Part shown: positions 1 through 64,000 of the stretch, piece after piece
How positions within the stretch are numbered: position 1 is the stretch's first letter
Layout of the letters: each line of letters begins with the position of its first letter
Assembly: GCA_017458185.1 (NCBI GenBank)
Contig: JAFTFY010000028.1
Coordinates: 1-64,000 of the forward strand
Direction of reading: 5' to 3'
DNA: 64,000 bases
Origin: Neisseriaceae bacterium
GTDB lineage: Bacteria; Pseudomonadota; Gammaproteobacteria; Burkholderiales; Neisseriaceae
The notes under the pieces: model-generated
What the model saw: only the letters and a program-made list of their open reading frames with translations
Database searches by the model: none
What the model was told of the DNA's origin: nothing
Translations under genes and position numbers: made by a program

Positions 1-1
1 A

Positions 2-433
2 GACTTGTATTTAACTGGTTGTGATAATCTTACTACGCTACCAGAAAGCATTGGACTGTTGCAAAACTTGCAAGGATTGTATTTAAGTGGTTGTAAAAAT
101 CTTGAAACGCTACCAGAAAGCATTGGGCAGTTGCAAAATTTGCAAGGATTATCTTTATGTGATTGCACAAATCTTGAAACGCTACCTGAAAGCATTGGAT
201 CGTTAAGCAATTTACAAGACTTGTATTTAACTGGTTGTGATAATCTTACTACGCTACCAGAAAGCATTGGACTGTTGCAAAACTTGCAAGGATTGTATTT
301 AAGTGGTTGTAAAAATCTTGAAACGCTACCAGAAAACATTGGGCAGTTGCAAAATTTGCAAGGATTATCTTTATGTGATTGCACAAATCTTGAAACGCTA
401 CTTGAAAACATTAGTCAGTTACAAAACTTGCAA
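2..433 (+). repeat. 216-bp tandem duplication within the LRR gene
   Basis: Bases 2-217 and 218-433 are two copies of a three-LRR block. They are nearly identical over the first 180 or so bases (one G/A difference near 119/335) and diverge at the end. The 72-bp unit is itself repeated about nine times. This suggests recent expansion by unequal recombination that keeps the frame. Confidence 0.85.
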
Positions 434-661
434 GAATTGTATTTAAGTGGCTGTGAAACTCTTGAAACACTGCCTAAAAACATTGGACAGTTGCAAAACT
501 TGCAAAAATTGGATTTAGAAGGTTGTACAAATCTTGCAACGCTACCTGAAAATATTGGACAGTTGCAAAACTTACAAGAGTTAAATTTATGGAGTTGCGA
601 AAATCTGAAAATGTTACCTGAAAGCATTAGTCAGTTAAGTCATCTGAAAATAGTGAGATAA
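2..661 (+). CDS. Leucine-rich-repeat protein, C-terminal part (5' end outside window)
   Basis: The reading frame is open from the first bases, so the gene starts before the window. About nine 24-residue leucine-rich repeats are visible, with the pattern LYLxGCxNLxTLPESIGQLQNLQ. The last repeat degenerates (SQLSHLKIVR) and the gene stops at 661. LRRs of this kind form curved protein-binding solenoids; the partner cannot be told. The same repeat type forms the C-terminus of the WG-repeat protein at 32303-34210, so the two belong to one family. Three repeats (216 bp) are duplicated in tandem. No N-terminus is visible, so localisation is unknown. Confidence 0.85.
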   Translation, partial: DLYLTGCDNLTTLPESIGLLQNLQGLYLSGCKNLETLPESIGQLQNLQGLSLCDCTNLETLPESIGSLSNLQDLYLTGCDNLTTLPESIGLLQNLQGLYLSGCKNLETLPENIGQLQNLQGLSLCDCTNLETLLENISQLQNLQELYLSGCETLETLPKNIGQLQNLQKLDLEGCTNLATLPENIGQLQNLQELNLWSCENLKMLPESISQLSHLKIVR

Positions 662-695
662 GTTTGGTTTGTTGTTTAACAAAAAAACTTACTTT

Positions 696-712
696 TTCAG
701 GCTGCCTGAAAA
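696..712. repeat. DUS-like palindrome (first clear copy; family described here)
   Basis: TTTCAGGCTGCCTGAAA is an inverted repeat around one central base. One strand carries AGGCTGCCTGAA and the other AGGCAGCCTGAA, both known as DNA-uptake-sequence dialects of Neisseriaceae. Further copies lie near 1703, 4458, 5478, 5566, 7083, 8120, 8278, 8427, 8541, 8930, 8997, 9980, 10994, 11564, 12337, 13412, 16066, 17341, 17698, 18694, 18818, 20650, 20672, 21368, 22373, 23188, 24033, 24090, 25428, 26112, 26278, 26630, 26756, 26884, 27997, 29467, 29493, 30478, 30674, 32046, 34640, 34875, 36280, 38019, 38120, 38236, 40340, 42020, 42629, 42752, 44845, 45580, 45604, 46126, 46638, 48218, 48284, 50434, 50722, 50909, 52010, 53453, 54650, 54693, 57227, 57870, 59251, 59330, 60812, 62440, 62730 and 63812. 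Some are one-base variants. In Neisseria such words promote uptake of kin DNA. Confidence 0.85.
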
Positions 713-753
713 GATATATAATGTGTTGAATATATACGAAAAAGGAATGAAAA

Positions 754-1044
754 ATGTTTTCTACCGAACGCCGTGCAAAATTGATGAGTAGTCTTCAAAA
801 AGACCCTGTTCCCGTTTCCGAAGTGTTTTTTGAAACCGTGTCAGAAGTGCGTGGTGATATGATTATTTTAAAAAGTCGCCACAATTCGCAATATCAGCAA
901 GATTATGATTTATTGAATAAAACGGCTAAATTGTATGATGAATATCATTTAACTGACTTAAACAAAGCGATTGACGCTATGGAAGTGGTTTATGATTTGC
1001 GTGATAAATATGACGCATTGCGGTTTGAGAAAGTGGCAGTATGA
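754..1044 (+). CDS. Putative epsilon-like antitoxin of a zeta-toxin pair
   Basis: This 96-residue acidic, probably all-helical protein has no strong family signature that I can see. It is called an antitoxin from context: its stop overlaps the start of a zeta-type kinase by four bases (ATGA), and epsilon antitoxins of zeta toxins are about 90-residue helical proteins. An AAGGAA ribosome site lies just before the ATG. A DUS palindrome lies about 45 bases upstream. Confidence 0.6.
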   Translation: MFSTERRAKLMSSLQKDPVPVSEVFFETVSEVRGDMIILKSRHNSQYQQDYDLLNKTAKLYDEYHLTDLNKAIDAMEVVYDLRDKYDALRFEKVAV

Positions 1045-1712
1045 GTAGAAGTAATGCCGATAAACCGAGTGCTGATTTAATTGACGCATTGTTTATTGAC
1101 CAAGTTCAATTTAAAAATCTTACACCTGCCGCACAGCCTTTTGTGATTTTTGTTACAGGCGTGGCAGGTAGTGGCAAATCGTACAGTATGGTGCAGGTTC
1201 GAGAAAATGCTTCGTTCAATGTTTTTACCATACAAGCCGATGATTATCGTAAATTACACCCAAAAATCAAAGAGTTAATAGTAAAACACGGCATAGATAA
1301 TGCTCATCAATACACAGGTTCGTTTTCTCATCGTACGGCACTTTCCTTGCGAGATAAAGTGATTCTTCATCGTTTGAATGTGGTGTATGAAGCCACATTT
1401 GGCAATTTGGATACAGCAAAAAGTTTGATTGATTGTTTTCGTGATAATGGTTATCGTGTCGCCGTGCTTGCTTTGCCTGTTAATTTAGCATTGAGTATTC
1501 AACGAAATGAGAGCCGATACCAAATTAAATTAGAAGATATACACACTTTGCCAAGAAAAGTATCTTTGTTAGATATTCAAAAAATGAGTGATAATTTTAT
1601 AAAAAATATCAATGAATTAGAAAAATATGGTGTGAATATCTATCGTATGTCTGCTGGTCAAAATAGTCGATTAGTATTACAAGATATGATTGCAAACTTT
1701 CAGGCAGCCTGA
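1041..1712 (+). CDS. Zeta-toxin-type P-loop kinase
   Basis: Residues 40-47 form a Walker A motif (GVAGSGKS). This is followed by QADDYRKLHP, matching the zeta/PezT segment with the catalytic Asp, then by YEATFGNLDTAKSLI and the NESRYQ region with the arginines expected near phosphate. Zeta toxins phosphorylate UDP-N-acetylglucosamine and so block wall synthesis. At 223 residues it is shorter than some zetas but covers the kinase core. The last residues (NFQAA-stop) are encoded by a DUS palindrome, so the present C-terminus was set by the repeat. Activity is not shown. Confidence 0.8.
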   Translation: MSRSNADKPSADLIDALFIDQVQFKNLTPAAQPFVIFVTGVAGSGKSYSMVQVRENASFNVFTIQADDYRKLHPKIKELIVKHGIDNAHQYTGSFSHRTALSLRDKVILHRLNVVYEATFGNLDTAKSLIDCFRDNGYRVAVLALPVNLALSIQRNESRYQIKLEDIHTLPRKVSLLDIQKMSDNFIKNINELEKYGVNIYRMSAGQNSRLVLQDMIANFQAA

Positions 1713-1715
1713 AAG

Positions 1716-3539
1716 TTATTCTCTTGCTTTAAACTGCCGACAAATTGCCATAATCTCTTCACCAAATGCGTTGATTTTGGCGTCGCCCAAGCCGTAGATT
1801 TGGTGTAGTTCAAAGGCGGTGGTGGGTATGTGTTCGACTAATTGAGTTAAGGTTTTGTCGCTGAAAATCACAAAGGCAGGCACTTCTTTTTCTTCGGCGG
1901 TTTGTCGCCGCCAGTGTCGTAGGGCGTGCATGAGTTTTTCTTGCCGTTCGGTGAAAAAGGCGGTTGGTGTGTCTTTGAATTTGTGTTTTTCATATGGCAA
2001 GTGCAGTTTAACTATTTGTTTTCCTTGCAAAATTTCTTTGGCTATCGGCATTAGGTATAGGGCTAATTGTTGGGGCGATATGTTCAGGTAGCCTTGTGCG
2101 ATACATTGTCTGACAATCGATCGCCATTGTCGTTCGCTGTATTCGCGTCCTATGCCAAATACTGATAAGCCTTGATAAGGTGCTATTTCAGGGGTGATTT
2201 TGCCACGCAAAATGTCGATAATTTGCCCCACATTTAAGCGTTGTTGGCTGCGATAAACGGCAGACAGTAATTTCTGCACTGGCACGGTTGCGTCAAATAG
2301 GGACGGCGGTTGTAGGCAGTTGTCGCAGTTGCCGCAATGGGCGTTTAAGTCGTGTTGTTCGCCCAAACAGGAAAGTAAATAATGCCGCCTGCAATTTGTG
2401 GTTTCGCAAAAGGCGAGCATTTGGGCTAATTTAATGTGTTCGATATTTTTTTGTTCGCTAGATGCGTTGCCGTCTTCTATGCGTTGTCGCAACAGCACCC
2501 AGTCGTTTAAGCCATGACATAGCCAACTGATGGCGGGTTGTCCGTCTCGTCCTGCTCGTCCTGATTCTTGGTAAAAGCGTTCGATAGACGGCGGCATATC
2601 CAAGTGTGCCACAAAGCGTACATCGGGTTTGTCTATGCCCATACCAAAGGCAACGGTGGCAACCATGACAACGCCGTTGTCCAGCGAAAATCGCCGTTGA
2701 TTTTTTTGTCTGTCTTCGGCACTCATGCCTGCGTGATACGGCAAAGCGTTGATTTTTTCTTGGCGTAAAAATGCGGCAATATTTTCAACCTTTTTGCGTG
2801 AATGACAATACACAATGCCGCAGGCGTTTTTGCCTTGCGTTTTAATAAATTCTAATAATTGTTTTTTGCCGTTATTTTTTTCTACAACACGATATTCAAT
2901 ATTTTCACGATTAAATGGGGTGATAAAAATTTGTGCATTTTGTAAATATAAATAATGCAGAATATCGTCCCGTGTACGCAGGTCTGCGGTGGCGGTGAGT
3001 GCAATCGTGGGAATGTTGTGAAAACGCGTGGTTAAAACCGATAGGCGGCGATATTCGGGGCGAAAATCGTGTCCCCATTGGCTGACACAATGGGCTTCGT
3101 CAATGGCAATGAGTGAAATGTTAATTTGACTAATAAATTGAAGAAAACGCTGCGTGGTGGCTCGCTCTGGTGCAATATACAAAAGTTTCAGGCTGCCTCT
3201 TTGCATTTCATTGGCAATTTTGCGGACATTTTCAGGCAGCGTACCACTGTGTAAAGCCGCTGCATTCACACCTGCCAAACGCAAAGCGGCAACCTGATCG
3301 TCCATTAGGGCAATCAGGGGCGAAATGACAATCGTCAAACCGTCATTCAATAAAGCAGGAATTTGATAACACATTGATTTTCCTGCACCTGTGGGCATTA
3401 ACGCCAAAACACTGCGTTTTTGCAACAGTGTAGTGATAATTTCCACTTGAAAGGGGCGAAAATCCGTATAACCAAACACTTCGTGTAGTAAAATACGGGC
3501 TGACGATAATATATTCAGCGAATTGCTTGCGGTATCCAT
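1716..3539 (-). CDS. recQ: ATP-dependent DNA helicase RecQ
   Basis: This is a 3'-5' helicase for recombination and repair at stalled forks. The 607-residue protein has a Walker A motif (PTGAGKS, about 49-55), a DEAH box near 147-150 followed by CVSQWGHDFR, a second RecA-like domain with the FGMGIDKPDVR segment, a four-cysteine zinc site at about 373-403, a winged helix, and an HRDC domain at about 530-605. The order and length are those of the RecQ family. Its stop lies three bases from the end of the convergent zeta gene. A Correia-like repeat lies just upstream of its start. Confidence 0.95.
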   Translation of the reverse strand: MDTASNSLNILSSARILLHEVFGYTDFRPFQVEIITTLLQKRSVLALMPTGAGKSMCYQIPALLNDGLTIVISPLIALMDDQVAALRLAGVNAAALHSGTLPENVRKIANEMQRGSLKLLYIAPERATTQRFLQFISQINISLIAIDEAHCVSQWGHDFRPEYRRLSVLTTRFHNIPTIALTATADLRTRDDILHYLYLQNAQIFITPFNRENIEYRVVEKNNGKKQLLEFIKTQGKNACGIVYCHSRKKVENIAAFLRQEKINALPYHAGMSAEDRQKNQRRFSLDNGVVMVATVAFGMGIDKPDVRFVAHLDMPPSIERFYQESGRAGRDGQPAISWLCHGLNDWVLLRQRIEDGNASSEQKNIEHIKLAQMLAFCETTNCRRHYLLSCLGEQHDLNAHCGNCDNCLQPPSLFDATVPVQKLLSAVYRSQQRLNVGQIIDILRGKITPEIAPYQGLSVFGIGREYSERQWRSIVRQCIAQGYLNISPQQLALYLMPIAKEILQGKQIVKLHLPYEKHKFKDTPTAFFTERQEKLMHALRHWRRQTAEEKEVPAFVIFSDKTLTQLVEHIPTTAFELHQIYGLGDAKINAFGEEIMAICRQFKARE

Positions 3540-3577
3540 ATCGTTATTGTAACCGCTTTATGCGTTATTTCAATTTT

Positions 3578-3684
3578 TATAGTCAAACAACTTCAAAATT
3601 GAAATGCGTTGGTTTGCCTTGCCGTATTACTTATACTGTCGCAGGCAAAGCCGCCTGTTTCACTTTTGAATTTGTTTGACTATA
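3578..3684. repeat. Correia-like element K1
   Basis: This 107-bp element has terminal inverted repeats beginning TATAGTCAAACAA and ending TTGTTTGACTATA. The interior has the Correia core (TTGCCTTGCCGTATTA, then ATACTGTCGCAGGCAAAGCCGCC). In Neisseria, Correia repeats are non-autonomous mobile elements with TATAGT ends that can carry promoters and be cut by RNase III. This one sits between the divergent recQ and lipoprotein genes. Confidence 0.8.
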
Positions 3685-3706
3685 CAACAAACAAGGATAG
3701 AATAAA

Positions 3707-4123
3707 ATGAAAAAACACAACCCCAAACTGTTCGGCACAAGCATTGCCTTGATTTTAACCGCTTGTGCCACGCAACAGACTGGTCAATGGCAACAAATCG
3801 GCACCACAGAACAAGGCAGTGTGGCGTATTCTGTGGATAAAAGCAGCATTCAACGCAATGGTCAGAAAGTTTCGTTCAGAAGTCAAGCCAAGTATTTGAA
3901 AGTGAATCAATTACCGACTAATTTGCCCACACATTCTGCCGCCATTACCACATGGGAAATGAATTGCGATTCGGGCGTATATCGTCCCCTGCATACCGAA
4001 TTAGTGGATAGCAACGGCAAGGTTGTGTATAAAAGCGAAATCACGCAACAAGATTTTCAGCCAGCCCCAAGCCGTGAAACCGCTATGTATCGCCAACGCC
4101 AAGTGGTGTGTAAAGGAAAATAA
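3707..4123 (+). CDS. Lipoprotein resembling surface-adhesin protein E
   Basis: This is a 138-residue lipoprotein with a signal peptide and lipobox (ILTAC, Cys at about 20). The body has W-Q-I-G-x-T, a Y/D/S-I strand pattern (AYSVDKSSIQRNGQKVSF) and two cysteines (MNCDSG and VVCKGK) that could form a disulphide. The pattern is that of the adhesin E family (Haemophilus protein E type). It lies two bases before the next exported protein, so the two are probably co-transcribed. An adhesin role is inference. Confidence 0.55.
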   Translation: MKKHNPKLFGTSIALILTACATQQTGQWQQIGTTEQGSVAYSVDKSSIQRNGQKVSFRSQAKYLKVNQLPTNLPTHSAAITTWEMNCDSGVYRPLHTELVDSNGKVVYKSEITQQDFQPAPSRETAMYRQRQVVCKGK

Positions 4124-4125
4124 AT

Positions 4126-4446
4126 ATGTTGCGTCAAATGATTATGATAACGCTCTTTGCAGGGAGCGTTTGTGCCGTCTCGGCAGAACCGAATAATGCG
4201 GAATTGACTTCCGCAAAATTAGCCTATCGCAATGCGATGACGGCTTACACACAGCAAAGCGAAAGCGTGGCAGCACTGCAAAGCAAAGTGCAGGATTTGC
4301 AAAATCGCGTTCATCAGTTGCAAAGCGAATTGCAAACCGCACAAAAACAGTTAGATGAAGCCAAAGCGGCACAGGCGACTGCACAGCAAAATCTCAAAAC
4401 CACAGGCGAACGCTTGGACGCAGCATGGGGGAATAGAAAGAAATAG
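4126..4446 (+). CDS. Small periplasmic coiled-coil protein
   Basis: The 106-residue protein has a cleavable-type signal peptide (AVSA-E, about 21 residues). A long heptad-rich coiled coil follows, rich in Q, L, A and K (about 35-100). I do not recognise the family; short exported coiled coils of this kind resemble TolA- or YbgF-like spacers. It starts two bases after the upstream lipoprotein stop. A DUS palindrome follows at about 4458 and may help end transcription. Confidence 0.6.
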   Translation: MLRQMIMITLFAGSVCAVSAEPNNAELTSAKLAYRNAMTAYTQQSESVAALQSKVQDLQNRVHQLQSELQTAQKQLDEAKAAQATAQQNLKTTGERLDAAWGNRKK

Positions 4447-4487
4447 CAAAACTTTTTCAGGCTGCCTGAAAAAATCAGGAAAAAATA

Positions 4488-4991
4488 ATGCGTTGTTGTT
4501 TTTTTTCTATTTTATGCCTGTTGTTTTCGCAACATATTTATGCGGAACAAGTTTTTAGGCTGCCTGAACAATGTTTATTAGGCTCGTGGCAATCCGATAA
4601 AGAAAAAACGCTGGAATATAATTTGCCTGTTTGGGAGTGGTCGGCGAAATATCATAAAATAAAACACAAACAGCGATATTACGATATATTCGGCGAAATG
4701 GTTGTAACTTATGCTGACGGTATTGCGGATATTTCTTTGAATGAGAATGGTTTGATTTCTTCTGTAATGAAAAATCCATATAAAATTGTACAAACAGGAC
4801 GCAATTTTTTAGTCATTCGATTAAACGAAAAAGATGATTTAACAGGTCAAAAATACTATACTTTTTTCTTTGAAAATCCAAATAGTTATTATGTACAAAT
4901 GCTTCATAGGCATTTGCTAAATGAAACAAGCACAAGTCGAGAATACTTTCGCCGCATAACACCTACCCCAAAAGAGTGCGTTATGCCATAA
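4488..4991 (+). CDS. Exported protein of unknown function
   Basis: The 167-residue protein has an N-terminal hydrophobic signal (CCFFSILCLLFSQHIYA) and no further membrane span. The mature part begins EQVFRLPEQC, in which RLPE is encoded by a DUS word. It continues with aromatic-rich beta-like sequence (LGSWQSDKEKTLEY, YYTFFFENPNSYYV). Two mature cysteines may pair. The LGSW motif recalls small lipocalin-like secreted proteins, but this is not a firm match. Confidence 0.55.
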   Translation: MRCCFFSILCLLFSQHIYAEQVFRLPEQCLLGSWQSDKEKTLEYNLPVWEWSAKYHKIKHKQRYYDIFGEMVVTYADGIADISLNENGLISSVMKNPYKIVQTGRNFLVIRLNEKDDLTGQKYYTFFFENPNSYYVQMLHRHLLNETSTSREYFRRITPTPKECVMP

Positions 4992-5040
4992 TTGCCCTTT
5001 TCAGGTTGCCTGAAACCATTGTTATTTAAGGAAAACGCTG

Positions 5041-5466
5041 ATGACCTTTATCGCCATTGCCATTGCCGCCATTGTTTTGGGCGTGCTGGTTGCTTTATCG
5101 CTCACCCTTCATCACCCAGTGGTGTGGCTTGCTACTGTTGTTTGGGCAGGTTTATTTTTTATTATTTTGCTGCCCAAATACCAAAACACCCAAGCCGCAT
5201 TAGAAAAAGGGCAGGAAGTACTTGCCCAAGTGCAAGAAATTCGCCAGTGGGACAGAAAAATCAACACAGACGCAGGCGAATACATTACAAAATACGAAAT
5301 CATCGCCGTGTGGCAAAATCCACGCACAGGGCAGCCTGTACAATTTGTCAGCGACCCAGTAGAAAAAGACCCCAAACCGTTTATTCAAAACAATCAAGTT
5401 AAGGTGAAAGTCAATTTAGATAATCCTGCACAATATGTCGTGGATTTATCGTTTATGCCAAAATAA
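5041..5466 (+). CDS. Membrane-anchored protein of unknown function (DUF3592-like)
   Basis: The 141-residue protein has two hydrophobic segments at its N-terminus (about 1-22 and 28-45). A soluble C-terminal domain follows, with beta strands (ITKYEIIAVWQNPRTGQPVQFVSD and VNLDNPAQYVVD). Two TMs plus a small strand-rich domain resemble DUF3592-type proteins; I hold this loosely. DUS palindromes flank both ends of the gene. Confidence 0.55.
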   Translation: MTFIAIAIAAIVLGVLVALSLTLHHPVVWLATVVWAGLFFIILLPKYQNTQAALEKGQEVLAQVQEIRQWDRKINTDAGEYITKYEIIAVWQNPRTGQPVQFVSDPVEKDPKPFIQNNQVKVKVNLDNPAQYVVDLSFMPK

Positions 5467-5597
5467 TCAAAAGCGTTTCAGGCAGCCTGAATAGTCTTTA
5501 CAAACCTTATTGATAGCAGAAATTATTTATCAAAATATGGTAAATTTGCACCTTAATCTTTTTCAGGCAGCCTGAAACTTTTTTATAGGAAAAAATA

Positions 5598-6893
5598 ATG
5601 ACCAATCGTAACGAAACATTATTTGAACAAGCCAAGCAATATGTTCCAGGCGGTGTCAATTCGCCTGTGCGCGCGTTTGGTAGTGTGGGCGGCGTGCCAC
5701 GCTTTATTCGCAGTGCCAAAGGAGCGTGCGTGTGGGACGAAGACGACCGCTGTTATATCGACTATATCGGCTCGTGGGGGCCTGCGATTGTTGGGCATGC
5801 TCACCCCGAAGTGGTGAAAGCCGTTGCCAAAGTGGCAGAATCAGGCTTATCGTTTGGTGCACCCACTGCGGGCGAAATTGAAATTGCACAAGAAATTATC
5901 AAACTTGTGCCAAGTGTCGAGCAAGTGCGTTTGGTGAGTTCTGGTACAGAAGCCACGATGAGTGCCATTCGCTTGGCTCGTGGTTTTACGGGACGCGATT
6001 TAATCATTAAATTTGAAGGCTGTTATCACGGTCATTCCGACAGCCTGTTGGTTAAAGCAGGCTCGGGAATGCTCACCTTTGGCACGCCTAATTCAGGCGG
6101 TGTGCCTGCTGATTTCACCAAGCATACTTTGGTTTTGCCTTATAACGACAATTACGCCTTAAACGAAGCCTTTCGCGAATACGGCAACAAAATCGCCTGC
6201 GTGATTGTTGAACCGTTTGCAGGCAATATGAATTTGGTGCGACCAACCGCTGATTTTATGCAGTTGATGCGTAATCTCACCCAAGAATACGGTGCGGTGT
6301 TGATTTTTGATGAAGTGATGACAGGTTTTCGTGTGGCATTAAACGGTGCCCAGTCGATACACAACATCACGCCTGATTTAACCACAATGGGCAAAGTCAT
6401 CGGCGGCGGTATGCCATTAGCCGCATTTGGCGGCCGTGCCGAGATTATGGCGAAAATCTCGCCTTTGGGCGATGTGTATCAAGCAGGCACGCTTTCAGGC
6501 AACCCTGTTGCCGTTGCCGCAGGTTTGAAAACTTTGGAGTTAATCCAAAAAGACGGCTTTTACGAAAATTTAAGCCAACGCACGCTGGACTTAACCCAAG
6601 GCTGGCAAGCATTAGCGGAAAAACACGGTATTCCTATGCTTGCCGACTGCGTAGGCGGAATGTTCGGCATTTATTTCGGCTTGGAAAAATTGCCACAAAA
6701 TTATGGTGATATGCAAAAAGTGGATAACGATTTATTCAAACGCTTTTTCCACGCTATGTTAGACGCAGGCGTATCGCTTGCCCCGTCCCCATTTGAAGCA
6801 GGCTTTGTCTCTGCCGCCCATGACGATGAGTATATCCAAACCACTTTGGAAAGAACGGATAGGGTGTTAGCAGAATTAGCAATGAGCAATTAG
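5598..6893 (+). CDS. hemL: Glutamate-1-semialdehyde 2,1-aminomutase
   Basis: The enzyme makes 5-aminolevulinate for haem by the C5 pathway. The 431-residue protein shows the class III aminotransferase layout: VNSPVRAFG near the N-terminus, [15 protein letters not shown] for cofactor phosphate, DEVMTGFR, and [11 protein letters not shown] with the PLP lysine. Length and motifs are typical. The last residues (ELAMSN-stop) are read from a TAGCAAT/GAGCAAT heptamer array, so the original stop has probably been replaced by the repeat. A cloverleaf-like element follows directly. Confidence 0.96.
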
Positions 6894-7075
6894 CAATTAG
6901 CAATGTGGCATTATGTCAAGCCTACGGCTTGACGCTTATAATTTTAGATAACGCTTCGATTTTGTTTCAGGTAGCCTGAAAGAATAATCGAAGCGTTATC
7001 TCAATAATATCCGTTCTGCCTGATAAGGCAGAACGAAAAACCCATTGCTCATTTCTCATTGCTAATTGTTCATTA
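6877..7075. repeat. Cloverleaf-like composite element (copy A1)
   Basis: Outer arms: four TAGCAAT/GAGCAAT heptamers (6877-6904) opposite ATTGCTC-type heptamers (7043-7073). Between them are three hairpins: GTCAAGCC/GGCTTGAC (6915-6933); AGATAACGCTTCGAT/ATCGAAGCGTTATCT (6946-6960 with 6987-7001), with a DUS variant at its tip; and GTTCTGCC/GGCAGAAC (7013-7034). Folded, it is a stem with three arms. Related copies lie at 8050-8535, 13323-13440, 22133-22322, 27900-28135 and 37906-38235, several split or partial. Confidence 0.8.
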
Positions 7076-7105
7076 TTGTTCAGGCAGCCTGAAACGCAAA
7101 AAAAC

Positions 7106-7135
7106 CTTGAAAAATCGCTCAATAAGCCTTATCTT
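7106..7135 (+). promoter_or_regulatory. Possible heat-shock-type promoter of htpX
   Basis: CTTGAAA (7106-7112) is followed after 14 bases by CCTTATCT (7127-7134). This resembles the sigma-32 pattern CTTGAAA-N13/14-CCCCATnT. A sigma-70 reading (TTGAAA-17-TATCTT) is also possible. htpX is heat- or envelope-stress-controlled in other proteobacteria. A strong AAAGGAGG ribosome site follows at about 7161-7168. Confidence 0.4.
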
Positions 7136-7177
7136 TACCGTTTGAATTTTCTTGTTAAATAAAGGAGGTTATCCCCT

Positions 7178-8053
7178 ATGTCCAAACGCATAGTATTATT
7201 TTTACTAACTAACTTGGGCGTTATGGTCATGCTTGCCATTGTTATAGGCATATTACGAGCATTTGGCATTAGTATCGACATGAACACAACGGGTGGTTTG
7301 TTAGTGTTTTCTCTCGTATGGGGTTTGGCTGGTTCGTTTATTTCGCTGTGGTTCTCCAAAGCAATCAACTTGAAAGCCGTTGGCGGTAGAATAATTGAAA
7401 ACCCTGCCAATCAAGATGAAGCGTGGTTGTTATCTACAGTGGAACGCTTGGCGATGCAATGGAACTTAAAAACGCCGCAAGTGGCGATTTACGATTCGCC
7501 CGACCCCAATGCCTTTGCCACAGGTGCGAGAAAAAATGCGTCTTTAATTGCGGTTTCCACAGGCTTAATGCAGTGTATGACCAAAGACGAAGTAGAAGGC
7601 GTTTTGGGACACGAAATGGCACATATTGGCAACGGTGATATGGTAACGATGACGCTGATTCAAGGCGTGGTCAATTCTTTTGTAATTTTCTTCTCTCAAG
7701 TGATTTCTCAAATTGCCGCCGCACAAGTGAAAGGAAGAGGAATGCAAATGTTAGTATTTAATATTTGCAATGTGTTTTTGCATGCGGTATTTACTCTATT
7801 AGCCAGCGTTGTCGTCATGTGGTTCTCACGCATGCGTGAATATCGTGCAGACGCAGGCAGTGCAAAATTCGTTGGCACAGGCAAAATGGTTGCCGCTTTA
7901 CGCAAATTACAATACATGCACGGACAAGTGGAAAACGAACCCTTGCCACAATCGGTGAATGCAATGGGCATTTCGGGTAGCCGTGATTCGCTTTTTTCTA
8001 CACACCCGTCATTAGAAAACCGCATTGCGAGATTGCAACAATCGCCTATGTAA
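7178..8053 (+). CDS. htpX: Membrane zinc metalloprotease HtpX (M48)
   Basis: This inner-membrane protease degrades misfolded membrane proteins. The 291-residue protein has two N-terminal TM segments, the zinc-binding [11 protein letters not shown] motif (HExxH), two further hydrophobic segments, and the downstream [12 protein letters not shown] segment with the third zinc ligand. The start has a near-consensus ribosome site. It is the active counterpart of the degenerate M48 protein at 50946-52727. Heptamer repeats follow the stop. Confidence 0.95.
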
Positions 8054-8596
8054 GGTAATGAGCAATGAGCAATTAGAAATGAGCAATGAGCAGTGTGATA
8101 CTGCTCATTGTTTTTTTCAGGCAGCCTGAAAAAACTACTGTCATTGTCGTCCCGACAGACAGTTGTTAGCGGTTTTGCCGCTTACAACTGTGTCGCCCCG
8201 AGCGTCAAGCGTGGGGTCTCGAAGTTAATGCGTAGTCATCTTCTGACTATAAAAAACGGCAGTGCAAAAATGATTTCAGGCAGCCTGAATGGATAGATTT
8301 TTTAAATGTCACACGGATTGGAAATTGCTTACGCAATTTCTCTAAACATAATAGAAACGGCGTTAGCCGTTTCCAATCCGTGTGATAATAAAAAAAACAA
8401 AATGATTACAGTAGATTAAATCTTTTCAGGCTGCCTGAAAGAAACTCGAAGCGTTATTTAAAATTATCTGTTTTGCCTGACAAGGCAAAACATAGCACCT
8501 AATTGCTCATTGCTCACTGCTCATTGCTAATTATTTTTCAGGCTGCCTGAAAATATGCGACACTTACGCCTTTAATACAGAACACAATTGATTACA
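8054..8596. repeat. Repeat mosaic between htpX and rsmB
   Basis: No gene is supported in these 540 bases. In order they hold: heptamer array (8056-8110); DUS (8118-8133); a TCATTGTCGTC...AACGGCAGTGC element of the TCATTGCGAG family (8137-8274); DUS; a CACACGGATT inverted element (8310-8384); DUS (8422-8438); then the right half of a cloverleaf element with TTTTGCC/GGCAAAA and ATTGCTC heptamers (8445-8530); DUS (8537-8552). Other families appear to have been nested into a split cloverleaf copy. Confidence 0.7.
8310..8384. repeat. CACACGGATT inverted element (copy C1)
   Basis: The ends CACACGGATT (8310-8319) and AATCCGTGTG (8375-8384) are perfect inverse complements. They enclose two small hairpins (GAAATTGC/GCAATTTC and AACGG/CCGTT). 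The flank TAGATTTTTTAAATGT recurs next to copies at 17478 and, inverted, at 34851. Other copies: 24136-24218, 34692-34851 and a degenerate one at 17478-17663. Confidence 0.7.
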
Positions 8597-9916
8597 ATGA
8601 ACGCTTTAATTTTCCACAAAACCGTTGAAATCACGCAACAAATTTTATCTTTTACACAACCTGCGGACGCTTGTTTGTCGGCTTTTTTTCGCTCGAACAA
8701 TAAGTTAGGAAGACAGGATAGGGGACAAATTGCCGAAACGGTGTTTGCCCTGTTGCGGCATTATGAAAAAATACACACGCTGTTAAATGGGCATTTGTCG
8801 GCAAAAATGGCGGTGTTGTGTTGCTTAATGACGCAACAAGGTTTTTCGGTGTCGGCTTTGCAGGATTTTTGTAATAATGAAGAAAAACAATGTCTTATTG
8901 ATATAAAACAACAAGCAAAAAATCTTTCAGGCAGCCTGAAATCAATGAGCAATGAGCAATTAGCAATGAGCAATGATAACGGCAATCTTTCAGGCAGCCT
9001 GAATATTATTGCCGAACTGCCTAACTGGCTGATTGACGCTTTGCGTTTGTCTTATTCTGATGAAGAAATCGTCAAAATCGGGCAAGCCATGCAAGTGCCT
9101 GCACCTTTGGATATTCGTGTGAATATCTTAAAAAATCAACGAGATAAAGTGTTAAAACAGTTGCAAGAAATGGGTTTATCGGCTCTTGCTACGCCATTTT
9201 CGCCTTACGGCATTCGTTTGCAGGACAAAACCGCATTCAACAAACACCCCCTGTTTTTAGACGGCACGATTGAAGTTCAAGACGAAGGCAGTCAGTTGTT
9301 ATCGCTTTTATCGGGTGTAAAACGCGGTTTGACTGTGGTTGATTTTTGTGCAGGTGCGGGCGGTAAAACGCTGGCAATGGGGGCGTTAATGCAAAATAAA
9401 GGACGCTTATATGCTTTTGATATTTCAGAAAAAAGATTAAACAATCTCAAACCACGCCTCACTCGTTCAGGTTTAGGCAATGTTTTGCCGCAACGCATAG
9501 ACCATGAGAACGACAGCAAATTGCAACGCCTGTGGAATAAGGCGGATATTGTTTTGGTTGATGCACCGTGTTCAGGCACAGGCACGCTGCGGCGAAATCC
9601 CGATATTAAATACCGCCAATCGCCCGACAAAATCGCCCGCATAGTCGAACAACAAGCATCTATTTTTCAGGCAGCCTCTCAATTAGTGGCTGTGGGCGGT
9701 CGCTTGATTTATGCTACTTGCAGCCTATTGCGTGCGGAAAACGAAGCCCAAGTGGAAACATTTTTGCAACACAATCCACAATTTACATTAGAAAACGCCG
9801 CCGAAATTTTATCGCCCTATATATCAGTCGATAGCAGCAACAAAATGTTGCGATTAAACCCCGTTACCCACAACACAGACGGCTTTTTTGCAGCGGTTTT
9901 GACGAGAAAGGCGTGA
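8597..9916 (+). CDS. rsmB: 16S rRNA m5C967 methyltransferase RsmB
   Basis: The enzyme methylates C967 of 16S rRNA. It has a NusB-like N-terminal domain (about 1-130) and a SAM-dependent catalytic domain with DFCAGAGGKTLAM, VDAPCSGTGTLRRNPD and ATCSLLRAEN (PCSG and TCS cysteines). The ATG at 8597 (MNALIF) is preferred over the upstream TTG. Between the domains is a stretch (LSGSLKSMSNEQLAMSND) made of DUS and heptamer repeats, an in-frame insertion of about 21 codons. A later DUS remnant encodes IFQAASQ. Confidence 0.93.
   Translation: MNALIFHKTVEITQQILSFTQPADACLSAFFRSNNKLGRQDRGQIAETVFALLRHYEKIHTLLNGHLSAKMAVLCCLMTQQGFSVSALQDFCNNEEKQCLIDIKQQAKNLSGSLKSMSNEQLAMSNDNGNLSGSLNIIAELPNWLIDALRLSYSDEEIVKIGQAMQVPAPLDIRVNILKNQRDKVLKQLQEMGLSALATPFSPYGIRLQDKTAFNKHPLFLDGTIEVQDEGSQLLSLLSGVKRGLTVVDFCAGAGGKTLAMGALMQNKGRLYAFDISEKRLNNLKPRLTRSGLGNVLPQRIDHENDSKLQRLWNKADIVLVDAPCSGTGTLRRNPDIKYRQSPDKIARIVEQQASIFQAASQLVAVGGRLIYATCSLLRAENEAQVETFLQHNPQFTLENAAEILSPYISVDSSNKMLRLNPVTHNTDGFFAAVLTRKA
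8921..9003 (+). repeat. DUS/heptamer/DUS insertion inside rsmB
   Basis: AATCTTTCAGGCAGCCTGAA occurs at 8921 and again at 8984, exactly 63 bases apart. Between the copies lies a GAGCAAT/TAGCAAT heptamer array (8944-8976). The frame is kept. The layout looks like a repeat inserted by recombination between DUS copies into a tolerant interdomain linker. Confidence 0.8.
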
Positions 9917-9919
9917 AAT

Positions 9920-10621
9920 TTAATCTTTATACCGCCGCGATAATACAACGGCAGACACAGCTTTGGCACCATTTTTTTTCAGGCAGCCTGAAAGTTCGTT
10001 TAAGGTGCTGCCTGTTGTGGCAACATCATCTATTAACAGAATGTGTTTATCTGCCACATTGCCATGCACGCTGAAACTGTTTTTAAGATTGCTCATTCGT
10101 TGTTTGCGATTTAAAGACGCTTGCGGTACGCGGTGCTGGCGGTGAATTTTTTTCGGTGAAATCAATGGGATATTTAACGCTTGTGCCATGCTTTTGCCTA
10201 ATACAGCGGTGTGGTCAAAACCGTGTTCGATTAAGCGTTGCGAAGACGGCGGCACGGCTAAAACGCTGTCAAACGATGATGACGGCGGCAGTTTGGGGAC
10301 AACTAATTTTATCAACGCCGCAATCGTGCCAGAATAGGGCAGGGCGGCGTGGTATTTCCAGTGCTGTAACAGCGTGATTAAGGGCTGTTGATAGCGAAAA
10401 ACAGCGTATAAAACGTCAAACTGCGGCGGATTTTTCAAACACGCACCGCACACTTCGCCGCCTGCATTCGGTTCGGCACACACGGGGCAGACGGGGCGGG
10501 TTTCTTGCAGTGTTAAAATATCCGCCCAGCATGCCCTACATAAACCGTTTTTTTCGGCGGTTTCGTGGCATAATGGACAGTCTGCCAAAGACAAATTTTT
10601 AATTAAATTCAAAATTTTCAT
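9920..10621 (-). CDS. comF: ComF-family phosphoribosyltransferase-like protein
   Basis: ComF proteins are needed for natural transformation in several bacteria. The protein (233 residues from the ATG) has N-terminal zinc-finger cysteines (CPLCHE, CRAC, CPVC, CGAC) and a C-terminal phosphoribosyltransferase motif (LIDDVATTGSTLNEL). A DUS in the frame encodes SGCLKK. ATG at 10621 is preferred to TTG at 10630; it lies one base from the start of the divergent bioH. A competence role fits a DUS-rich genome but is inferred from family. Confidence 0.88.
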   Translation of the reverse strand: MKILNLIKNLSLADCPLCHETAEKNGLCRACWADILTLQETRPVCPVCAEPNAGGEVCGACLKNPPQFDVLYAVFRYQQPLITLLQHWKYHAALPYSGTIAALIKLVVPKLPPSSSFDSVLAVPPSSQRLIEHGFDHTAVLGKSMAQALNIPLISPKKIHRQHRVPQASLNRKQRMSNLKNSFSVHGNVADKHILLIDDVATTGSTLNELSGCLKKNGAKAVSAVVLSRRYKD

Positions 10622-10622
10622 T

Positions 10623-11369
10623 ATGAGCAATCACGCTATTTTACTGCACGGCTGGGGGGTGAATCATCAAGTATTTGCCGATTTTTTGCCGTTATTACAA
10701 CCATTTAACGCACAAGCGATAGATTTAATGGGCTATGACGGCAATCATCACGAATTTATTTTATCGCAAGCGGCGGATATTGCGGCAGAAAAATGGCAGG
10801 GAAAAGTGCATTTATTCGGCTGGTCATTAGGCGGCGTTGTGGCGTTGGAAATTGCCCAAAGGCAGCCTGAAAAAGTGGTTACGCTCACTTTGTGCTGTTC
10901 GTTTGCACGCTTTGCCCAAGCAGACGATTACGCAATCGGCATGCCCACGCACAACTGGCAGGGCTATCCGCAACGCTTTTCGGCGGATTATTCAGGCAGC
11001 CTGAAACAATTTTTCGCCTTAAATGCTTTGGCAAATACGCAAAAAATGCCACAATTTAACCGTTTAGCAGATAAAATTATCGCGTTCAGGCAGCCTGAAA
11101 AACAAGTGTTATACTCATCGCAACAAGCCGTAGTAGAAACGGATTTACGAAATTATTTACCGCAAATTCAAATACCTACGCTAATTATCACAGGGGGACG
11201 AGACCGCGTAACACCGCCAGCAATGGGCGAATATTTGCACCACAATATTGCAGAAAGTAAGTGGCAAAATTTTGCCCACAGTGCCCACATGCCCTTTGTC
11301 AGCGAAGATTTGGCGTGTGCGGAAAAATTAGTCGAATTTTGGTGTAAATATAGTTTTGGCTTCGCCTAA
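10623..11369 (+). CDS. bioH: Pimeloyl-ACP methyl ester carboxylesterase BioH
   Basis: This alpha/beta hydrolase releases pimeloyl-ACP for biotin synthesis. Visible features are the oxyanion region LLHGWGVNHQVF near the N-terminus, the nucleophile elbow GWSLGG, an aspartate in GGRDRVTPP and a histidine in HSAHMPF. The length of 248 residues is typical. Three DUS words fall in the reading frame (RQPEKVV, SGSLKQF, FRQPEKQ). The next gene looks like a BioC relative, supporting the biotin assignment. Confidence 0.85.
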   Translation: MSNHAILLHGWGVNHQVFADFLPLLQPFNAQAIDLMGYDGNHHEFILSQAADIAAEKWQGKVHLFGWSLGGVVALEIAQRQPEKVVTLTLCCSFARFAQADDYAIGMPTHNWQGYPQRFSADYSGSLKQFFALNALANTQKMPQFNRLADKIIAFRQPEKQVLYSSQQAVVETDLRNYLPQIQIPTLIITGGRDRVTPPAMGEYLHHNIAESKWQNFAHSAHMPFVSEDLACAEKLVEFWCKYSFGFA

Positions 11370-11563
11370 ATTTCGGTTTGATTACTTCGTAATCCTTTAT
11401 TTACTTCGTAAATAAAGATTTGCACTGCGTGCAAATAAACCTCATTTTAACTTCGCCTTATGGCTCGTTTAAATTGCGGTTTGTTTGCTTACGCAAACCT
11501 ATTTGTGAGCGATGCTCACAAATGCAAATATTAACTTCGTTAATATTTGAAACCTTATTTTCA
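11350..11563. repeat. String-of-hairpins element (copy E1)
   Basis: A run of perfect short inverted repeats with tiny loops: GATTAC/GTAATC (11380-11394), CTTTATTTAC/GTAAATAAAG (11395-11417), ATTTGCAC/GTGCAAAT (11418-11436), GTTTGC/GCAAAC (11483-11498), ATTTGTGAGC/GCTCACAAAT (11501-11523), AAATATTAAC/GTTAATATTT (11526-11548). Loops are mostly TTC, TGC or GAT. The second half recurs at 52763-52850; the first part recurs inverted at 17360-17460. Confidence 0.8.
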
Positions 11564-11599
11564 GGCAGCCTGAAAAAGATTTTTAATTAAAGTAAGTCT

Positions 11600-12334
11600 A
11601 TGATTATGCACGATTATTCTCTTCATCAAATTTTTGCCGAAAAAATGGGGCAGGGTATGGCGTATCTCAAACGCATGCCTCATCGTATTTTGTGTATCGG
11701 TACGGACGGCGGTGCAAGCCGTGCGGTATTAAAAAAAATCTGTCCTCATGCCGAAATAGATTATTTAGAAAATAACGAAGACAAAATCGCCCAAGAAATG
11801 GCGTATATTAAATCGCAACAAAACTTATTGCAAAGAATAAAAAATAAGTCAATCAATATTTTCAGGCAGCCTGAAAATATTCAAGCAAACCATTACGATT
11901 GTATATGGGCAAATATGCCATTATATAGCGAACAATCATTTCAACAATGGGCAGATTACACGCTTGAAAATGGCGTTTTGTTTTTCTGCACAATAGGCAA
12001 TCAAACCTTAAAAGAAAATTCCGATTTATTCAAACAAAATATGCCTGATATGCACGACTTGGGCGATATAATCCAAAAAAATCATTGGACAGATACGGTA
12101 GTAGATAGCGAAAACTATACGCTAACTTATGAAACCGCCAATGCCTTAATTAACGATATAAAAACATTAGGCTTAAATGATGATATTGATGAACAACAAA
12201 TTAAAACACAATTTTCAGGCAGCCTAAAAAATATATCATTAGAAATTATTTACGCCCACGCCATAAAACAGTTCAGGCAGCCTGAAACAGAAAAAGTGGT
12301 GCAGTTTTATAAAAAAAATCCGTTGCACAAATAA
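11600..12334 (+). CDS. BioC-like methyltransferase-fold protein, divergent
   Basis: The 244-residue protein (start at 11600 or at the ATG two codons on) has a SAM-fold-like beginning (RILCIGTDGGASRAVLK), a DYLENNEDKIAQ strand, and NALINDIKTLG, similar to a BioC segment. Its place after bioH suggests a malonyl-ACP methyltransferase. However, motif I is weak and the usual BioC N-terminal helix is not clear, so it may be a degenerate or different methyltransferase. Three DUS words are in frame, one a mutated copy (SGSLKN). Confidence 0.45.
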   Translation: MIMHDYSLHQIFAEKMGQGMAYLKRMPHRILCIGTDGGASRAVLKKICPHAEIDYLENNEDKIAQEMAYIKSQQNLLQRIKNKSINIFRQPENIQANHYDCIWANMPLYSEQSFQQWADYTLENGVLFFCTIGNQTLKENSDLFKQNMPDMHDLGDIIQKNHWTDTVVDSENYTLTYETANALINDIKTLGLNDDIDEQQIKTQFSGSLKNISLEIIYAHAIKQFRQPETEKVVQFYKKNPLHK

Positions 12335-12423
12335 ATTCAGGCAGCCTGAAACACCCATTTTAAAATTCAATTAAGCGTTCATACACTACAATCGCTGCTT
12401 AAATTTTTAACAGGGGAAACCGC

Positions 12424-13344
12424 ATGAACAATCTCAAAAAAAATCTTTCTGCATTGATGTTAATCATTGCTCTGACAGCGTGTAGCAGTACCAAAACGCC
12501 TGTGATTTCGCCTGAAAATCAAGCCACAGAAAGCAGCATTCAAACCGCTCCCAAACAGCAAAAACGCGTTGCTGTGGCATTGGGCGGCGGTGCGTCCAAA
12601 GGCTTTGCTCATATTGGCGTTCTGAAAGCCTTGACGGACGCAGGTATTCCTGTGCATATGGTTACAGGCACCAGTGCTGGGGCGGTTGTTGGTAGTTTGT
12701 ATGCGTCTGGCATGTCGCCCGATGAGTTAATTTCGGAGTCGGAACATTTAGCCAAAAGCGATGTGGCAGATTTTCGCCTTTCCACAAAAGGCTTAATTGT
12801 TGGGCAGAAATTGCAGGATTATATCAATCAAAAAGTAGGTGATAAGCCCATTCAGCACTTTCCCATACCGTTTGCGGCAGTGGCAACCGATTTTGAAAAC
12901 GGTCAGGCTGTGGCGTTTAATCACGGCAACACAGGGCAAGCGGTGCGTGCTTCGTCCAGTATTCCCACGATTTTTCGTCCTGTGGAAATTGACGGCAGAC
13001 GCTATGCAGACGGCGGTTTATCGCAACCTGTGCCAGTGAGTGCCGCACGCAAAATGGGGGCAGATATTGTGATTGCGGTCGATATTTCCGCCCGCCCCCA
13101 AGCACACACCAAAAAAGGCTTGATTGCGTCTTTGGGTCAAAGCGTGCGCATTATGACGCTACACGCCTTAAACGAAGAACTTTCCAAAGCCGATGTGGTG
13201 ATTAAACCCGATGTGTTGAGTTTAGGTAGCACTGGCGGCTTTGAACACAAAGAAGCGGCGATTGCCGCAGGAGAACAAGCAGCCAAAGCGGCTTTGCCAA
13301 AGATAAGAGCGTTGATTGGACAGTCAGTTAGCAATGAGCAGTGA
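12424..13344 (+). CDS. Patatin-like phospholipase lipoprotein (RssA-like)
   Basis: The 306-residue protein has a lipoprotein signal (LIIALTAC). The patatin domain shows the glycine-rich oxyanion loop (LGGGASKGFAHIG), the serine nucleophile in GTSAG and the catalytic Asp in YADGG. Patatins are serine lipid acyl hydrolases; this one would act at the inner face of the outer membrane or in the periplasm. The last residues (SVSNEQ-stop) come from a heptamer repeat. Substrate unknown. Confidence 0.85.
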   Translation: MNNLKKNLSALMLIIALTACSSTKTPVISPENQATESSIQTAPKQQKRVAVALGGGASKGFAHIGVLKALTDAGIPVHMVTGTSAGAVVGSLYASGMSPDELISESEHLAKSDVADFRLSTKGLIVGQKLQDYINQKVGDKPIQHFPIPFAAVATDFENGQAVAFNHGNTGQAVRASSSIPTIFRPVEIDGRRYADGGLSQPVPVSAARKMGADIVIAVDISARPQAHTKKGLIASLGQSVRIMTLHALNEELSKADVVIKPDVLSLGSTGGFEHKEAAIAAGEQAAKAALPKIRALIGQSVSNEQ

Positions 13345-13440
13345 GCAATGATTAAGTCAAGCCTTACGGCTTGACGGGTATTTTTTAGATAACGCTTCGA
13401 ATGTCTTTCAGGCTGCCTGAAAGTAAAATCGAAGCGTTAT
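13323..13440. repeat. Cloverleaf element, left part (copy A3)
   Basis: Heptamers at the end of the patatin gene are followed by AAGTCAAGCC/GGCTTGAC and by the central arm TAACGCTTCGA/TCGAAGCGTTA with a DUS at its tip (about 13408-13424). The right hairpin is missing. A heptamer stretch resembling the right arm lies at 13829-13851 in the end of rfbB, beyond the chimeric element at 13491-13826. Confidence 0.65.
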
Positions 13441-13490
13441 TTTAAATATGCGAGCATGCAAGGCAATGTGTGGTAACCTGCTCGGCATAA

Positions 13491-13826
13491 TATAGTCAAA
13501 CAACTTCAAAATGTTAAAAACCGTGTCATTGCGAGCCGTGATGAAATCACGGCGTGGCAATCCAATGAATTGCATAGCAATTCATCAACGCTGATAAGCG
13601 TTGTAACGGACTTATCTGCTATCATTTCAGGCAACCTGAATTGTTTATGAACTTTGTCATTACAACGCCTATGGCGTTGGTGAAAAATCTGCGATTTTTC
13701 ACTGGATTACCACACCTTGACTTTCGTCAAGGCTCGTAATGACACACAGGATTAAATTTAAATTGTAGAATATTTATGCACAGTGCATTGTTTTTATTTT
13801 TTGTATTTTGAAGTTGTTTGACTATA
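13491..13826. repeat. Chimeric element K2: Correia-type ends around a TCATTGCGAG cargo
   Basis: It begins with TATAGTCAAACAACTTCAAAAT and ends with the inverse complement, as in K1. The Correia core is absent. The interior instead holds GTGTCATTGCGAGC, a series of small hairpins (ATCACGG, ATTGCATAGCAAT, CGCTGATAAGCG, CAACGCC...GGCGTTG, CTTGACTTTCGTCAAG), a DUS variant near 13630, and an inverted CTCGTAATGACAC end. The total of 336 bp is too long for a simple Correia repeat. Confidence 0.65.
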
Positions 13827-13827
13827 A

Positions 13828-14862
13828 TTACTCATTACTCATGACTAATTGTATATAGTACAACACCGTTTTCTCAATTCCTTTTTCAAACGGTGTTTTC
13901 GCTTGCCAATTCAGTGTTTGACGCATTTTTTTGGGGTTAATGGCATAACGGCGGTCGTGTCCCAAACGGTCGCTTGTGCTGGCGATTAACTGATTGTATG
14001 TTTTTAGGCTGCCTGAAATGTGTGCGTTGTTTGCTATTGGGCTGTGTTTGTCCAATAAATCGCATATTCGCCCAATCAGCGTACGGTTTTCTATTTCGTT
14101 TTCTGCTCCAATCACAAAGCGTTCGCCAATATCACCGTGCTGAAAAATCTGCCACAAAGCACAAACCGTATCTTCCACATAAATCCAATCGCGGATTTGT
14201 TTGCCGTCCCCATACATGGGGATATTTTTGCCAAGTAGGGCGTGGCGAATAACAGTGGGAATGAGTTTTTCTTGGTGCTGATATTCGCCGTAATTGTTGC
14301 AGGCATTGGCAATAATGGCGGGCAAGCCGTAGGTTTTGTGCCACGCTTGCACAAATTGTTCGGCGGCGGCTTTGGACGCTGCATAAGGGTTGTTCGGACG
14401 AATGGGGGCGTGTTCATCAAACGGCGGTTCATCGGCTTGTAATGAACCAAACACTTCATCGGTAGATACAAACACAAAACGAAAAGTGTTTTTTTGACTT
14501 TCAGGCAGCCTTTGATAATGGTTAACCGTTTGTTCTAAAAGAAAATATGTGCATAATACATTGCTGTGAAAAAAATCGGCAGGTTGCTTAATGGATTTAT
14601 CTACATGACTTTCTGCTGCCAAATGTATTACGCCAATCGGTTGATATTGTTGAAATATTTTTTGTAAAACGCTTATATCGGCAATGTCTGAATGAATAAA
14701 AATATGGCGTGGGTGATTTTGATACTCGCCCAAGTTTTTCAGGCTGCCTGCATACGATAATTTATCAATATTAACAACGGTGTAATCGGTTTTGTGCAAT
14801 AAAAAACGGACGAGTGCCGAGCCAATAAAGCCCGCACCGCCCGTGATGAGAATGGATTTCAT
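13828..14862 (-). CDS. rfbB: dTDP-glucose 4,6-dehydratase
   Basis: The enzyme makes dTDP-4-keto-6-deoxyglucose for surface-glycan sugars such as rhamnose. The 344-residue protein is an extended short-chain dehydrogenase with an NAD site (GGAGFIGSALV), STDEVFG, and YAASKAAAEQF containing the catalytic Tyr and Lys. DUS words encode SGSLKTYN and AGSLKNLG. The C-terminus (LVMSNE-stop) is read from a heptamer repeat. Its start overlaps the end of the upstream FKBP gene by four bases; rfbA, rfbC and rfbD are not in the window. Confidence 0.94.
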   Translation of the reverse strand: MKSILITGGAGFIGSALVRFLLHKTDYTVVNIDKLSYAGSLKNLGEYQNHPRHIFIHSDIADISVLQKIFQQYQPIGVIHLAAESHVDKSIKQPADFFHSNVLCTYFLLEQTVNHYQRLPESQKNTFRFVFVSTDEVFGSLQADEPPFDEHAPIRPNNPYAASKAAAEQFVQAWHKTYGLPAIIANACNNYGEYQHQEKLIPTVIRHALLGKNIPMYGDGKQIRDWIYVEDTVCALWQIFQHGDIGERFVIGAENEIENRTLIGRICDLLDKHSPIANNAHISGSLKTYNQLIASTSDRLGHDRRYAINPKKMRQTLNWQAKTPFEKGIEKTVLYYIQLVMSNE

Positions 14863-15638
14863 TGTGGAGAAGTTTGTTCAGCAGGCTGTTCCGTAGGTTG
14901 TTCTGCCGCAGGTTGTTCGCTTGCTTGTTCGGTAGTTGCAGGCTGTTCAGTTTGTTCTGCCGCTTGCTCTGTGGTTTGTTCGGCAGGTTGTTGTGCTGTT
15001 TGTTCCGCTGCCGCTGCTTGTTCTGCTTTTAATCTTTCAATTTCCGCAAGGGCTTCTGCTTCGGTCATTACTTTGACCAATTCCACATCAAACACCAAAG
15101 TGGAATTGGCAGGAATACCGCCCACAGACTGTTCGCCGTAAGCCAATGCCGCAGGCAAGAATAGGGTATATTCCGAACCTTCTTTCATTAACTGTAAGCC
15201 CTCTTGCCAGCCTTTAACCACGCCAGCCAAAGGAAAGGTAACAGGTTCGCCGCCGTTGTTTTGCTCGGTGCTGTCAAACACGATGCCGTCAATCAACTTG
15301 CCTGTGTATTTCACGCTGACAATGTCGTTAATGGTAGGGCTTTTGCCATCGCCCTCTTTTTTCACTGCATATTGCAAGCCAGACGCAGTGGTTGTGATAC
15401 CGTCTTGCTTGCCGTTAGTTGCTAACCATTGACGATTAACTTCGGCATATTGTTGTTCTACCGAAGTCTCCGCCGTGTTCGCCACTGCCGCAGGCGTATT
15501 ATCTGCCGCGTCAGGGTTTTTAAAATTATTATTCGCTTCACGATTGCATGCGCCCAAAAGCAATACAATCAGCAAAGGAAACAAAATTTTTGCCCAAGAA
15601 ACAGGGTGTTGGTTGTGGGGTAATAAAGTTTGTGTCAT
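14859..15638 (-). CDS. FKBP-type peptidyl-prolyl isomerase lipoprotein
   Basis: The 259-residue protein has a lipobox (LLLGAC) and an FKBP domain at about 90-190 (VKYTGKLIDGIVFDST, VVKGWQEGLQLM, LAYGEQSVGGIPANSTLVFDVEL). The tail of about 50 residues is almost only E, Q, P, A and T, with EQPAEQ-like repeats. It probably catalyses proline isomerisation in exported proteins. The tail is low-complexity and may vary in length between strains. It is translationally coupled to rfbB (ATGA overlap). Confidence 0.88.
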   Translation of the reverse strand: MTQTLLPHNQHPVSWAKILFPLLIVLLLGACNREANNNFKNPDAADNTPAAVANTAETSVEQQYAEVNRQWLATNGKQDGITTTASGLQYAVKKEGDGKSPTINDIVSVKYTGKLIDGIVFDSTEQNNGGEPVTFPLAGVVKGWQEGLQLMKEGSEYTLFLPAALAYGEQSVGGIPANSTLVFDVELVKVMTEAEALAEIERLKAEQAAAAEQTAQQPAEQTTEQAAEQTEQPATTEQASEQPAAEQPTEQPAEQTSPQ

Positions 15639-15771
15639 CGCATTTTCGCCTAAATTGTTCCATTGTTTTAAACGGCGGATTATAGCACTATTTTTTATAA
15701 AAACGATACTGTTTCAGGCTTCCTGAAAAGAGTGGTAAAATGCGTTTTCCCATTTTTGTGTGGAAAATTTT

Positions 15772-16077
15772 ATGCAACAAATACAACGCATTATGCAAAT
15801 GGAAGCGATTTTTCAAGAAACACAAACGGTTATTGAAGAACTGTTGCCATTATTAGAAAAATATCGTTTATTACAGGAAAAAATTGACATATTATCAAAA
15901 TATTATGGAAGTCCTGAATGGCGGCAAGATTTTGCGGCTGATGAGCAAGGCAAATTGCCGACAACACTCAAACGCGGTGTGTTGTCTGAAGACGGTGTGT
16001 GGCATATTTTGCAAGAACACACAGATTTGTTGCAAGAGATGAAAGAAATACTGAACCATAACTTTCAGGCTGCCTGA
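15772..16077 (+). CDS. DUF4298 family protein
   Basis: A protein of about 101 residues, helical, with ELLPLLEKY, an LSKYYGSPEWRQDF segment and LKRGVLSEDGVW, the signature of DUF4298. The family function is unknown. ATG at 15772 (MQQIQ) is chosen over GTG at 15760. The C-terminal HNFQAA-stop is encoded by a DUS palindrome. Confidence 0.75.
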   Translation: MQQIQRIMQMEAIFQETQTVIEELLPLLEKYRLLQEKIDILSKYYGSPEWRQDFAADEQGKLPTTLKRGVLSEDGVWHILQEHTDLLQEMKEILNHNFQAA

Positions 16078-16100
16078 AACTTTTTTGAACACAAACGCAA

Positions 16101-17192
16101 ATGAATACCGAATTGATTTTATCCATTCCTGATACGCGTCCGTATCCTGAAACACCGAATAAAAACGAACTGTTGCGTTATGCGGCGGATATTTTGGCGA
16201 ATAAAAATGCTGCCCAAAGCAAATTAGCGGCAGGGCAGTTGTTGGCAGAAATTGTGCAAGCATTGCACGAGCGGCACACGCTGTCTTTGTCTGTGGCAAT
16301 GGCGATGGTGAAAAATCCTGCCCAATATCGCTTGCTGTGGCAATATTTGTGCAAGGCTTTATCGCCACAAAATAATGATGAAATTCAATGGCTTGCCTTT
16401 CCTATTGCCGCTGTGGTTGGGGCAAATCAGCAAGGCTGCCTGAATAATGCCATTCCTGTGGCAGATATTCAAAGCAAACTGATTGAATATAATCAATTAG
16501 ATATTATAAAAAATGCCCATTTTTTACCGAAATTGATTGGTTCGCAACAATTAGCCGAAATAACTGCCGAAGATTGGTTTGAAGCCAAACGCTCACTGGC
16601 GAATGCCGAATATTTTGCTAATAAAATCAATGCGTTGCCTGTTTGTTATGATAAGGGGCAGCAAGTGCTTATGCTGTATGCCCTGTGTTATGGCGGACAA
16701 GAGTTAAGCGAAATGGCAGGCAAACCTTTGGGCAAAGCCGCATTACCTTTAATGCAAGTGTGGCAAGAATTATTGAATCATCAAGAGATTACCGTTTTTG
16801 CCAATCCCATGTCTGCCGATTTGCCGATTGCGGCACTGCAACAAGGCAATGCACAACGCCGCCGAATGGCTTTGGATATTTTTACTGCCAATGCCGTGCG
16901 TTCTATTCGCCTACAATATCCACGCGTGGGCGTTGTGATTGCCGCAGAAGATGGCGGCAGTTTGCTGTTTATTTTTCACCCGATTGAACCCAATCCTTTG
17001 CCGCCTTTGGTGTTTCGTCATTTTTTAACGCCAGAAGAAGAAATCCCTTTGATTGTTCAGGATTTTTTAGATTTAATGGCACAATGTAAAGTGGAGCATA
17101 TTCATATTTTAAGCGAAGCCCTGCCAAAAGGGGAAGTGCCAACTTATGCACAAGCGATTGAAATGAAAGGCAGTAATCCGTTTTTTAGTTAA
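16101..17192 (+). CDS. Conserved-looking protein of unknown function
   Basis: The 363-residue soluble protein has no signal peptide or TM. The N-terminal half is helical, with an alanine-rich stretch (QSKLAAGQLLAEIVQALHERH); the C-terminal part is strand-helix (VGVVIAAEDGGSLLFIFHP, VEHIHILSEALPKGEVPTYAQAIEMKG). I do not recognise the family. Composition matches its housekeeping neighbours, so it is unlikely to be a recent arrival. It starts 23 bases after the DUF4298 gene, and the two may be co-transcribed. Confidence 0.7.
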   Translation: MNTELILSIPDTRPYPETPNKNELLRYAADILANKNAAQSKLAAGQLLAEIVQALHERHTLSLSVAMAMVKNPAQYRLLWQYLCKALSPQNNDEIQWLAFPIAAVVGANQQGCLNNAIPVADIQSKLIEYNQLDIIKNAHFLPKLIGSQQLAEITAEDWFEAKRSLANAEYFANKINALPVCYDKGQQVLMLYALCYGGQELSEMAGKPLGKAALPLMQVWQELLNHQEITVFANPMSADLPIAALQQGNAQRRRMALDIFTANAVRSIRLQYPRVGVVIAAEDGGSLLFIFHPIEPNPLPPLVFRHFLTPEEEIPLIVQDFLDLMAQCKVEHIHILSEALPKGEVPTYAQAIEMKGSNPFFS

Positions 17193-17712
17193 GTTTCAGG
17201 GAGCCTGAAAGCACTTCCCGTGCAGGGAAATCGTCATTGCGAGATTTGATGAAATCCAATCGAAGCAATCTCCGAATAAATTGCGTTAAGCAATTTATTC
17301 GGGTAGCCTATCCAAGATAACGGCAATGCAAAAATGTGTTCAGGCAGCCTGAAAACAAGGTTTATTTCACCGTTAGGTGAAATCTTTATTGACGAAGTCA
17401 ATAAAGGATTACGAAGTAATCAAACCGCAGTTTCTGCGAGCCGACAGGCGAAGCTAAAACATAGATTTTTTAAATGTCACACGGATTCGATTTTCCTAAC
17501 GGAAAATCTTTAAATATAAGGTAATCTCTAAAAATTAAAAAATAAGCAAACAATCGGTTTTATTTTTTAACAAACGGATTTGTTCGTATCTAACGATGCT
17601 CACGATATTTTATCAATATCAAAAAATCAGGCGAACTCCGTTAGGAGTGAGCAAATCCGTTTGTTTATTTAAATTAAAATGTAAATTAAATTTCTTTCAG
17701 GCAGCCTGAATA
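17193..17712. repeat. Repeat mosaic between the unknown gene and dusB
   Basis: No gene is supported. In order: DUS variant (17202-17216); a TCATTGCGAG element (17232-17337) with ATAAATTGC/GCAATTTAT; DUS (17339-17354); string of hairpins (17360-17460: ATTTCACC/GGTGAAAT, CTTTATTGAC/GTCAATAAAG, GATTAC/GTAATC), inverted relative to that at 11350; a degenerate CACACGGATT element (17478-17663); DUS (17696-17711) abutting the dusB start. Confidence 0.7.
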
Positions 17713-18684
17713 ATGAAAATTGCCCATTTTGAACTTTCTTCGCCTACTGCGTTAGCCCCTATGGCAGGTTTATCGGACAACCCCATGCGGCGTTTATGCC
17801 GACAGTTTGGGGCAGGTTTAACTGTGGGCGAAATGATTTCGGGCGACCCTGCGTTAAGGCACACACGAAAAACCCGTAACCGCATTGATTTTTCAGGTGA
17901 AACGCCGCCGATTGTGGTGCAAATTGTGGGTGTTGAACCCGAACAAATGGCTCAATCGGCTTTGTATTATCAAGGTTTGGGCGTGAATATAATCGACATC
18001 AATATGGGCTGTCCTGCCAAAAAAGTATGCAAACGCGAAGCAGGCAGTGCGTTGATGAAAAACGAAGCATTAGTGGCAGAAATTTTGGCAACAGTGGTGC
18101 AAAGTGTGGCTATTCCTGTAACACTCAAAACCCGTTTAGGTTGGGACGATTTGCACTTAAATGTGCCGAAAATCGCCGAAATTGCAGAAAAATCGGGGAT
18201 TTCGGCAATCGCTATTCACGGCAGAAGTCGCACACAAATGTTTCAAGGACACGCCCAATACGATTTAATTGGCAAGGTAAAAAAAGCCATTTCTTTGCCC
18301 GTGTGGGTGAATGGCGATATTGATAGCCCACAAAAAGCCGCCCAAGTATTAGAACAAACCCAAGCGGACGGCGTGATGATAGGACGAGCGGCAATCGGTC
18401 GTCCGTGGCTGTTTGCCGAAATCAATCATTATCTTTCAGGCAACACAAAAACCGTTGATTTTTCAACAAAAAAACAAGCCATTTTGCAACATTTAAATAT
18501 GCTATACGACTTTTACGGCGAAGAACACGGCGTGAAAATTGCTCGCAAACACATTGCCAAATATCTTGCCGATTTTGAAAACAGCGACCAAGTGCGGCAA
18601 CACATCAATCAAATCAATGTGTCATCTGTGCAATACGAATGCGTGGCAGAGTTTTTATCGCAATGCCAAAAAACAAGAGAATAA
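17713..18684 (+). CDS. dusB: tRNA-dihydrouridine synthase B
   Basis: This flavoenzyme reduces uridines in the tRNA D-loop. The 323-residue TIM barrel shows PMAGLSDNPMRRLCR near the N-terminus, the catalytic cysteine in NMGCPAKKVCKREAGSALM, and GVMIGRAAIGRPW near the FMN phosphate. A DusB-type call rests on the INMGCPAKKV form. The ATG lies a few bases after a DUS palindrome, with no clear ribosome site other than the AGG inside the DUS. No fis gene follows, unlike in E. coli. Confidence 0.92.
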   Translation: MKIAHFELSSPTALAPMAGLSDNPMRRLCRQFGAGLTVGEMISGDPALRHTRKTRNRIDFSGETPPIVVQIVGVEPEQMAQSALYYQGLGVNIIDINMGCPAKKVCKREAGSALMKNEALVAEILATVVQSVAIPVTLKTRLGWDDLHLNVPKIAEIAEKSGISAIAIHGRSRTQMFQGHAQYDLIGKVKKAISLPVWVNGDIDSPQKAAQVLEQTQADGVMIGRAAIGRPWLFAEINHYLSGNTKTVDFSTKKQAILQHLNMLYDFYGEEHGVKIARKHIAKYLADFENSDQVRQHINQINVSSVQYECVAEFLSQCQKTRE

Positions 18685-18712
18685 GGCGTTTTCAGGCAGC
18701 CTGAAACTTTTG

Positions 18713-18812
18713 TCGTCATTGCGAGATTTGATGAAATCAAATCGAAGCAATCTCCTAAAAATCCGCAAGGATTTTTAGGGTAACCTATCCTAAAAACGAC
18801 AATGCAAAAATA
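18713..18812. repeat. TCATTGCGAG element bracketed by DUS (family B, clear copy)
   Basis: Between DUS copies at about 18694 and 18818 lie GTCATTGCGAG, GATGAAATCAAATCG, AAGCAATCTCC, a hairpin CTAAAAATCC/GGATTTTTAG, GGTAACCTATCC and ACGACAATGCAAAAA. The same order occurs at 17232, 26650, 42648 and, in part or inverted, at 8137, 13519, 26775, 32180, 36205, 38040, 43615 and 50458. TCATTGCGAG-type intergenic repeats are known from many bacteria. Confidence 0.7.
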
Positions 18813-18815
18813 GTT

Positions 18816-19571
18816 TCAGGCTGCCTGAAAGCCTTTGAATATTTCTGCCAAAGGTGTGAGAGCGGTTTTATTGCTTAAATCAACCGTTAAGGGCGTAATC
18901 GACACAAAGCCGTCCGCAATGGCGGCAAAATCGGTGCCGTCTGCGTCATCTGCCGCTTTGCCGATTGTGCCTATCCAATAAACAGGCTCGCCGTGTGGCG
19001 TGTGGGCTTTCACAATGCCTTGACCGTGATGACGGCGACCCAATCGTGCCACTTTCACGCCCTGCAATGCGTCAGCGGCAATGTTGGGAATGTTGATGTT
19101 CCATAAATGCGGCGTATCTAATTTTTGTTGGGTGATAAATTGAATCAATGGAAACAGGGCTTTTTCAACCGTATCCCAGCGTTGATTGTCTTTGCTGGCA
19201 AGCGAAAAGGCAACCGCTGGCACGCCCAAAAGATAACCTTCGGTTGCCGCCGCTACCGTGCCTGAATAAAGCGTATCATCGCCCATATTCGCACCGTGAT
19301 TGACCCCTGAAAACACCCAGTCGGGCTTAAAATCGTCCATCACCTGCAAAGCCAAATGCACGCAGTCGGACGGCGTGCCATTGACATAATAAAAACCGTT
19401 GGCTGCCTGACGAATGTGCATCGGGCGATCCAGCGTGAGCGAATTACTCACCGCACTGCGATCGCGGTCAGGAGCAACCACACGCACGCTCGCAAATTCT
19501 GATGCAATGCGTGCCAAAAGCGATAAACCAAAAGACTGATAACCGTCATCGTTGCTGATTAAAATATTCAT
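18816..19571 (-). CDS. surE: 5'/3'-nucleotidase SurE
   Basis: This metal-dependent nucleotidase is linked to stationary-phase survival. The N-terminal ISNDDGYQSFG carries the metal-binding aspartates; DRDRSAVSNSLT and VNGTPSDCVHLAL also match the family. Length is about 251 residues from the ATG at 19571, preferred over an upstream TTG. The last residues (FKGFQAA-stop) and the stop are supplied by a DUS palindrome. A pcm or nlpD partner is not adjacent. Confidence 0.93.
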   Translation of the reverse strand: MNILISNDDGYQSFGLSLLARIASEFASVRVVAPDRDRSAVSNSLTLDRPMHIRQAANGFYYVNGTPSDCVHLALQVMDDFKPDWVFSGVNHGANMGDDTLYSGTVAAATEGYLLGVPAVAFSLASKDNQRWDTVEKALFPLIQFITQQKLDTPHLWNINIPNIAADALQGVKVARLGRRHHGQGIVKAHTPHGEPVYWIGTIGKAADDADGTDFAAIADGFVSITPLTVDLSNKTALTPLAEIFKGFQAA

Positions 19572-19674
19572 AATACTCAATAAGTTAATGTTTCAGGCAG
19601 TCTGAAAAGGGGTTTCTGTTAAAGAATGAGTATTCTTACTAACCGATAACGCCATAGGCGTTGATTGCTCGTTG

Positions 19675-20589
19675 TTATTTAAATAGACTTGAACATTTTT
19701 CTATAAATGCTTTTTTTTCACCTTTTATTTTTTGTTCATCAATGTAAAAAACACCTGAACAGATGAGCCAAATGGTTTTATCAACCCTATACGGCGTTAC
19801 ATCTGCGTCTATTTCTTGACAATCACGAGCAATATTAAGAATGGTATCAAATATATCGTCATCATTGTTTGCTGGGAAATTAAAGGCTTGCAATACATCT
19901 TTAATATGTACATCGGGCTTGCAATAATTGCTAAAACCCATTTCTTTAATGGTGTCACAAGCCAATGCAAAACCAATACCGTGAATTTGTTTTGCCATTT
20001 CTTTAACTAATTGTTTAGGATTATTATCAAATGAATGAACAAAACCATTAAACGCTTGCATATCCTTAAATTGAGATACCCATTTTGCAGAATCAACAAT
20101 CGATTTGCACCATCTTAACCACATATTTTGGGGACTATTCACGTTGTTAATGACAATGTCTTTTTGAAATGTTTTAAATAATTCTTCTGCTGAAATATTT
20201 TTTATTTTCTGATAATCAAAATCACACAATACTTTTTTGATGATTTTTTCTCTTTTACCAAATTTAATCACATTCGGCATCATTTGCGTATTCTGTGCCG
20301 AAAAAATAAGACTTTTAAAAACATCTTGTAAAGATTGACGAGCATCTGGCTTAAAATATTTTTCTAATTGAACACCGTTAGGTGCCATATTTTGCAAAAA
20401 TTCTTGTGCTGTCTGGTAAAAAAGTTGATTTTTTTGTTTTGTTTCTACTGTGCTTTCTTTTGGATAAGACGGATTATGCGTTTTTTTGCGTAAAAAGATT
20501 TCTATTAAAGACGCAATCGCATTTTGCTCATCATCGGACAACTGTTCATACATAGCAGAAATTTCTTGCGGTGCGTATGTGGTTAGCAT
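19675..20589 (-). CDS. HhH-GPD-like (DNA glycosylase-fold) protein
   Basis: The 304-residue protein lacks a signal or TM. Near residues 205-235, IHGIGFALACDTIKEMG followed by KPDVHIKDVL aligns with the helix-hairpin-helix and catalytic-Asp region of the EndoIII/AlkA superfamily (LPGVGxxTAxxxL...VDTHIxRV). No lysine sits at the bifunctional-lyase position, so if active it would act like a monofunctional glycosylase. The N-terminal half is unassigned. It is AT-richer than neighbours, suggesting transfer. A role in phage or restriction biology is possible but unsupported. Confidence 0.5.
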   Translation of the reverse strand: MLTTYAPQEISAMYEQLSDDEQNAIASLIEIFLRKKTHNPSYPKESTVETKQKNQLFYQTAQEFLQNMAPNGVQLEKYFKPDARQSLQDVFKSLIFSAQNTQMMPNVIKFGKREKIIKKVLCDFDYQKIKNISAEELFKTFQKDIVINNVNSPQNMWLRWCKSIVDSAKWVSQFKDMQAFNGFVHSFDNNPKQLVKEMAKQIHGIGFALACDTIKEMGFSNYCKPDVHIKDVLQAFNFPANNDDDIFDTILNIARDCQEIDADVTPYRVDKTIWLICSGVFYIDEQKIKGEKKAFIEKCSSLFK

Positions 20590-20703
20590 ATATCTACTCC
20601 TTTAATCAATCTCATCAAAGCGTTAGAAGTATAACAGATTAAACAATTTCAGGCAGCCTGAAAACCATTTTCAGGCTGCCTGAAAGCATATCAAACAAGC
20701 AAA

Positions 20704-21330
20704 TTAACGCAAACCTTGAATATAGTTTGCCACATCATCAATTTGCTGGTCGGTTAAACGCGTAGCAACGGGTGCCATCATATTATGTACGCGTTCGCCC
20801 GAACGGAAAGCCTGCATTTGAGCCACAACATAATCTTTATGCTGACCCGAAATGCGTGGATACGCCAAAACGCCGTCTTTGGCGGCAGACGCTGCGGGAA
20901 TGCCCGCACCGTTTGGACCGTGACACGCCATACATGCAGGCACTTTTTGTTCGGCAATACCGCCGCGATAAATCAATTCGCCTGCTTTTAAGTTGGCGGC
21001 GTCAGCCTCGCCTGCTAATGACACTTGTTTTTCGTAAAACGCAGAAACATTGTCAATATCTTCATCGGTCATTGTTTCAACCATAGCAACCATTGATTCA
21101 GCCAAAGACCATGTGCGAACACGGTCGCGAATATCTTTGGCGTGTTTGGCGGTGTAAGCGGCGTGCTGACCTGCCAAACGCGGATAAATGGCAATGCCAC
21201 TATTGCCGTCAGCGGCGTGGCAAGCGATACAAATGGTTTCGGCGATTTCCTTACCTTTTTCCAAGTCAGGTGCGGCAGTCGCGGCGGTTGCGGCAAGTGA
21301 AACAAGCAATGCTGCAAAAATGCGTTTCAT
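20704..21330 (-). CDS. Cytochrome c4, dihaem periplasmic
   Basis: A protein of about 208 residues with a signal peptide (LLVSLAATAATAA) and two haem c motifs, CIACH near residue 35 and CMACH near 137, in two homologous halves. Each half has its own methionine-ligand region (ESMVAMVETM and HNMMAPVA). Cytochrome c4 carries electrons to terminal oxidases. ATG at 21330 (MKRIFA) is chosen because it gives a proper signal peptide; the upstream open frame includes a DUS and is unlikely to be coding. Confidence 0.92.
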   Translation of the reverse strand: MKRIFAALLVSLAATAATAAPDLEKGKEIAETICIACHAADGNSGIAIYPRLAGQHAAYTAKHAKDIRDRVRTWSLAESMVAMVETMTDEDIDNVSAFYEKQVSLAGEADAANLKAGELIYRGGIAEQKVPACMACHGPNGAGIPAASAAKDGVLAYPRISGQHKDYVVAQMQAFRSGERVHNMMAPVATRLTDQQIDDVANYIQGLR

Positions 21331-21478
21331 AATGGTTAGGCTCCAAAATAACTGTGTTTTCGATTGTTCAGGCTGCCTGAATGAATATAAAAATAGCGGC
21401 ACAAAACAATTCATCAATTTTTCAAACCTGCTATTTTATAACAAAATATGCCTTGACGACTACTTTAATTTTTTATTT

Positions 21479-21507
21479 TTGTCCGAATGTGTCGTATTAT
21501 ATATAAA
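21479..21507 (+). promoter_or_regulatory. Candidate sigma-70 promoter of engB
   Basis: TTGTCC (21479-21484) and TATAAA (21502-21507) are separated by 17 bases and lie 27 bases before the engB start, in an AT-rich gap between divergent genes. A weak GAGA ribosome site follows. Confidence 0.45.
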
Positions 21508-21533
21508 TAAAATCGCTTATAAGAGATAACGCT

Positions 21534-22139
21534 ATGTCCATTTTTCGTAACGCCGTTTTTCATACAACGGTCAATGATTTACACCATTTGCCGCCAATCA
21601 ATGCCGAAATTGCCTTTGTTGGCAGAAGTAACGCAGGAAAATCCAGTGCTTTGAATACCTTAACTGACCACAATCGCTTGGCGTTTGTGTCCAAAACACC
21701 AGGCAGAACGCAGCACATTAACTATTTTGCCCTAAAAAACGGCTGTTTTTTGGCAGATTTACCGGGTTACGGCTTTGCCGAAGTGCCCGAAAGCGTGCGG
21801 CGACACTGGGTTGAATTATTAGGCGAATACTTAAAAACGCGTGCGTCTTTGGTTGGGCTGTTTTTGATTATGGACAGCCGACACCCCTTAAAAGAACTCG
21901 ATTGTCAAATGTTAGACTGTGCTGCCTATCGCTCTTTGCCCGTGCATATTTTATTGAGTAAAGCGGATAAATTATCCAAAAACGAACAAATCAAAACTTT
22001 ATCTGCGGTGCGAAAAAAACTGCACGCATGGCAAGATAACACATTGATTTCTGTGCAGATTTTTTCAGCATTAAAAAAAATCGGTATAGAAGAATGTGAG
22101 CAAGTCGCCGAAAAATGGTTGCAAGCGTATAGTCAGTGA
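21534..22139 (+). CDS. engB: Ribosome-biogenesis GTPase EngB (YihA/YsxC)
   Basis: This small GTPase is needed for assembly of the large ribosomal subunit and for division. The 201-residue protein shows G1 ([12 protein letters not shown]), the [11 protein letters not shown] switch I, G3 (DLPGYG) and G4 (LSKADK). It is divergent from cytochrome c4, as in many Neisseriaceae. The stop falls in the first heptamer (CAGTGAG) of the cloverleaf element that follows. Confidence 0.94.
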
Positions 22140-22322
22140 GCAATGAGCAGTTAGCAGTGAGCAGTGATTAAGTCAAGCCTTTCGGCTTGACGGATATATT
22201 GAGATAACGCTTCGATTTTTGTTTCAGGTAGCCTGAAAGAAAAATCGAAGCGTTATCTAAACATAATTTGTTTTGCCTGATAAGGCAAAACGAAACAACT
22301 GCTCACTACTCACTGCTCACTG
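22133..22322. repeat. Cloverleaf-like composite element (complete copy A4)
   Basis: Outer arms: CAGTGAG/GAGCAAT-type heptamers (22133-22165) opposite CTGCTCACTACTCACTGCTC (from about 22300). Three arms lie between: AAGTCAAGCC/GGCTTGAC; GAGATAACGCTTCGAT/ATCGAAGCGTTATCT with a DUS variant (AGGTAGCCTGAA) at the tip; and GTTTTGCC/GGCAAAAC. It has the same order and near-identical arms as the copy after hemL. Confidence 0.8.
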
Positions 22323-22398
22323 TTTTAAAAAAATCCCTTATAAAATGTTAAAATTCTCTCTTTTAAAATTCTTTCAGGCTGCCTGAAAACTTAAAACT

Positions 22399-23952
22399 AT
22401 GGACAAAATTCTTATTCTTGACTTTGGCTCGCAGGTGAGCCAACTGATTGCACGGCGTGTGCGTGAGGCAAGCGTTTATTGCGAAATGCACGCATATGAT
22501 TATTCGCTCGAACAAATTAAAGCCTTTAATCCAAAAGGCATTATTCTTTCTGGCGGTCCTAATTCCGTGTATAACTCGGATTACCAAGCCGACCCTGAAT
22601 TGCTGAATTTGGGCGTGCCTGTGTTGGGCATTTGCTATGGTATGCAGTGGATTGCCCATACGCTTGGCGGAAAAGTGGCTGCGGGCAATCAACGCGAGTT
22701 TGGTTATGCGTCTGTTTCTGTTGAAAAAAATGCTTTGACAGACGGTATTGCCGAGAATAATCAATTAGATGTGTGGATGAGTCATGGCGATAAGGTTGTG
22801 GGGCTGCCTGAAAACTTTGTCTCCGTTGCTCATACGCCGTCTTGCCCTGTGGCGATTATGCAAAACGCTGTCCAAAAAATCTACGGCGTGCAGTTTCACC
22901 CCGAAGTAACGCACACGCCACGCGGCAAGGATATTTTGAACCGTTTTGTGTTAGATATTTGCGGGGCAAAACCCGAATGGACAATGCCCAATTTTATTGA
23001 AGAAGCGGTCGCAAAAATCCGCCAAACGGTAGGCAAAGACGAAGTGATTTTGGGTTTATCAGGCGGCGTGGATTCTTCGGTTGCGGCGGCATTGATTTAT
23101 AAAGCAATCGGCAATCAACTCTCGTGCGTGTTTGTTGATCACGGTTTGTTGCGTTTGAATGAAGCACAAAATGTGCTGAATATGTTTTCAGGCAGCCTGA
23201 ATGCCAAAATTATTCACATTAACGCCGCCGAACAATTTATGTCGAAATTACAAGGCATTACAGACCCTGAACAAAAACGCAAAATCATCGGCAAGGAATT
23301 TGTGGAAGTGTTTCAAGCCGAAGCCGCCAAACGCCAAAACGCCAAGTGGCTGGCACAAGGCACAATTTACCCTGATGTGATTGAAAGTGCGGGTGCAAAA
23401 ACCAAAAAAGCCCATGCGATTAAATCGCACCACAATGTGGGGGGGCTGCCTGAAACGCTGAATCTTAAATTATTAGAACCCCTGCGAGATTTATTCAAAG
23501 ACGAAGTGCGGCAATTAGGCGTGGCATTAGGCTTGCCACGCGATATGGTGTATCGACACCCCTTTCCAGGACCAGGTTTAGGCGTGCGTATTTTGGGCGA
23601 AGTGAAAATCGAATATGCCGACCTGTTGCGTCGTGCGGACGATATTTTTATTCAAGAATTGCGAAACACCAAAGACGAAAACGGCGTGTCGTGGTATGAC
23701 AAAACCAGCCAAGCGTTTGCAGTCTTTCTGCCTGTGAAATCAGTGGGCGTTATGGGCGATGGTAGAACCTACGATTATGTCGTGGCACTGCGTGCGGTGA
23801 TTACCAATGACTTTATGACGGCTCACTGGGCAGAATTGCCGTATGACTTATTGGGCAGAGTGAGCAATCGCATTATCAACGAAATCGCAGGCATTAACCG
23901 CGTGGTCTATGACATATCAGGCAAACCGCCTGCTACGATTGAGTGGGAGTGA
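22399..23952 (+). CDS. guaA: GMP synthase (glutamine-hydrolysing)
   Basis: The enzyme converts XMP to GMP. The 517-residue protein has a class I glutamine amidotransferase domain (catalytic Cys in GICYGMQW, His/Glu in FHPEVTH), an ATP-pyrophosphatase domain ([12 protein letters not shown]) and the C-terminal dimerisation domain ending in PPATIEWE. In-frame DUS words occur ([15 protein letters not shown]). A complete cloverleaf element separates it from engB, and heptamers follow its stop. Confidence 0.97.
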
Positions 23953-24251
23953 ATGCAATTTGCAATGAGCAATGAGCAATGAGCAATGAGTAGTGAGCAA
24001 TGAGTAATGAGCAATGAGTAATGAGCAATTTTCAGGCTGCCTGAAACCTAAATCGTCATTGCAATAAAAGCCACAAGGACAAAATGTTTTCAGGCAGCCT
24101 GAAAATAATAGAAACACCGTAATATTTTTAAATGCCACACGGATTTCAGATTGCTCACGCAATCTCTACTATGAGATACAATTTAAAGGAAAACCGTTAG
24201 GTTTTCCCAATCCGTGTGGCAGTATAAAAATATCTTTCAGGTAGCCTGAAT
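23953..24251. repeat. Heptamer array, DUS pair and CACACGGATT element before lipA
   Basis: About ten GAGCAAT/GAGTAAT heptamers (23958-24029) run into a DUS (24031-24046). A short TCATTGC fragment and a second DUS (24087-24103) follow, then a CACACGGATT inverted element (24136-24218) with two internal hairpins, and a DUS variant (24236-24250) touching the lipA start. No gene is seen. Confidence 0.7.
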
Positions 24252-25193
24252 ATGAGTAAAACAATCGGTATCAAACAAAAAGGGGCGGATAAGGTTGCTA
24301 AAATTCCTGTGAAAGTGGTGCAGCCGCAAAGCGTTCTGCCCAAGCCGTCTTGGATTCGTGCCAAGTTGCCAAGTTCTCAAAAGTATTTTGAAATCAAAAA
24401 CATACTGCGAGAGCAAAAACTGCATACGGTGTGCGAAGAGGCACAGTGTCCGAATATTGGCGAGTGTTTTGGCAAAGGCACGGCAACCTTTATGATTATG
24501 GGCGATATTTGCACGCGGCGTTGTCCGTTTTGCGATGTGGGACACGGTCGCCCTTTGCCTTTGGATACACACGAGCCGCAACATTTGGCTCAATCGGTAG
24601 CCCAAATGAAACTCAAATATGTGGTGATTACTTCGGTTGATCGGGACGACTTAAAAGACGGCGGAGCGGAACATTTTGCAAATTGTATCAAAGCGTTACG
24701 AGATACTTCGCCCGATACACAAATCGAAATTTTGGTGCCTGATTTTCGTGGGCGTTTGGATTTGGCGTTAGATATTTTGGCAGAAAATCCGCCCGATGTG
24801 ATGAACCATAATTTAGAAACCGCACCACGCTTATACAAACAAGCCAGACCGGGTGCGGATTATGCTCATTCCTTAAATTTATTGAAAAAATACAAAGCCT
24901 TAAAGCCTGATGTGCTGACCAAATCAGGCATTATGGTGGGCTTGGGCGAAACCGATGATGAAGTGCTGCAAGTCATGCACGATATGCGAGAGAACGATGT
25001 CGATATGCTCACCATTGGGCAGTATTTGCAACCGACAAACAGCCACTTGGCAGTGGCACGCTATGTTACGCCCGAAATGTTTGCCCATTACAAACAACAA
25101 GCACAACAAATGGGCTTTAAAAACGCCGCCGTAGGGGCAATGGTGCGGTCAAGTTATCATGCGGATAGGCAGGCAAGTGGGGCGATAAAATGA
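24252..25193 (+). CDS. lipA: Lipoyl synthase
   Basis: This radical-SAM enzyme inserts sulphur into octanoyl groups. The 313-residue protein has the auxiliary cluster motif [12 protein letters not shown] and the radical-SAM motif [11 protein letters not shown] conserved arginine-serine near the C-terminus ([10 protein letters not shown]) is expected for the auxiliary cluster. The ATG follows a DUS variant directly. lipB lies in the same window at 56605. The stop overlaps the next start (ATGA). Confidence 0.97.
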
Positions 25194-25438
25194 ATGATGA
25201 AAATCCATACGAAGCACCGAAAAGTGATGCTGATGATATTCCTGAAAAAAAACCATCAGATATAAAAGCCATTCTTACTTTATTAGTGGTTTTATTTTTT
25301 CCGCCATTAGGAATTATTTTATTGCTTTTTTGGGTGCTACCTATACCAGAAAAACATAAAACAAAGTTTATTGTTGTTACAACAATCATAACCATTATTT
25401 TGATAATAGGATTGTGGTTTTATTTTCAGGCAGCCTGA
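25190..25438 (+). CDS. Small membrane protein with N-terminal NPYEAPKS motif
   Basis: The 82-residue protein begins [14 protein letters not shown] and has two hydrophobic segments (about 27-50 and 58-79). The NPYxAP start recurs in the two paralogues at 45628 and 46150 and in many bacterial membrane proteins; its role is unknown. It is translationally coupled to lipA. The C-terminal YFQAA-stop is encoded by a DUS palindrome. Confidence 0.65.
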
Positions 25439-25464
25439 AAGTTTTTTTGAAAAGGTTTTTAATT

Positions 25465-26103
25465 ATGATTTATGAAAAATATCAATTATTAACTGCGGAA
25501 AGTATTTTATTGATTATCGGTGTGTTTTTATTTATTCGCAGTTGGGTTGTTTGCACAAAAGATTTTGATAGCCGCATTGACAATATTCCCGATGAATGGG
25601 TTAGAAATCGTTGTCGCAATACCGAAAAAACACACAAATATTTTGCATTAGTTGGTTTGGGTTTGGGGTTGGTATTATCAATGATTTCTTTATTTTATTT
25701 ATTTCATACTTCTTTTTTTACTGTTCCTACACAAACAAAAGGGTTATTTTATATTGATTTTATTTTTGGATTATCGTATTTTTTTGCAATTATATTTACT
25801 ATTTTTAATTTTATAGTAAATGGATTAAGTTTTAAATATTATAATAAAAATGTGTTATCTTATTATAAAGAAAATAATTTTATGCCATTAGATGAATGGG
25901 ATAAAGGAAAATTAGATAATATGAAAAAAGAGAATTTTATTAGTTGGGAAAGTAGTCGTTATAGTGGAATAGGTTGGCAATGGAATCTTTATATTACTGT
26001 ATCTTTATATTATTTAATTATTCTTTTATCTATTATTTATTTATGCACCATAAAAACCGCATATAATTATATATTTACAATATGTTCGCTAATATTTAAT
26101 TAA
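25465..26103 (+). CDS. Integral membrane protein of unknown function
   Basis: A protein of about 212 residues with four likely TM segments (about 10-27, 60-80, 97-122, 180-203) and a loop carrying NNFMPLDEWDKGKLDNMKKENFISWESSRYSG. No family is recognised. ATG at 25465 is preferred to GTG at 25414, whose extension would only translate the DUS (FSGSLK). It is very AT-rich compared with lipA, suggesting accessory origin. Confidence 0.6.
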   Translation: MIYEKYQLLTAESILLIIGVFLFIRSWVVCTKDFDSRIDNIPDEWVRNRCRNTEKTHKYFALVGLGLGLVLSMISLFYLFHTSFFTVPTQTKGLFYIDFIFGLSYFFAIIFTIFNFIVNGLSFKYYNKNVLSYYKENNFMPLDEWDKGKLDNMKKENFISWESSRYSGIGWQWNLYITVSLYYLIILLSIIYLCTIKTAYNYIFTICSLIFN

Positions 26104-26324
26104 ATTGCGTTCAGGCAGCCTGAATGACAAACAAAACTGATAAGATTTTGATTTTTAAAATTTCTCACAAAGACACGGAAAACACGGAGAAATCCCTTAA
26201 ACTTACAAATTTTGCAACAGTTTAAAACAAAGCAAGGGCAACTTGTTGCCTATGCTGTTAATATTAGTTTTAATTTTCAGGCAGCCTGAAATTATTTATT
26301 GATAAAATAATCAAGGAATATTTA
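26104..26324. repeat. Gap with DUS, CACGGAGA arm and a rhuM-like duplicate
   Basis: A DUS lies at 26110-26125. TTTCTCACAAAGACACGG (from 26161) matches one arm of the inverted element at 38774-38874. Bases 26206-26262 repeat, with few changes, bases 26527-26582 inside the rhuM remnant, but contain stops. A second DUS lies at 26276-26292. Confidence 0.6.
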
Positions 26325-26591
26325 ATGAGCAATCATATAAAAAACGATTTTTATTTATTTTCCAGTGCAGACGGCAAAATTTCCGTTGATGTTCGCTTTG
26401 ACGGCGAAACCGTTTGGTTGTCTTTGGAGCAAATGGCAAATTTATTTGAGCGAGATAAATCAACCGTTTCTCGGTATATTAAAAATGTGTTTAGTGAGAA
26501 TGAGTTAGACGAAAATTCAGTTGTTGCAAATTTTGCAACAGTTCAAAACAAAGCACGGGTAACTTGTTGCTTACGCTGTTATAGTCGTTAA
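26325..26591 (+). pseudogene. RhuM-family virulence protein, N-terminal remnant
   Basis: The 88 residues match the RhuM N-terminus: DGKISVDVRFDGETVWLSLEQMANLFERDKSTVSRYIKNVF, a winged-helix-like DNA-binding region, then SENELDENSVVANFATVQ. The frame ends in CCLRCYSR-stop instead of the usual DGK/YNLD continuation and is far shorter than the 300 or so residues of the family. The decay point lies in a segment duplicated upstream at 26206-26262. Probably not functional. Confidence 0.65.
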
Positions 26592-26913
26592 ACTTCAAAC
26601 GGTGAGCCGCAGACAGTTTTAATGAATTTTCAGGCAGCCTGAAACCCCTTATCGTCATTGCGAGCGTTAAGCGAAGCAATCCCCGAATAAATTGTCGTAA
26701 GACAATTTATTCGGGTGGCGTAAGACATAATAACGGCAATGCAAAAATGATTTTCAGGCTGCCTGAAATAAATAACGAGTTGCCGTTTTTAAGGATAGGC
26801 TACCCGAATTGATTGCTCACGCAATCAATTCGGAGATTGCCACGACTTGGCTTTGCCAAGTCTCGCAATGACGATATAAGTTTCAGGCTGCCTGAAATAT
26901 TAGGAAAAACAAA
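26592..26913. repeat. Two TCATTGCGAG elements in opposite orientation with three DUS
   Basis: DUS at 26628, 26755 and 26883 bracket a forward copy (26650-26752: GTCATTGCGAGCG, AAGCAATCCCCG, ATAAATTG/CAATTTAT, ACGGCAATGC) and a reverse copy (26775-26878: AACGAGTTGCCG..., AGATTGCCACGACTTGGC/GCCAAGTC, CTCGCAATGACG). No gene is seen. Confidence 0.7.
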
Positions 26914-27915
26914 ATGTTGGTATTAGGCATTGAATCTTCTTGTGATGAAACGGGCGTGGCGTTATTCGATAGCGACAGCCAAACGCTGTTAGCCCACACG
27001 CTGCACACGCAAATGGCGATGCACGCTGAATATGGCGGCGTGGTGCCTGAACTTGCCAGCCGCGACCATATTCGCCGTTTGGTGCCTTTGACAAATGAAT
27101 GTTTGCAAAAAGCAGGCAAAACATACGCCGATATTCACGCCATAGGCTATACGCAAGGGCCTGGTTTAGGCGGGGCGTTGCTCACTGGGGCGGCGTTTGC
27201 CAACGCTTTGGCGTTTGCTTTGAATATTCCTGTGATTGAAGTGCATCATTTGGAAGGGCATTTACTTTCGCCATTTTTAAGCGAAAAAAACATTCGTTTT
27301 CCGTTTTTGGCGTTGTTGGTATCAGGCGGACATACACAGATTATGGCGGTAAAAGCAGTGGGCAAATACACGCTTTTGGGCGAAAGCATTGATGACGCGG
27401 CAGGTGAAGCGTTTGATAAAACGGCTAAATTATTGGGCTTGCCCTATCCAGGCGGAGCGAAATTATCACAGTTAGCCGAATTAGGAAAAGACGGTGCGTT
27501 TGACTTTCCGCGTCCGATGATAAATTCAAATGACTTAAATATGAGTTTTTCAGGCTTAAAAACAGCGGTTTTAACTTGCGTGAAAAAACAAGGCGAGAAC
27601 CTATCAGACCTAACTCGCAACAATATTTGCCGAGCATTTCAAACCGCTGTGGTTGATGTGTTATACAGCAAAATCAAAACCGCATTAAGCCAAACGGGTT
27701 TCACACAAGTGGTTGTGGCTGGCGGCGTGGGTGCAAATAAAGCCTTGCGTGCGAAACTCAAAACGCTTAACGCCGAAGTGTTTTTCCCCAAACAAGAATG
27801 GTGTACCGATAACGGTGCGATGATAGCCTACGCTGCCGCCCAGCATTTGGATAAGGCCCATAAAGCAGGCGGTTTTACAGTAAAACCAAGATGGCAGTTA
27901 GCGGTGAGCAGTTAG
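26914..27915 (+). CDS. tsaD: tRNA threonylcarbamoyladenosine transferase subunit TsaD
   Basis: The ASKHA-fold enzyme transfers threonylcarbamoyl to A37 of tRNAs. The 333-residue protein shows [13 protein letters not shown] at the N-terminus, the metal-binding [23 protein letters not shown] and [16 protein letters not shown] ribosome site precedes the ATG. The last residues (QLAVSS-stop) run into a GAGCAGT/TAGCAGT heptamer array. Confidence 0.97.
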
Positions 27916-28137
27916 CAGTTAGAAGTGAGCAGTTAGAAGTGAGCAGTGAGTAGTGAGCAGTGAGTAGTGAGCAATGAGTAATGAGCAATTAAGTTTCAGG
28001 CTGCCTGAAATGCAGTTCAACGAACAAAGTGAAGTTAAAATATAATCGAAGTATTATCTAAAAATAATCTGTTTTGCCGTCAGGCAAAACATAATCATTG
28101 CTCATTTCTAATTGCTCATTGCTCACTACCCACTGTC
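27900..28137. repeat. Cloverleaf element without left hairpin (copy A6)
   Basis: A long array of TAGCAGT/GAGCAGT/GAGTAGT heptamers (27900-27990) runs from the tsaD end to a DUS (27995-28010). The central-arm remnant ATCGAAGTATTATC, the hairpin TTTTGCCG/CAGGCAAAA and ATTGCTC-type heptamers (28096-28132) follow. The array continues into the end of the convergent permease gene. Confidence 0.65.
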
Positions 28138-28138
28138 T

Positions 28139-29257
28139 TCACCCTTGCTGCTCTAACATTTTTCTAAATCGAAACAAAGCAACATTCAAAAAAACCAAAC
28201 CCATAACAGCAATAATCAGCACCTTGTGTCCAATTACAGCAAAGCCACTGCCACGAAAAATAATGTCTTGGGTAATTGCCACAAAATGTTTGGCAGGGTT
28301 GATGAAGATGATTTTCTGCACCATATCGGGCATACTTTCCACGGGGGTCATTGCCCCTGATGTCAGTTGAATGACAATTAAAAACGGTATAACCAGTAAG
28401 CCTAACTGCGGCATGGTGGGGGCGAATGTGGCTGCCAGTATGCCTAATGCGGTTGTGGCAAATAAATACACGGTTGCGGCGGCGGCAAACAGTGTGAGAC
28501 TGCCGTTAATCGGTATGCCGATACCCAAATGCACCACAAAATACATCGACAACACGGCGGCAATCAGCAACACCACGCCGTTGGCAATAATTTTAGCTAA
28601 CGCAATTTGGCGTGCGTCAATCGGCATCACCAACAAATGTTCCAGCGTGCCGTGTTCGCGTTCGCGAATTACCGCCGCACCCACTAAAATGACCGATAAC
28701 ATCACCAAATTATTCACAATCTGCATGACAGTTGAATACCAAGACGAATCGCCGTTTGGATTATAATGCGTGCGAATCACCACTTCATACGGCGTATTGC
28801 TTTGATTGATATGAAAAAAATCGGCAATTTCCTGACGAAAAATTTGCTCAATATAATTTGCTCCGCCTGCGGCAATGGTCATGGAAGTGGCATCAACGCT
28901 CACCTGAATTTTGGGATTTTTGCCTGCAATTAAATCTTTCTCAAAATTTGGCGGAATATCTAACAGAAAAATAAACTCGCCGCGTTCCATTTGTGCGTCT
29001 GCCGTATGCCGTTCAACTTCTTCCACAGACTTAAAATAAGGCGGCAACAAGGCGGCTCGCAAGCGATAAGACAAAGCGGAACGGTCGTCATCAATCACGC
29101 CAACAGTGGCGTTATCCACTTCCGCCTTAACCCCTTCGTGAATCACAAACGGCACAAAACCAAACATCACCACGATGAGCAACACCATCACTCGGTCGCC
29201 CAAAAGCGAGCGAAATTCTTTAAGACACAGTTGCCACAGGGTTTGAAGAAATTGCAT
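28139..29257 (-). CDS. ABC-2 type transporter permease
   Basis: The 372-residue protein has an N-terminal TM (VMVLLIVVMFGFVPFV), a large extracytoplasmic domain (about 45-175), and five C-terminal TMs. The REREHGTLEHLLVMP coupling segment is typical of the YhhJ/YadH type. It would pair with an ATPase and often an HlyD-like adaptor for export. Neither is adjacent; a degenerate Correia-like repeat and znuA lie upstream. Substrate unknown. Confidence 0.88.
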   Translation of the reverse strand: MQFLQTLWQLCLKEFRSLLGDRVMVLLIVVMFGFVPFVIHEGVKAEVDNATVGVIDDDRSALSYRLRAALLPPYFKSVEEVERHTADAQMERGEFIFLLDIPPNFEKDLIAGKNPKIQVSVDATSMTIAAGGANYIEQIFRQEIADFFHINQSNTPYEVVIRTHYNPNGDSSWYSTVMQIVNNLVMLSVILVGAAVIREREHGTLEHLLVMPIDARQIALAKIIANGVVLLIAAVLSMYFVVHLGIGIPINGSLTLFAAAATVYLFATTALGILAATFAPTMPQLGLLVIPFLIVIQLTSGAMTPVESMPDMVQKIIFINPAKHFVAITQDIIFRGSGFAVIGHKVLIIAVMGLVFLNVALFRFRKMLEQQG

Positions 29258-29349
29258 GGTTTTGCTGGGAATAGGTGAAATTGAAATAATAAAGGGTTTT
29301 GGGGTAGGGTGTAAATGGGGTTTTTACAGGGCTGATATTTGATTGATTT

Positions 29350-29455
29350 TGTAGAGTTGATAAACTTCAAAATTAGAAAAGGCGTAACGCCTACGACAAT
29401 ATAAATAATACGGCAAGGCGAAAGAACGAATTATAATTTTGAAGTTTATTGATTA
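29350..29455. repeat. Degenerate Correia-like element K3 (inverted)
   Basis: ATAAACTTCAAAATT (29360-29374) pairs with AATTTTGAAGTTTAT (29435-29449). The interior reads ACGACAATATAAATAATACGG then CAAGGCG, the inverse of the Correia core. The outer TATAGT ends have decayed to GTAGAG... and ...GATTATA. Confidence 0.65.
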
Positions 29456-29519
29456 TAAAAAACCTTTTCAGGCTGCCTGAAAGACTGATATTTTCAGGCA
29501 GCCTGAAACCTTTTATGGC

Positions 29520-30443
29520 TTATTTCATTGCCCCTGACAGCGTTTCGATATTGTGTTTCATCATATCCACATAGCCGCCGTTTTCAGGCAGAGCGTCTGA
29601 ATATAATTTGCCCGTAACCGAAACGCCTGCTTCTTTGGTTAAGCGATTGAGCAATTTGGGATTGCTGATATTTTCCACAAAAACTGCACGAATATTCTCG
29701 CGTTTAACGGTGCGGATAATTTCTGCCATTTGTTTGGCAGACGGTTCGCTTTCTTCGGAAACGCCTTGCGGTGCCAAGAATTTAATCTGATACCTTGCCC
29801 CAAAATAAGCAAACGAATCGTGCGAAGTCAGCACCTTGCGTTTTTCCACAGGAATGGCGGCAAACGATTTTTTCGCCAAAGCGTCTAAATCATCTAATTT
29901 TTGCTGATATTTTTTCAGGCTGCCTGAATAATAATCCTTGTTTGCAGGGTCAATTTGAATTAAAGCATCGGCAATATTTTGCGTATATTGTTTCATTAAA
30001 ACAGGGTCTTGCCATACATGCGGGTCATCGCCGCCGTGATGATGATGAGCATGCTTATCTTCGTGTTTGTGCTCATGCTCGTGTTCATGTTCGTGATGAT
30101 GTTCATCATTGTCATCATGTTGAATACTTTGAATTTTATCGCTTGCCAAAACCACAGGCACATTCGCGGCTTTTGCCGCTTTAACAAACTCATTGCTTTC
30201 AAAACCCTTGCCGTTGAGCAAAATCAGTTGCGAATTTTTTAAGCGTTTTGCGTCCTGCGGCGTAATGCGATAAATGTGCATATCCTGATTTGGCTTCACA
30301 ATTTCAGCCACTTCAACCTTGTCGCCGCCAATTTGTCGCGTTATATCGCCCAAAATGCTGAAACTGGTCATCACTTTCACAGGTTCAGCAAACACCGCCG
30401 AAACCGATAACAAACTTAAAGAAAGCAAAAACTTGCGTAACAT
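29520..30443 (-). CDS. znuA: Zinc/metal ABC transporter substrate-binding protein
   Basis: This periplasmic metal receptor has a signal peptide (FLLSLSLLSVSAVFA-E, 20 residues), an N-lobe with the first His ligand (QDMHIYR), a central loop of about 30 residues rich in His, Asp and Glu, and a C-lobe with the SHDSFAYFGARY ligand region. The loop points to zinc rather than manganese. No znuB or znuC is adjacent, so it works with distant partners or is an orphan. One DUS in the frame encodes SGSLKKY. Confidence 0.88.
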   Translation of the reverse strand: MLRKFLLSLSLLSVSAVFAEPVKVMTSFSILGDITRQIGGDKVEVAEIVKPNQDMHIYRITPQDAKRLKNSQLILLNGKGFESNEFVKAAKAANVPVVLASDKIQSIQHDDNDEHHHEHEHEHEHKHEDKHAHHHHGGDDPHVWQDPVLMKQYTQNIADALIQIDPANKDYYSGSLKKYQQKLDDLDALAKKSFAAIPVEKRKVLTSHDSFAYFGARYQIKFLAPQGVSEESEPSAKQMAEIIRTVKRENIRAVFVENISNPKLLNRLTKEAGVSVTGKLYSDALPENGGYVDMMKHNIETLSGAMK

Positions 30444-30688
30444 AGAAAACTCCGTTTTGTTGTTAAGATAATCATTTCAGGCAGCCTGAAAAGGCTTACC
30501 TGTGTTCAGTATAGCAAACTTGTCAATAGGTTTTTTTTGTAATATATTGTTTTTATTAAGAATAAAGTTTTTTTATTGCGTTTTGCGGTGTGCGAAAAAC
30601 GCAGATTGGATTGTGGTATAAACAATTTATTTTATTTGTAAATCAATTAGTTATACCGTAATTAAAATGATTTCAGGCTGCCTGAAAA

Positions 30689-32041
30689 CTACTTACCAAT
30701 ACAAAAACGGCTAAAAATTTCGCCTAATAAATCGTCAGGGCTAAATTCGCCTGTGATTTTGCCTAATTCATTTTGCGTGTGGCGTAAGTGTTCGGCGAGT
30801 AAGTCGTTTTGTTGTATATAAATCAATGCGTTATCTAATTCACTCAAAGCGTTTTGCAAGGCTTCTAAATGGCGGGTGCGGGCTAAAAATAAGCCCTCAT
30901 CATTGGGTGTTTGTCCGATAATGTCCAACAATACTTGTTTTAATAAGCTTAAACCTGCCCCTGTTTTGGCGGATAATTTTATTTTTATCTCATTGTTATT
31001 ATTTAATAATTCAGGTTCTTCGCCTGTTTTGTCGATTTTATTTTCCACAAAAATGCGTTGAATTTCCTGCGGAATATCGGCTAATAATTGTGCGGTTTCA
31101 TCGGATAAGGCTTGTTTGCTTTCGCTTAAAATCAGCACTGCGTCTGCGTTTTTGGCAGTGGAAAGTCCGCGTTCTATGCCTTTTTGTTCAATAATATCAG
31201 TGGTTTGCCGCAAACCTGCGGTGTCGGTAATAAAGACAGGCACGCCGTCTATTAAAATTTGCTCACGCACCATATCACGCGTTGTGCCTGCAATATCGGT
31301 TACAATCGCCGTATCTTCGCCCGATAAGGCGTTAAGCAAAGACGATTTGCCCACATTTGGGGCTCCCACTAACACAATATGCAAGCCCTCTCGCAACACC
31401 GCTCCTTGTCGTGCTGTGGCGAATATGGTTTTAATTTCTGCTTTTAAGTCATTGATTTGTTTGCTTATATTTGCGTTTTGTAAAAAATCTTCGTCTTCTT
31501 CGGGAAAATCCATTACCGCTTCGACCAACATGCGTAAATCAATCAATTTTCGCAATAAATTATTGATTTTATTAGAAAATACACCTTGAAGCGAGCGAGC
31601 CGCCATGCGTGCCGATTTTTCGCCTGATGCGGCGATTAAATCTGCCACACTTTCGGCTTGGGCTAAATCCATTTTGCCGTTCAAAAACGCACGGCGAGAA
31701 AATTCGCCCGCTTCCGCCATTCTTGCACCAAGTTGCAAAACTCGTTGCAAAAGCAAGTTCAGCACAACTGAGCCGCCGTGTCCGTGCAACTCAATCACAT
31801 CTTCGCCTGTAAAAGAGTGGGGGGCTGGAAAATACAGCAATAAGCCTTGATCTAAAACTTCGTTTTGGTCATCAAAAAACGAACAAAATTCCGCTTTGCG
31901 TGGCGAAATATTGTGTTTGTGGCTGATTTCTTGAGCAAGCGGCAATAAATTCTTACCCGAAACCCGCACAATCCCCACGCCCCCGCCAGTGGCAGTGGCA
32001 ATAGCGGCTATGGTGTCGGTGTGTTGTGTTTGAATACTCAT
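30689..32041 (-). CDS. mnmE: tRNA uridine-5-carboxymethylaminomethyl modification GTPase MnmE
   Basis: With MnmG it builds the cmnm5 group at tRNA wobble U34. The 450-residue protein has the N-terminal folate-binding domain, the G domain in the middle (GAPNVGKSSLLNAL, DTAGLR, NKIDK) and the C-terminal FCIGK motif with the catalytic cysteine. All hallmarks are intact. DUS palindromes lie directly downstream of the stop and upstream of the start. Confidence 0.97.
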   Translation of the reverse strand: MSIQTQHTDTIAAIATATGGGVGIVRVSGKNLLPLAQEISHKHNISPRKAEFCSFFDDQNEVLDQGLLLYFPAPHSFTGEDVIELHGHGGSVVLNLLLQRVLQLGARMAEAGEFSRRAFLNGKMDLAQAESVADLIAASGEKSARMAARSLQGVFSNKINNLLRKLIDLRMLVEAVMDFPEEDEDFLQNANISKQINDLKAEIKTIFATARQGAVLREGLHIVLVGAPNVGKSSLLNALSGEDTAIVTDIAGTTRDMVREQILIDGVPVFITDTAGLRQTTDIIEQKGIERGLSTAKNADAVLILSESKQALSDETAQLLADIPQEIQRIFVENKIDKTGEEPELLNNNNEIKIKLSAKTGAGLSLLKQVLLDIIGQTPNDEGLFLARTRHLEALQNALSELDNALIYIQQNDLLAEHLRHTQNELGKITGEFSPDDLLGEIFSRFCIGK

Positions 32042-32302
32042 TTTTCAGGCTGCCTGAAAATAATGATAAACGGCATATTTTAACACGCTTCATTTTTGAA
32101 TTTGATGGTGATTGAATGTGTTTGCGTTCTTTTCAGGCAGCCTGAAAAGCAAAACAGAAACGCCATGCAAAAAAAAGATACCGTCATTACGAGCCGTAGC
32201 AAGGCTACGGCGTAGTAATCTCCTGACTATGGAAAACGGCAGGGCAAAACACCTTTCAGGTAGCCAGAAAAAAGCGTGGGCAACTTGCCCACGCTACGCT
32301 TG
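32042..32302. repeat. DUS pair, TCATTACGAG element and GTGGGC hairpin
   Basis: DUS at 32044-32059 and 32131-32147. A short GTCATTACGAGC...GTAATCTCC element with AACGGCAGGGC lies at 32180-32250, then a DUS variant (TTTCAGGTAGCC) at 32252 and the hairpin GTGGGCAACTTGCCCAC (32276-32292). No gene is seen. Confidence 0.6.
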
Positions 32303-34210
32303 CTAATTGTCAGTGATTATTTCACAGTGTTTTGATAAATTGATGATATTTTTAGGTAAAGTGAGTTTTTCGCAATCTGCTAAATTCAATTTTTGCAAGT
32401 TTTGCAACTGCCCAATACTTTCAGGCAGCGTAGTGAGATTTTTGCAATCTGCTAAATACAATTTCTGCAAATTTTGCAACTGTCCAATACTTTCAGGCAG
32501 CGTTGTGAGATTTTTGCAACCTGTTAAATACAATTCTTGCAAATTTTGCAACTGCCCAATACTTTCAGGCAGCGTAGTGAGATTTTTGCATATTAAATAC
32601 AATTTTTGCAAATTTTGCAACTGTCCAATACTTTCAGGCAGCGTAGTGAGATTGTCGTAATAAGATAAAGACAATTTCTGTAAATTTTGTAACTGTCCAA
32701 TACTTTCAGGTAGCGTAGTGAGATTGTTGCAATAAAATAAAGACAATGTCTGTAAATTTTGTAACTGTCCAATGCTTTCGGGTAGTTTTTCTAAAAAATA
32801 ACAACAAATTTCCGTTTGTTGCAATAAAAATTTCTCCAATTTATCAAGTGAATATCCTTCTAATTCTGGAAAAATTTTAATCCATAATGGAATATCAGAT
32901 AATGGAATATTTAATTTTTGTTGAAAGTTTTCTACTTTGGAATCATCACTTTTAAAATTATCGCTTTTGTAATCATCATTATTTTGATGATATGACGGCG
33001 AGCGTGAATTAAAATCAGCCAAAATTTCAGGGTGTATATATCCGTTATTATCATTTAATAACTGCCCATTTCGATTGATTTTAACTTTGGTTTTATCAAT
33101 AATGATTTCAGCACTATCATTGCCATAGAAAGGCTCAAAGCAGAAAATCGGTACTACTCCATTACTTGTAGGATATAAATAAACAAATCCTGATTGACCG
33201 TTTTTTTCTATTTTACCTACATTTTCGTTAATAATAATTTCTTCATCATATTCAGGCGGAATAATTTCTCTTCCTGTTTTATCTATTAGTCCGAATTTTA
33301 GTTTTTCATCATTTATTTTTATTGCTGTGGATAAAAAACCGTTATGAAAAAATGCACCATAAATAGTTAGCATTCTACTATAAACATCATATTGATAATT
33401 ATCTATAATAATTTTACCTGATTTATCAATAAAACATTTCCAATTTCCTTTTTTAACAAATGCTAAACCACTTCTAAATGGTAAACACATGTCATATTCA
33501 AATGGAATAATTATTTTTCCATTGCTCATATCAATAAATCCCCATTGATTATGTTTATATACTGGCAAGTATGTATCTTCTTTTACAAAACGCAAAATAT
33601 CGCCAGTTTTGTATTTACTAATATCAATGGTGAAGTTGTTATTTAAATTTATAATTGTTTCTGGTTTATTTGATTGTTCTAATATCAAAAGATTTGAAAA
33701 AATACATGGTGAATAGTTCTGATATAAAATACTTTTATAACTTTTAGGAAATACAGTCATTCCTCGTTTATCAATAATTTTCCATTTAATACCTAACATT
33801 CCTTTTGTATAAACTACGGCATAATCTCCTTTAAATCGTGTAGTATCAGTATGACCCCAATATAACTCAGGTATAATTAACTCTCCTGTTTTATCTATAA
33901 AACCACACCCATTTTCATTATTGTTTATTTTTACAAATGATAATCCATTATAAAATTGAACATTTTTAAATTTATCAGGTAATCGATAAAATTTTCCAGT
34001 ATTATCAATATGACCTGTTTCACCATTTAATACTACTTTTACTAATCCATCAAGAAAAGCACCTGTCCATTCGTATTGTTTAGCAATAACTTCTTTTCCC
34101 GTATTATCAATAAATCCCCATAAGCCATTTTTGCAAATAGCACATAAACCTTCTTGAAATGAACTCAATTCGTCATATTGTAATAATGAAGTAAGAAATT
34201 GAATAGACAT
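32303..34210 (-). CDS. WG-repeat / leucine-rich-repeat protein
   Basis: About 635 residues from the ATG at 34210, which has an AAGGAG site eight bases upstream. The first 380 or so residues hold WG-type repeats (GLWGFIDNTGKEVI, NQWGFIDMSNGKII, LKFGLIDKTGREII); a Ser/Asp/Lys-rich linker follows; the end has six LRRs of the LTTLPESIGQLQNLQ type. There is no signal or TM. WG repeats form beta-rich scaffolds of unclear role, and LRRs bind proteins. The small membrane protein at 34228 starts the operon 17 bases upstream. LRR DNA resembles that at 2-661. Confidence 0.8.
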   Translation of the reverse strand: MSIQFLTSLLQYDELSSFQEGLCAICKNGLWGFIDNTGKEVIAKQYEWTGAFLDGLVKVVLNGETGHIDNTGKFYRLPDKFKNVQFYNGLSFVKINNNENGCGFIDKTGELIIPELYWGHTDTTRFKGDYAVVYTKGMLGIKWKIIDKRGMTVFPKSYKSILYQNYSPCIFSNLLILEQSNKPETIINLNNNFTIDISKYKTGDILRFVKEDTYLPVYKHNQWGFIDMSNGKIIIPFEYDMCLPFRSGLAFVKKGNWKCFIDKSGKIIIDNYQYDVYSRMLTIYGAFFHNGFLSTAIKINDEKLKFGLIDKTGREIIPPEYDEEIIINENVGKIEKNGQSGFVYLYPTSNGVVPIFCFEPFYGNDSAEIIIDKTKVKINRNGQLLNDNNGYIHPEILADFNSRSPSYHQNNDDYKSDNFKSDDSKVENFQQKLNIPLSDIPLWIKIFPELEGYSLDKLEKFLLQQTEICCYFLEKLPESIGQLQNLQTLSLFYCNNLTTLPESIGQLQNLQKLSLSYYDNLTTLPESIGQLQNLQKLYLICKNLTTLPESIGQLQNLQELYLTGCKNLTTLPESIGQLQNLQKLYLADCKNLTTLPESIGQLQNLQKLNLADCEKLTLPKNIINLSKHCEIITDN

Positions 34211-34227
34211 AATCAAAACTCCTTGTG

Positions 34228-34500
34228 TTATGCTTTGTTGATTTCGTGTTTCACGGCTTCTAATGCGTCTTGAACATAGATAATTTCTTTACCTATATTC
34301 ATTTTAGAAGAATGAACAATAAAACTGATAACTAAAAATATAAAAAACACAATCATCGCACTGATATTAACAGAAAAAGCAATCAGTAAAGAAACACCAG
34401 AAATAACAAACAGTATATTTTCTATGGTGTTTAAGCGATTATATGAACGATATAATTCACTTAATTTGGGATTATCAGGGTGTGGATTAGTTAATGCCAT
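34228..34500 (-). CDS. Small two-TM membrane protein
   Basis: The 90-residue protein has a polar N-terminus (NPHPDNPKLSELYRSYNRLNTIEN), two adjacent hydrophobic segments (about 31-45 and 48-64) and a charged tail (NIGKEIIYVQDALEAVKHEINKA). No family is recognised. It lies 17 bases upstream of the WG/LRR gene on the same strand, so the two are probably one operon and may act together. Confidence 0.6.
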   Translation of the reverse strand: MALTNPHPDNPKLSELYRSYNRLNTIENILFVISGVSLLIAFSVNISAMIVFFIFLVISFIVHSSKMNIGKEIIYVQDALEAVKHEINKA

Positions 34501-34953
34501 TTTTTACTTTCTGATTGATGAAATTAAAAAAGAGTGGTGAAAAAAAATTTTCGCGACAGGGCAGGCTTTGTCAAGCCTGCCCTTATAGAGTACTCTATAA
34601 GCAAACACTGACGACAAACGCCGTTAGGCGTAGGCTTTCAGGCTGCCTGAAAAATATTTAATTTACTGTAATCATTTTGTTTTTTTATTGCCACACGGAT
34701 TCGGAATTGCTAACGCAATTCCTTTAAATGAGCAGTAGCCGTTAGCCATTTATGGCTTACGGATATGCGTATTGCGAGACTGACGCAGTCAGTCGTGGCA
34801 ATCCCAATTTTATTTTTAAAGATTTTGCGTAAGCAAAATCGAATCCGTGTGACATTTAAAAAATCTATGCGTTCAGGCAGCCTGAAAGACTTAACAATCC
34901 TGTGCCGTATGCAACTGGCGACAATTCTTTACGGTTAATACAAAAATTATATC
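34501..34953. repeat. Hairpins and CACACGGATT element upstream of the WG/LRR operon
   Basis: Holds GGGCAGGCTT/AAGCCTGCCC (34559-34582), a perfect 18-bp palindrome TTATAGAGTACTCTATAA (34583-34600), ACGCCGTTAGGCGT, a DUS (34638-34654), and the longest CACACGGATT element (34692-34851). That element contains hairpins and a GCGAGACTGACGCAGTCAG stretch. Another DUS lies at 34872-34888. No intact gene. Confidence 0.65.
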
Positions 34954-35188
34954 TTATTGAATTTCATAGACAATTCTATATTTATGTTTCACAGGGTACA
35001 ATTCACGCGTATTAGGTACAATGCCTATTTTTCCCATTTTCGGATTAGCCGCCACCAAATCTAATACACGGTCAAATTCGGAATATAATAGTCCGCACTC
35101 TGCACGCCAGCATATTCCGCAACAGCGACATAAATTTCAATGCGGCGGCGTAAGGCTCTTTCTGACCAAAGAATATTAAGCACGCCAT
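34954..35188 (-). pseudogene. Frameshifted ParE/RelE-type toxin
   Basis: Downstream of the antitoxin, two frames carry pieces of one toxin. The first reads ILWSERALRRRIEIYVAVAEYAGVQSAD; the second, shifted near 35090, reads LLYSEFDRVLDLVAANPKMG, NTRELYPVKHKYRIVYEIQ-stop. Together they match a ParE/RelE toxin of about 90 residues. The likely ATG (35188) overlaps the antitoxin but is in a third frame, implying a second shift. The toxin is probably dead. Confidence 0.7.
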
Positions 35189-35418
35189 TTATCCTTTAAT
35201 GCCTTGCGAGTGGCTGCCTGAACTTGTGCCACTGTATAAACCTTGCCTTGTGCAATATCTTTTTGTGCGGCGGCAATGTCTGCGGATAACTCATTGTATT
35301 CTCGTGTGTATTCATCAATCATACGCATTAACAACGCATCAGGTTTCTGCCCAGTTTGTTGCTGTAAATGTTGCCACGACGCAAACTTGTCGGCATTCAG
35401 TTCAACTTGCACTAACAT
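35176..35418 (-). CDS. Antitoxin of a decayed toxin-antitoxin pair
   Basis: The 80-residue protein begins MLVQVELNADKF and ends KVYTVAQVQAATRKALKDKWRA, like small ribbon-helix-helix or RelB-type antitoxins. ATG at 35418 is preferred; the longer frame runs into a Correia-like repeat. The gene is intact while its toxin is frameshifted, so it may be an orphan antitoxin able to counter related toxins. Confidence 0.6.
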   Translation of the reverse strand: MLVQVELNADKFASWQHLQQQTGQKPDALLMRMIDEYTREYNELSADIAAAQKDIAQGKVYTVAQVQAATRKALKDKWRA

Positions 35419-35464
35419 TTGTTTATACCCCCAACAAATATAGACTAAATTATAGCGTTTTTTA

Positions 35465-35547
35465 TATAGTCTATTCATACCCAAACGATACGGCGTGTAT
35501 TATTCATACTTCGCCGCTTTGTCTATTTTGGGTCTGAACAGACTATG
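35465..35547. repeat. Short Correia-like element K4
   Basis: The ends TATAGTCTATTCATACCC and GGGTCTGAACAGACTATG are inverted repeats with arm sequence different from other copies. The interior GATACGGCGTGTATTATTCATACTTCGCCGCTTTGTC is a shortened Correia core. It lies in the upstream region of the antitoxin gene, 47 bases from its start. Confidence 0.65.
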
Positions 35548-35568
35548 CGTTCAGGCAGCCTGAACGCC

Positions 35569-36060
35569 TTATTTTTCTACAATTTCATCTGCTGACACCA
35601 ACACGCCGTCTTCATCGCAATAGACAAAATCGCCTGCGTGAAAGACCACATTGCCGAATGATACAGGCGTATCCACTTCGCCCAAGCCGTCTTTGGCGGA
35701 TTTTTTGGGGTTGGTGCCCAATGCTTTAATGCCAAAATCCATGCTTTCGATTGTGGCACTATCGCGGATTACGCCAAAAACAACCGCACCTGCCCATCCG
35801 TTTTTGCGACCTGCTTCGGCAATTTGATCGCCAATTAAGGCACTGTATAAAGAGCCGTGTCCATCGACAACCAACACTTCGCCGAAAGACTGAGTATTCA
35901 GCATTTTTTTGACCAAGCCATTGTCTTTGAAGCAACGAACCGTGCGAACCCGCCCACAAAAGCGGCGGCGTTTGCCAAAGGTTCTAAACTGCACTTCACA
36001 AGACGGCGTTTCAGGAGCAATGTCGATTAAATCGGCAGTAGCAAAAGTTTGTTGAGTCAT
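35569..36060 (-). CDS. rraA: RraA-like protein (RNase E regulator / HMG aldolase family)
   Basis: The 163-residue protein has the RraA fold motifs: FGGKxR-like start replaced by FGKRRRFCGRVRTVRCF, then GHGSLYSALIGDQIAEAGRKNGWAGAVVFGVIRDSATI, and GDFVYCDEDGVLV. RraA binds RNase E in E. coli; relatives act as 4-hydroxy-4-methyl-2-oxoglutarate aldolases. Which role holds here cannot be told. DUS lie on both sides. Confidence 0.88.
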   Translation of the reverse strand: MTQQTFATADLIDIAPETPSCEVQFRTFGKRRRFCGRVRTVRCFKDNGLVKKMLNTQSFGEVLVVDGHGSLYSALIGDQIAEAGRKNGWAGAVVFGVIRDSATIESMDFGIKALGTNPKKSAKDGLGEVDTPVSFGNVVFHAGDFVYCDEDGVLVSADEIVEK

Positions 36061-36318
36061 TTTGAATGTCCTTGTTTCAGTGGAAATGTTTTTATTTTCA
36101 CATTTTTCCTACGAAAAAGTGGCAATTTTTCACATTTTTCGTAGGAAAAATGTGATTTTTTGGGGTTACAGTAGGTTTCAGGTTGCCTGAAAAGGTTTTG
36201 TAAAATCCGTTCTCCGAACTTGGGAGATTGCCACGATTTTTTCTATCGAAAAAATCTCGCAATGACGCAACTGTTTTCAGGCAGCCTGAAAAAGTGGGGC
36301 AAAGCCCCACGCACCATG

Positions 36319-37842
36319 TCAATCTTCCACAGGCAAAATGCCTATTTTTTTCTGCCAGATTTTGGGGGCGATGGCGTGTACTGAAGTGCCTGTGCTATCA
36401 ACCGCAACGGTTACGGGCATATCTTTGACTTCAAATTCATACACCGCTTCCATACCCAATTCTGGGAACGCTAACACTTTGGCAGATTTAATGGCTTTGG
36501 ATACCAAATACGCCGCACCGCCTGTTGCCATTAAATACACCGCTTTGTTATCTTTAATCGCTTCTACCGCAATCTTGCCGCGTTCGGATTTACCAATCAT
36601 ACCTAACAAACCTGTTTGCTCTAACATTTGTCGTGTGAATTTATCCATTCTTGTGGCGGTTGTGGGACCTGCGGGGCCGACTGCTTCATCACGCACAGGA
36701 TCAACGGGTCCGACATAGTAAATCAAGCGGTTGGTGAAATCGACTGGCAATTTTTCGCCGTTATTCAACATATCGGTCATTTTTTTGTGGGCGGCATCGC
36801 GTCCTGTCAAAATTTTGCCGTTTAACAACAGCGCATCGCCAATTTTCCACGATGCCACTTCGTCAGGTGTCAATTCATCAACATTCACGCGTTTGCCGTT
36901 TTTGTTTTCGTATTGAATATCAGGCCAATCTTCCAAAGTAGGCGGTTCTAATTTCGCTGCACCGCTTCCGTCAAGCGTAAAATGAATATGACGCGTTGCC
37001 GCACAGTTGGGAATCATTGCCACAGGTTTGGAAGCCGCATGGGTGGGATAATCCAAAATTTTCACATCTAAAACAGTGGTTAAACCGCCCAAGCCTTGTG
37101 CCCCAATGCCTAACGCATTAACCTTTTCATACAATTCCAAACGCAGTTTTTCGACTGTGGTCAATTCCGCACCAGACTTGGCTTTATCTTGCAATTCGTG
37201 AATATCAATGTGCGACATTAACGATTCTTTGGCAAGCAGGGCGGCTTTTTCAGGCGTGCCGCCAATGCCAATGCCCAAAATACCAGGCGGACACCAGCCC
37301 GCACCCATATGTGGCACGGTTTCCAACACCCAATCGACAATCGAATCAGACGGATTAAGCATCACCATTTTCGATTTATTTTCCGAGCCGCCGCCTTTGG
37401 CTGCACAAATCACTTCCACTTTATCGCCTGCCACAATTTCATAATGCACAACCGCAGGCGTATTATCACGGCTATTCTGCCGTTTGCCCGCAGGGTCAAG
37501 CAGAACAGACGCACGCAATTTGTTTTCAGGCAGCGTATAAGCACGCCGCACGCCCTCATTCACCATTTCCTGCACCGTCATTTGTGCGTCCCACTGAACC
37601 TGCATACCCACTTTAACAAACACCAAAGCAATGCCTGTATCCTGACAAATCGGACGATGCCCTTCCGCACACAAGCGGCTATTTGCCAAAATCTGCGTAA
37701 TCGCGTCTTTGGCAGCAGGGTTTTCTTCCTTATCCAACGCCTTTTTCATCGCTTGGATAAAATCTTTGGGGTGATAATAACTGATGAACTGAAACGCATC
37801 AGCAACGCTTTGAATAAAATCTTCTTGCTTAATGACAGTCAT
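36319..37842 (-). CDS. Fumarate hydratase, class I
   Basis: This iron-sulphur fumarase interconverts fumarate and malate. The single 507-residue chain contains both alpha (CAEGHRPICQDTG, GGGSENKSKMVMLNPSD, PNCAATRHIHF) and beta (YYVGPVDPVRDEAVGPAGPTTATRMD, KSERGKIAVEAI) halves. Three cysteines could hold the 4Fe-4S cluster. Length and order are typical of FumA/FumB. Confidence 0.94.
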   Translation of the reverse strand: MTVIKQEDFIQSVADAFQFISYYHPKDFIQAMKKALDKEENPAAKDAITQILANSRLCAEGHRPICQDTGIALVFVKVGMQVQWDAQMTVQEMVNEGVRRAYTLPENKLRASVLLDPAGKRQNSRDNTPAVVHYEIVAGDKVEVICAAKGGGSENKSKMVMLNPSDSIVDWVLETVPHMGAGWCPPGILGIGIGGTPEKAALLAKESLMSHIDIHELQDKAKSGAELTTVEKLRLELYEKVNALGIGAQGLGGLTTVLDVKILDYPTHAASKPVAMIPNCAATRHIHFTLDGSGAAKLEPPTLEDWPDIQYENKNGKRVNVDELTPDEVASWKIGDALLLNGKILTGRDAAHKKMTDMLNNGEKLPVDFTNRLIYYVGPVDPVRDEAVGPAGPTTATRMDKFTRQMLEQTGLLGMIGKSERGKIAVEAIKDNKAVYLMATGGAAYLVSKAIKSAKVLAFPELGMEAVYEFEVKDMPVTVAVDSTGTSVHAIAPKIWQKKIGILPVED

Positions 37843-38308
37843 TTTTGTGTTCCTAATCAGATTGACAAAGGGGTTATTTTAACGGTTTTGAATGGGTTTT
37901 GCTAATAGTTAGTAGTGAGTAGTGAGCAGTTATTTAGTCAAGCCTGTGGCTTGACGGTTATTTTTTGATAATGCTTCGATTTTGCTTTTAACTTCACTGT
38001 GTTTGTTGAACTTTGTTTCAGGCAGCCTGAAAAAAACTACTGTCATTACGAGCATAGTCGTTAGGCTATGCGTAGTCATCTTCTTGCTATGGAAAACGGC
38101 ATATCGCAAAAATGATTTCAGGCTGCCTGAAAGGCAAAATCGAAGCGTTATCTTAATATATCCGTCAAGCCGCAGGCTTGACATAAAACCTAATTGCTCA
38201 TTGCTCACTGCTCATTGCTCATTGCTCATTGTTTTCAGGCTGCCTGAAAATTGACAAGCACGGGCAAATGGCGTATATTCCGTAATCCTTTTTGAAAAGT
38301 TAAGGACT
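37843..38308. repeat. Split cloverleaf element (copy A7) with nested TCATTACGAG element
   Basis: Left heptamers (37906-37930), hairpin GTCAAGCC/GGCTTGAC, and half the central arm (ATAATGCTTCGATTTTGC) precede a DUS (38017). A nested element (38040-38115: GTCATTACGAGC, CATAGTCGTTAGGCTATG, AACGGCATATCGC) follows, then a DUS (38118), the other half (AAAATCGAAGCGTTATCT), a hairpin GTCAAGCC/GGCTTGAC and five ATTGCTC heptamers (38195-38230), and a DUS (38233). Confidence 0.7.
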
Positions 38309-38385
38309 GCTCCCATCGTCTAGTCGGCCTAGGACATCGCCCTTTCACGGCGGTAACTGGGGTTCGAATCCCCATGGGAGTGCCA
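38309..38385 (+). tRNA. tRNA-Glu (anticodon TTC), CCA encoded
   Basis: A full cloverleaf: the acceptor stem GCTCCCA pairs with TGGGAGT, and the anticodon arm CGCCC-TTTCACG-GCG carries TTC. GGTTCGAATCC forms the T-arm, and the gene ends with an encoded CCA. The anticodon and body match bacterial tRNA-Glu. Confidence 0.95.
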
Positions 38386-38387
38386 TT

Positions 38388-38490
38388 TAATCGTTTTACT
38401 TAAATATAATACCGCGTTGGTCATTCTTTGCCGTATTATTCATACTATCAAAGGCTTACCGCCTTGTCTGATATTCAATTAAAACGATTA
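38388..38490. repeat. Correia-like element K5 between two tRNA genes
   Basis: The arms TAATCGTTTTACTTAAATAT (38388-38407) and ATATTCAATTAAAACGATTA (38471-38490) pair imperfectly. The interior has CGCGTTGGTCATTC, TTTGCCGTATTATTCATACT and GCTTACCGCCTTGTC, as in other Correia copies. The usual TATAGT ends are missing. It fills almost the whole spacer between tRNA-Glu and tRNA-Pro. Confidence 0.6.
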
Positions 38491-38508
38491 AACGCTTCAA
38501 AACCAAGT

Positions 38509-38585
38509 CGGAGTGTAGCGCAGTCTGGTAGCGCATCTCGTTCGGGACGAGGGGGTCGAAGGTTCGAATCCTTTCACTCCGACCA
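38509..38585 (+). tRNA. tRNA-Pro (anticodon CGG), CCA encoded
   Basis: The acceptor stem CGGAGTG pairs with the 3' CACTCCG; the D-arm is GCGCAGTCTGGTAGCGC; the anticodon arm has loop TTCGGGA (CGG); the T-arm is GGTTCGAATCC; CCA is encoded. The body closely follows E. coli tRNA-Pro(CGG). Confidence 0.95.
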
Positions 38586-38664
38586 TTTCTTTTTATTATT
38601 GCCTGCTCAAATCTTTGCACCTGCCTGAAAAGATATATTATTTTGTTTCTCATAAATTTTTTTT

Positions 38665-38770
38665 TATAGTCGATTCACAGCAAAATCATGCAGCGTTACT
38701 TCGCCTTGCCGTATTATCTATACTGTCTTCGGCTCGTTGCCTTGCCTGTTTTTGCTGTGAACCGACTATA
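38665..38770. repeat. Correia-like element K6
   Basis: A clear 106-bp copy: TATAGTCGATTCACAGCAAAA at the left, TTTTGCTGTGAACCGACTATA (reading rightward) at the right, and the core CAGCGTTACTTCGCC, TTGCCGTATTATCTATACTGTC and GCTCGTTGCCTTGCC. This is the copy most like the Neisseria consensus. Confidence 0.85.
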
Positions 38771-38773
38771 TTA

Positions 38774-38874
38774 TTTCTCACGGAGACACGGAGAACACGG
38801 AGAGTAAGGTTAAGTGTTTATATTATTAACATTTTTTCATATTCTCCGTGTTCTCCGTGTCTTGGTGAGAAATT
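38774..38874. repeat. CACGGAGA inverted element
   Basis: TTTCTCACGGAGACACGG (from 38774), continuing AGAACACGGAGA, pairs with TCTCCGTGTTCTCCGTGTC...GTGAGAAA (to 38874) around a 38-base AT-rich centre. One arm recurs at 26161. The CTCCGTGTTCTCCGTG word is known as a scattered intergenic repeat in other bacteria. The rest of the gap up to aroA (38875-39031) is AT-rich, with no gene seen. Confidence 0.65.
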
Positions 38875-39031
38875 TATAAAAAACAAAATCTCATCTTGTA
38901 TCGAATGAAAAATTCAGCGATTTTTTATCAATTTGTGTTGATAAAAAAGGTTGAGCAAACAATCATATTTCTTTTATTTTCCCCGTCAAAATCCTGTAAA
39001 ATCATCACTTTTACACAGCGTCAAATTGATA

Positions 39032-40333
39032 ATGTTACTCTCCATTTCCTACACCCAACCGTCTGAAATCGCCTTACCAGGTTCTAAAAGCATTAGCAAT
39101 CGCGTTTTGCTGTTGGCGGCTTTGTCTAAAAATTCGTGTCATATCAAATGCTTATTAAAGTCTGATGATACCGAAAGAATGTTAGACGCACTCACCGCAC
39201 TGGGTGTGTCTATGCAAAAAACGGCGGATGATGAACTGATTATTCACGGCACAAATGGTGTGTTCAGGCAGCCTGAAACGCTGTTTTTGGGCAATGCAGG
39301 CACGGCGTTTCGTCCGCTAACGGCGGTTTTGGCGGTTTTGGGGGTTGAATGCGAACTCACAGGCGTGGCTCGAATGTATGAGCGACCGATTGCGGATTTG
39401 GTTGCCGCCTTGCGGCAAATCGGTGCGGATATTCAGTATTTGGGCAATGACGGTTTTCCGCCGTTAAAAATCGGCAAGTTTGTGGATAACGGTTGTCGCA
39501 CGGTTCAAGTTTCAGGCAGCGTTTCAAGTCAATTTTTAAGTGCCTTGTTAATGGCTTTACCGCTCACCAAAAAAGCGTATAAAATTCAAGTCGTTGGCGA
39601 TTTAATTTCCAAGCCGTATATTGATATTACGCTCAATTTATTACAACGCTTTGGCGTGGAAATCGACAATCAGAATTACCAAATGTTCAGGCTGCCTGAA
39701 ACAGTGTTCGGCGATAGCCAAAACAGTCTTTACACCGCACCGAATGAATTATTAGTCGAAGGCGATGCGTCAGGTGCGTCTTATTTTATGGCGGCAGGAT
39801 TATTAGGCAAAAATCCGATTAAAATCAACGGAATAGACGCAAACAGCATTCAGGGCGATATTGCCTTTGCACGCCATTTACAACAAATGGGGGCAAATAT
39901 TGAGTGGGGAGACGGTTTTATCAGTGTTTCTGCCCCAAATAACTTGCAAATTCAAGCATTTGATATTGACGCAAACGCCATTCCAGACGCAGCAATGACT
40001 TTTGCCATAATCGCATTAGCCGCACAAGGTACCAGCAAAATTCGCAATATTGCATCTTGGCGAGTGAAAGAAACCGACCGCATAGCGGCTATGGCGTGCG
40101 AATTGCGTAAATTAGGGGCAAGGGTAGAAACCACAAATGACGCGATTTTCATCACGCCGCCTGCAAAATTGAACGAAAATGTGGCGATTGATACTTATGA
40201 CGACCACCGTATGGCGATGTGTTTTTCTTTGGTGTCGCTGTTGGGCGTGCCTGTGATGATTAACAATCCTGAATGTGTGAATAAAACTTTTCCCAAATAT
40301 TTTGAAGTTTTTCAGGGGATTATGAAGAAATAA
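39032..40333 (+). CDS. aroA: 3-phosphoshikimate 1-carboxyvinyltransferase (EPSP synthase)
   Basis: The shikimate-pathway enzyme joins shikimate-3-phosphate and PEP. The protein of about 433 residues has [62 protein letters not shown], and [15 protein letters not shown] at 39032 ([10 protein letters not shown]) is chosen because the upstream frame is not family sequence. In-frame DUS words encode FRQPETL and FRLPETV. A DUS follows the stop. Confidence 0.96.
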
Positions 40334-40377
40334 TTGTTTTCAGGCTGCCTGAAAAATAGTTTGAATAGGAACAAAAA

Positions 40378-42012
40378 ATGGCTTTCACCAAAATGTTAAT
40401 CAACGAAACGCCTATTTGGGCAAAATTGAATTTGCACCAAAAAAGCACGCAATACTTCAAAATGCGAAATTTGTTTGCCGAAAACGCTCATCGTTTTGAT
40501 GAAATGAGTGAAATTTTGGGCGGTTTTTTGTTTGATTATTCCAAAAATCGCATTACCGAAGAAACGCTTAACTTGTTGATTGAATTAGCTCATACCGCAA
40601 AATTAGGCGAGCAAATGCAAAAAATGCGACAGGGTGAAAAAATCAATATTTCGGAAAATCGTGCTGCTTTGCATATTGCGAGTAGGCTGCCTGAAAATGC
40701 TGAATTATTGATTAACAATGAAAATATTGTGCCAAAAATTCAAGCGGAATTAAATCGAGCGTTGTTGTTTGCTGAAAATGTGCGGCAAGGCTACCTGAAA
40801 ACATTCGCAGGCGAACCCTTTGAATATGTGGTGAATATCGGTATCGGCGGTTCAGATTTGGGCGTGCGTGCCTGTGCCTTAGCCTTGCGAAAATATCAAA
40901 ATAGCAACATAAAAGTGCATTTTGTGGCGAATGTGGATAAAGCCGATTTAGACGCAACGCTCGCTGAAATTGAGATTGAAAAAACACTGTTTATTGTGTC
41001 GAGTAAATCATTTACCACGCCCGAAACGCTGATTAACGCGACTACGGCGAAAAAATTATTATTGACAAAGCTGCCTGAAAAAGCGATTAGTCAGCATTTT
41101 ATTGCCATTTCTAATAATATTCAGGCAGCCTGTGATTTTGGTATTGCCAAAGACAATATTTTTCAATTAAATGAATGGGTTGGCGGTAGATATTCAGCCA
41201 CTTCGGTAATCGGCTTGCCCTTGATGATTGCGGTTGGCGAAGAGCATTTTCGTCAATTTTTATCAGGGGCAAATCAAATGGACGAGCATTTTTTCACTGC
41301 CGAATTTCGCCATAATATTCCTGTTTTGGCAGGTTTAATCGGCTTGTGGTACAACACTTTTTACCGCTCGGCAAGCCACGCGATTATTCCTTATGCCCAC
41401 GATTTACGCCGCTTTCCTGCCCATATTCAGCAGTTGGATATGGAAAGCAACGGCAAAAAAACTTCGCAATACGGCGATTATTTGGACTTCGACACAGGTT
41501 CGATTATTTGGGGCGAAGAAGGTGTGAATTGTCAGCACGCATTTTTTCAACTGCTTCATCAAGGCACACGGCTTGTGCCTGCGGATTTTATTGTGGTTGT
41601 GGGCGATAAGGGCGACATTCATCAGCAAACCCTTGTGGCAAACGCTTTGGCACAGACGCGAGCCTTAATGGCAGGCAAAACAGACGCGGAAATTTTGCAG
41701 GAATTAGCCCATTTATCCGCCATTAAACGCGATGAATTGCTGCCGCAAAAACGCTTTGACGGCAATCAGCCGACCAATACCATTTTGTTGGACGAACTGA
41801 ACCCCTTTAATTTGGGCAAATTGTTGGCGTTTTATGAACACAAAACCTTTGTACAAGCGGCAATTTGGGGGATAAACCCATTTGACCAGTGGGGCGTGGA
41901 ATACGGCAAAGCGTTGGCGAAGGATATTTATCCTAAATTATCAAATAGTTGCGATACGGATTACGACAGTTCCACAAATGGCTTAATTGCGTTTTATCGC
42001 AAATGTGAATAA
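40378..42012 (+). CDS. pgi: Glucose-6-phosphate isomerase
   Basis: It interconverts glucose-6- and fructose-6-phosphate. The 544-residue protein has VVNIGIGGSDLGVRA, the SSKSFTTPETL sugar-phosphate site, EWVGGRYSATSVIGLP, YAHDLRRFPAHIQQLDMESNGK and GEEGVNCQHAFFQLLHQG. Length is typical. In-frame DUS words encode RLPENAE, KLPEKAI and IQAACDF. Confidence 0.96.
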   Translation: MAFTKMLINETPIWAKLNLHQKSTQYFKMRNLFAENAHRFDEMSEILGGFLFDYSKNRITEETLNLLIELAHTAKLGEQMQKMRQGEKINISENRAALHIASRLPENAELLINNENIVPKIQAELNRALLFAENVRQGYLKTFAGEPFEYVVNIGIGGSDLGVRACALALRKYQNSNIKVHFVANVDKADLDATLAEIEIEKTLFIVSSKSFTTPETLINATTAKKLLLTKLPEKAISQHFIAISNNIQAACDFGIAKDNIFQLNEWVGGRYSATSVIGLPLMIAVGEEHFRQFLSGANQMDEHFFTAEFRHNIPVLAGLIGLWYNTFYRSASHAIIPYAHDLRRFPAHIQQLDMESNGKKTSQYGDYLDFDTGSIIWGEEGVNCQHAFFQLLHQGTRLVPADFIVVVGDKGDIHQQTLVANALAQTRALMAGKTDAEILQELAHLSAIKRDELLPQKRFDGNQPTNTILLDELNPFNLGKLLAFYEHKTFVQAAIWGINPFDQWGVEYGKALAKDIYPKLSNSCDTDYDSSTNGLIAFYRKCE

Positions 42013-42070
42013 TTTTTTCAGGCAGCCTGAAAGGGTATAATCAGCCTATATTTTAAAAAGGAAAAACACC

Positions 42071-42616
42071 ATGCAACAACAAGACTACCAAAGCACATTA
42101 GACAACGCCGAACTGTTGTTTGACGCAGAAACCTGCCATGCCGCTTTGCGTAAAATGGCAGCGGAAATTACCGTAACCATGAAAAACGATTTTCCTTTGG
42201 TACTGCCGATTATGGGCGGAGCGGTGGTGTTTGCAGGGCAGTTGTTGCCGCTGTTGCGTTTTCCTTTGGATTTTGATTATGCCCATGTATCGCGTTATGG
42301 CGACAAGTTAGTGGGCGGTTCGTTTGAATGGACGCACTTGCCTAAATTAAGCGTTAAAGACCGCCATATTTTGATTTTGGACGATATTTTAGACGAAGGG
42401 CATACTATGGCAGCGATGAAAGAAAAAGTGCTGCAAATGGGGGCGAAATCCTGTCGCTGTGCGGTTTTTGCTAATAAATTATTACCGCACGCCAAACCGA
42501 TTGCCGCCGATTTTGTCGGCTTAAATGTGCCCAACCGCTATGTATTTGGTTTTGGTATGGATGTCAGCGGTGCTTGGCGAAACCTGCCTGAAATTTATGC
42601 CTTGAAAGATGCGTGA
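42071..42616 (+). CDS. hpt: Hypoxanthine-guanine phosphoribosyltransferase
   Basis: The purine-salvage enzyme, 181 residues, has the PRPP-binding motif LILDDILDEGHTMAAM and upstream LPIMGGAVVFAG; VSRYGD and the C-terminal aromatic FVGLNVPNRYVFGFGMDVSGAWRNLPEIYAL fit. A ribosome site (AAAAAGGAAAA) precedes the start. A purine permease lies at 49114, not adjacent. Confidence 0.9.
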   Translation: MQQQDYQSTLDNAELLFDAETCHAALRKMAAEITVTMKNDFPLVLPIMGGAVVFAGQLLPLLRFPLDFDYAHVSRYGDKLVGGSFEWTHLPKLSVKDRHILILDDILDEGHTMAAMKEKVLQMGAKSCRCAVFANKLLPHAKPIAADFVGLNVPNRYVFGFGMDVSGAWRNLPEIYALKDA

Positions 42617-42787
42617 TTATAAGTTTCAGGCTGCCTGAAAACTAAATCGTCATTGCGAGGAATGAAATGACGAAGCAATCTCCAAATAAATTGCGTCAGC
42701 AATTTATTTGGGTAGCCTATCAAATATAACGGCAATGCAAAAAGGTTTTTCAGGCAGCCTGAAAAATTGACACAAGGAGTTATCAAA

Positions 42788-43588
42788 ATGAATGAAAACA
42801 GTAATTCAGAAGCAAAAGAGAAGATTTTATTAGAAATTTACAAAGACACTGCACAACCTGCTATTCGTGCAGTGGGCAATGCTTTGGGTACTTGTTTTGA
42901 ATTTGTAACTTCTTGGCATTGGCGTTTAAAATTAAGAAGTGAAAAAGCCAAATTAACTTTTCAAAAAAATCTTGAAAAATATGCAGAAGAATTAGCAAAA
43001 ATCCCAGAAGAAAAACGCTGTGAAGTTCATCAACAAATTGGCTTGCCCATTTTGGATAAATTAACTTACACCACAGAAGAAGATATTGCTAATTTGTTTA
43101 TTATATTATTGCTCAATGCGTCAAATCAAGATATGGTGCATACCGTGCTTCCTGCTTTTATTTCAATGATAAGTGAATTATCTCCTGATGAAGCAAGGAT
43201 TTTGAATTATTTAAAAGACAAAGAAGATATTGCATATTGCAATTTTAGGGGAGTAAATATAAAAAATGGGAAAGAAATTTTAAGTGATATTTGTTGCAGT
43301 ACCATAATTCCTGATGAAGTGAAATTAGAGCATAAAGACAATGTCATTATATATCTCAATAATTTTGTTCGTTTGGGAATTTTGGTTGATTACAAGACTA
43401 GTTCTTATCAATTAGCAGATACTATTACATATAATAGAATACAAGATACTTATTTAGAGAAACTAAAAAATGATTTAGTTCCTAATAAATATCAACATAT
43501 AAATATTTTAAAGAGTTTTTATGAAATAACAGAATTAGGCAAACGATTTATTCAAGCCTGTACGAAAAATACATTGGAAAAAGTATAA
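42788..43588 (+). CDS. Abi-alpha (DUF4393) abortive-infection-family protein
   Basis: The protein of about 266 residues opens with a KILLEIYKDTAQPAIRAVGNALGTCFEF segment, then KSYAEELAKIPEEKR-like helices, PILDKLTYTTEEDIANLFIILLLNASNQ and VHTVLPAFISMISELSPDEARILNYL. This order is the DUF4393/Abi-alpha pattern. Members are proposed phage-abortive-infection proteins; the mechanism is unknown. ATG 42788 has AAGGAG seven bases upstream. The gene is AT-rich between housekeeping genes and flanked by TCATTGCGAG elements, suggesting acquisition. Confidence 0.75.
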   Translation: MNENSNSEAKEKILLEIYKDTAQPAIRAVGNALGTCFEFVTSWHWRLKLRSEKAKLTFQKNLEKYAEELAKIPEEKRCEVHQQIGLPILDKLTYTTEEDIANLFIILLLNASNQDMVHTVLPAFISMISELSPDEARILNYLKDKEDIAYCNFRGVNIKNGKEILSDICCSTIIPDEVKLEHKDNVIIYLNNFVRLGILVDYKTSSYQLADTITYNRIQDTYLEKLKNDLVPNKYQHINILKSFYEITELGKRFIQACTKNTLEKV

Positions 43589-43789
43589 ATTCGATTTTTC
43601 TTTATCGGATAAGTTCGTTTTCCATAGCAAGGAGATTACTACGCCATTGCTACGCAATGGCTCGTAATGACAGTAATGGATTTAAACATTTTCATTCAAC
43701 AGACACCGTCTGTTAAATTTAACACATTGATAAACAAGTAAAATACAACTTTCAGGCAGCCCAAAACCCAAGATTGAACGGAGCAAATA
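43589..43789. other. Gap between abi-alpha and mltB
   Basis: It contains an inverted TCATTACGAG element (43615-43675: TCCATAGCAAGGAGATTACTACGCC, ATTGCTACGCAAT, CTCGTAATGACAG) and a damaged DUS (CTTTCAGGCAGCCCAAAA, about 43748). No further feature. Confidence 0.5.
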
Positions 43790-44836
43790 ATGCAAAAACG
43801 CACTTTATCTTTATTAACCATGCTTATTCTTTTTCAGGCAGCCTGTGCGACGCAGACGCTGCCTGAAAATACGCCAGAAACGCAAACCACGCCAAGCACA
43901 AGCGAAACCGTAACAAATGAGCCTTTGCCGCCATGCTCCGACCCGATGTGTTTTATGCAACGCTCGGTGCATATTGCCACACAAGACGAATGGGCAGATT
44001 TTTTCAATCAAGTGGAATACAAAGACAATATTATTGAAATCATCACCCGTCCTGCGACTTCGCGTCCGTGGTATCGTTTTGCGGTGGATAATGCGTCAGC
44101 CAAACGCATTGCGGACGGTGTGGCGTTTTATAAACAAAATCAAAGCGTTGCCTTGCAAGCCGAGCAAAATTATGGCGTGCCAGCCAGCGTGATGACGGCG
44201 ATTTTAGGCATTGAAACCGTTTATGGTCGCAATATGGGGTCGTATCGAGTAGCGGACGCTTTGAATACGCTTGCTTTCAATTACAACAAACGCTTGGATT
44301 TTTTCCAAGACGAATTGCGTGCCTTAATGCAAATGAGTAAAGAATTAAACCGCAATCCGCTGGATTTTACAGGCAGTTACGCAGGAGCGATGGGTATGCC
44401 GCAGTTTATGCCGTCATCTTACCGCCAATGGGCAAAAGACGGCGATGGCGATGGCTTTGCCGATATTTGGACAAGTCGTGCAGACGCTTATGCGTCTGTT
44501 GGCAATTATTTAAAGCAACACGGCTGGCAAACGGGCGGACGCATATTTGTGCCGCTGTCTGTCAGCGAAGAACAAGTGCCACAATTAGACGCATTTTCCG
44601 CTGAAAAAACAGGCTTAAATCACACCGTAGGCGAGTTTCGGCAATTAGGCTTAACATTGCCGCCCGATATTAAAGATGACGATAAGGCTTTGATTTATCG
44701 CTTGGAAACCGCACCAAACGAGTTTTCCTATTATGTAGGTTTAAACAATTTTGTGGTGATTTGGCAATATAATAATAGCCGCATGTATGTGCATGCGGTA
44801 GGCGTTATTGCAAATGGCATACGCAGCGGGCTATGA
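43790..44836 (+). CDS. mltB: Membrane-bound lytic murein transglycosylase B
   Basis: This lipoprotein cleaves peptidoglycan glycan strands. The 348-residue protein has a lipoprotein signal (SLLTMLILFQAAC, Cys 19) and the catalytic domain with EQNYGVPASVMTAILGIETVYGRNMG (catalytic Glu in GIETVYG), then YAGAMGMPQFMPSSYRQWAKDGDGDG. The lipobox FQAAC is encoded by a DUS in which the final TGA has become TGT. A second DUS remnant encodes TLPENT just after. Both raise the question of how the signal evolved. Confidence 0.93.
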   Translation: MQKRTLSLLTMLILFQAACATQTLPENTPETQTTPSTSETVTNEPLPPCSDPMCFMQRSVHIATQDEWADFFNQVEYKDNIIEIITRPATSRPWYRFAVDNASAKRIADGVAFYKQNQSVALQAEQNYGVPASVMTAILGIETVYGRNMGSYRVADALNTLAFNYNKRLDFFQDELRALMQMSKELNRNPLDFTGSYAGAMGMPQFMPSSYRQWAKDGDGDGFADIWTSRADAYASVGNYLKQHGWQTGGRIFVPLSVSEEQVPQLDAFSAEKTGLNHTVGEFRQLGLTLPPDIKDDDKALIYRLETAPNEFSYYVGLNNFVVIWQYNNSRMYVHAVGVIANGIRSGL

Positions 44837-44891
44837 GCCATTTCAGGCAGCCTGAACATACACAACCCATTAAATTAAAAAGGAAAAAACA

Positions 44892-45575
44892 ATGTCGCAA
44901 CCTTATTATCCACACCCGATTATTGCCAAAGAAGGCTGGATTTTTATTGCCATTTTTGCATTTATCAGCCTGATTTTATTACTGATTTGCCCTATATTGT
45001 CGATTATCGGCTGGGCTTTGACCATTTTTACCGTGCAATTTTTCCGCGACCCCAAGCGGGAAGCGGGTTCGGACGATGAACTCGATGTTTTATCGCCTGC
45101 GGACGGCAAAATTGTGGTGATTGAAAAAGCAAACGACCCTTTTCGTAACACAGAAGCCTTAAAAATCAGCGTGTTTATGAATGTATTTAATGTGCATTCT
45201 AATCGTGTGCCGCTCACGGGCGTGGTTGAACGCGTGGATTATTTTGGTGGCAGTTTCTTAAACGCCGCATTAGACAAAGCCAGCGTGGAAAACGAACGCA
45301 ACGCCATTTTGCTTAAAACCGACACAGGTTTTGCGATGACTTTTGTGCAAATTGCAGGCTTGGTTGCCCGCCGCATTGTCAATTACGCCGAGAACGGCGA
45401 CCGCTTAATTCGTGGCGAACGCTACGGCTTAATCCGCTTTGGCTCACGCGTAGATTTATATCTACCGATAGACAGCACGCCCAAAGTGGCGATCGGCGAC
45501 AAAGTTTTTGCATGTAGTACCGTATTAGCAAGGCTGCCTGAAAAAACAGAAGTTATTGATAATAAAGAAGATTAA
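44892..45575 (+). CDS. psd: Phosphatidylserine decarboxylase, short type
   Basis: It makes phosphatidylethanolamine. The 227-residue protein has an N-terminal double hydrophobic segment (about 15-50), [21 protein letters not shown] and [11 protein letters not shown], where Gly-Ser is the self-cleavage site giving the pyruvoyl group. It is the compact class II form. pssA, the preceding enzyme in the pathway, is at 48319. A DUS-derived RLPEK lies near the C-terminus. Confidence 0.92.
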
Positions 45576-45603
45576 ATTTTTCAGGCTGCCTGAATATATG
45601 TTT

Positions 45604-46208
45604 CAGGCAGCCTGAAAGGAATAAACAATGATAGACGAAAACCCATACGCACCGCAAAAATCAAGTGATTTCAGGCTGCCTGAAAATGCTTATCAGCCCA
45701 CAAAAGGGCAGAAAATTGCACGAATTGTTTTCGGTACATTGCTTGTGCCGTTGTTAATAGTTATTGTGCTGTTTTTATTTGCCATGCTACTTGGTGTTGA
45801 TTATCGCCAAACATTAGATATTTCTTTTTTCTTGTTTTTCGTTGTTGTATTAGTCGGTATTTATTTTATGACGATTGTGCAAAGTTTTCTTTTTTCTTTG
45901 ACATTAGAAAAATATTGCTCAACCATAGGCAAAAAAATAATATGTTCTTTTATTTTTGCCATTATCATTGCCATAACTGCTCCATTGTTGGTTATGTGGT
46001 TAAGTAACCCTACGCATACATTTTTGCATATGGCAATAGGTACTTTTATGGGTTCATTACCTGCCACAATGATTACCGCTTTATTATTACACGCCCATTA
46101 TCAATATTATAAAAAGAAATATTTTCAGGCAGCCTGAAAGGAATAAACAATGATAGACGAAAACCCCTACGCACCGCCTAAATCAAGTGATTTCAGGTTG
46201 CCTGAAAA
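45604..46208 (+). repeat. Direct duplication of the 5' ends of the NPYAP genes
   Basis: About 80 bases from a DUS through the ribosome site, the ATG, the NPYAPxKSSDF codons and a second in-frame DUS (45604-45685) recur at about 46129-46208 with few changes. The downstream coding parts diverge. This points to duplication followed by divergence, or gene conversion of the 5' end. Confidence 0.7.
45628..46137 (+). CDS. NPYAP-motif membrane protein 1
   Basis: The 169-residue protein begins MIDENPYAPQKSSDFRLPENAY (RLPEN from a DUS), followed by four TM segments at about 34-54, 64-86, 100-125 and 130-155. Function is unknown. The C-terminal KKYFQAA-stop is encoded by a DUS, which also leads directly into the next gene's ribosome site. 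Paralogous to the next gene and, by its N-terminus, to 25190. Confidence 0.6.
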   Translation: MIDENPYAPQKSSDFRLPENAYQPTKGQKIARIVFGTLLVPLLIVIVLFLFAMLLGVDYRQTLDISFFLFFVVVLVGIYFMTIVQSFLFSLTLEKYCSTIGKKIICSFIFAIIIAITAPLLVMWLSNPTHTFLHMAIGTFMGSLPATMITALLLHAHYQYYKKKYFQAA

Positions 46209-46635
46209 TGAAAAACCAAGTAAGTGGCGAGTTTTTGGGCGGATATTATGGTTGTGTGCTGTGTTTATTCCTTTAATCACTGCGATACCTTTTTTAATAC
46301 ATGAATTTCTATTTAAGCGAAGTGATTTTTATGAAATAATGACAACCCCTTTTTTCATGTTATTTCTTTATATTTTTATTTTTATCATTTTTTCTCTCCC
46401 TACAACAATTTTATTATTTATTATTGAATGTCGTATTCAAGATTTTAAAAAGAAAATTATTTATTCCTTATTAGGGGGAATATTGCTTTATTTTTTGCTG
46501 GGGTATGGTATTGAAATGATTATTCCGCCAGAAGAAGAAACTTTTACCGAATTTGTGGCAGGTATTTTTGAAATAATATGTTATCTTATCGCTATTTGTT
46601 TGATTGTGTTCAAATTAAATCATAAACCACAATAA
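46150..46635 (+). CDS. NPYAP-motif membrane protein 2
   Basis: The 161-residue protein starts MIDENPYAPPKSSDFRLPENEK and has four TM segments with a different sequence from its neighbour. AAAGGAATAAACAATG at its start is the same as upstream of paralogue 1. Function unknown; likely co-transcribed with paralogue 1 and possibly hflX. Confidence 0.6.
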   Translation: MIDENPYAPPKSSDFRLPENEKPSKWRVFGRILWLCAVFIPLITAIPFLIHEFLFKRSDFYEIMTTPFFMLFLYIFIFIIFSLPTTILLFIIECRIQDFKKKIIYSLLGGILLYFLLGYGIEMIIPPEEETFTEFVAGIFEIICYLIAICLIVFKLNHKPQ

Positions 46636-46654
46636 TTTTCAGGCAGCCTGAATA

Positions 46655-47785
46655 ATGAAACCCGCTTTTCAAATTGACAACACGCAAACACGCACGGAAA
46701 AAATTCTTTTGGTGTGTGTGGATTTTCCGCATATTCCTGATTTTAATATTGCGGTTGCAGAAGCGGTTGAATTAGTCAAAGCGGTTGATGGCGAATTGCG
46801 GCAAACCGTTGTGTGCAAACGCAATCAGCCGCATTCGGCTTTGTTTGTTGGCACGGGCAAGGCGGACGAGTTGGCGGAAATTGTGGCAACAAACCAAATT
46901 GATTTGGTGATTTTTAATCACGAACTTTCGCCCACACAAGAACGCAATTTAGAAAAAGTGTTGCACTGTCGTGTTTTGGATAGAGTGGGTTTGATTTTGG
47001 CGATTTTTGCCCAGCGTGCCCAAACGCCCGAAGCCAAATTGCAAGTGGAAGCCGCACAATTAACGCATTTATCGGCGCGACTCATTCGTGGTTATGGGCA
47101 TTTGCAAAGTCAAAGGGGCGGTATCGGCTTAAAAGGGCCAGGTGAAACGCAGTTAGAACTTGACCGCCGCTTAATCGGGCAGAAAATCGCACGGCTCAAT
47201 AAACGCTTGGCAGAAGTTAAAAAGAATAGGGCGGTGCAACGGCAAAATCGACAACGCAACAAAATGCCCGTGTTTGCTTTGGTAGGTTACACCAATGTTG
47301 GCAAATCCACACTGTTTAACGCCTTAACAAAATCCGAAGTTTTTGTGAAAAATCAACTGTTTGCCACACTTGATACAACCGCTCGCCGCCTGTGGTTGTC
47401 GCCTGAATGTAATATTATTTTGACTGATACAGTCGGTTTTGTACGCGATTTACCACATTCTTTAATTGACGCATTTTCGGCTACTTTGGAAGAGACAGCA
47501 AACGCCGATATTTTATTGCATATTATTGATATTTCAGATAAAAATTATGAAGAAAAAGCCGATAAAGTGGAACAAACGCTGCACGAAATCGGTGCTATCG
47601 ACATTCCCAAAATCAAAATATTTAACAAAATTGACCAAATTTCTAACACAAAAGCAGAAATTTTACGCAATAATAACGGCTTGATTCGTGCGGTTAAAAT
47701 TTCCGCAATCGAGCCGCAATCCATTGAATTATTGCGACAAGCATTATGCTTCGTTGCAAACGAACTGAAAGGGCAAACGCAATGA
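46655..47785 (+). CDS. hflX: GTPase HflX
   Basis: This ribosome-splitting GTPase acts under stress. The 376-residue protein has the HflX N-terminal domain, GLKGPGETQLELDRR, a coiled linker, and the G domain (GYTNVGKSTLFN, DTVGFVRDLPH, NKIDQ). The ATG follows a DUS by three bases with no other clear ribosome site, as at dusB. The stop overlaps the next start (ATGA). Confidence 0.94.
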   Translation: MKPAFQIDNTQTRTEKILLVCVDFPHIPDFNIAVAEAVELVKAVDGELRQTVVCKRNQPHSALFVGTGKADELAEIVATNQIDLVIFNHELSPTQERNLEKVLHCRVLDRVGLILAIFAQRAQTPEAKLQVEAAQLTHLSARLIRGYGHLQSQRGGIGLKGPGETQLELDRRLIGQKIARLNKRLAEVKKNRAVQRQNRQRNKMPVFALVGYTNVGKSTLFNALTKSEVFVKNQLFATLDTTARRLWLSPECNIILTDTVGFVRDLPHSLIDAFSATLEETANADILLHIIDISDKNYEEKADKVEQTLHEIGAIDIPKIKIFNKIDQISNTKAEILRNNNGLIRAVKISAIEPQSIELLRQALCFVANELKGQTQ

Positions 47786-48147
47786 CGGACAAAACCTTGT
47801 ATCAACAATTAGGCGTAGGCAAAGCCGCAGGTGACGGCGAAATTTTGCGTGCTTTACGCACCAAAGCCGAAAGCGGCGAGTGGAATTTAGAAAAAGTACG
47901 CGAAGTCAAAAGCGTGCTGTTGGACGAAGCCAAACGCACCGAATACGACAAAACCATAGAACCCAAACCCTTGTCAGAAGAAGAAGACAAGAAAATTCAA
48001 CAAGTTATAGCACAATACCAAATGCAAATGGCCATGGAAAGTGCCAAAGACGAACGCTTTGAATTTTTGCAAAGCAAAATGGGCAAAATGGTGCTGTTTC
48101 TGATTGCGGTGGTGGTGTTGTCGCTGTTGATTGCGTTGATTATTTAA
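47782..48147 (+). CDS. J-like (HPD-less) tail-anchored protein
   Basis: The 121-residue protein has one J-like domain (YQQLGVGKAAGDGEILRALR...WNLEKVREVKSVLLDEAKRTEYDKTI) that lacks the HPD motif needed to stimulate Hsp70. A polar helix and one C-terminal TM (MVLFLIAVVVLSLLIALII) follow. The same domain occurs twice in the protein at 56040-56576. It is coupled to hflX. The role is unknown; classical co-chaperone activity is unlikely. Confidence 0.65.
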   Translation: MTDKTLYQQLGVGKAAGDGEILRALRTKAESGEWNLEKVREVKSVLLDEAKRTEYDKTIEPKPLSEEEDKKIQQVIAQYQMQMAMESAKDERFEFLQSKMGKMVLFLIAVVVLSLLIALII

Positions 48148-48149
48148 TA

Positions 48150-48176
48150 TTCAGGCAGCTTTTTAGGCTGCCTGAA
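48150..48176 (+). terminator. Stem-loop built from two facing half-DUS
   Basis: TTCAGGCAGC (48150-48159) pairs with GCTGCCTGAA (48167-48176) around TTTTTAG. This makes a 10-bp hairpin just after the J-like gene. In Neisseria, paired inverted DUS often act as terminators; no strong T-run follows, so function is tentative. Confidence 0.5.
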
Positions 48177-48318
48177 AATCATTTGTGTTTTTCTGATTAT
48201 CAATGACAGCAACTTTCAGGCTGCCTGAAAAATACCGTTATGTATGCCAAAAAAAGGCTAAAATATATCCTAATCTTAATTGTTTCAGGCAGCCTGAAAA
48301 GTTATAACTATTTGTTTT

Positions 48319-49083
48319 ATGAATACTTTTAATGAAGATAATGGCATAGATACGCAAGCGAAACGCCGCCGTAATGGCATTTATTTTTTGCCGAATGCGA
48401 TTACGCTGACGGCTTTGTTGGCAGCGTTTTTTTCGATTACGCAAGCGATGGCTGAACATTATATTCAGTCAGCGGTGTGGATTTTTGTGTCTATGGTGTG
48501 CGATGGTTTGGACGGTCGCATTGCACGGCTCACTAACTCGCAAAGTTCGTTTGGCGAACAATTAGACAGCATTGTGGATATGGTGAGTTTCGGCGTGGCA
48601 CCTGCACTTGTTGCTTATGTGTGGCAGTTGAAGTATTTGGGACGAGTGGGTTATGCGGTCGCCTTTATTTTTTGTGCGTGTGCGGCATTGCGTTTGGCTT
48701 TGTTTAATACGCTTATCGGCAAGGTGGATAAACGCTGGTTTATCGGCGTGCCCAGCCCGACTGCGGCGGCTTTGGTGGCGGGTTTAATTTGGGTGCATCA
48801 CGGCTACGAACGCTTGCCGTACATTAACTATATTGCGTTAGGCGTAACCCTGTTTGCGGGGCTGTCTATGGTGGTGCAAATTAAGTTTTGGAGTTTCAAA
48901 GAGTTAAGCACATCAGAACGCCCTGTGCCGTTTTTTGTGATGGTGATTTTGGTTGGCTTACTTTTATTGTTATTCTTGCAACCGTCTGTGGTGCTGTTTT
49001 TGGGCTTTTTGTTATACAGTTTGTCGGGTTATTTTATGTGGTTGTGGCAGTTTTTACGGCGTAAAAAACAGACGACTGTATAG
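48319..49083 (+). CDS. pssA: CDP-diacylglycerol-serine O-phosphatidyltransferase
   Basis: This integral-membrane enzyme makes phosphatidylserine, the substrate of Psd. The 254-residue protein has the CDP-alcohol phosphotransferase motif DGLDGRIARLTNSQSSFGEQLDSIVD near residue 75 and several TM segments. It is the class II (Bacillus-like) PssA type with extra C-terminal TMs. Confidence 0.92.
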   Translation: MNTFNEDNGIDTQAKRRRNGIYFLPNAITLTALLAAFFSITQAMAEHYIQSAVWIFVSMVCDGLDGRIARLTNSQSSFGEQLDSIVDMVSFGVAPALVAYVWQLKYLGRVGYAVAFIFCACAALRLALFNTLIGKVDKRWFIGVPSPTAAALVAGLIWVHHGYERLPYINYIALGVTLFAGLSMVVQIKFWSFKELSTSERPVPFFVMVILVGLLLLLFLQPSVVLFLGFLLYSLSGYFMWLWQFLRRKKQTTV

Positions 49084-49113
49084 TGTTTGTTCAACTTTTC
49101 AGGCAGGGTTAAA

Positions 49114-50421
49114 ATGAATTTCCTTGAAAAAATCTTCAAAATTACGGACAACAATTCTTCGGTGCGTGTGGAATTGTTGGCAGGGCTCACCACTTTTTTG
49201 GCGATGAGTTACATTATTTTTGTCAATCCGAACATTTTAAGCGAAGCGGGCTTAGACTGGGGTGCGGTATTTGTGGCAACCTGCATTGCGTCTGCGTTTG
49301 GCTGTATTTTAATGGGCGTGGTGGCAAATTATCCGATTGCGTTAGCCCCTGGTATGGGCTTGAATGCTTATTTTACTTACACCGTGTGTTCGGGCATGGG
49401 CGTGCCGTGGCAAGTAGCGTTAGCAGCGGTATGCGTGTCAGGCATTGTGTTTGTGATATTTAGCGTGCTGAAAATTCGTGAAGCGATTATCAATGGCATT
49501 CCGCAATCTTTAAAATTTGCGATAGGGGCAGGTATCGGCTTGTTTTTAACGCTTATCGGTATGGAAAATGCGGGTATTGCGGTTGATCACCCTAAAACAT
49601 TATTAACTTTGGGCGTGATTTCATCTCCCGAAGTGTTGCTGTCGTTATTAGGTTTTTTCATTATCGTGGCGTTAGACCATTTTCGCATTCGTGGGGCAAT
49701 TATTATCAGTATTTTAAGCATTACCGTTTTAGCCATTATTTTTCATGTGGGCGATGCTGAATTTAAAGGTATAGTCGGCGACATTCCGTCCATTGCACCA
49801 ACCTTAATGCAAATGGATTTCCAAAGCCTATTTACCCCTGCTTTATTAAGCGTGATTTTTGTGTTCTTTTTGGTTGATTTATTCGACAGTACAGGCACGA
49901 TGATAGGCGTGGCACATCGTGCAGGCTTGCTGAATGAAAAAGGCGAATTGCCCCGCTTAAACCGTGCATTATTAGCCGATTCATCGGCGATTGTCGCAGG
50001 TTCGGCATTAGGCACTTCATCGGTTACCGCTTATGTGGAATCCGCCGCAGGCGTTGCCGCAGGGGGCAAAACAGGCTTAACTTCGATTGTGGTGGGCTTG
50101 CTGTTTTTGGCAGCATTGTGGTTTTCGCCACTGGTGGGCAGCGTGCCTAAATTCGCAACCGCTCCTGCCTTAATTTTTGTCGGCATTTTAATGATGAAAA
50201 GCTGTTTGGAAATTAACTGGAACGACTTAACCGAAGCCGCTCCTGCCTTTTTCACCATTACCTTTATGCCCTTTACCTACTCAATCGCCAACGGCATTGC
50301 CATGGGCTTTATTTCTTACACCGTAGTCAAAGCCCTATGCGGCAAAGCACGCGAAGTGCCGATTATGGTGTGGATAGTCTCCGCCTTGTGGGTGGCTAAA
50401 TTCTGGTATTTTGGCGGTTGA
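49114..50421 (+). CDS. NCS2-family purine permease (AzgA/PbuG group)
   Basis: A protein of about 435 residues with about 12 TM segments. The N-terminal ELLAGLTTFLAMSYIIFVNP, ALAPGMGLNAYFTYTV and DLFDSTGTMIGVAHRAG are hallmarks of the hypoxanthine/guanine/adenine permease group. ATG at 49114 is preferred over an upstream start that would translate a DUS remnant. The precise base taken up is not determined. Confidence 0.92.
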   Translation: MNFLEKIFKITDNNSSVRVELLAGLTTFLAMSYIIFVNPNILSEAGLDWGAVFVATCIASAFGCILMGVVANYPIALAPGMGLNAYFTYTVCSGMGVPWQVALAAVCVSGIVFVIFSVLKIREAIINGIPQSLKFAIGAGIGLFLTLIGMENAGIAVDHPKTLLTLGVISSPEVLLSLLGFFIIVALDHFRIRGAIIISILSITVLAIIFHVGDAEFKGIVGDIPSIAPTLMQMDFQSLFTPALLSVIFVFFLVDLFDSTGTMIGVAHRAGLLNEKGELPRLNRALLADSSAIVAGSALGTSSVTAYVESAAGVAAGGKTGLTSIVVGLLFLAALWFSPLVGSVPKFATAPALIFVGILMMKSCLEINWNDLTEAAPAFFTITFMPFTYSIANGIAMGFISYTVVKALCGKAREVPIMVWIVSALWVAKFWYFGG

Positions 50422-50945
50422 TTTAAAATCTATTTCAGGCAGCCTGAATTTGAACCGAGTGTCATTGCGAGATTTGAAGTTTCGTTCAAATCGTGGCAAT
50501 CCATATAAAAAATCATCAGATTTTTTATCAACGCCGCAAGGCGTTGTCCTGTTCTTTATAAAAATTAGGGAAACTTAAATGGCTTTTTGCAAGACGACTA
50601 CAACGCCTGTGGCGTTGTGTTTTGCCTGCGGCAAAACTGGATTGCCACGATTTTTCCTATGGAAAAATCTCGCAATGACACTCGATTTTTGAATTTTTAG
50701 AGATTACCTGTGAAATATTTTCAGGCAGCCTGAACTATGTTCATTATCTTCCCAAAATAGGAAAAATAGTCGTAGGGTGGGCAACTTGCCCGCCACGCGT
50801 TTCAATTATAATTTTCAGGCAGCATATATAGACGCACATAACAATGAAAAGGTAAATGTTTTTAATTTATTAAAACTTTGGTCAGGTTCGCAATGACGAT
50901 ATAATTTTCAGGCTGCCTGAAATATCATTTTTAGAGATTTTCCCC
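50422..50945. repeat. Repeat mosaic between the permease and the M48-like gene
   Basis: DUS (50432-50447); a long TCATTGCGAG element (50460-50690) with AAAATCTGATGATTTTTT-type hairpins, CAACGCC/GGCGTTG pairs, GTTTTGCC/GGCAAAAC and an inverted CTCGCAATGACAC end; DUS (50719-50735); GGGTGGGCAACTTGCCCG hairpin (50774-50793); a broken DUS (50813); a GTTCGCAATGACG fragment; DUS (50907-50923). No gene seen. Confidence 0.65.
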
Positions 50946-52727
50946 ATGAGCCTATCTTTTTATCAACAACAAAAAACCGCACAACGCAATATTCGTTTGT
51001 TGCTGTTGCTGTTGCTGTTTGTCGGCTGTGCTTTGTCTTTGGTAGGGGCGATTACGCTGATTGTTGCTGCCGCCTTACGCTCTTTGGCTGATGAATTAAA
51101 TTTGGACGGAAGCGGCATTTCGGTTGCTTGGTTGTTTGTGCTGGCTCTTTTGATGAGTGCCGTTATCTTTTTTATTTCTTTATCTAAACTCAAAAAACTT
51201 TCACACGGGGCTTATACTGCGGTAATGTTAGGCGGCGAACGCTTGCAAGTTGCCAAGACGCTGCCTGAACAACAACTTCGCAATACTATTGAAGAAATGG
51301 CGATTGCCGCTCATATTCCCGTGCCGCATATTTATATTTTGCCATTAGAGCCGTCTGTGAATGCCTTTGCCGCAGGCTTAAATGCTGCCGATATGTCGGT
51401 AGGCTTTACGCGTGGCTGTTTGGAAAAACTCAATCGCGAAGAATTGCAAGGTTTGGCGGCGTATGAAATGGCACAAATTATTAACGGCAACGCGCGTTTA
51501 AATACACTGATTTACGGCACTTTGTTTGGCATTGAATTTTTCTGCACGCATATTATGTCGTGGGTGTGTGCCATTTGTTTTGGCTTGTTGTATATTTGGG
51601 GTATTTATGTTGTGTATCTGTCGATGGCTGTTTTTGGCGGCTATTTAGCGGCACAAATGATTAAAGCATTTATTTGCAGGCAAAATGTGTATCAAGCGGA
51701 CGCAACGGCGGTGCAGTTAGCACGCAACGCACACGGCTTGGCGTGTGTTTTGCAAAAAAATCTCAACAGTGCATTTTCGTATATTTTATTTGCAGACGCT
51801 TTTGTGTCGCAATTAGAGCATTTTTTGTTTTCGTTTGGCAAAAATCCTGTTTTTCAATCGAGCATATTACTCACGCACCCTGATTGCGAATCACGCATAC
51901 GCAAAATTCTGCCCAACTGGGACGGCAAATTGCCTGCTATGCCGATTAACGAAAATAAACCTATATTAAACAACGATTTACCTTACGAAATATTGTATTT
52001 AGGCGTTTCAGGCAGCCTGAATAATCACACGCCACAAGGCGAAAATGCGTGGTTGTCATCTGCACGCAATCCCGATACTGCCGCCGCCACTATTGTGGCG
52101 TTGCTTGTGCGGTATAGCGAAAATCTGCCCGAATGTTTGGCAGTTGCCGAGTTATTTAACCCTGTGTGGCAGAAAATCATCACGCATTTAGTAAATGAAC
52201 CCTTGCCCCTGCAACGCCGTTTTGCGGTGCTATCGCTCGCCTTGCCGAATGTGCGTTTGGCGTTGGCAAATGAAGATAAAGCCAAACAATATAGCCAGTT
52301 TTTACAGCATATTATTCAAGCGGATAACAAAACTTCGTTATTTGAACACTGTGTTTTTGCCGCCGTTTCAGGCAGCCTGAATATGGACGGTGCAACATAC
52401 AAACCATCGCATTACAGCAAAATCACCCACACAACGGACAATATCGCCCAACTTTTGATGCTTACCGCACGGCATGCCAATCAAGGCAAAAACGCCGAAA
52501 AAAATTTTCAGGCAGCCTGCGAACGCTATCAAATAAAAGATTTATCGTTACAAAACATAGACTTAAACAGGCTGCCTGAAATCATACACCATCTAAAAAA
52601 CCTACCCCTTGCCGAAAAACAAGGCATTATTCACGCACTGAATATCATCGCCATAGACGATAAAAAAATTTCATTGATTGAACAAGAATGGATTGCGGCA
52701 ATCAGTTTGGCGTTAGGCGTGGGGTAG
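50946..52727 (+). CDS. Degenerate M48-family metalloprotease-like membrane protein
   Basis: The 593-residue protein has TM segments at about 16-38, 55-75 and 190-240 around an M48-like core: HIPVPHIYILPLEPSVNAFAAGL, then LQGLAAYEMAQIINGNARLNTLIYG. The expected HExxH reads YEMAQ, so both zinc histidines are lost and it is probably not a protease. The large C-terminal part resembles TerB-like helical sequence at the end (LPLAEKQGIIHALNIIAIDDKKISLIEQEWI). Several DUS words are in frame. Confidence 0.75.
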   Translation: MSLSFYQQQKTAQRNIRLLLLLLLFVGCALSLVGAITLIVAAALRSLADELNLDGSGISVAWLFVLALLMSAVIFFISLSKLKKLSHGAYTAVMLGGERLQVAKTLPEQQLRNTIEEMAIAAHIPVPHIYILPLEPSVNAFAAGLNAADMSVGFTRGCLEKLNREELQGLAAYEMAQIINGNARLNTLIYGTLFGIEFFCTHIMSWVCAICFGLLYIWGIYVVYLSMAVFGGYLAAQMIKAFICRQNVYQADATAVQLARNAHGLACVLQKNLNSAFSYILFADAFVSQLEHFLFSFGKNPVFQSSILLTHPDCESRIRKILPNWDGKLPAMPINENKPILNNDLPYEILYLGVSGSLNNHTPQGENAWLSSARNPDTAAATIVALLVRYSENLPECLAVAELFNPVWQKIITHLVNEPLPLQRRFAVLSLALPNVRLALANEDKAKQYSQFLQHIIQADNKTSLFEHCVFAAVSGSLNMDGATYKPSHYSKITHTTDNIAQLLMLTARHANQGKNAEKNFQAACERYQIKDLSLQNIDLNRLPEIIHHLKNLPLAEKQGIIHALNIIAIDDKKISLIEQEWIAAISLALGVG

Positions 52728-52754
52728 GGCGTAGTTTGAATACATGTTTTGGCA

Positions 52755-52858
52755 AAGCCAAAATTGCGGTTTGTTTGCTTACGCAAACCCATTTGTGAGC
52801 GATACTCACAAATGCAAATATTAACTTCGTTAATATTTGAAACCTTATTTTGTTATAA
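52755..52858. repeat. String-of-hairpins element (copy E2)
   Basis: GTTTGC/GCAAAC, ATTTGTGAGC/(A)CTCACAAAT and AAATATTAAC/GTTAATATTT in the same order and nearly the same sequence as 11472-11563. It lies directly upstream of the ParE-type module and could affect its expression. Confidence 0.75.
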
Positions 52859-52888
52859 TGCCAAGCAAATAGACGCAAGGGGTAAAAC

Positions 52889-53164
52889 ATGCAAATTACG
52901 CTTCAAATTCAAAACGGTAATCAAAGCATTTTCAATGCCTTAAAAGCCTTTTTAAAAACACATAGCGACTTAAATTATCAAATTGAAAAAAACACAAACG
53001 CCAAAATTCACACCATGAGTTTGGAAGACGAAGAACGCTTCCAAGAAACTTTGCGTCTTTTGGAAAAAGGTGAGTTGAAGTTTATTTCTATGGAAGAAAT
53101 GAAAAAACGCACCGATAAAAAATTAGAAGAATTAAAGGCGAAATATGAGAAAAATTGTTTATAA
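52889..53164 (+). CDS. Antitoxin of a ParE/RelE-type module
   Basis: The 91-residue protein has an N-terminal strand-helix (MQITLQIQNGNQSIFNALKAFLKTH) and a charged C-terminal helix (MEEMKKRTDKKLEELKAKYEKN), typical of toxin-wrapping antitoxins. AAGGGG lies upstream of the ATG. It overlaps the toxin start by about 20 bases, giving translational coupling. Confidence 0.75.
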   Translation: MQITLQIQNGNQSIFNALKAFLKTHSDLNYQIEKNTNAKIHTMSLEDEERFQETLRLLEKGELKFISMEEMKKRTDKKLEELKAKYEKNCL

Positions 53165-53432
53165 AGAACGATTTGAAAACGAGTTGATGAACATAATCGA
53201 ATTTATCGCTCAAAGAGACGGCGTTCAAAGAGCGGAAAATCTTTATCATCAAATCTACGACAAAATCGAAACAATCCCTTTTATGCCCTATCGTTTTCGT
53301 CAGAATTTAGACGCAAATGACAAGCAGATTAGGGATTTAATTTATAAGGGCTATAAAATTCCGTTTCGCATTCATGATAACGATATTGAAATTTTGGGCA
53401 TTTATAAAGAAAATTTGTGGATTAAAGATTAA
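53145..53432 (+). CDS. ParE/RelE-superfamily toxin
   Basis: The 95-residue basic protein has the family outline: KIVYKERFENELMNIIEFIAQRDG, AENLYHQIYDKIETI, PFMPYRFRQNLDANDKQIRDLIYKGYKIPFRIHDNDIEILGIY. It may act on gyrase (ParE) or on mRNA in ribosomes (RelE); the sequence does not decide. Intact and coupled to its antitoxin. Confidence 0.8.
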   Translation: MRKIVYKERFENELMNIIEFIAQRDGVQRAENLYHQIYDKIETIPFMPYRFRQNLDANDKQIRDLIYKGYKIPFRIHDNDIEILGIYKENLWIKD

Positions 53433-53472
53433 CTTTTCACCCGCCTACTTATTTCAGGCAGCCTGAAAAAAT

Positions 53473-53499
53473 AAACCTTTCAGGCAGCCTGAAAGGTTT
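53473..53499. terminator. Bidirectional terminator built on a DUS
   Basis: AAACCTTTCAGGC (53473-53485) pairs with GCCTGAAAGGTTT (53487-53499) around one base, followed by TTTTATTTT. A T-run also appears on the opposite strand. It lies between the convergent ParE-type toxin and prfB genes and could serve both. Confidence 0.7.
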
Positions 53500-53519
53500 T
53501 TATTTTAACTGCTCACTGC

Positions 53520-54627
53520 CTAAACGCCTTGTTTCAAACTCGCTTCGATAAAGCCGTCTAAATCGCCGTCCATCACCGCTTTAATATTGCCCACTTCATA
53601 CGAAGTACGCAAATCTTTAATGCGCGACTGGTCGAAGACATACGAGCGGATTTGGTGTCCCCAGCCCACATCGGATTTAGAATCTTCCAAATTTTGCTTT
53701 TCTTCGTTGCGTTTTCGCATTTCAATTTCAAACAATTTGGCACGCAGCATATTCATCGCTTCTGCCTTATTGCGGTGTTGCGAGCGGTCGTTTTGGCATT
53801 GCACCACAATGCCTGTGGGATTGTGCGTAATACGCACCGCAGACGAAGTTTTGTTAATGTGCTGCCCGCCCGCACCGCTGGCACGATAAGTATCAATGCG
53901 TAAATCGGCAGGGTTGATTTCAATTTCAAAACTGTCGTCAATTTCAGGATACACAAACACAGACGCAAACGAAGTGTGGCGTTTATTGTTTGCGTCAAAC
54001 GGCGAGCAACGCACCAAGCGATGAATGCCCGTTTCGGTTCGCAGCAGACCAAACGCATACGCCCCTTCTAACTTAATTGTGGCACGGTTAATGCCCACCA
54101 CTTCGCCTTCGTCCTCTTCCAAAATGTCGATTTTAAAACCTTTGCGTTCGGCATAACGGCAATACATACGAAACAGCATGCCCGCCCAGTCTTCCGCCTC
54201 CGTGCCGCCTGCCCCTGCGGTAATGTCGATAAAACAATTATTCGCGTCCGCAGGCTGGTCGAACATGCGTTTAAATTCCAAGTCGGCAATGCGTTTTTCT
54301 AATGCCAAAATATCGCTTTCAACGGCGGCAAATGCGTCTGCGTCATCTTCTTCTGCCGCCATTTCAAGCAACATTCGATTGTCGTCAATGCCGTTTGACA
54401 CTTCTTCAACCGTCAAAACCACATCTTCTAACATTTTGCGTTCTTTGCCGATGGCTTCCGCTTTTTTGGGGTCATTCCACAAATCAGGGTCTTCGGATAA
54501 GCCGACTACTTCTTCTAAACGATCTTTCTTGCCATCGTAGTCAAAGATACCTCCGAATATCGCCATTTCTTTGCGACAAATCGTCTAATAAGTTATTCAG
54601 TTGATTGATTTTTTCTTGTTCTATCAT
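53520..54627 (-). CDS. prfB: Peptide chain release factor 2, programmed +1 frameshift
   Basis: RF2 reads UAA and UGA. Translation starts at ATG 54627 ([12 protein letters not shown]), runs 28 codons to CTT-TGA (54541-54543) and shifts +1 to read [19 protein letters not shown]-like stimulator precedes the shift site, as in E. coli. The rest has SPF (anticodon-like), [15 protein letters not shown] with the catalytic GGQ, and totals about 368 residues. The gene thus shows the usual autoregulation by UGA. Confidence 0.96.
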
Positions 54628-54712
54628 TTGTGTATTCCTTAAATAAAGTTCAGGCTGCCTGAAAGGTAAAAACTGCGTATTTTAACAGTATTTCAGGCTG
54701 CCTGAAAATTGC

Positions 54713-55972
54713 TTACTCATCTATACCATCTTCTATTTTTCTCAATATTTTTCGGTAATATTGCGGCTTTTCCTCACCATTGTGAATAAAATAGGTATGC
54801 GAATAACCGCGACACACAGGCATAAACACATTGCCGCTTTCTGAAAAGAAAAAACCATCATCACACATATGGTCAATTTTAGCGGCATTGCGTAAGTCTC
54901 GTGTATTGACTCGTGCAGGATTTAATTCGTCCCAATAGCCATTTGATTTATTTAAATTGTGATAATAAAAGGACATAGTGTTTGGATTATTGGTAATATT
55001 GGGGCTATTATTTTTACTAAACATAGCCAATGTTTTTTTATTTACTTGTCCTACAAGAAATAAATCATTATATTTCGGACGATAATGATAATTATAAATA
55101 TAGTGCATATCAATTTTTGATGATTGCAGTTCTTTATAATTGTTTATATCCCAACGAACAAAATGATGATCTATACTATATGGGTGTTTGGCTTGAATAA
55201 AATAAATTTCTTTACCATTAACAGAAAACTGTGGTTTATAGACTTTTAATTTATGAAAATCTTTTTCAAAAATATTATCTACCGCCACAATAATATCTTT
55301 TTCTTTTTTAAGTCGATATATGTACATTTTTTCTTTATAAAAATGTTCATAATCGCCACTTTCTTTTGTTACAAAACTATCATGACATATAATGCCTACT
55401 TGTTCTCCTTCTTTGTCAAAAACTATTTCTCTACCTAAATGACCACAAATATCACCATTATATGTAATATAAATATTAGAAACTTCTTTACTAATTAAAT
55501 CATAAAAAGCAATCATACCATCTTGATGATACCCATGAGTAGTACATCCCCAACTGTTATTTTTATTTTCCTTACACCATTGAAAAACTTTACTTGAAAA
55601 AGGCAATTCGACATTATTTATATCAAATGCTAAATATCGTTCATTCAAAAACATTGCTCTACCAATAGGAATTTCTTCAACAAAATCACTATTCAAATCA
55701 AAAAGATAAGTTTTTTGACTTCCAAAAACAAATAATTTCCCATTGTCTGTTAATTTAACTTTATCTAAAATTTTAGTCTTTCCAATAAATTTGTTGATTT
55801 TTTCTTCTTTTTGTTTTAACTCATTATTATTTTTGTTATGGATATTGTATAAAGAAATATGCTTTTCTCTTTCATTATATCTGTCATCTCTTTCTGCTGA
55901 TAAAGGTCTTTTTTGATATAAAGTTGTAATATTTCCGTGTTTATTTTTTGAAATGGAAACATATTCAATCAA
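54713..55972 (-). CDS. Repeat-rich (possible beta-propeller) protein lacking a clear start
   Basis: About 419 residues, AT-rich, with strands of the kind LTDNGKLFVFGSQKTYLFDLN, YKPQFSVNGKEIYFIQAKH and DGFFFSESGNVFMPVCRG, suggestive of WD40-like blades. No family is recognised. There is no ATG: the frame is open upstream of a TTG (55972), without a ribosome site, back to the end of the J-like gene. Loss of one T from an eight-T run there would fuse the two proteins. See findings. Coding is likely, the start uncertain. Confidence 0.5.
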   Translation of the reverse strand: MIEYVSISKNKHGNITTLYQKRPLSAERDDRYNEREKHISLYNIHNKNNNELKQKEEKINKFIGKTKILDKVKLTDNGKLFVFGSQKTYLFDLNSDFVEEIPIGRAMFLNERYLAFDINNVELPFSSKVFQWCKENKNNSWGCTTHGYHQDGMIAFYDLISKEVSNIYITYNGDICGHLGREIVFDKEGEQVGIICHDSFVTKESGDYEHFYKEKMYIYRLKKEKDIIVAVDNIFEKDFHKLKVYKPQFSVNGKEIYFIQAKHPYSIDHHFVRWDINNYKELQSSKIDMHYIYNYHYRPKYNDLFLVGQVNKKTLAMFSKNNSPNITNNPNTMSFYYHNLNKSNGYWDELNPARVNTRDLRNAAKIDHMCDDGFFFSESGNVFMPVCRGYSHTYFIHNGEEKPQYYRKILRKIEDGIDE

Positions 55973-56039
55973 GATTGGATTTTTTTTATTATTTGTATCA
56001 ACTTCATCTGAATCTTGGCGATTTAATATTTTTTTGCGT

Positions 56040-56576
56040 TCAGTAAAAAAAATATTTTTCTCCTGATTTCATTCGATAAGGGTAAATATTTTTATAATAA
56101 TAATTTGCATACCAAATAGTTGAAGATAATAAAACAACCGCAACAATAAAAATAAATGATTTTGAAAAAAGTGGCTGTGATTTTTGTATTTTTTGAGAAA
56201 TTATAGGCGGATTTTCAACCACAATCGTTTGATTATATTTTTCTCTTTTTTCTGTATCCAATAAAGTTTCTTTAATTTCCTGAATTTGTTCTAATAATAA
56301 TTCCCCGCTTTCGGCTTTACGGCGAATAGCATTTAATATAATATTTTCAGACGCATTTGGTGAAATATTTAATATTTCGTAGAAATTTTTAGATTTGTTT
56401 TGCGTTAAAGTTAGATTATATTCCGCTCTTTTTTCAGGATTTAACAGCGTTTCTTTAATAGTTTGAATTTCTTCTAATGAATATTGACCGCTTTGAGCTA
56501 ATCGTTGCAAAGCGTTTAAAATGGTTTGTTCGTTTGCGTCAAAAGCAATATTCAATTCTTCGTAAAAGTTTTTCAT
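56040..56576 (-). CDS. Double J-like (HPD-less) membrane protein
   Basis: The 178-residue protein has two copies of the J-like domain seen at 47782 (about 1-55 and 64-122: FYEELNIAFDANEQTILNAL and FYEILNISPNASENIILNAI), both without HPD. One TM (about 143-162: FIFIVAVVLLSSTIWY) and a short tail follow. Its coding end has a run of eight T (56045-56052 on the opposite strand as A) before the stop. The downstream gene is in the frame reached by slippage. Confidence 0.6.
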   Translation of the reverse strand: MKNFYEELNIAFDANEQTILNALQRLAQSGQYSLEEIQTIKETLLNPEKRAEYNLTLTQNKSKNFYEILNISPNASENIILNAIRRKAESGELLLEQIQEIKETLLDTEKREKYNQTIVVENPPIISQKIQKSQPLFSKSFIFIVAVVLLSSTIWYANYYYKNIYPYRMKSGEKYFFY

Positions 56577-56604
56577 TGTGTACGCTTCCTGAAAAATGCT
56601 TATT

Positions 56605-57210
56605 CTACAATCTTTCCGCCAATTTTTGGGCTAACTTTTCAGCCACTTCCTGCCATGTAGGGCATGGGGTGATGAAATCGGCGATTTGTGTCATTGCCAA
56701 ACCTGCGTAGCCGCAGGGGTTAATTTGGGAAAATGGGGACAAATCCATAGCCACATTCAACGCCACGCCGTGATAGGTTGCTCCGTTTTTAATTCGCAAA
56801 CCCAAAGACGCAATTTTTTTGCCGTTTTCTGTATAAACACCAGGTCGTTTTGGGTCGGCGGCGGATTGTATTTGATAGTCGCTTAATGTGGCAATCACGG
56901 CGTTTTCAATGCGGCTGACTAATTCCCGCACCGAAATTTGACGGCGTTTAAAATCAATCAACACATAAACCACCACTTGCCCCAAACCGTGATAAGTAAT
57001 CTGCCCACCGCGGTCGGTTTCAATCACAGGAATATCGCTGGCGTGCAATAAATGTTCAGATTTACCCGCCTTACCCTGCGTAAAAACAGGGGCGTGTTCC
57101 ACCACCCATAACTCATCTTCGGTGCTTGCCGTGCGTTCTTCGGTAAAAGCCTGCATGGCTTGAAATATCGGTAAATACGGTTGATTGCGTCCTAAATATT
57201 TGATTTTCAT
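56605..57210 (-). CDS. lipB: Octanoyltransferase LipB
   Basis: It transfers octanoyl from ACP to lipoyl domains; lipA acts next. The 201-residue protein has [57 protein letters not shown] and [12 protein letters not shown] with the catalytic cysteine (NPCGY). Lys in KIASLG fits the second catalytic residue. Confidence 0.95.
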
Positions 57211-57248
57211 ATTGTTTTATATCTTTCAGGCTGCCTGAAACTTTTAAT

Positions 57249-57569
57249 TTATGCCATTGATAATTTATTAGAAATCAAACGATTCATACTGATTTGATTT
57301 TCCGCCGCTTCAATCGCCAAAGCACGGTGCAAGGCTGGCGGAATGCGAATGTTGAATTTGCCACTGTATTGCCGTTCGGATAAGGGTTGTGGTATGGGTT
57401 CGTTATTCTCTTGCATGTCGGCAATAATTTCATCAACCAAATTTTGTAATGCAGAAACAGCGTTCGCAGGCGTATCCGCCAACCAAGATAGGGACGGAAA
57501 TTCGGCACATAAAGCAACAAATTCTTGGTCTTCATCGCTCCAAAAAACACGGTAGGTGTAGTGGTTCAT
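57249..57569 (-). CDS. hicB: HicB-type antitoxin
   Basis: The 106-residue protein has a degraded RNase-H-like HicB domain (YTYRVFWSDEDQEFVALCAEFPSLSWLADTPANAVSALQNLV) and a C-terminal ribbon-helix-helix (KFNIRIPPALHRALAIEAAENQISMNRLI) for operator binding. It overlaps hicA by four bases. Confidence 0.85.
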   Translation of the reverse strand: MNHYTYRVFWSDEDQEFVALCAEFPSLSWLADTPANAVSALQNLVDEIIADMQENNEPIPQPLSERQYSGKFNIRIPPALHRALAIEAAENQISMNRLISNKLSMA

Positions 57570-57817
57570 GATTTATGTCCTTTCAATTTATCAATCGCTG
57601 ATAAAACTTGTCGCACTTGATAGCCTTTGGCTTTATCGCCTGATTTTTGAATGTTAATGCGTGGATCACCTTGCCACGGAGTTTTGAACACCGTATGACT
57701 GCCCCCGCTTTGGCGTGGTTCGCCAAAAAATGCACGACAAACAGCCAGTAAATCCGCATAACGCACATTTTGTGGGCTATTTTTCATCGCCATTAGGATT
57801 TTTTCGATTTTATCCAT
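57566..57817 (-). CDS. hicA: HicA-type mRNA interferase toxin
   Basis: The protein of about 83 residues has the double-stranded-RNA-binding-like fold with the catalytic histidine in GGSHTVFKTPW and a C-terminal YQVRQVLSAIDKL. ATG at 57817 (MDKIEKIL) is chosen over a longer frame. The order hicA-hicB is typical. A DUS lies downstream of neither gene but upstream of the operon at 57870. Confidence 0.85.
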   Translation of the reverse strand: MDKIEKILMAMKNSPQNVRYADLLAVCRAFFGEPRQSGGSHTVFKTPWQGDPRINIQKSGDKAKGYQVRQVLSAIDKLKGHKS

Positions 57818-57892
57818 TGTGTTTATGGTATCAGTATTAGTATCATAAGTAAAGAAAAACACCTTTCAGGCAGCCTGAAACATTGTTTTTCG

Positions 57893-58687
57893 TTAATACT
57901 CCGCACTGTGCCAAAACGGTTGTCCCACAGTCGGCGTGCTGGCTTTGGCGGTTTTGCGTGGGGAAAGTGGGTCGGCAAAATACGCTAATCTGCCTGCTTT
58001 TATGGCAAAGTCAAAAGCGACTGCCATATTGACAGGGTCGCCGCTTAAAGCGACTGCACTGTTCAATAATACGCCGTCAAAGCCCCATTCCATAACCTGT
58101 GCGGCGTGGGACGGCAAGCCTAAACCTGCGTCAATAATCAGCGGCGTGTCGGGTAAGCGTTCTCGCAAGGTTTGGAGTGCGTGTTCATGCACCACGCCCA
58201 AAGCCGAGCCGATTGGTGCCGCCCACGGCATTAAGGCTTGACAACCTGCGTCAATCAAACGGCGGCAGGCGATTAAGTCTTCGGTGCAGTAAGGCAAAAC
58301 CTTAAAACCTTTATTTATCAATATCGTGGCTGCCTGAACTAATTGAAAAACATCGGGTTGCAAAGTGTCATCATCGCCGATAATTTCTAATTTAATCCAC
58401 TCGGTCGAAAAAATTTCGCGTGCCATTTCGGCAGTGGCAACCGCTTCTTCCACCGACTGACAACCTGCGGTATTCGGCAGAATAGGAATATTTAAGTCTT
58501 TGATAATATTCCAAAAACCAAAACCAGCCTGATTGTCGGCAACGCCTTGACGGCGAACGGCGGCGGTAATCATCGCAGGACGAGTGACTTGCAAAGCCTG
58601 TTGCAACACCGTGCCAGACGGATAACCCGCCGTGCCTAATAATAATCGTGATGAAAATTCGGTGTCATAAAGTTTAAACGCGTTCAT
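57893..58687 (-). CDS. thiG: Thiazole synthase ThiG
   Basis: It builds the thiamin thiazole from DXP, dehydroglycine and ThiS sulphur. The 264-residue TIM barrel has SRLLLGTAGYPS, AVRRQG, LPNTAGCQSVEEAVATAEMARE, WIKLEIIGDDDTLQPD with the Schiff-base lysine, and PLIIDAGLGLPSHAAQVMEWGFDGVLLNSAVA. thiS and thiO are not adjacent. Confidence 0.94.
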   Translation of the reverse strand: MNAFKLYDTEFSSRLLLGTAGYPSGTVLQQALQVTRPAMITAAVRRQGVADNQAGFGFWNIIKDLNIPILPNTAGCQSVEEAVATAEMAREIFSTEWIKLEIIGDDDTLQPDVFQLVQAATILINKGFKVLPYCTEDLIACRRLIDAGCQALMPWAAPIGSALGVVHEHALQTLRERLPDTPLIIDAGLGLPSHAAQVMEWGFDGVLLNSAVALSGDPVNMAVAFDFAIKAGRLAYFADPLSPRKTAKASTPTVGQPFWHSAEY

Positions 58688-58826
58688 TGTTGTTCAACCC
58701 AAAAATAATCGCCTATTTTACGCCCGAATAACATTTTTTTCAGGCTGCCTGAACAAATTTGGGAAATCTGATTATTTGCATTGATTATATAATGTCAATA
58801 TGTGCAGAAATTCTTGGGAGTTTGTC

Positions 58827-59240
58827 ATGAAACCTGTGTTATTTTTATCTTTGCTTGCCGTAAGTGCGTGTGTGTCTGTGGAGCAAACGCCAACGGCACT
58901 GGTGCGTGTTGCTGATGAAGCAAGGTCGCCACAAGGCATTGTTTTGTCTTTTACGGCCTTGTCGCCTTGCGTGTTGGTGTTAAAACATCGTGAATATCGT
59001 ATGCAGTATGAACAAACGGCGTTTCGTCCTGAAATTGTGGCAGTGAAAGAAACGGGTAGGGTGGCATTGTCGAAAGGAGAGACGCATAAAATCACTTATT
59101 TGCCACCAGGCGATACGCCCGCATTGGAAGTGTGTGCCGTGCCGCACAAATCATCACAAGAACAATGCACGGTAATTGATTTTTCAGGTAAAGACGGCAG
59201 TTTGTTTTTAACGCCTGACAGTGGTTTTGTGGTTAAATAA
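58827..59240 (+). CDS. Lipoprotein of unknown function
   Basis: A protein of about 137 residues with a lipobox (LLAVSAC, Cys about 15) and a beta-rich body; two further cysteines (CAVPH and EQCTVID) might bond. ATG at 58827 (MKPVLF) is chosen because it gives a normal signal peptide. No family recognised. A DUS follows the stop. Confidence 0.6.
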   Translation: MKPVLFLSLLAVSACVSVEQTPTALVRVADEARSPQGIVLSFTALSPCVLVLKHREYRMQYEQTAFRPEIVAVKETGRVALSKGETHKITYLPPGDTPALEVCAVPHKSSQEQCTVIDFSGKDGSLFLTPDSGFVVK

Positions 59241-59359
59241 AGCAGTTTCAGGCTGCCTGAAACTTTTGCAAAACCTATTTTAAGCATATAACGAACGCTT
59301 TTTTGTTTTAGATTGAGTTTTACGAAGGTTTCAGGCAGCCTGAAAATCCAAGTAATAAA

Positions 59360-59385
59360 AAAGCATTGGCAACTACCAATGCTTT
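59360..59385 (-). terminator. Rho-independent terminator of rlpA
   Basis: AAAGCATTGG (59360-59369) pairs with CCAATGCTTT (59376-59385) around six bases. On the minus strand the stem is followed by a run of T, ten bases after the rlpA stop. It may also stop transcripts from the convergent lipoprotein gene. Confidence 0.75.
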
Positions 59386-59394
59386 GTTGTTTAT

Positions 59395-59976
59395 TTATGT
59401 TCCCGTTAAATTGGGCGGTGTTTCTTGTTCGACTGGCACAGGAGCAGGGTCAATTTCTTGAATAACTTGAATAATGGCGTTTTCCATCGCAGGGTCTTGG
59501 GCTTCCATAACCGTATAAACTTCGGGATTGGGGTTTTCTTCAATCAGTTGCGGTTTGGCTCGTGGTATGCGTTCTAATCTCACTTTGGCAACACCGCGTT
59601 TAACAAAGCCCAATTCATTGGCGGCGGAATAGGATAAGTCAATCACCCGTTTGCCCACATAAGGACCTCTGTCGTTAATGCGAACCACTACGCTTTTGCC
59701 ATTGGATAAATTGGTTACTTTTACCAAAGTGTTCATTGGCAGGGTGCGGTGAGCGGCGGTTAAGTCGTAAGTATTAAAGCGTTCGCCCGATGCGGTTTTT
59801 CTGCCGTGAAACTTGCCGCCATACCAAGACGCAGTGCCTTCTTGTACCATAGGGCTGTTGCTGCGTGCGTTGGCGTAATTGGGAGATAAAAACAAGCCCA
59901 AGAAAAAGGACACAACACCGACCATAACCAAGCCGTATGTGCGTGTTTTGTGAGCGTTGTGTATCATTTTTGTCAT
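59395..59976 (-). CDS. rlpA: RlpA-like septal-ring / double-psi beta-barrel protein
   Basis: The 193-residue protein has an N-terminal signal or anchor ([19 protein letters not shown]) and a double-psi beta-barrel: [67 protein letters not shown]. RlpA proteins act on naked glycan strands at septa. No SPOR domain is present and the start is not a lipobox, so it is a short form. Confidence 0.85.
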
Positions 59977-60041
59977 ACCTTGTAAAAAAAATCAGTATTT
60001 CGCTTGCATTGTAGCACTTTTTATGCTTGTTTTTAATTATT

Positions 60042-60506
60042 TTATATGCCGTTGATAAAATCATTCTGCCGCCACGCTTCAAACACAGTAATGGCAACGG
60101 TATTCGATAAATTCATACTGCGATTTTCAGGCAGCATAGGCAGACGCAATTTTTGATTTTCTGGATATTTTGCTAATATTTCGGCAGGCAAACCACGCGT
60201 TTCAGGGCCAAATACAAACACATCACCTGCCTGAAATAGTGGCGTATCAAAACGGGTTTTGCCTTTGGTGGTCATTAAAAAAAAGCGTTTGTTGTGTAAG
60301 GTGGCACAACATTCCGCCCAGTTTTCATGCACCTGCATATTAGCGGTTTCGTGATAATCCAAACCTGCACGCCGCATTTTGGCAGAATCCAAAGGAAAAC
60401 CCAACGGTTTTACCAAATGCAGCGTATTGCCTGTATTAGAACACAGGCGAATAATATTGCCTGTATTTTGCGGAATTTCGGGTTCAAATAAAACAATGTG
60501 AAACAT
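60042..60506 (-). CDS. trmL: tRNA (cytidine/uridine-34-2'-O)-methyltransferase TrmL
   Basis: This SPOUT methylase of the wobble ribose has about 154 residues from ATG 60506: FHIVLFEPEIPQNTGNIIRLC, LVKPLGFPLDSAKMRRAGLDY, FVFGPETRGLPAEIL and LRLPMLPENRSMNLSNTVAI. Motif order and the knot region are complete. Confidence 0.93.
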   Translation of the reverse strand: MFHIVLFEPEIPQNTGNIIRLCSNTGNTLHLVKPLGFPLDSAKMRRAGLDYHETANMQVHENWAECCATLHNKRFFLMTTKGKTRFDTPLFQAGDVFVFGPETRGLPAEILAKYPENQKLRLPMLPENRSMNLSNTVAITVFEAWRQNDFINGI

Positions 60507-60614
60507 AATGTTTTTCAAAATTGCTAAAAGTTAAGATTGTAATATGTATTTGTGTTATTTGTAAAAAACGCCTGCAAAACGCCTTTTTTGAAAAAGATTG
60601 TTGTGTGTTATTTA

Positions 60615-60720
60615 TATAGTCAATTCAGACCAAAAATAGGCAAGGTGTTTCGCCTGCGACAGTATAAATAATACGGCAAGGCGGAACAACGTTGCATAGT
60701 TTTGGTATGAATTGACTATA
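60615..60720. repeat. Correia-like element K7 (inverted core)
   Basis: TATAGTCAATTCAGACCAAAA at the left pairs with TTTTGGTATGAATTGACTATA at the right. The core reads GTTTCGCCTGCGACAGTAT, AATAATACGGCAAGGCG. The arms match each other but not those of K1, K4 or K6 beyond TATAGTC. Confidence 0.8.
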
Positions 60721-60760
60721 TCTACCCATTTTCGGGGATTTTTTTCAGGCAGCCTAAAAA

Positions 60761-60781
60761 AAGACGGCACAAAGCCGTCTT
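60761..60781 (-). terminator. Rho-independent terminator downstream of the lpd-like gene
   Basis: AAGACGGC (60761-60768) pairs with GCCGTCTT (60774-60781), with T-runs on the minus strand after it. It lies 195 bases past the stop of the 60976 gene, possibly reading through a DUS first. Confidence 0.65.
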
Positions 60782-60975
60782 AAAAAAGGAGTATGTTTTT
60801 GAAAATTCTTGTTTCAGGCAGCCTGAAAATCTAATGGCAAGGGGATTGCCACTCCGTGCTTGGGGTTGCCACGAATGCTACGCATTCTCGCAACAGTGTG
60901 TTTGTAAGCGATAAATCGCTAACAAACACAGCAGGCTCGCAATGGCGTATCCGTAAGCGGTAAAACCGCCGTGGC

Positions 60976-62364
60976 TTACGCCAACTTCGCTGCCACATCT
61001 CTTAATGCGGTTCGCACGCCTTCTTCGATGACGGGGTGATAAAACGGCATATCAAGCATTTGTTGTATGGTCATTTGCATTTGGTGCGACCACGCTAACA
61101 GGTGGGCAATGTGTTCGGCGGCGGGTCCTACCATTTCTGCCCCCAAGAATCGTCCTGTTTGTTTGTCGGCGTAAATTCGCATATGTCCGCTGTTAATGCC
61201 CATAACCCTTGACCTGCCTTGATTGTCAAATGAAACTTCGCCGATGACGATTTCGTCTGCACGGTCTTTTAAATTTACCCAACGCTCGCCTGCCGACATA
61301 ATTTGTGGCTCGCTGAAAATCACATTCACACCACTTCGGCGTAAGCCTTTGTTGATATTCGGAAATGTGCCTGCATTTTCGCCTGCGATTTTGCCTTGAT
61401 CGGCGGCTTCGTGAAGCAGGGGCACTTGGGCGGACGAATCGCCTGCAATAAAAATATGCGGTAGCGAAGTCTGCATCGTTAAAGGGTCAGCCACAGGCAC
61501 GCCGCGTGCATTTTTAACAATATCAAGGTGTTCCAAGCCGATATTGTCGGTGTTCGGCGTTCTGCCGATTGCCGCAAGTAAATAATCCACTTCAATTTTG
61601 TTGTCTTGCCATTGAATTTCAACTTTATTTTGTGAATTTAATTGCACAACTGTTTGTTTATCAAAGTGAATTTCTAATTCGCTATTAAAAATATCTTGGG
61701 CTTTTTTCAATACCACAGGGTCGGTAATGCTGCCGATAAAACCGCCTTGTCCAAACAGATACACTTTCACGCCCAAGCGGTGCAGCGCTTGCCCTAATTC
61801 CAAACCAATCACGCCTGTGCCAAACACCGCAACACTTTCAGGGAGCGTATCCCAGTTAAACACATCGTCATTGACAATCAGTTTATCACCCAATTTCAGC
61901 CAGTCGGCAACCATTGCAGGGCGAGAACCTGTGGCAATCACGGCTCGCTCGAAATGAACTTCGGTTAATTCATTGTTATTATTAACAATCAGTGTGTGTT
62001 CGTCTTGGAATGTGGCTCTACCCAATAATTTGCATTCATCAGGAAAGTCGTTTATATCAGACAAAACAAAGCCCACAAAACGGTCGCGTTCGGCTTTTAC
62101 GCGTTGCATAACCGCTTGTCCGTCCGTTTTTACTTCGCCTTGTACACGAATGCCGAATAAGTCGGTGTGCTGTGCATTGTGGCGAGCATTTGCCGCAGAA
62201 ATCAACAGTTTTGACGGCATACAACCCACTCTGGCACAGGTTGTACCAAAATGATTGTCTTCAATTAACAGTACACGGTCGGTATGGGCTCGTGCGGCAC
62301 GAAAAGCACTCATACCTGCGGTCCCGCCGCCGATAATGGCAACATCTGTGTGAATGGTTTTCAT
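60976..62364 (-). CDS. Dihydrolipoamide-dehydrogenase-like flavoprotein
   Basis: The 462-residue protein has an FAD site (DVAIIGGGTAGMSAFRAA), the redox-active CARVGC pair (GTTCARVGCMPSKLL), an NAD site (VFGTGVIGLELGQAL), a second FAD motif (PHIFIAGDSS) and a dimer interface ending with the active-site HPVIEEGVRTAL. No lipoyl domain is attached and no pyruvate or 2-oxoglutarate dehydrogenase gene is near. Beside the peroxiredoxin-glutaredoxin, as in Neisseria, it may serve peroxide defence rather than those complexes. Confidence 0.88.
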   Translation of the reverse strand: MKTIHTDVAIIGGGTAGMSAFRAARAHTDRVLLIEDNHFGTTCARVGCMPSKLLISAANARHNAQHTDLFGIRVQGEVKTDGQAVMQRVKAERDRFVGFVLSDINDFPDECKLLGRATFQDEHTLIVNNNNELTEVHFERAVIATGSRPAMVADWLKLGDKLIVNDDVFNWDTLPESVAVFGTGVIGLELGQALHRLGVKVYLFGQGGFIGSITDPVVLKKAQDIFNSELEIHFDKQTVVQLNSQNKVEIQWQDNKIEVDYLLAAIGRTPNTDNIGLEHLDIVKNARGVPVADPLTMQTSLPHIFIAGDSSAQVPLLHEAADQGKIAGENAGTFPNINKGLRRSGVNVIFSEPQIMSAGERWVNLKDRADEIVIGEVSFDNQGRSRVMGINSGHMRIYADKQTGRFLGAEMVGPAAEHIAHLLAWSHQMQMTIQQMLDMPFYHPVIEEGVRTALRDVAAKLA

Positions 62365-62394
62365 TTTGAAATTCCTTTCTATTCAATATGTTAA

Positions 62395-62823
62395 ATTTCG
62401 TATGCTGGGCAATTTGCCCGCCACGCGGTTTAATATATTTTCAGGCAGCCTGAAAAGTTTATTCATTACCTTCCTTTATATTGTGGGGTGGGTTTTCTAA
62501 CCCACCACAAAGCCGCAAGGCTTTGGTTGTCAATATATTATAGGGTGGGCATTCTTGCCCACCAGCAAACCGCAAGGTTTGCATAACACAAAACATTTTC
62601 AGGCAACCTGAAATCATTTCGTCCGTTATGGTGGGTCGAAGACCGACCCTGCAATCATTTCGTCCGTTATGGTGGGCAGGAATGCCCACCCTACGGCTGT
62701 TTATTCATTACTTTCCTTTTATATTTTTCAGGCAGCCTGAAAATCGTTTTGTCCGTTACGGTGGGCTGACACGCCCACCCTATAACGAATTTGCGTTTTG
62801 GTGGGTCGAAGACCCACCCTACG
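62395..62823. repeat. Cluster of GTGGGC hairpins and DUS
   Basis: Five or more related hairpins: GGGCAATTTGCCC (62407), GTGGGTTTTCTAACCCAC (62488), AGCCGCAAGGCTTTGG, GTGGGCATTCTTGCCCAC (62546), GGTGGGTCGAAGACCGACC (62630), GGTGGGCAGGAATGCCCACC (62671), GTGGGCTGACACGCCCAC (62761) and GGTGGGTCGAAGACCCACC (62800). DUS at 62440, 62603 (variant) and 62730. REP-like; no gene seen. Confidence 0.7.
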
Positions 62824-62825
62824 AG

Positions 62826-63557
62826 TTACTTATTCAAATACGCCGCCAAATCTTCGCTACCGCCGACATATTCGCCGCCGATAAACACTTGTGGCACCGT
62901 GGTTTTACCCGTAGCCGCACGAATCGCAACCGTAGTTGCATCACGACCTAAAACGATTTCTTCAAATGCCAAACCTTTTTCATTCAGCATTGCTTTGGCT
63001 TTCGCACAGAATGGGCAACCAGGTTTGGTGAATACCACAATAGATGGTTGTTCTTTATAATCAGGAGCGATATAACGCAACATCGTATCCGCGTCCGACA
63101 CTTCAAATGGGTCGCCAGGTTTTTCAGGCTCGATAAACATTTTTTCGATGACACCGTTTTTCACCAACATCGAATAACGCCAAGAGCGTTCGCCGAAGCC
63201 CAAGTCTTCTTTCATCACTGCCATACCCATACCACGCGTAAATTCCACATTACCGTCAGGAATCATTGTGATATTTTCTGCTTCTTGTTGTGCTTTCCAA
63301 GCGTTCATCACGAAAGTATCATTCACCGAAACGCACACAATTTCATCAACGCCGTATTGTTTGAACACTTTTGCCAACTCGTTATAGCGTGGCAAGTGCG
63401 AAGACGAACAAGTGGGCGTAAAAGCACCAGGCAGCGAAAACACAACCACAGTGCGATTGTTAAAAATTTCACCGGACGATACATCAACCCATTGATCGCC
63501 TTGACGAGTATGCCATACACAGGACGGCACTTTTTGACCTTCTTTATTTGCAAACAT
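62826..63557 (-). CDS. Peroxiredoxin-glutaredoxin fusion
   Basis: This glutathione-dependent peroxidase has about 243 residues from ATG 63557 (MFANKEGQ). The peroxiredoxin domain has PGAFTPTCSSSHLPRY with the peroxidatic Cys; the C-terminal glutaredoxin domain has TKPGCPFCAKAKAML (CPFC) and TVPQVFIGGEYVGGSEDL. This fusion is known from Neisseria and Haemophilus. Electrons come from glutathione; the neighbouring flavoprotein may contribute. Confidence 0.95.
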   Translation of the reverse strand: MFANKEGQKVPSCVWHTRQGDQWVDVSSGEIFNNRTVVVFSLPGAFTPTCSSSHLPRYNELAKVFKQYGVDEIVCVSVNDTFVMNAWKAQQEAENITMIPDGNVEFTRGMGMAVMKEDLGFGERSWRYSMLVKNGVIEKMFIEPEKPGDPFEVSDADTMLRYIAPDYKEQPSIVVFTKPGCPFCAKAKAMLNEKGLAFEEIVLGRDATTVAIRAATGKTTVPQVFIGGEYVGGSEDLAAYLNK

Positions 63558-64000
63558 TTTTTTACCTTTCAATTTGCTTATTGTCTTGCTCAACCCTTAT
63601 TTTGAGAAAATGACAATTTACTTTGTTAATCGGAAACAACATATTGGTTGTTTTTCGCTATTATGCAAGAAAAATTTCGCGTGTGTGTTGAAATGTTTTT
63701 ATATAGTTAATTGCTATTAACTATTAAAAGTTAATTTGTTTTATTTATATTAGTTGATAATAAATTATAGAAAAAACCAAGACTGTTGTCAATTTCAAAA
63801 GGGTTTCAGGCTGCCTGAAATTAAGTAAAACATCATTTTTGTGTTACATTATTCATCATATTAGGCAGGCTGAACAAGGTTTTCTTTGCGTTTGCCACTT
63901 GCAAAAACGCAGGTAAGATTGCTGGGCAATCTACTTTAACAAACTGCGTTTGTTAATAGATTGATTTCGTATCAATTAAACCTTGTTTTAGCTTCGCCTA
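63558..64000. other. AT-rich upstream region, DUS and string-of-hairpins element (E4)
   Basis: 63600-63780 is AT-rich and may hold the promoter of the peroxiredoxin gene (minus strand); I cannot pick boxes with confidence. A DUS lies at 63808-63824. From 63880 to the window end a string of hairpins (AGATTGC/GCAATCT, TTAACAAAC/GTTTGTTAA, TTGAT/ATCAA) ends in AGCTTCGCCTA, like the elements at 11350 and 17356. It probably continues past the window. Confidence 0.6.

Follow-up and report, generated by a model that had tools for sequence, protein, structure and literature searches.

The repeats described here are probably miniature IS630-group transposons of the Correia type (CREE/nemis), with arms that represent IS630-type terminal inverted repeats. 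They form one family, which inserts at TA and is divided into arm subfamilies; the two arms covary, and two arm classes agree with the ends of an IS630 element at 20-21 of 21 positions. Six copies are located in the window, i.e. in the whole analysed stretch of 64,000 nucleotides, situated on contig 11 of a 2.13 Mb genome comprised of 40 contigs:

3578..3684, + strand: Correia-type element, arm subfamily C (AAACAACTTC), 109.1 bits
29352..29457, - strand: older Correia-type element, arm subfamily D (AATAAACTTC), 95 bits
35465..35547, + strand: Correia-type element, internally shortened to 83 bp, B-like arms, 50 bits
38386..38492, + strand: old Correia-type element in the tRNA-Glu/tRNA-Pro spacer
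38665..38770, + strand: Correia-type element of 106 bp, arm subfamily A (TATAGTCGATTCACAGCAAAA / TTTTGCTGTGAACCGACTATA), 122.1 bits
60615..60720, - strand: Correia-type element, arm subfamily B (AATTCATACC / GGTCTGAATT), 112.5 bits

All six had been named in a first-pass annotation, and all of them are real, displaced by no more than two bases. Of the core which that annotation considered common to the copies, GCCTTGCCGTATTA, the 35465 copy lacks an exact version, and the 38386 copy carries it with two mismatches. The exact core occurs 53 times in the genome, while its reversed control does not occur at all. A covariance model trained on 49 of the copies retrieved about 118 distinct ones genome-wide. 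Metagenome assemblies of rumen Neisseriaceae, from sheep omasum and yak reticulum, are among the relatives in the same genus. No match was obtained in the phage collection searched.

Relation to Correia elements

The resemblance to Correia elements proposed in the first-pass annotation is borne out by model R1, built from these copies, which recovers canonical Neisseria Correia elements. Its hits include the short Neisseria form in L251 (E 1.9e-18) and, in L250, the form of 157 bp (E 2.5e-10); both of these have GGATTAA-type ends as published (PMC2649163). Most of the ~118 copies are 105-108 bp long, in agreement with Correia element lengths of 104-108 or 153-157 bp (PMC2649163). The published 26-bp repeat, TATAG[CT]GGATTAA(CAAAAA or ATTTAAA)... 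(PMC2649163), is not matched: ends in the studied copies read TATAGTC with other continuations, and what is common to both are the first five bases and the end asymmetry described below. For this reason, we class the elements as a Correia-type relative and not as the published neisserial repeat. At gathering scores, no Rfam family matches these elements. According to a study from 2009, Correia repeats had until then been found only in Neisseria, with an undetermined mobilising mechanism (PMC2649163).

A 70-bp element elsewhere in the genome (L129:245-314; G000:C33:35804-35873) has two identical outer arms (TATAGTCAATTCAGACCAAAA) and resembles the Correia size class of 69-73 bp.

Arm covariation and arm subfamilies

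Alignment of copies shows that variable positions of one arm are followed closely by the other. At variable positions 8-12, 15-16, 23-24, and 26-27, the two arms of a copy are 0.88 identical, whereas arms of different copies reach 0.46. The arms have a covariation score of 0.314; shuffling the partners gives 0.093±0.007, and sliding them never gives more than 0.085. Pairing of arms within each copy, as initially suggested, is even stronger genome-wide than in the window. The accompanying description of arms as copy-specific holds inside the window but not in the genome as a whole, where 20 of 49 aligned copies share the arm GATTCACAGC, and other arm types recur as well. Approximately seven recurring subfamilies can be distinguished, besides older variants and a few hybrids, L032 among them:

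Arm subfamily A: GATTCACAGC
Arm subfamily B: AATTCATACC
Arm subfamily C: AAACAACTTC
Arm subfamily D: AATAAACTTC/GATAAACTTC
Arm subfamily E: GTTAAACTTC
Arm subfamily F: AAAATACTTC
Arm subfamily G: GTTTCATAGC

Many or most copies are mismatched at positions 14, 22, 25, 28, and partly 9. The mismatch at position 25 is a T/G difference present in 42 of 72 distinct arm pairs, and the one at position 9 is an A.C mismatch fixed in subfamily A; such fixed mismatches survive amplification of copies. Pairing also reaches positions 33-35, inward of the terminal repeat (0.64, vs 0.48 in shuffles within arm class). The predicted fold of the 38665 copy has an energy of -41 kcal/mol.

Insertion sites and turnover

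The first-pass annotation had proposed a check for TA target duplications, and insertion at TA, with duplication, is evident from nested elements. In L022, one element has inserted into the core TA of a second one, and the same core is uninterrupted in the related genome G006. In the second case, L023, a 340-bp element resides within a core TA. At the site of G005 that corresponds to 38665 there is no element, and the TA reads TG. Few copies are common to G006, despite ~95% identity of its orthologous genes, indicating a high turnover of elements. In another genome (G073), an IS630-type end sequence is inserted at TA in a Correia element core (L260:1001-1170).

The window also harbours a second repeat with C-type ends:

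13491..13826, + strand: 336-bp repeat with TATAGTCAAACAACTTCAAAA at both ends

Many further copies of this repeat, 335-340 bp long, exist in the genome, and their interior is unrelated to the Correia core. Long elements were also sought behind lone arms; 14 of 20 such stretches reach ~2.7 kb, and judged by their ends they represent only truncated, nested, or 340-bp copies. Among these stretches, coding content was inspected for L218 only, in which a phosphoglycerate mutase-like gene is located.

Similarity of arms to IS630 ends

In the Neisseriaceae, IS630-family elements have TATAG ends. One of them, L245 in a genome of a sister genus (G012), is 939 bp long, contains IS630 HTH and DDE domains in two frames, and ends in TATAGTCAATAAACTTCAAAA and TATAGTAAAACAACTTCAAAA. 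These ends are identical at 21/21 and 20/21 positions to arm classes D and C, respectively, the latter being the class of the 3578 copy. A Correia-type element is located ~300 bp from L245 on the same contig. The T/G arm mismatch at position 25 recurs as the difference between the upstream end (GTAC) and the downstream end (GGAC) of g10 IS630 elements, which are of the Neisseria type, and the same difference is present in published Correia ends CCGGTACGG/TCAGGACAA (PMC2649163). No IS630 element with ends of arm type A, the commonest one, or of type B was found, the best agreement being 16-17/21. In G044, a 117-bp element (L247:2409-2525) has ends nearly the same as those of a neighbouring IS630 element.

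In the origin that we favour, an IS630-type transposon would have lost its transposase gene, and the two arms would be its left and right terminal inverted repeats. The elements insert at TA and would be moved in trans, probably by IS630 transposases. Amplification of several lineages with unlike ends would make arms differ between copies, and arms would match within each copy because both ends presumably must be recognised together; joint recognition by the transposase would keep the ends alike. The pairing inside the terminal repeat may reflect a further constraint on the folded-back element.

The same pattern characterizes IS630 elements themselves. Among 13 dissimilar IS630 elements, the two ends are 0.78 alike within an element and 0.45 between elements, the former value being inflated because ends were picked by highest end identity. 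Arm matching is therefore largely ordinary behaviour of terminal repeats. Position by position, however, matching in Correia arms does not correlate significantly with matching in IS630 ends (rho 0.23, P 0.25). As L245 has two different ends, its transposase must tolerate some mismatch.

Several observations speak against the explanation that we favour: the missing IS630 element with ends of type A or B, the uncorrelated match profiles, the inflated end identity of IS630 elements, and the unequal ends of L245. Recognition of ends also does not explain the pairing beyond the terminal repeat. In addition, profiles PF13358 (E up to 0.001) and PF01710 (over cut-off) detected no IS630 transposase in seven genomes of the genus, although insertions look recent; five of the six other genomes are in at least 140 contigs, a state in which multi-copy elements often drop out. 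Past insertions do not need a transposase partner in the same genome today. An IS4/IS5-type transposase (PF01609), tried as another candidate, is absent from the genome studied here.

Because two arm classes agree with ends carried by a real IS630 element, and Neisseria-type IS630 elements show the Correia end asymmetry, the question of the mobiliser becomes testable. According to a review from 2007, nobody had looked for or found likeness between ends of this kind and insertion sequences, with the exception of RUP (PMC2229807), while a paper from 2010 lists Correia elements as IS630-derived (PMC2817692).

The copy in the tRNA spacer

The element at 38386-38492 fills the spacer between two tRNA genes and has a TTTAATC end on both arms:

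38309..38385, + strand: tRNA-Glu, directly upstream of the element
38509..38585, + strand: tRNA-Pro, directly downstream of the element

In G001 and G003, the tRNA-Glu/tRNA-Pro spacer is short and without a Correia element. In G006 (L179, G006:C16:53870-54390), two Correia-like hairpins are arranged in tandem between these genes; outer arms of the second are quite different (GGTTG...) and still look able to pair.

Between the tRNA-spacer copy and its counterpart in G006, both arms have changed at position 5 (A/A to G/G) and at position 20 (T/T to C/C), and position 17 has changed from A/G to T/T. Overlap of changed positions between the arms has a P of 0.005. Three orthologous pairs were examined, this copy being a single locus among them, and in the two others shared with G006 changes are exclusively one-sided. 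The changes in the tRNA spacer suggest that the tRNA-spacer copy is a domesticated RNA hairpin, a case in which a transposon hairpin may have joined tRNA operon processing. Only tentatively, and with more doubt than confidence, do we extend this to a combined proposal, according to which arm pairing would be selected beyond the needs of the transposase, and the tRNA-spacer copy would have been domesticated as a processing hairpin of the tRNA transcript, maintained through compensating changes, and duplicated in tandem in one relative.

How arms change and alternative explanations

To follow changes in arms, a minimum spanning tree was constructed over 97 copies, and changes at paired positions were counted per edge. 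Between near-identical copies (≤ 6 differences), 17 changes are one-sided and none is compensated; one additional change in this class affects both sides without keeping the match. Edges with more than 10 differences carry 58 compensated and 102 one-sided changes, and compensated changes number 62 in all. The arms thus do not change jointly in a single step; it is only over longer lineages that pairing is regained. The counts bear directly on mutational copying of one arm onto the other, by template switching or cruciform repair, which would alter both arms at once and without selection. Although the double changes preserving the match on longer edges are what such a process would leave, it is opposed by the near-identical copies, by the persistence of the position 25 mismatch beside the freely covarying position 26, and by amplification of subfamily A with its fixed A.C mismatch. 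The process is already disfavoured, and we hold it to be very unlikely; the suggestion in the first-pass annotation that arms are replaced together is likewise unsupported, given the one-sided changes between near-identical copies and the fixed mismatches.

The other suggestion made there, that the paired structure is selected, survives in part. Much of the matching is usual for IS630 terminal repeats, but two features go further: pairing that reaches inward of the terminal repeat, and compensating pairs in place at the tRNA-spacer copy. In its full form, this explanation states that the folded-back hairpin itself is selected, either as a signal in RNA processing or stability or as DNA in transposition, with a change in one arm being compensated afterwards and matching being more than a by-product of shared ends. 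Position 26, where all four Watson-Crick types occur with 0.89 matching beside the common mismatch at position 25, is consistent with such selection, as are the pairing at positions 33-35 and the in-place compensation in the tRNA spacer. Furthermore, when arms are swapped between subfamilies, the RNA is predicted to be less stable on average (-27 instead of -38 kcal/mol). Opposed to this are the uncompensated changes between near-identical copies, the two orthologous pairs without a compensating change, and IS630 elements of 900 bp, which match at their ends with no evident need of a hairpin. G-U pairs are also not commoner than A-C mismatches (36 vs 44), a comparison uninformative about selection at the RNA level. 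Altogether, we find selection of the hairpin itself rather unlikely as the general explanation.

A different mobiliser would be the single-copy RAYT (REP-associated tyrosine transposase) of this genome (NF047646, 170 bits), a reader of hairpins, in which case the elements would be REPIN-like repeats. REPIN hairpins do show compensatory changes (PMC3116915), and no DDE_3 or DDE_Tnp_1 transposase is present in the genome. However, the RAYT gene (L236:1354-1890, G000:C13) is flanked by its own GTAG palindromes (GTAGGGTGGG...CCCACC) and not by Correia arms, so that gene and elements do not share the same repeat; moreover, arms match IS630 ends and insertion occurs at TA. We rejected RAYT as the mobiliser and consider this origin extremely improbable.

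Comparison with known systems

REPINs with RAYT are likewise short, high-copy hairpin elements with compensatory changes (PMC3116915), whereas the elements studied here lack the GTAG tag, insert at TA, and have ends of the IS630 (DDE) type. RUP of Streptococcus pneumoniae is a miniature element of 107 bp for which an IS630 transposase with similar ends was proposed as the mover (PMC2229807); it differs in host and in its shorter terminal repeat, and is likened here by description and not by sequence. With Neisseriaceae IS630 elements such as L245, the Correia-type copies share terminal repeats, TA ends, and the matching pattern, with classes C and D agreeing at 20-21 of 21 positions, and differ in that IS630 elements are 0.9 kb long and carry transposase genes, of which the copies have none. 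As regards CREE/nemis of Neisseria, the size class of 104-108 bp, TATAG ends, insertion at TA, a homologous core, the T/G end asymmetry (GGTAC vs GGAC), and many intergenic copies are common to both. Differences are the TATAGTC ends, the approximately seven arm subfamilies in place of the published end variants, the long IHF-carrying form, not seen among the copies examined here, and the host, which in this case is a rumen Neisseriaceae genus.

Follow-up and report, generated by a model that had tools for sequence, protein, structure and literature searches.

Results

The window, the whole 64,000-nucleotide stretch of DNA analysed, contains on its minus strand two overlapping reading frames between a lipB-like gene on the upstream side (56605..57210) and prfB, encoding release factor 2, on the downstream side (53520..54566); both gene names are putative, assigned from the sequence. 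The upstream frame (56040..56576, 178 codons) encodes two J-like domains (residues 1-119; 56220..56576), a linker and a putative membrane segment (residues about 140-160; 56097..56159), and terminates at a TGA (56040..56042) directly 3' of a run of eight T (T8; A8 on the plus strand) at 56045..56052. The downstream frame (54713..56068) is open for 451 codons, reads through T8, lies one base out of register with the upstream frame and encodes a large propeller-like domain. These coordinates and runs agree with the sequence-only reading, in which a J-like membrane gene ended just past T8 and the next frame stayed open back to it. The second run of eight A that it placed at 55980..55987 (T8 on the plus strand) is also present and leaves the downstream frame, in which it lies, unbroken; an A7 run is found at 56029-56035, close to the T8 break.

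An open stretch of 451 codons would arise by chance with P of about 4e-20 given the base composition, and the other five frames of the same stretch carry 24-67 stops each. Codon-position composition is the same in the downstream part as in the upstream part. No plausible start of its own was found for the downstream frame: the listed 419-codon version begins with TTG at 55972, and the first in-frame ATG lies ~105 codons further in. The earlier statement that this frame lacks both an ATG and a ribosome site holds for the ATG near the junction, but an AGGAG does stand just 5' of T8. It is accounted for by the upstream frame, which encodes Gly-Glu there, and GGAGAA occurs at that place in relatives G004 and G002 as well.

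The downstream protein was used to search 60 relatives, one genome per species, with E 0.01 or better counted as a match. Matches were obtained in 4 of the 60, all four among the 6 genomes of the same genus and all Neisseriaceae metagenome assemblies from omasum or reticulum. In each of them the J-like and downstream parts share one open frame (613 aa in G006, 697 in G005, 693 in G004 and 594 in G002, whose whole copy, on contig C83, has a single J-like domain), so that the fused gene which the sequence-only reading proposed to look for is present in 4/6 same-genus relatives. When the 613-aa protein of G006 was aligned to the window by tblastn, residues 3-177 matched frame -3 down to 56046 and residues 176-609 matched frame -1 from 56050; the two matches meet at 56046/56050, which places the frame break inside the T8 run and bears out the proposal that both frames belong to one protein. 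Since the gene is uninterrupted in four relatives of the same genus, the apparent two genes represent a single gene carrying a frameshift of one base. The comparison thus shows that relatives have the gene as one unit, where exactly the frame breaks, and that neither part contains another stop.

The downstream part had no match in the other two same-genus genomes, G001 (99% complete) and G003 (58% complete). A profile search of contigs returned none in a first scan and the four relatives in a second, run with the alignment; beyond the genus, among the matches listed for 83 family genomes, all fell in the J-like and membrane part (profile positions 1-195). Genome G002 also carries, on contig C97 (1501-1770, locus L006), a 3' remnant of the gene, with stops, beside prfB, and in G006 the gene adjoins lipB but is separated from prfB, on the same contig, by about 131 kb. 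Within the genus the gene is thus dispensable or mobile in position, and this is compatible with an ordinary lesion. As a separate observation, genome G001, although rated 99% complete, gave no prfB match at E 1e-100.

Silent donor copies were sought in the genome itself and rejected, the downstream part matching only itself. Paralogues of the whole gene were likewise rejected; the only other J-like matches were two, one at 47785 and one on contig 8. The former is a stand-alone gene (47785-48147) that shares the J-like domain kind and a membrane segment with the split gene, but is short and without a propeller-like part. It lies directly 3' of a putative hflX-like gene, and the same pair occurs in G006.

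The J-like domains have 89-91% amino acid identity with those of G005 and G004. They resemble J-domain proteins (Pfam PF00226) in their profile and PDB profile matches to DnaJ (Pfam DnaJ E 2.2e-11 for the upstream frame) and in the helical domains of a relative's model; unlike J-domain proteins, neither has the HPD motif when the translation is read, and intact G006 scores 20.5 against the Pfam J-domain cut-off of 27.8. The membrane segment is predicted from hydrophobicity in the translation and from a long helix in the relative's model. That model, of the 613-aa G006 protein (pLDDT 68.2, pTM 0.58), suggests, roughly, helices first, then a long helix and then strands.

A model of the downstream part built from five sequences (pLDDT 71, pTM 0.74) consists mostly of strands, and Foldseek returned many WD40-type propellers among its best PDB matches (best E 2e-7, TM to target about 0.5). 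For the large downstream domain first described as a repeat domain, propeller-like, from model and Foldseek, is the better label; the label is a modelled fold lead and assigns no family. No named family for this part was found in NCBIfam, and Pfam gave just a sub-threshold DUF7907. A role as a defence protein was considered and dropped, none of four proteins tested having a PADLOC match. A literature search for a Neisseriaceae membrane protein with J-like and propeller parts gave nothing fitting among the papers listed.

The T8 run itself is no more than chance expectation in this gene of 27% GC. Runs of at least eight are expected 2.4 times in the gene under a Markov model and 3.5 times under a synonymous-codon shuffle, and the 64-kb window holds 17 A/T runs of at least eight. 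Phe is encoded by TTT in 34 of 36 codons, so almost every Phe-Phe pair yields a long T run. At the matching place the longest T run is 5 in G006, 5 in G005, 6 in G004 and 4 in G002; T8 is absent from 4/4 relatives, which rules out a conserved contingency tract. Eight T also fall short of the published A/T tract cut-offs, both derived from Neisseria and not from the genus of this genome: one source sets 11 or more for phase-variable genes (PMC5953494), and another describes tracts below 9 that vary by one unit as 'weak' and not over-represented (PMC5084427).

The linker, membrane segment and propeller-like part together form a diverged module (54707..56211, minus strand) with ~55% DNA identity to G005 and G004 and sharp edges, against ~89-96% in the flanks. 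Per 100 bases, identity to G005 is ~79-99% from lipB through the J-like part, ~45-65% from ~56211 to 54707, and 93-99% over most of prfB. Third-position differences number 13 in the 119 J-like codons, 24/201 in lipB and 38/348 in prfB, but 233/436 in the downstream part. Adjacent third positions should not be so unequal through mutation alone, which makes import by recombination the simplest reading, and the module was probably acquired in this way. On the minus strand at 54540-54640, AGGTATCTTTGAC seems to be what we take for a classical prfB +1 frameshift site, so the listed 348-codon prfB frame would be the second part only. Two uptake-type sequences, AGGCTGCCTGAA, lie at 54652 and 54695 (54652..54706), just past the stop codon and the module edge; this 12-mer is named AG-simDUS in PMC7371117. 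The window holds 99 copies of it, so the closeness of two to the edge proves little.

The downstream part of the window is approximately equidistant from all four relatives (33-36% amino acid identity). In a leave-one-out comparison of the five sequences, the window retained 54 of the 73 residues agreed by the other four, as did intact G002 (54/73), with which it shares the lowest place (0.74), against 54/65 for G006, 54/59 for G005 and 54/64 for G004 (0.83-0.92); in this measure, constraint that acted before the frame was broken looks the same as constraint since then. By this comparison the downstream part is without strong decay, and its lower score may reflect divergence or early decay.

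A Pfam scan for other split genes in the window, covering ten frames that were short or adjacent, revealed no pair sharing one family. The short frame at 26325-26591, which presumably resembles a RhuM-type protein, ends early in repeat-like DNA that is also present at about 26210. An intergenic repeat-like stretch at 13500-13740 matches a G006 frame in several frames and on both strands.

Discussion

The locus is best read as one gene (J-like, J-like, membrane segment, propeller-like) that is frameshifted at T8, and we consider it likely that the frameshift arose by a recent, ordinary replication slip without evolved switching. An ordinary slip of one base at T8 would put the downstream part out of register, and the main product would then be a membrane-anchored J-like protein of 178 residues that lacks the propeller-like domain. 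If RNA polymerase skips a base on T8, a minor share of full-length protein might still be made. In E. coli, polymerase slippage is reported to require T7 or longer, and one-base deletion on T8 to reach about 10% of an in-frame GFP control (PMC6260861), which makes such a minor share plausible without an evolved switch. The T8 run being chance-expected and unconserved counts for an ordinary slip, and the tolerated loss of the gene (remnant in G002, no match in G001) counts for an ordinary lesion. The absence of further decay downstream counts against a lesion, as the same look would be expected of a working or a switching gene. The lesion, an assembly error and a switching allele were weighed by judgement, with one genome per species.

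An assembly or sequencing error, in which the gene is actually unbroken in the genome and the length of the run was called wrongly, is unlikely. The break falls in a homopolymer, a frequent place for miscalls, in a 40-contig draft genome, and the whole remainder of the gene is open and conserved. Against this, 39 of the 66 A/T runs of at least seven in the window lie well inside intact frames of at least 100 aa, and of the 10 G006 frames (135 searched) that matched the window, 8 were colinear in a single frame, the remaining two being this gene and a repeat-like non-gene. Both observations count against general homopolymer miscalls, though not against an isolated one. The sequence-only reading had instead raised a possible slippage-controlled fusion; control by slippage is not supported here. 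Phase variation, with T8 changing length at a high rate and toggling the propeller-like domain on and off, would fit a break exactly in a homopolymer with both sides otherwise intact, and selection could plausibly act on a diverged module carried by a predicted membrane protein. Switching through homopolymers is well established in Neisseria (PMC5953494), and the gene resembles the phase-variable genes there in having a homopolymer within a coding frame in the same bacterial family. It differs from them in a tract too short by both cut-offs, 11 (PMC5953494) and 9 (PMC5084427), chance-expected in its gene and matched by a long run in 0/4 relatives (4-6 T in each), and we regard phase variation as very unlikely.

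A constitutive two-product gene, in which transcriptional slippage or a +1 ribosomal shift at T8 would yield a fixed and needed ratio of short to full-length protein, is highly improbable, even though the direction of the slip and the frame fit and both parts are intact. Its model is tssM of Citrobacter rodentium, for which transcriptional frameshifting at A11, both products and the need for them are demonstrated (PMC4256274). As in tssM, the gene is truncated just past a homopolymer and the next frame encodes the missing domain, and by run length, the single feature examined, T8 exceeds the T7 minimum from which the E. coli polymerase slips, with deletions of about 10% on T8 (PMC6260861). Unlike tssM, the run is T8 and not A11, the case is known from sequence alone, and the relatives have an unbroken frame and no conserved run. 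The alternative of a ribosomal shift finds little in the slip codons, which are not of the prfB type. The programmed +1 motif of prfB has a Shine-Dalgarno-like sequence directly before CUU UGA; that motif is absent from the T8 junction, where UAC precedes the stop after UUU UUU. Two separate genes, with the downstream protein made from its own start, are scarcely credible. The TTG at 55972 opens the 419-codon frame and AGGAG stands just before T8, but there is no ATG near the junction, conservation with the relatives extends to codons 5' of the TTG, and a product started there would be missing the membrane segment, which in all four relatives belongs to the same protein.

A broader proposal, which we hold to be quite unlikely, treats the locus as a mosaic. 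The membrane segment and propeller-like domain would be swapped as one module by transformation while the paired J-like domain stays fixed, and T8 would set a minor, slippage-made full-length share, leaving most molecules without the outer domain.

The annotation is corrected from two genes to one, and the whole gene exists in relatives. Should the split prove regulated, the locus would be a case of dosage control by a short T run. The probable module exchange, with the J-like half fixed and the other half strongly diverged, suggests that in Neisseriaceae from the rumen and related sites this locus is subject to exchange.
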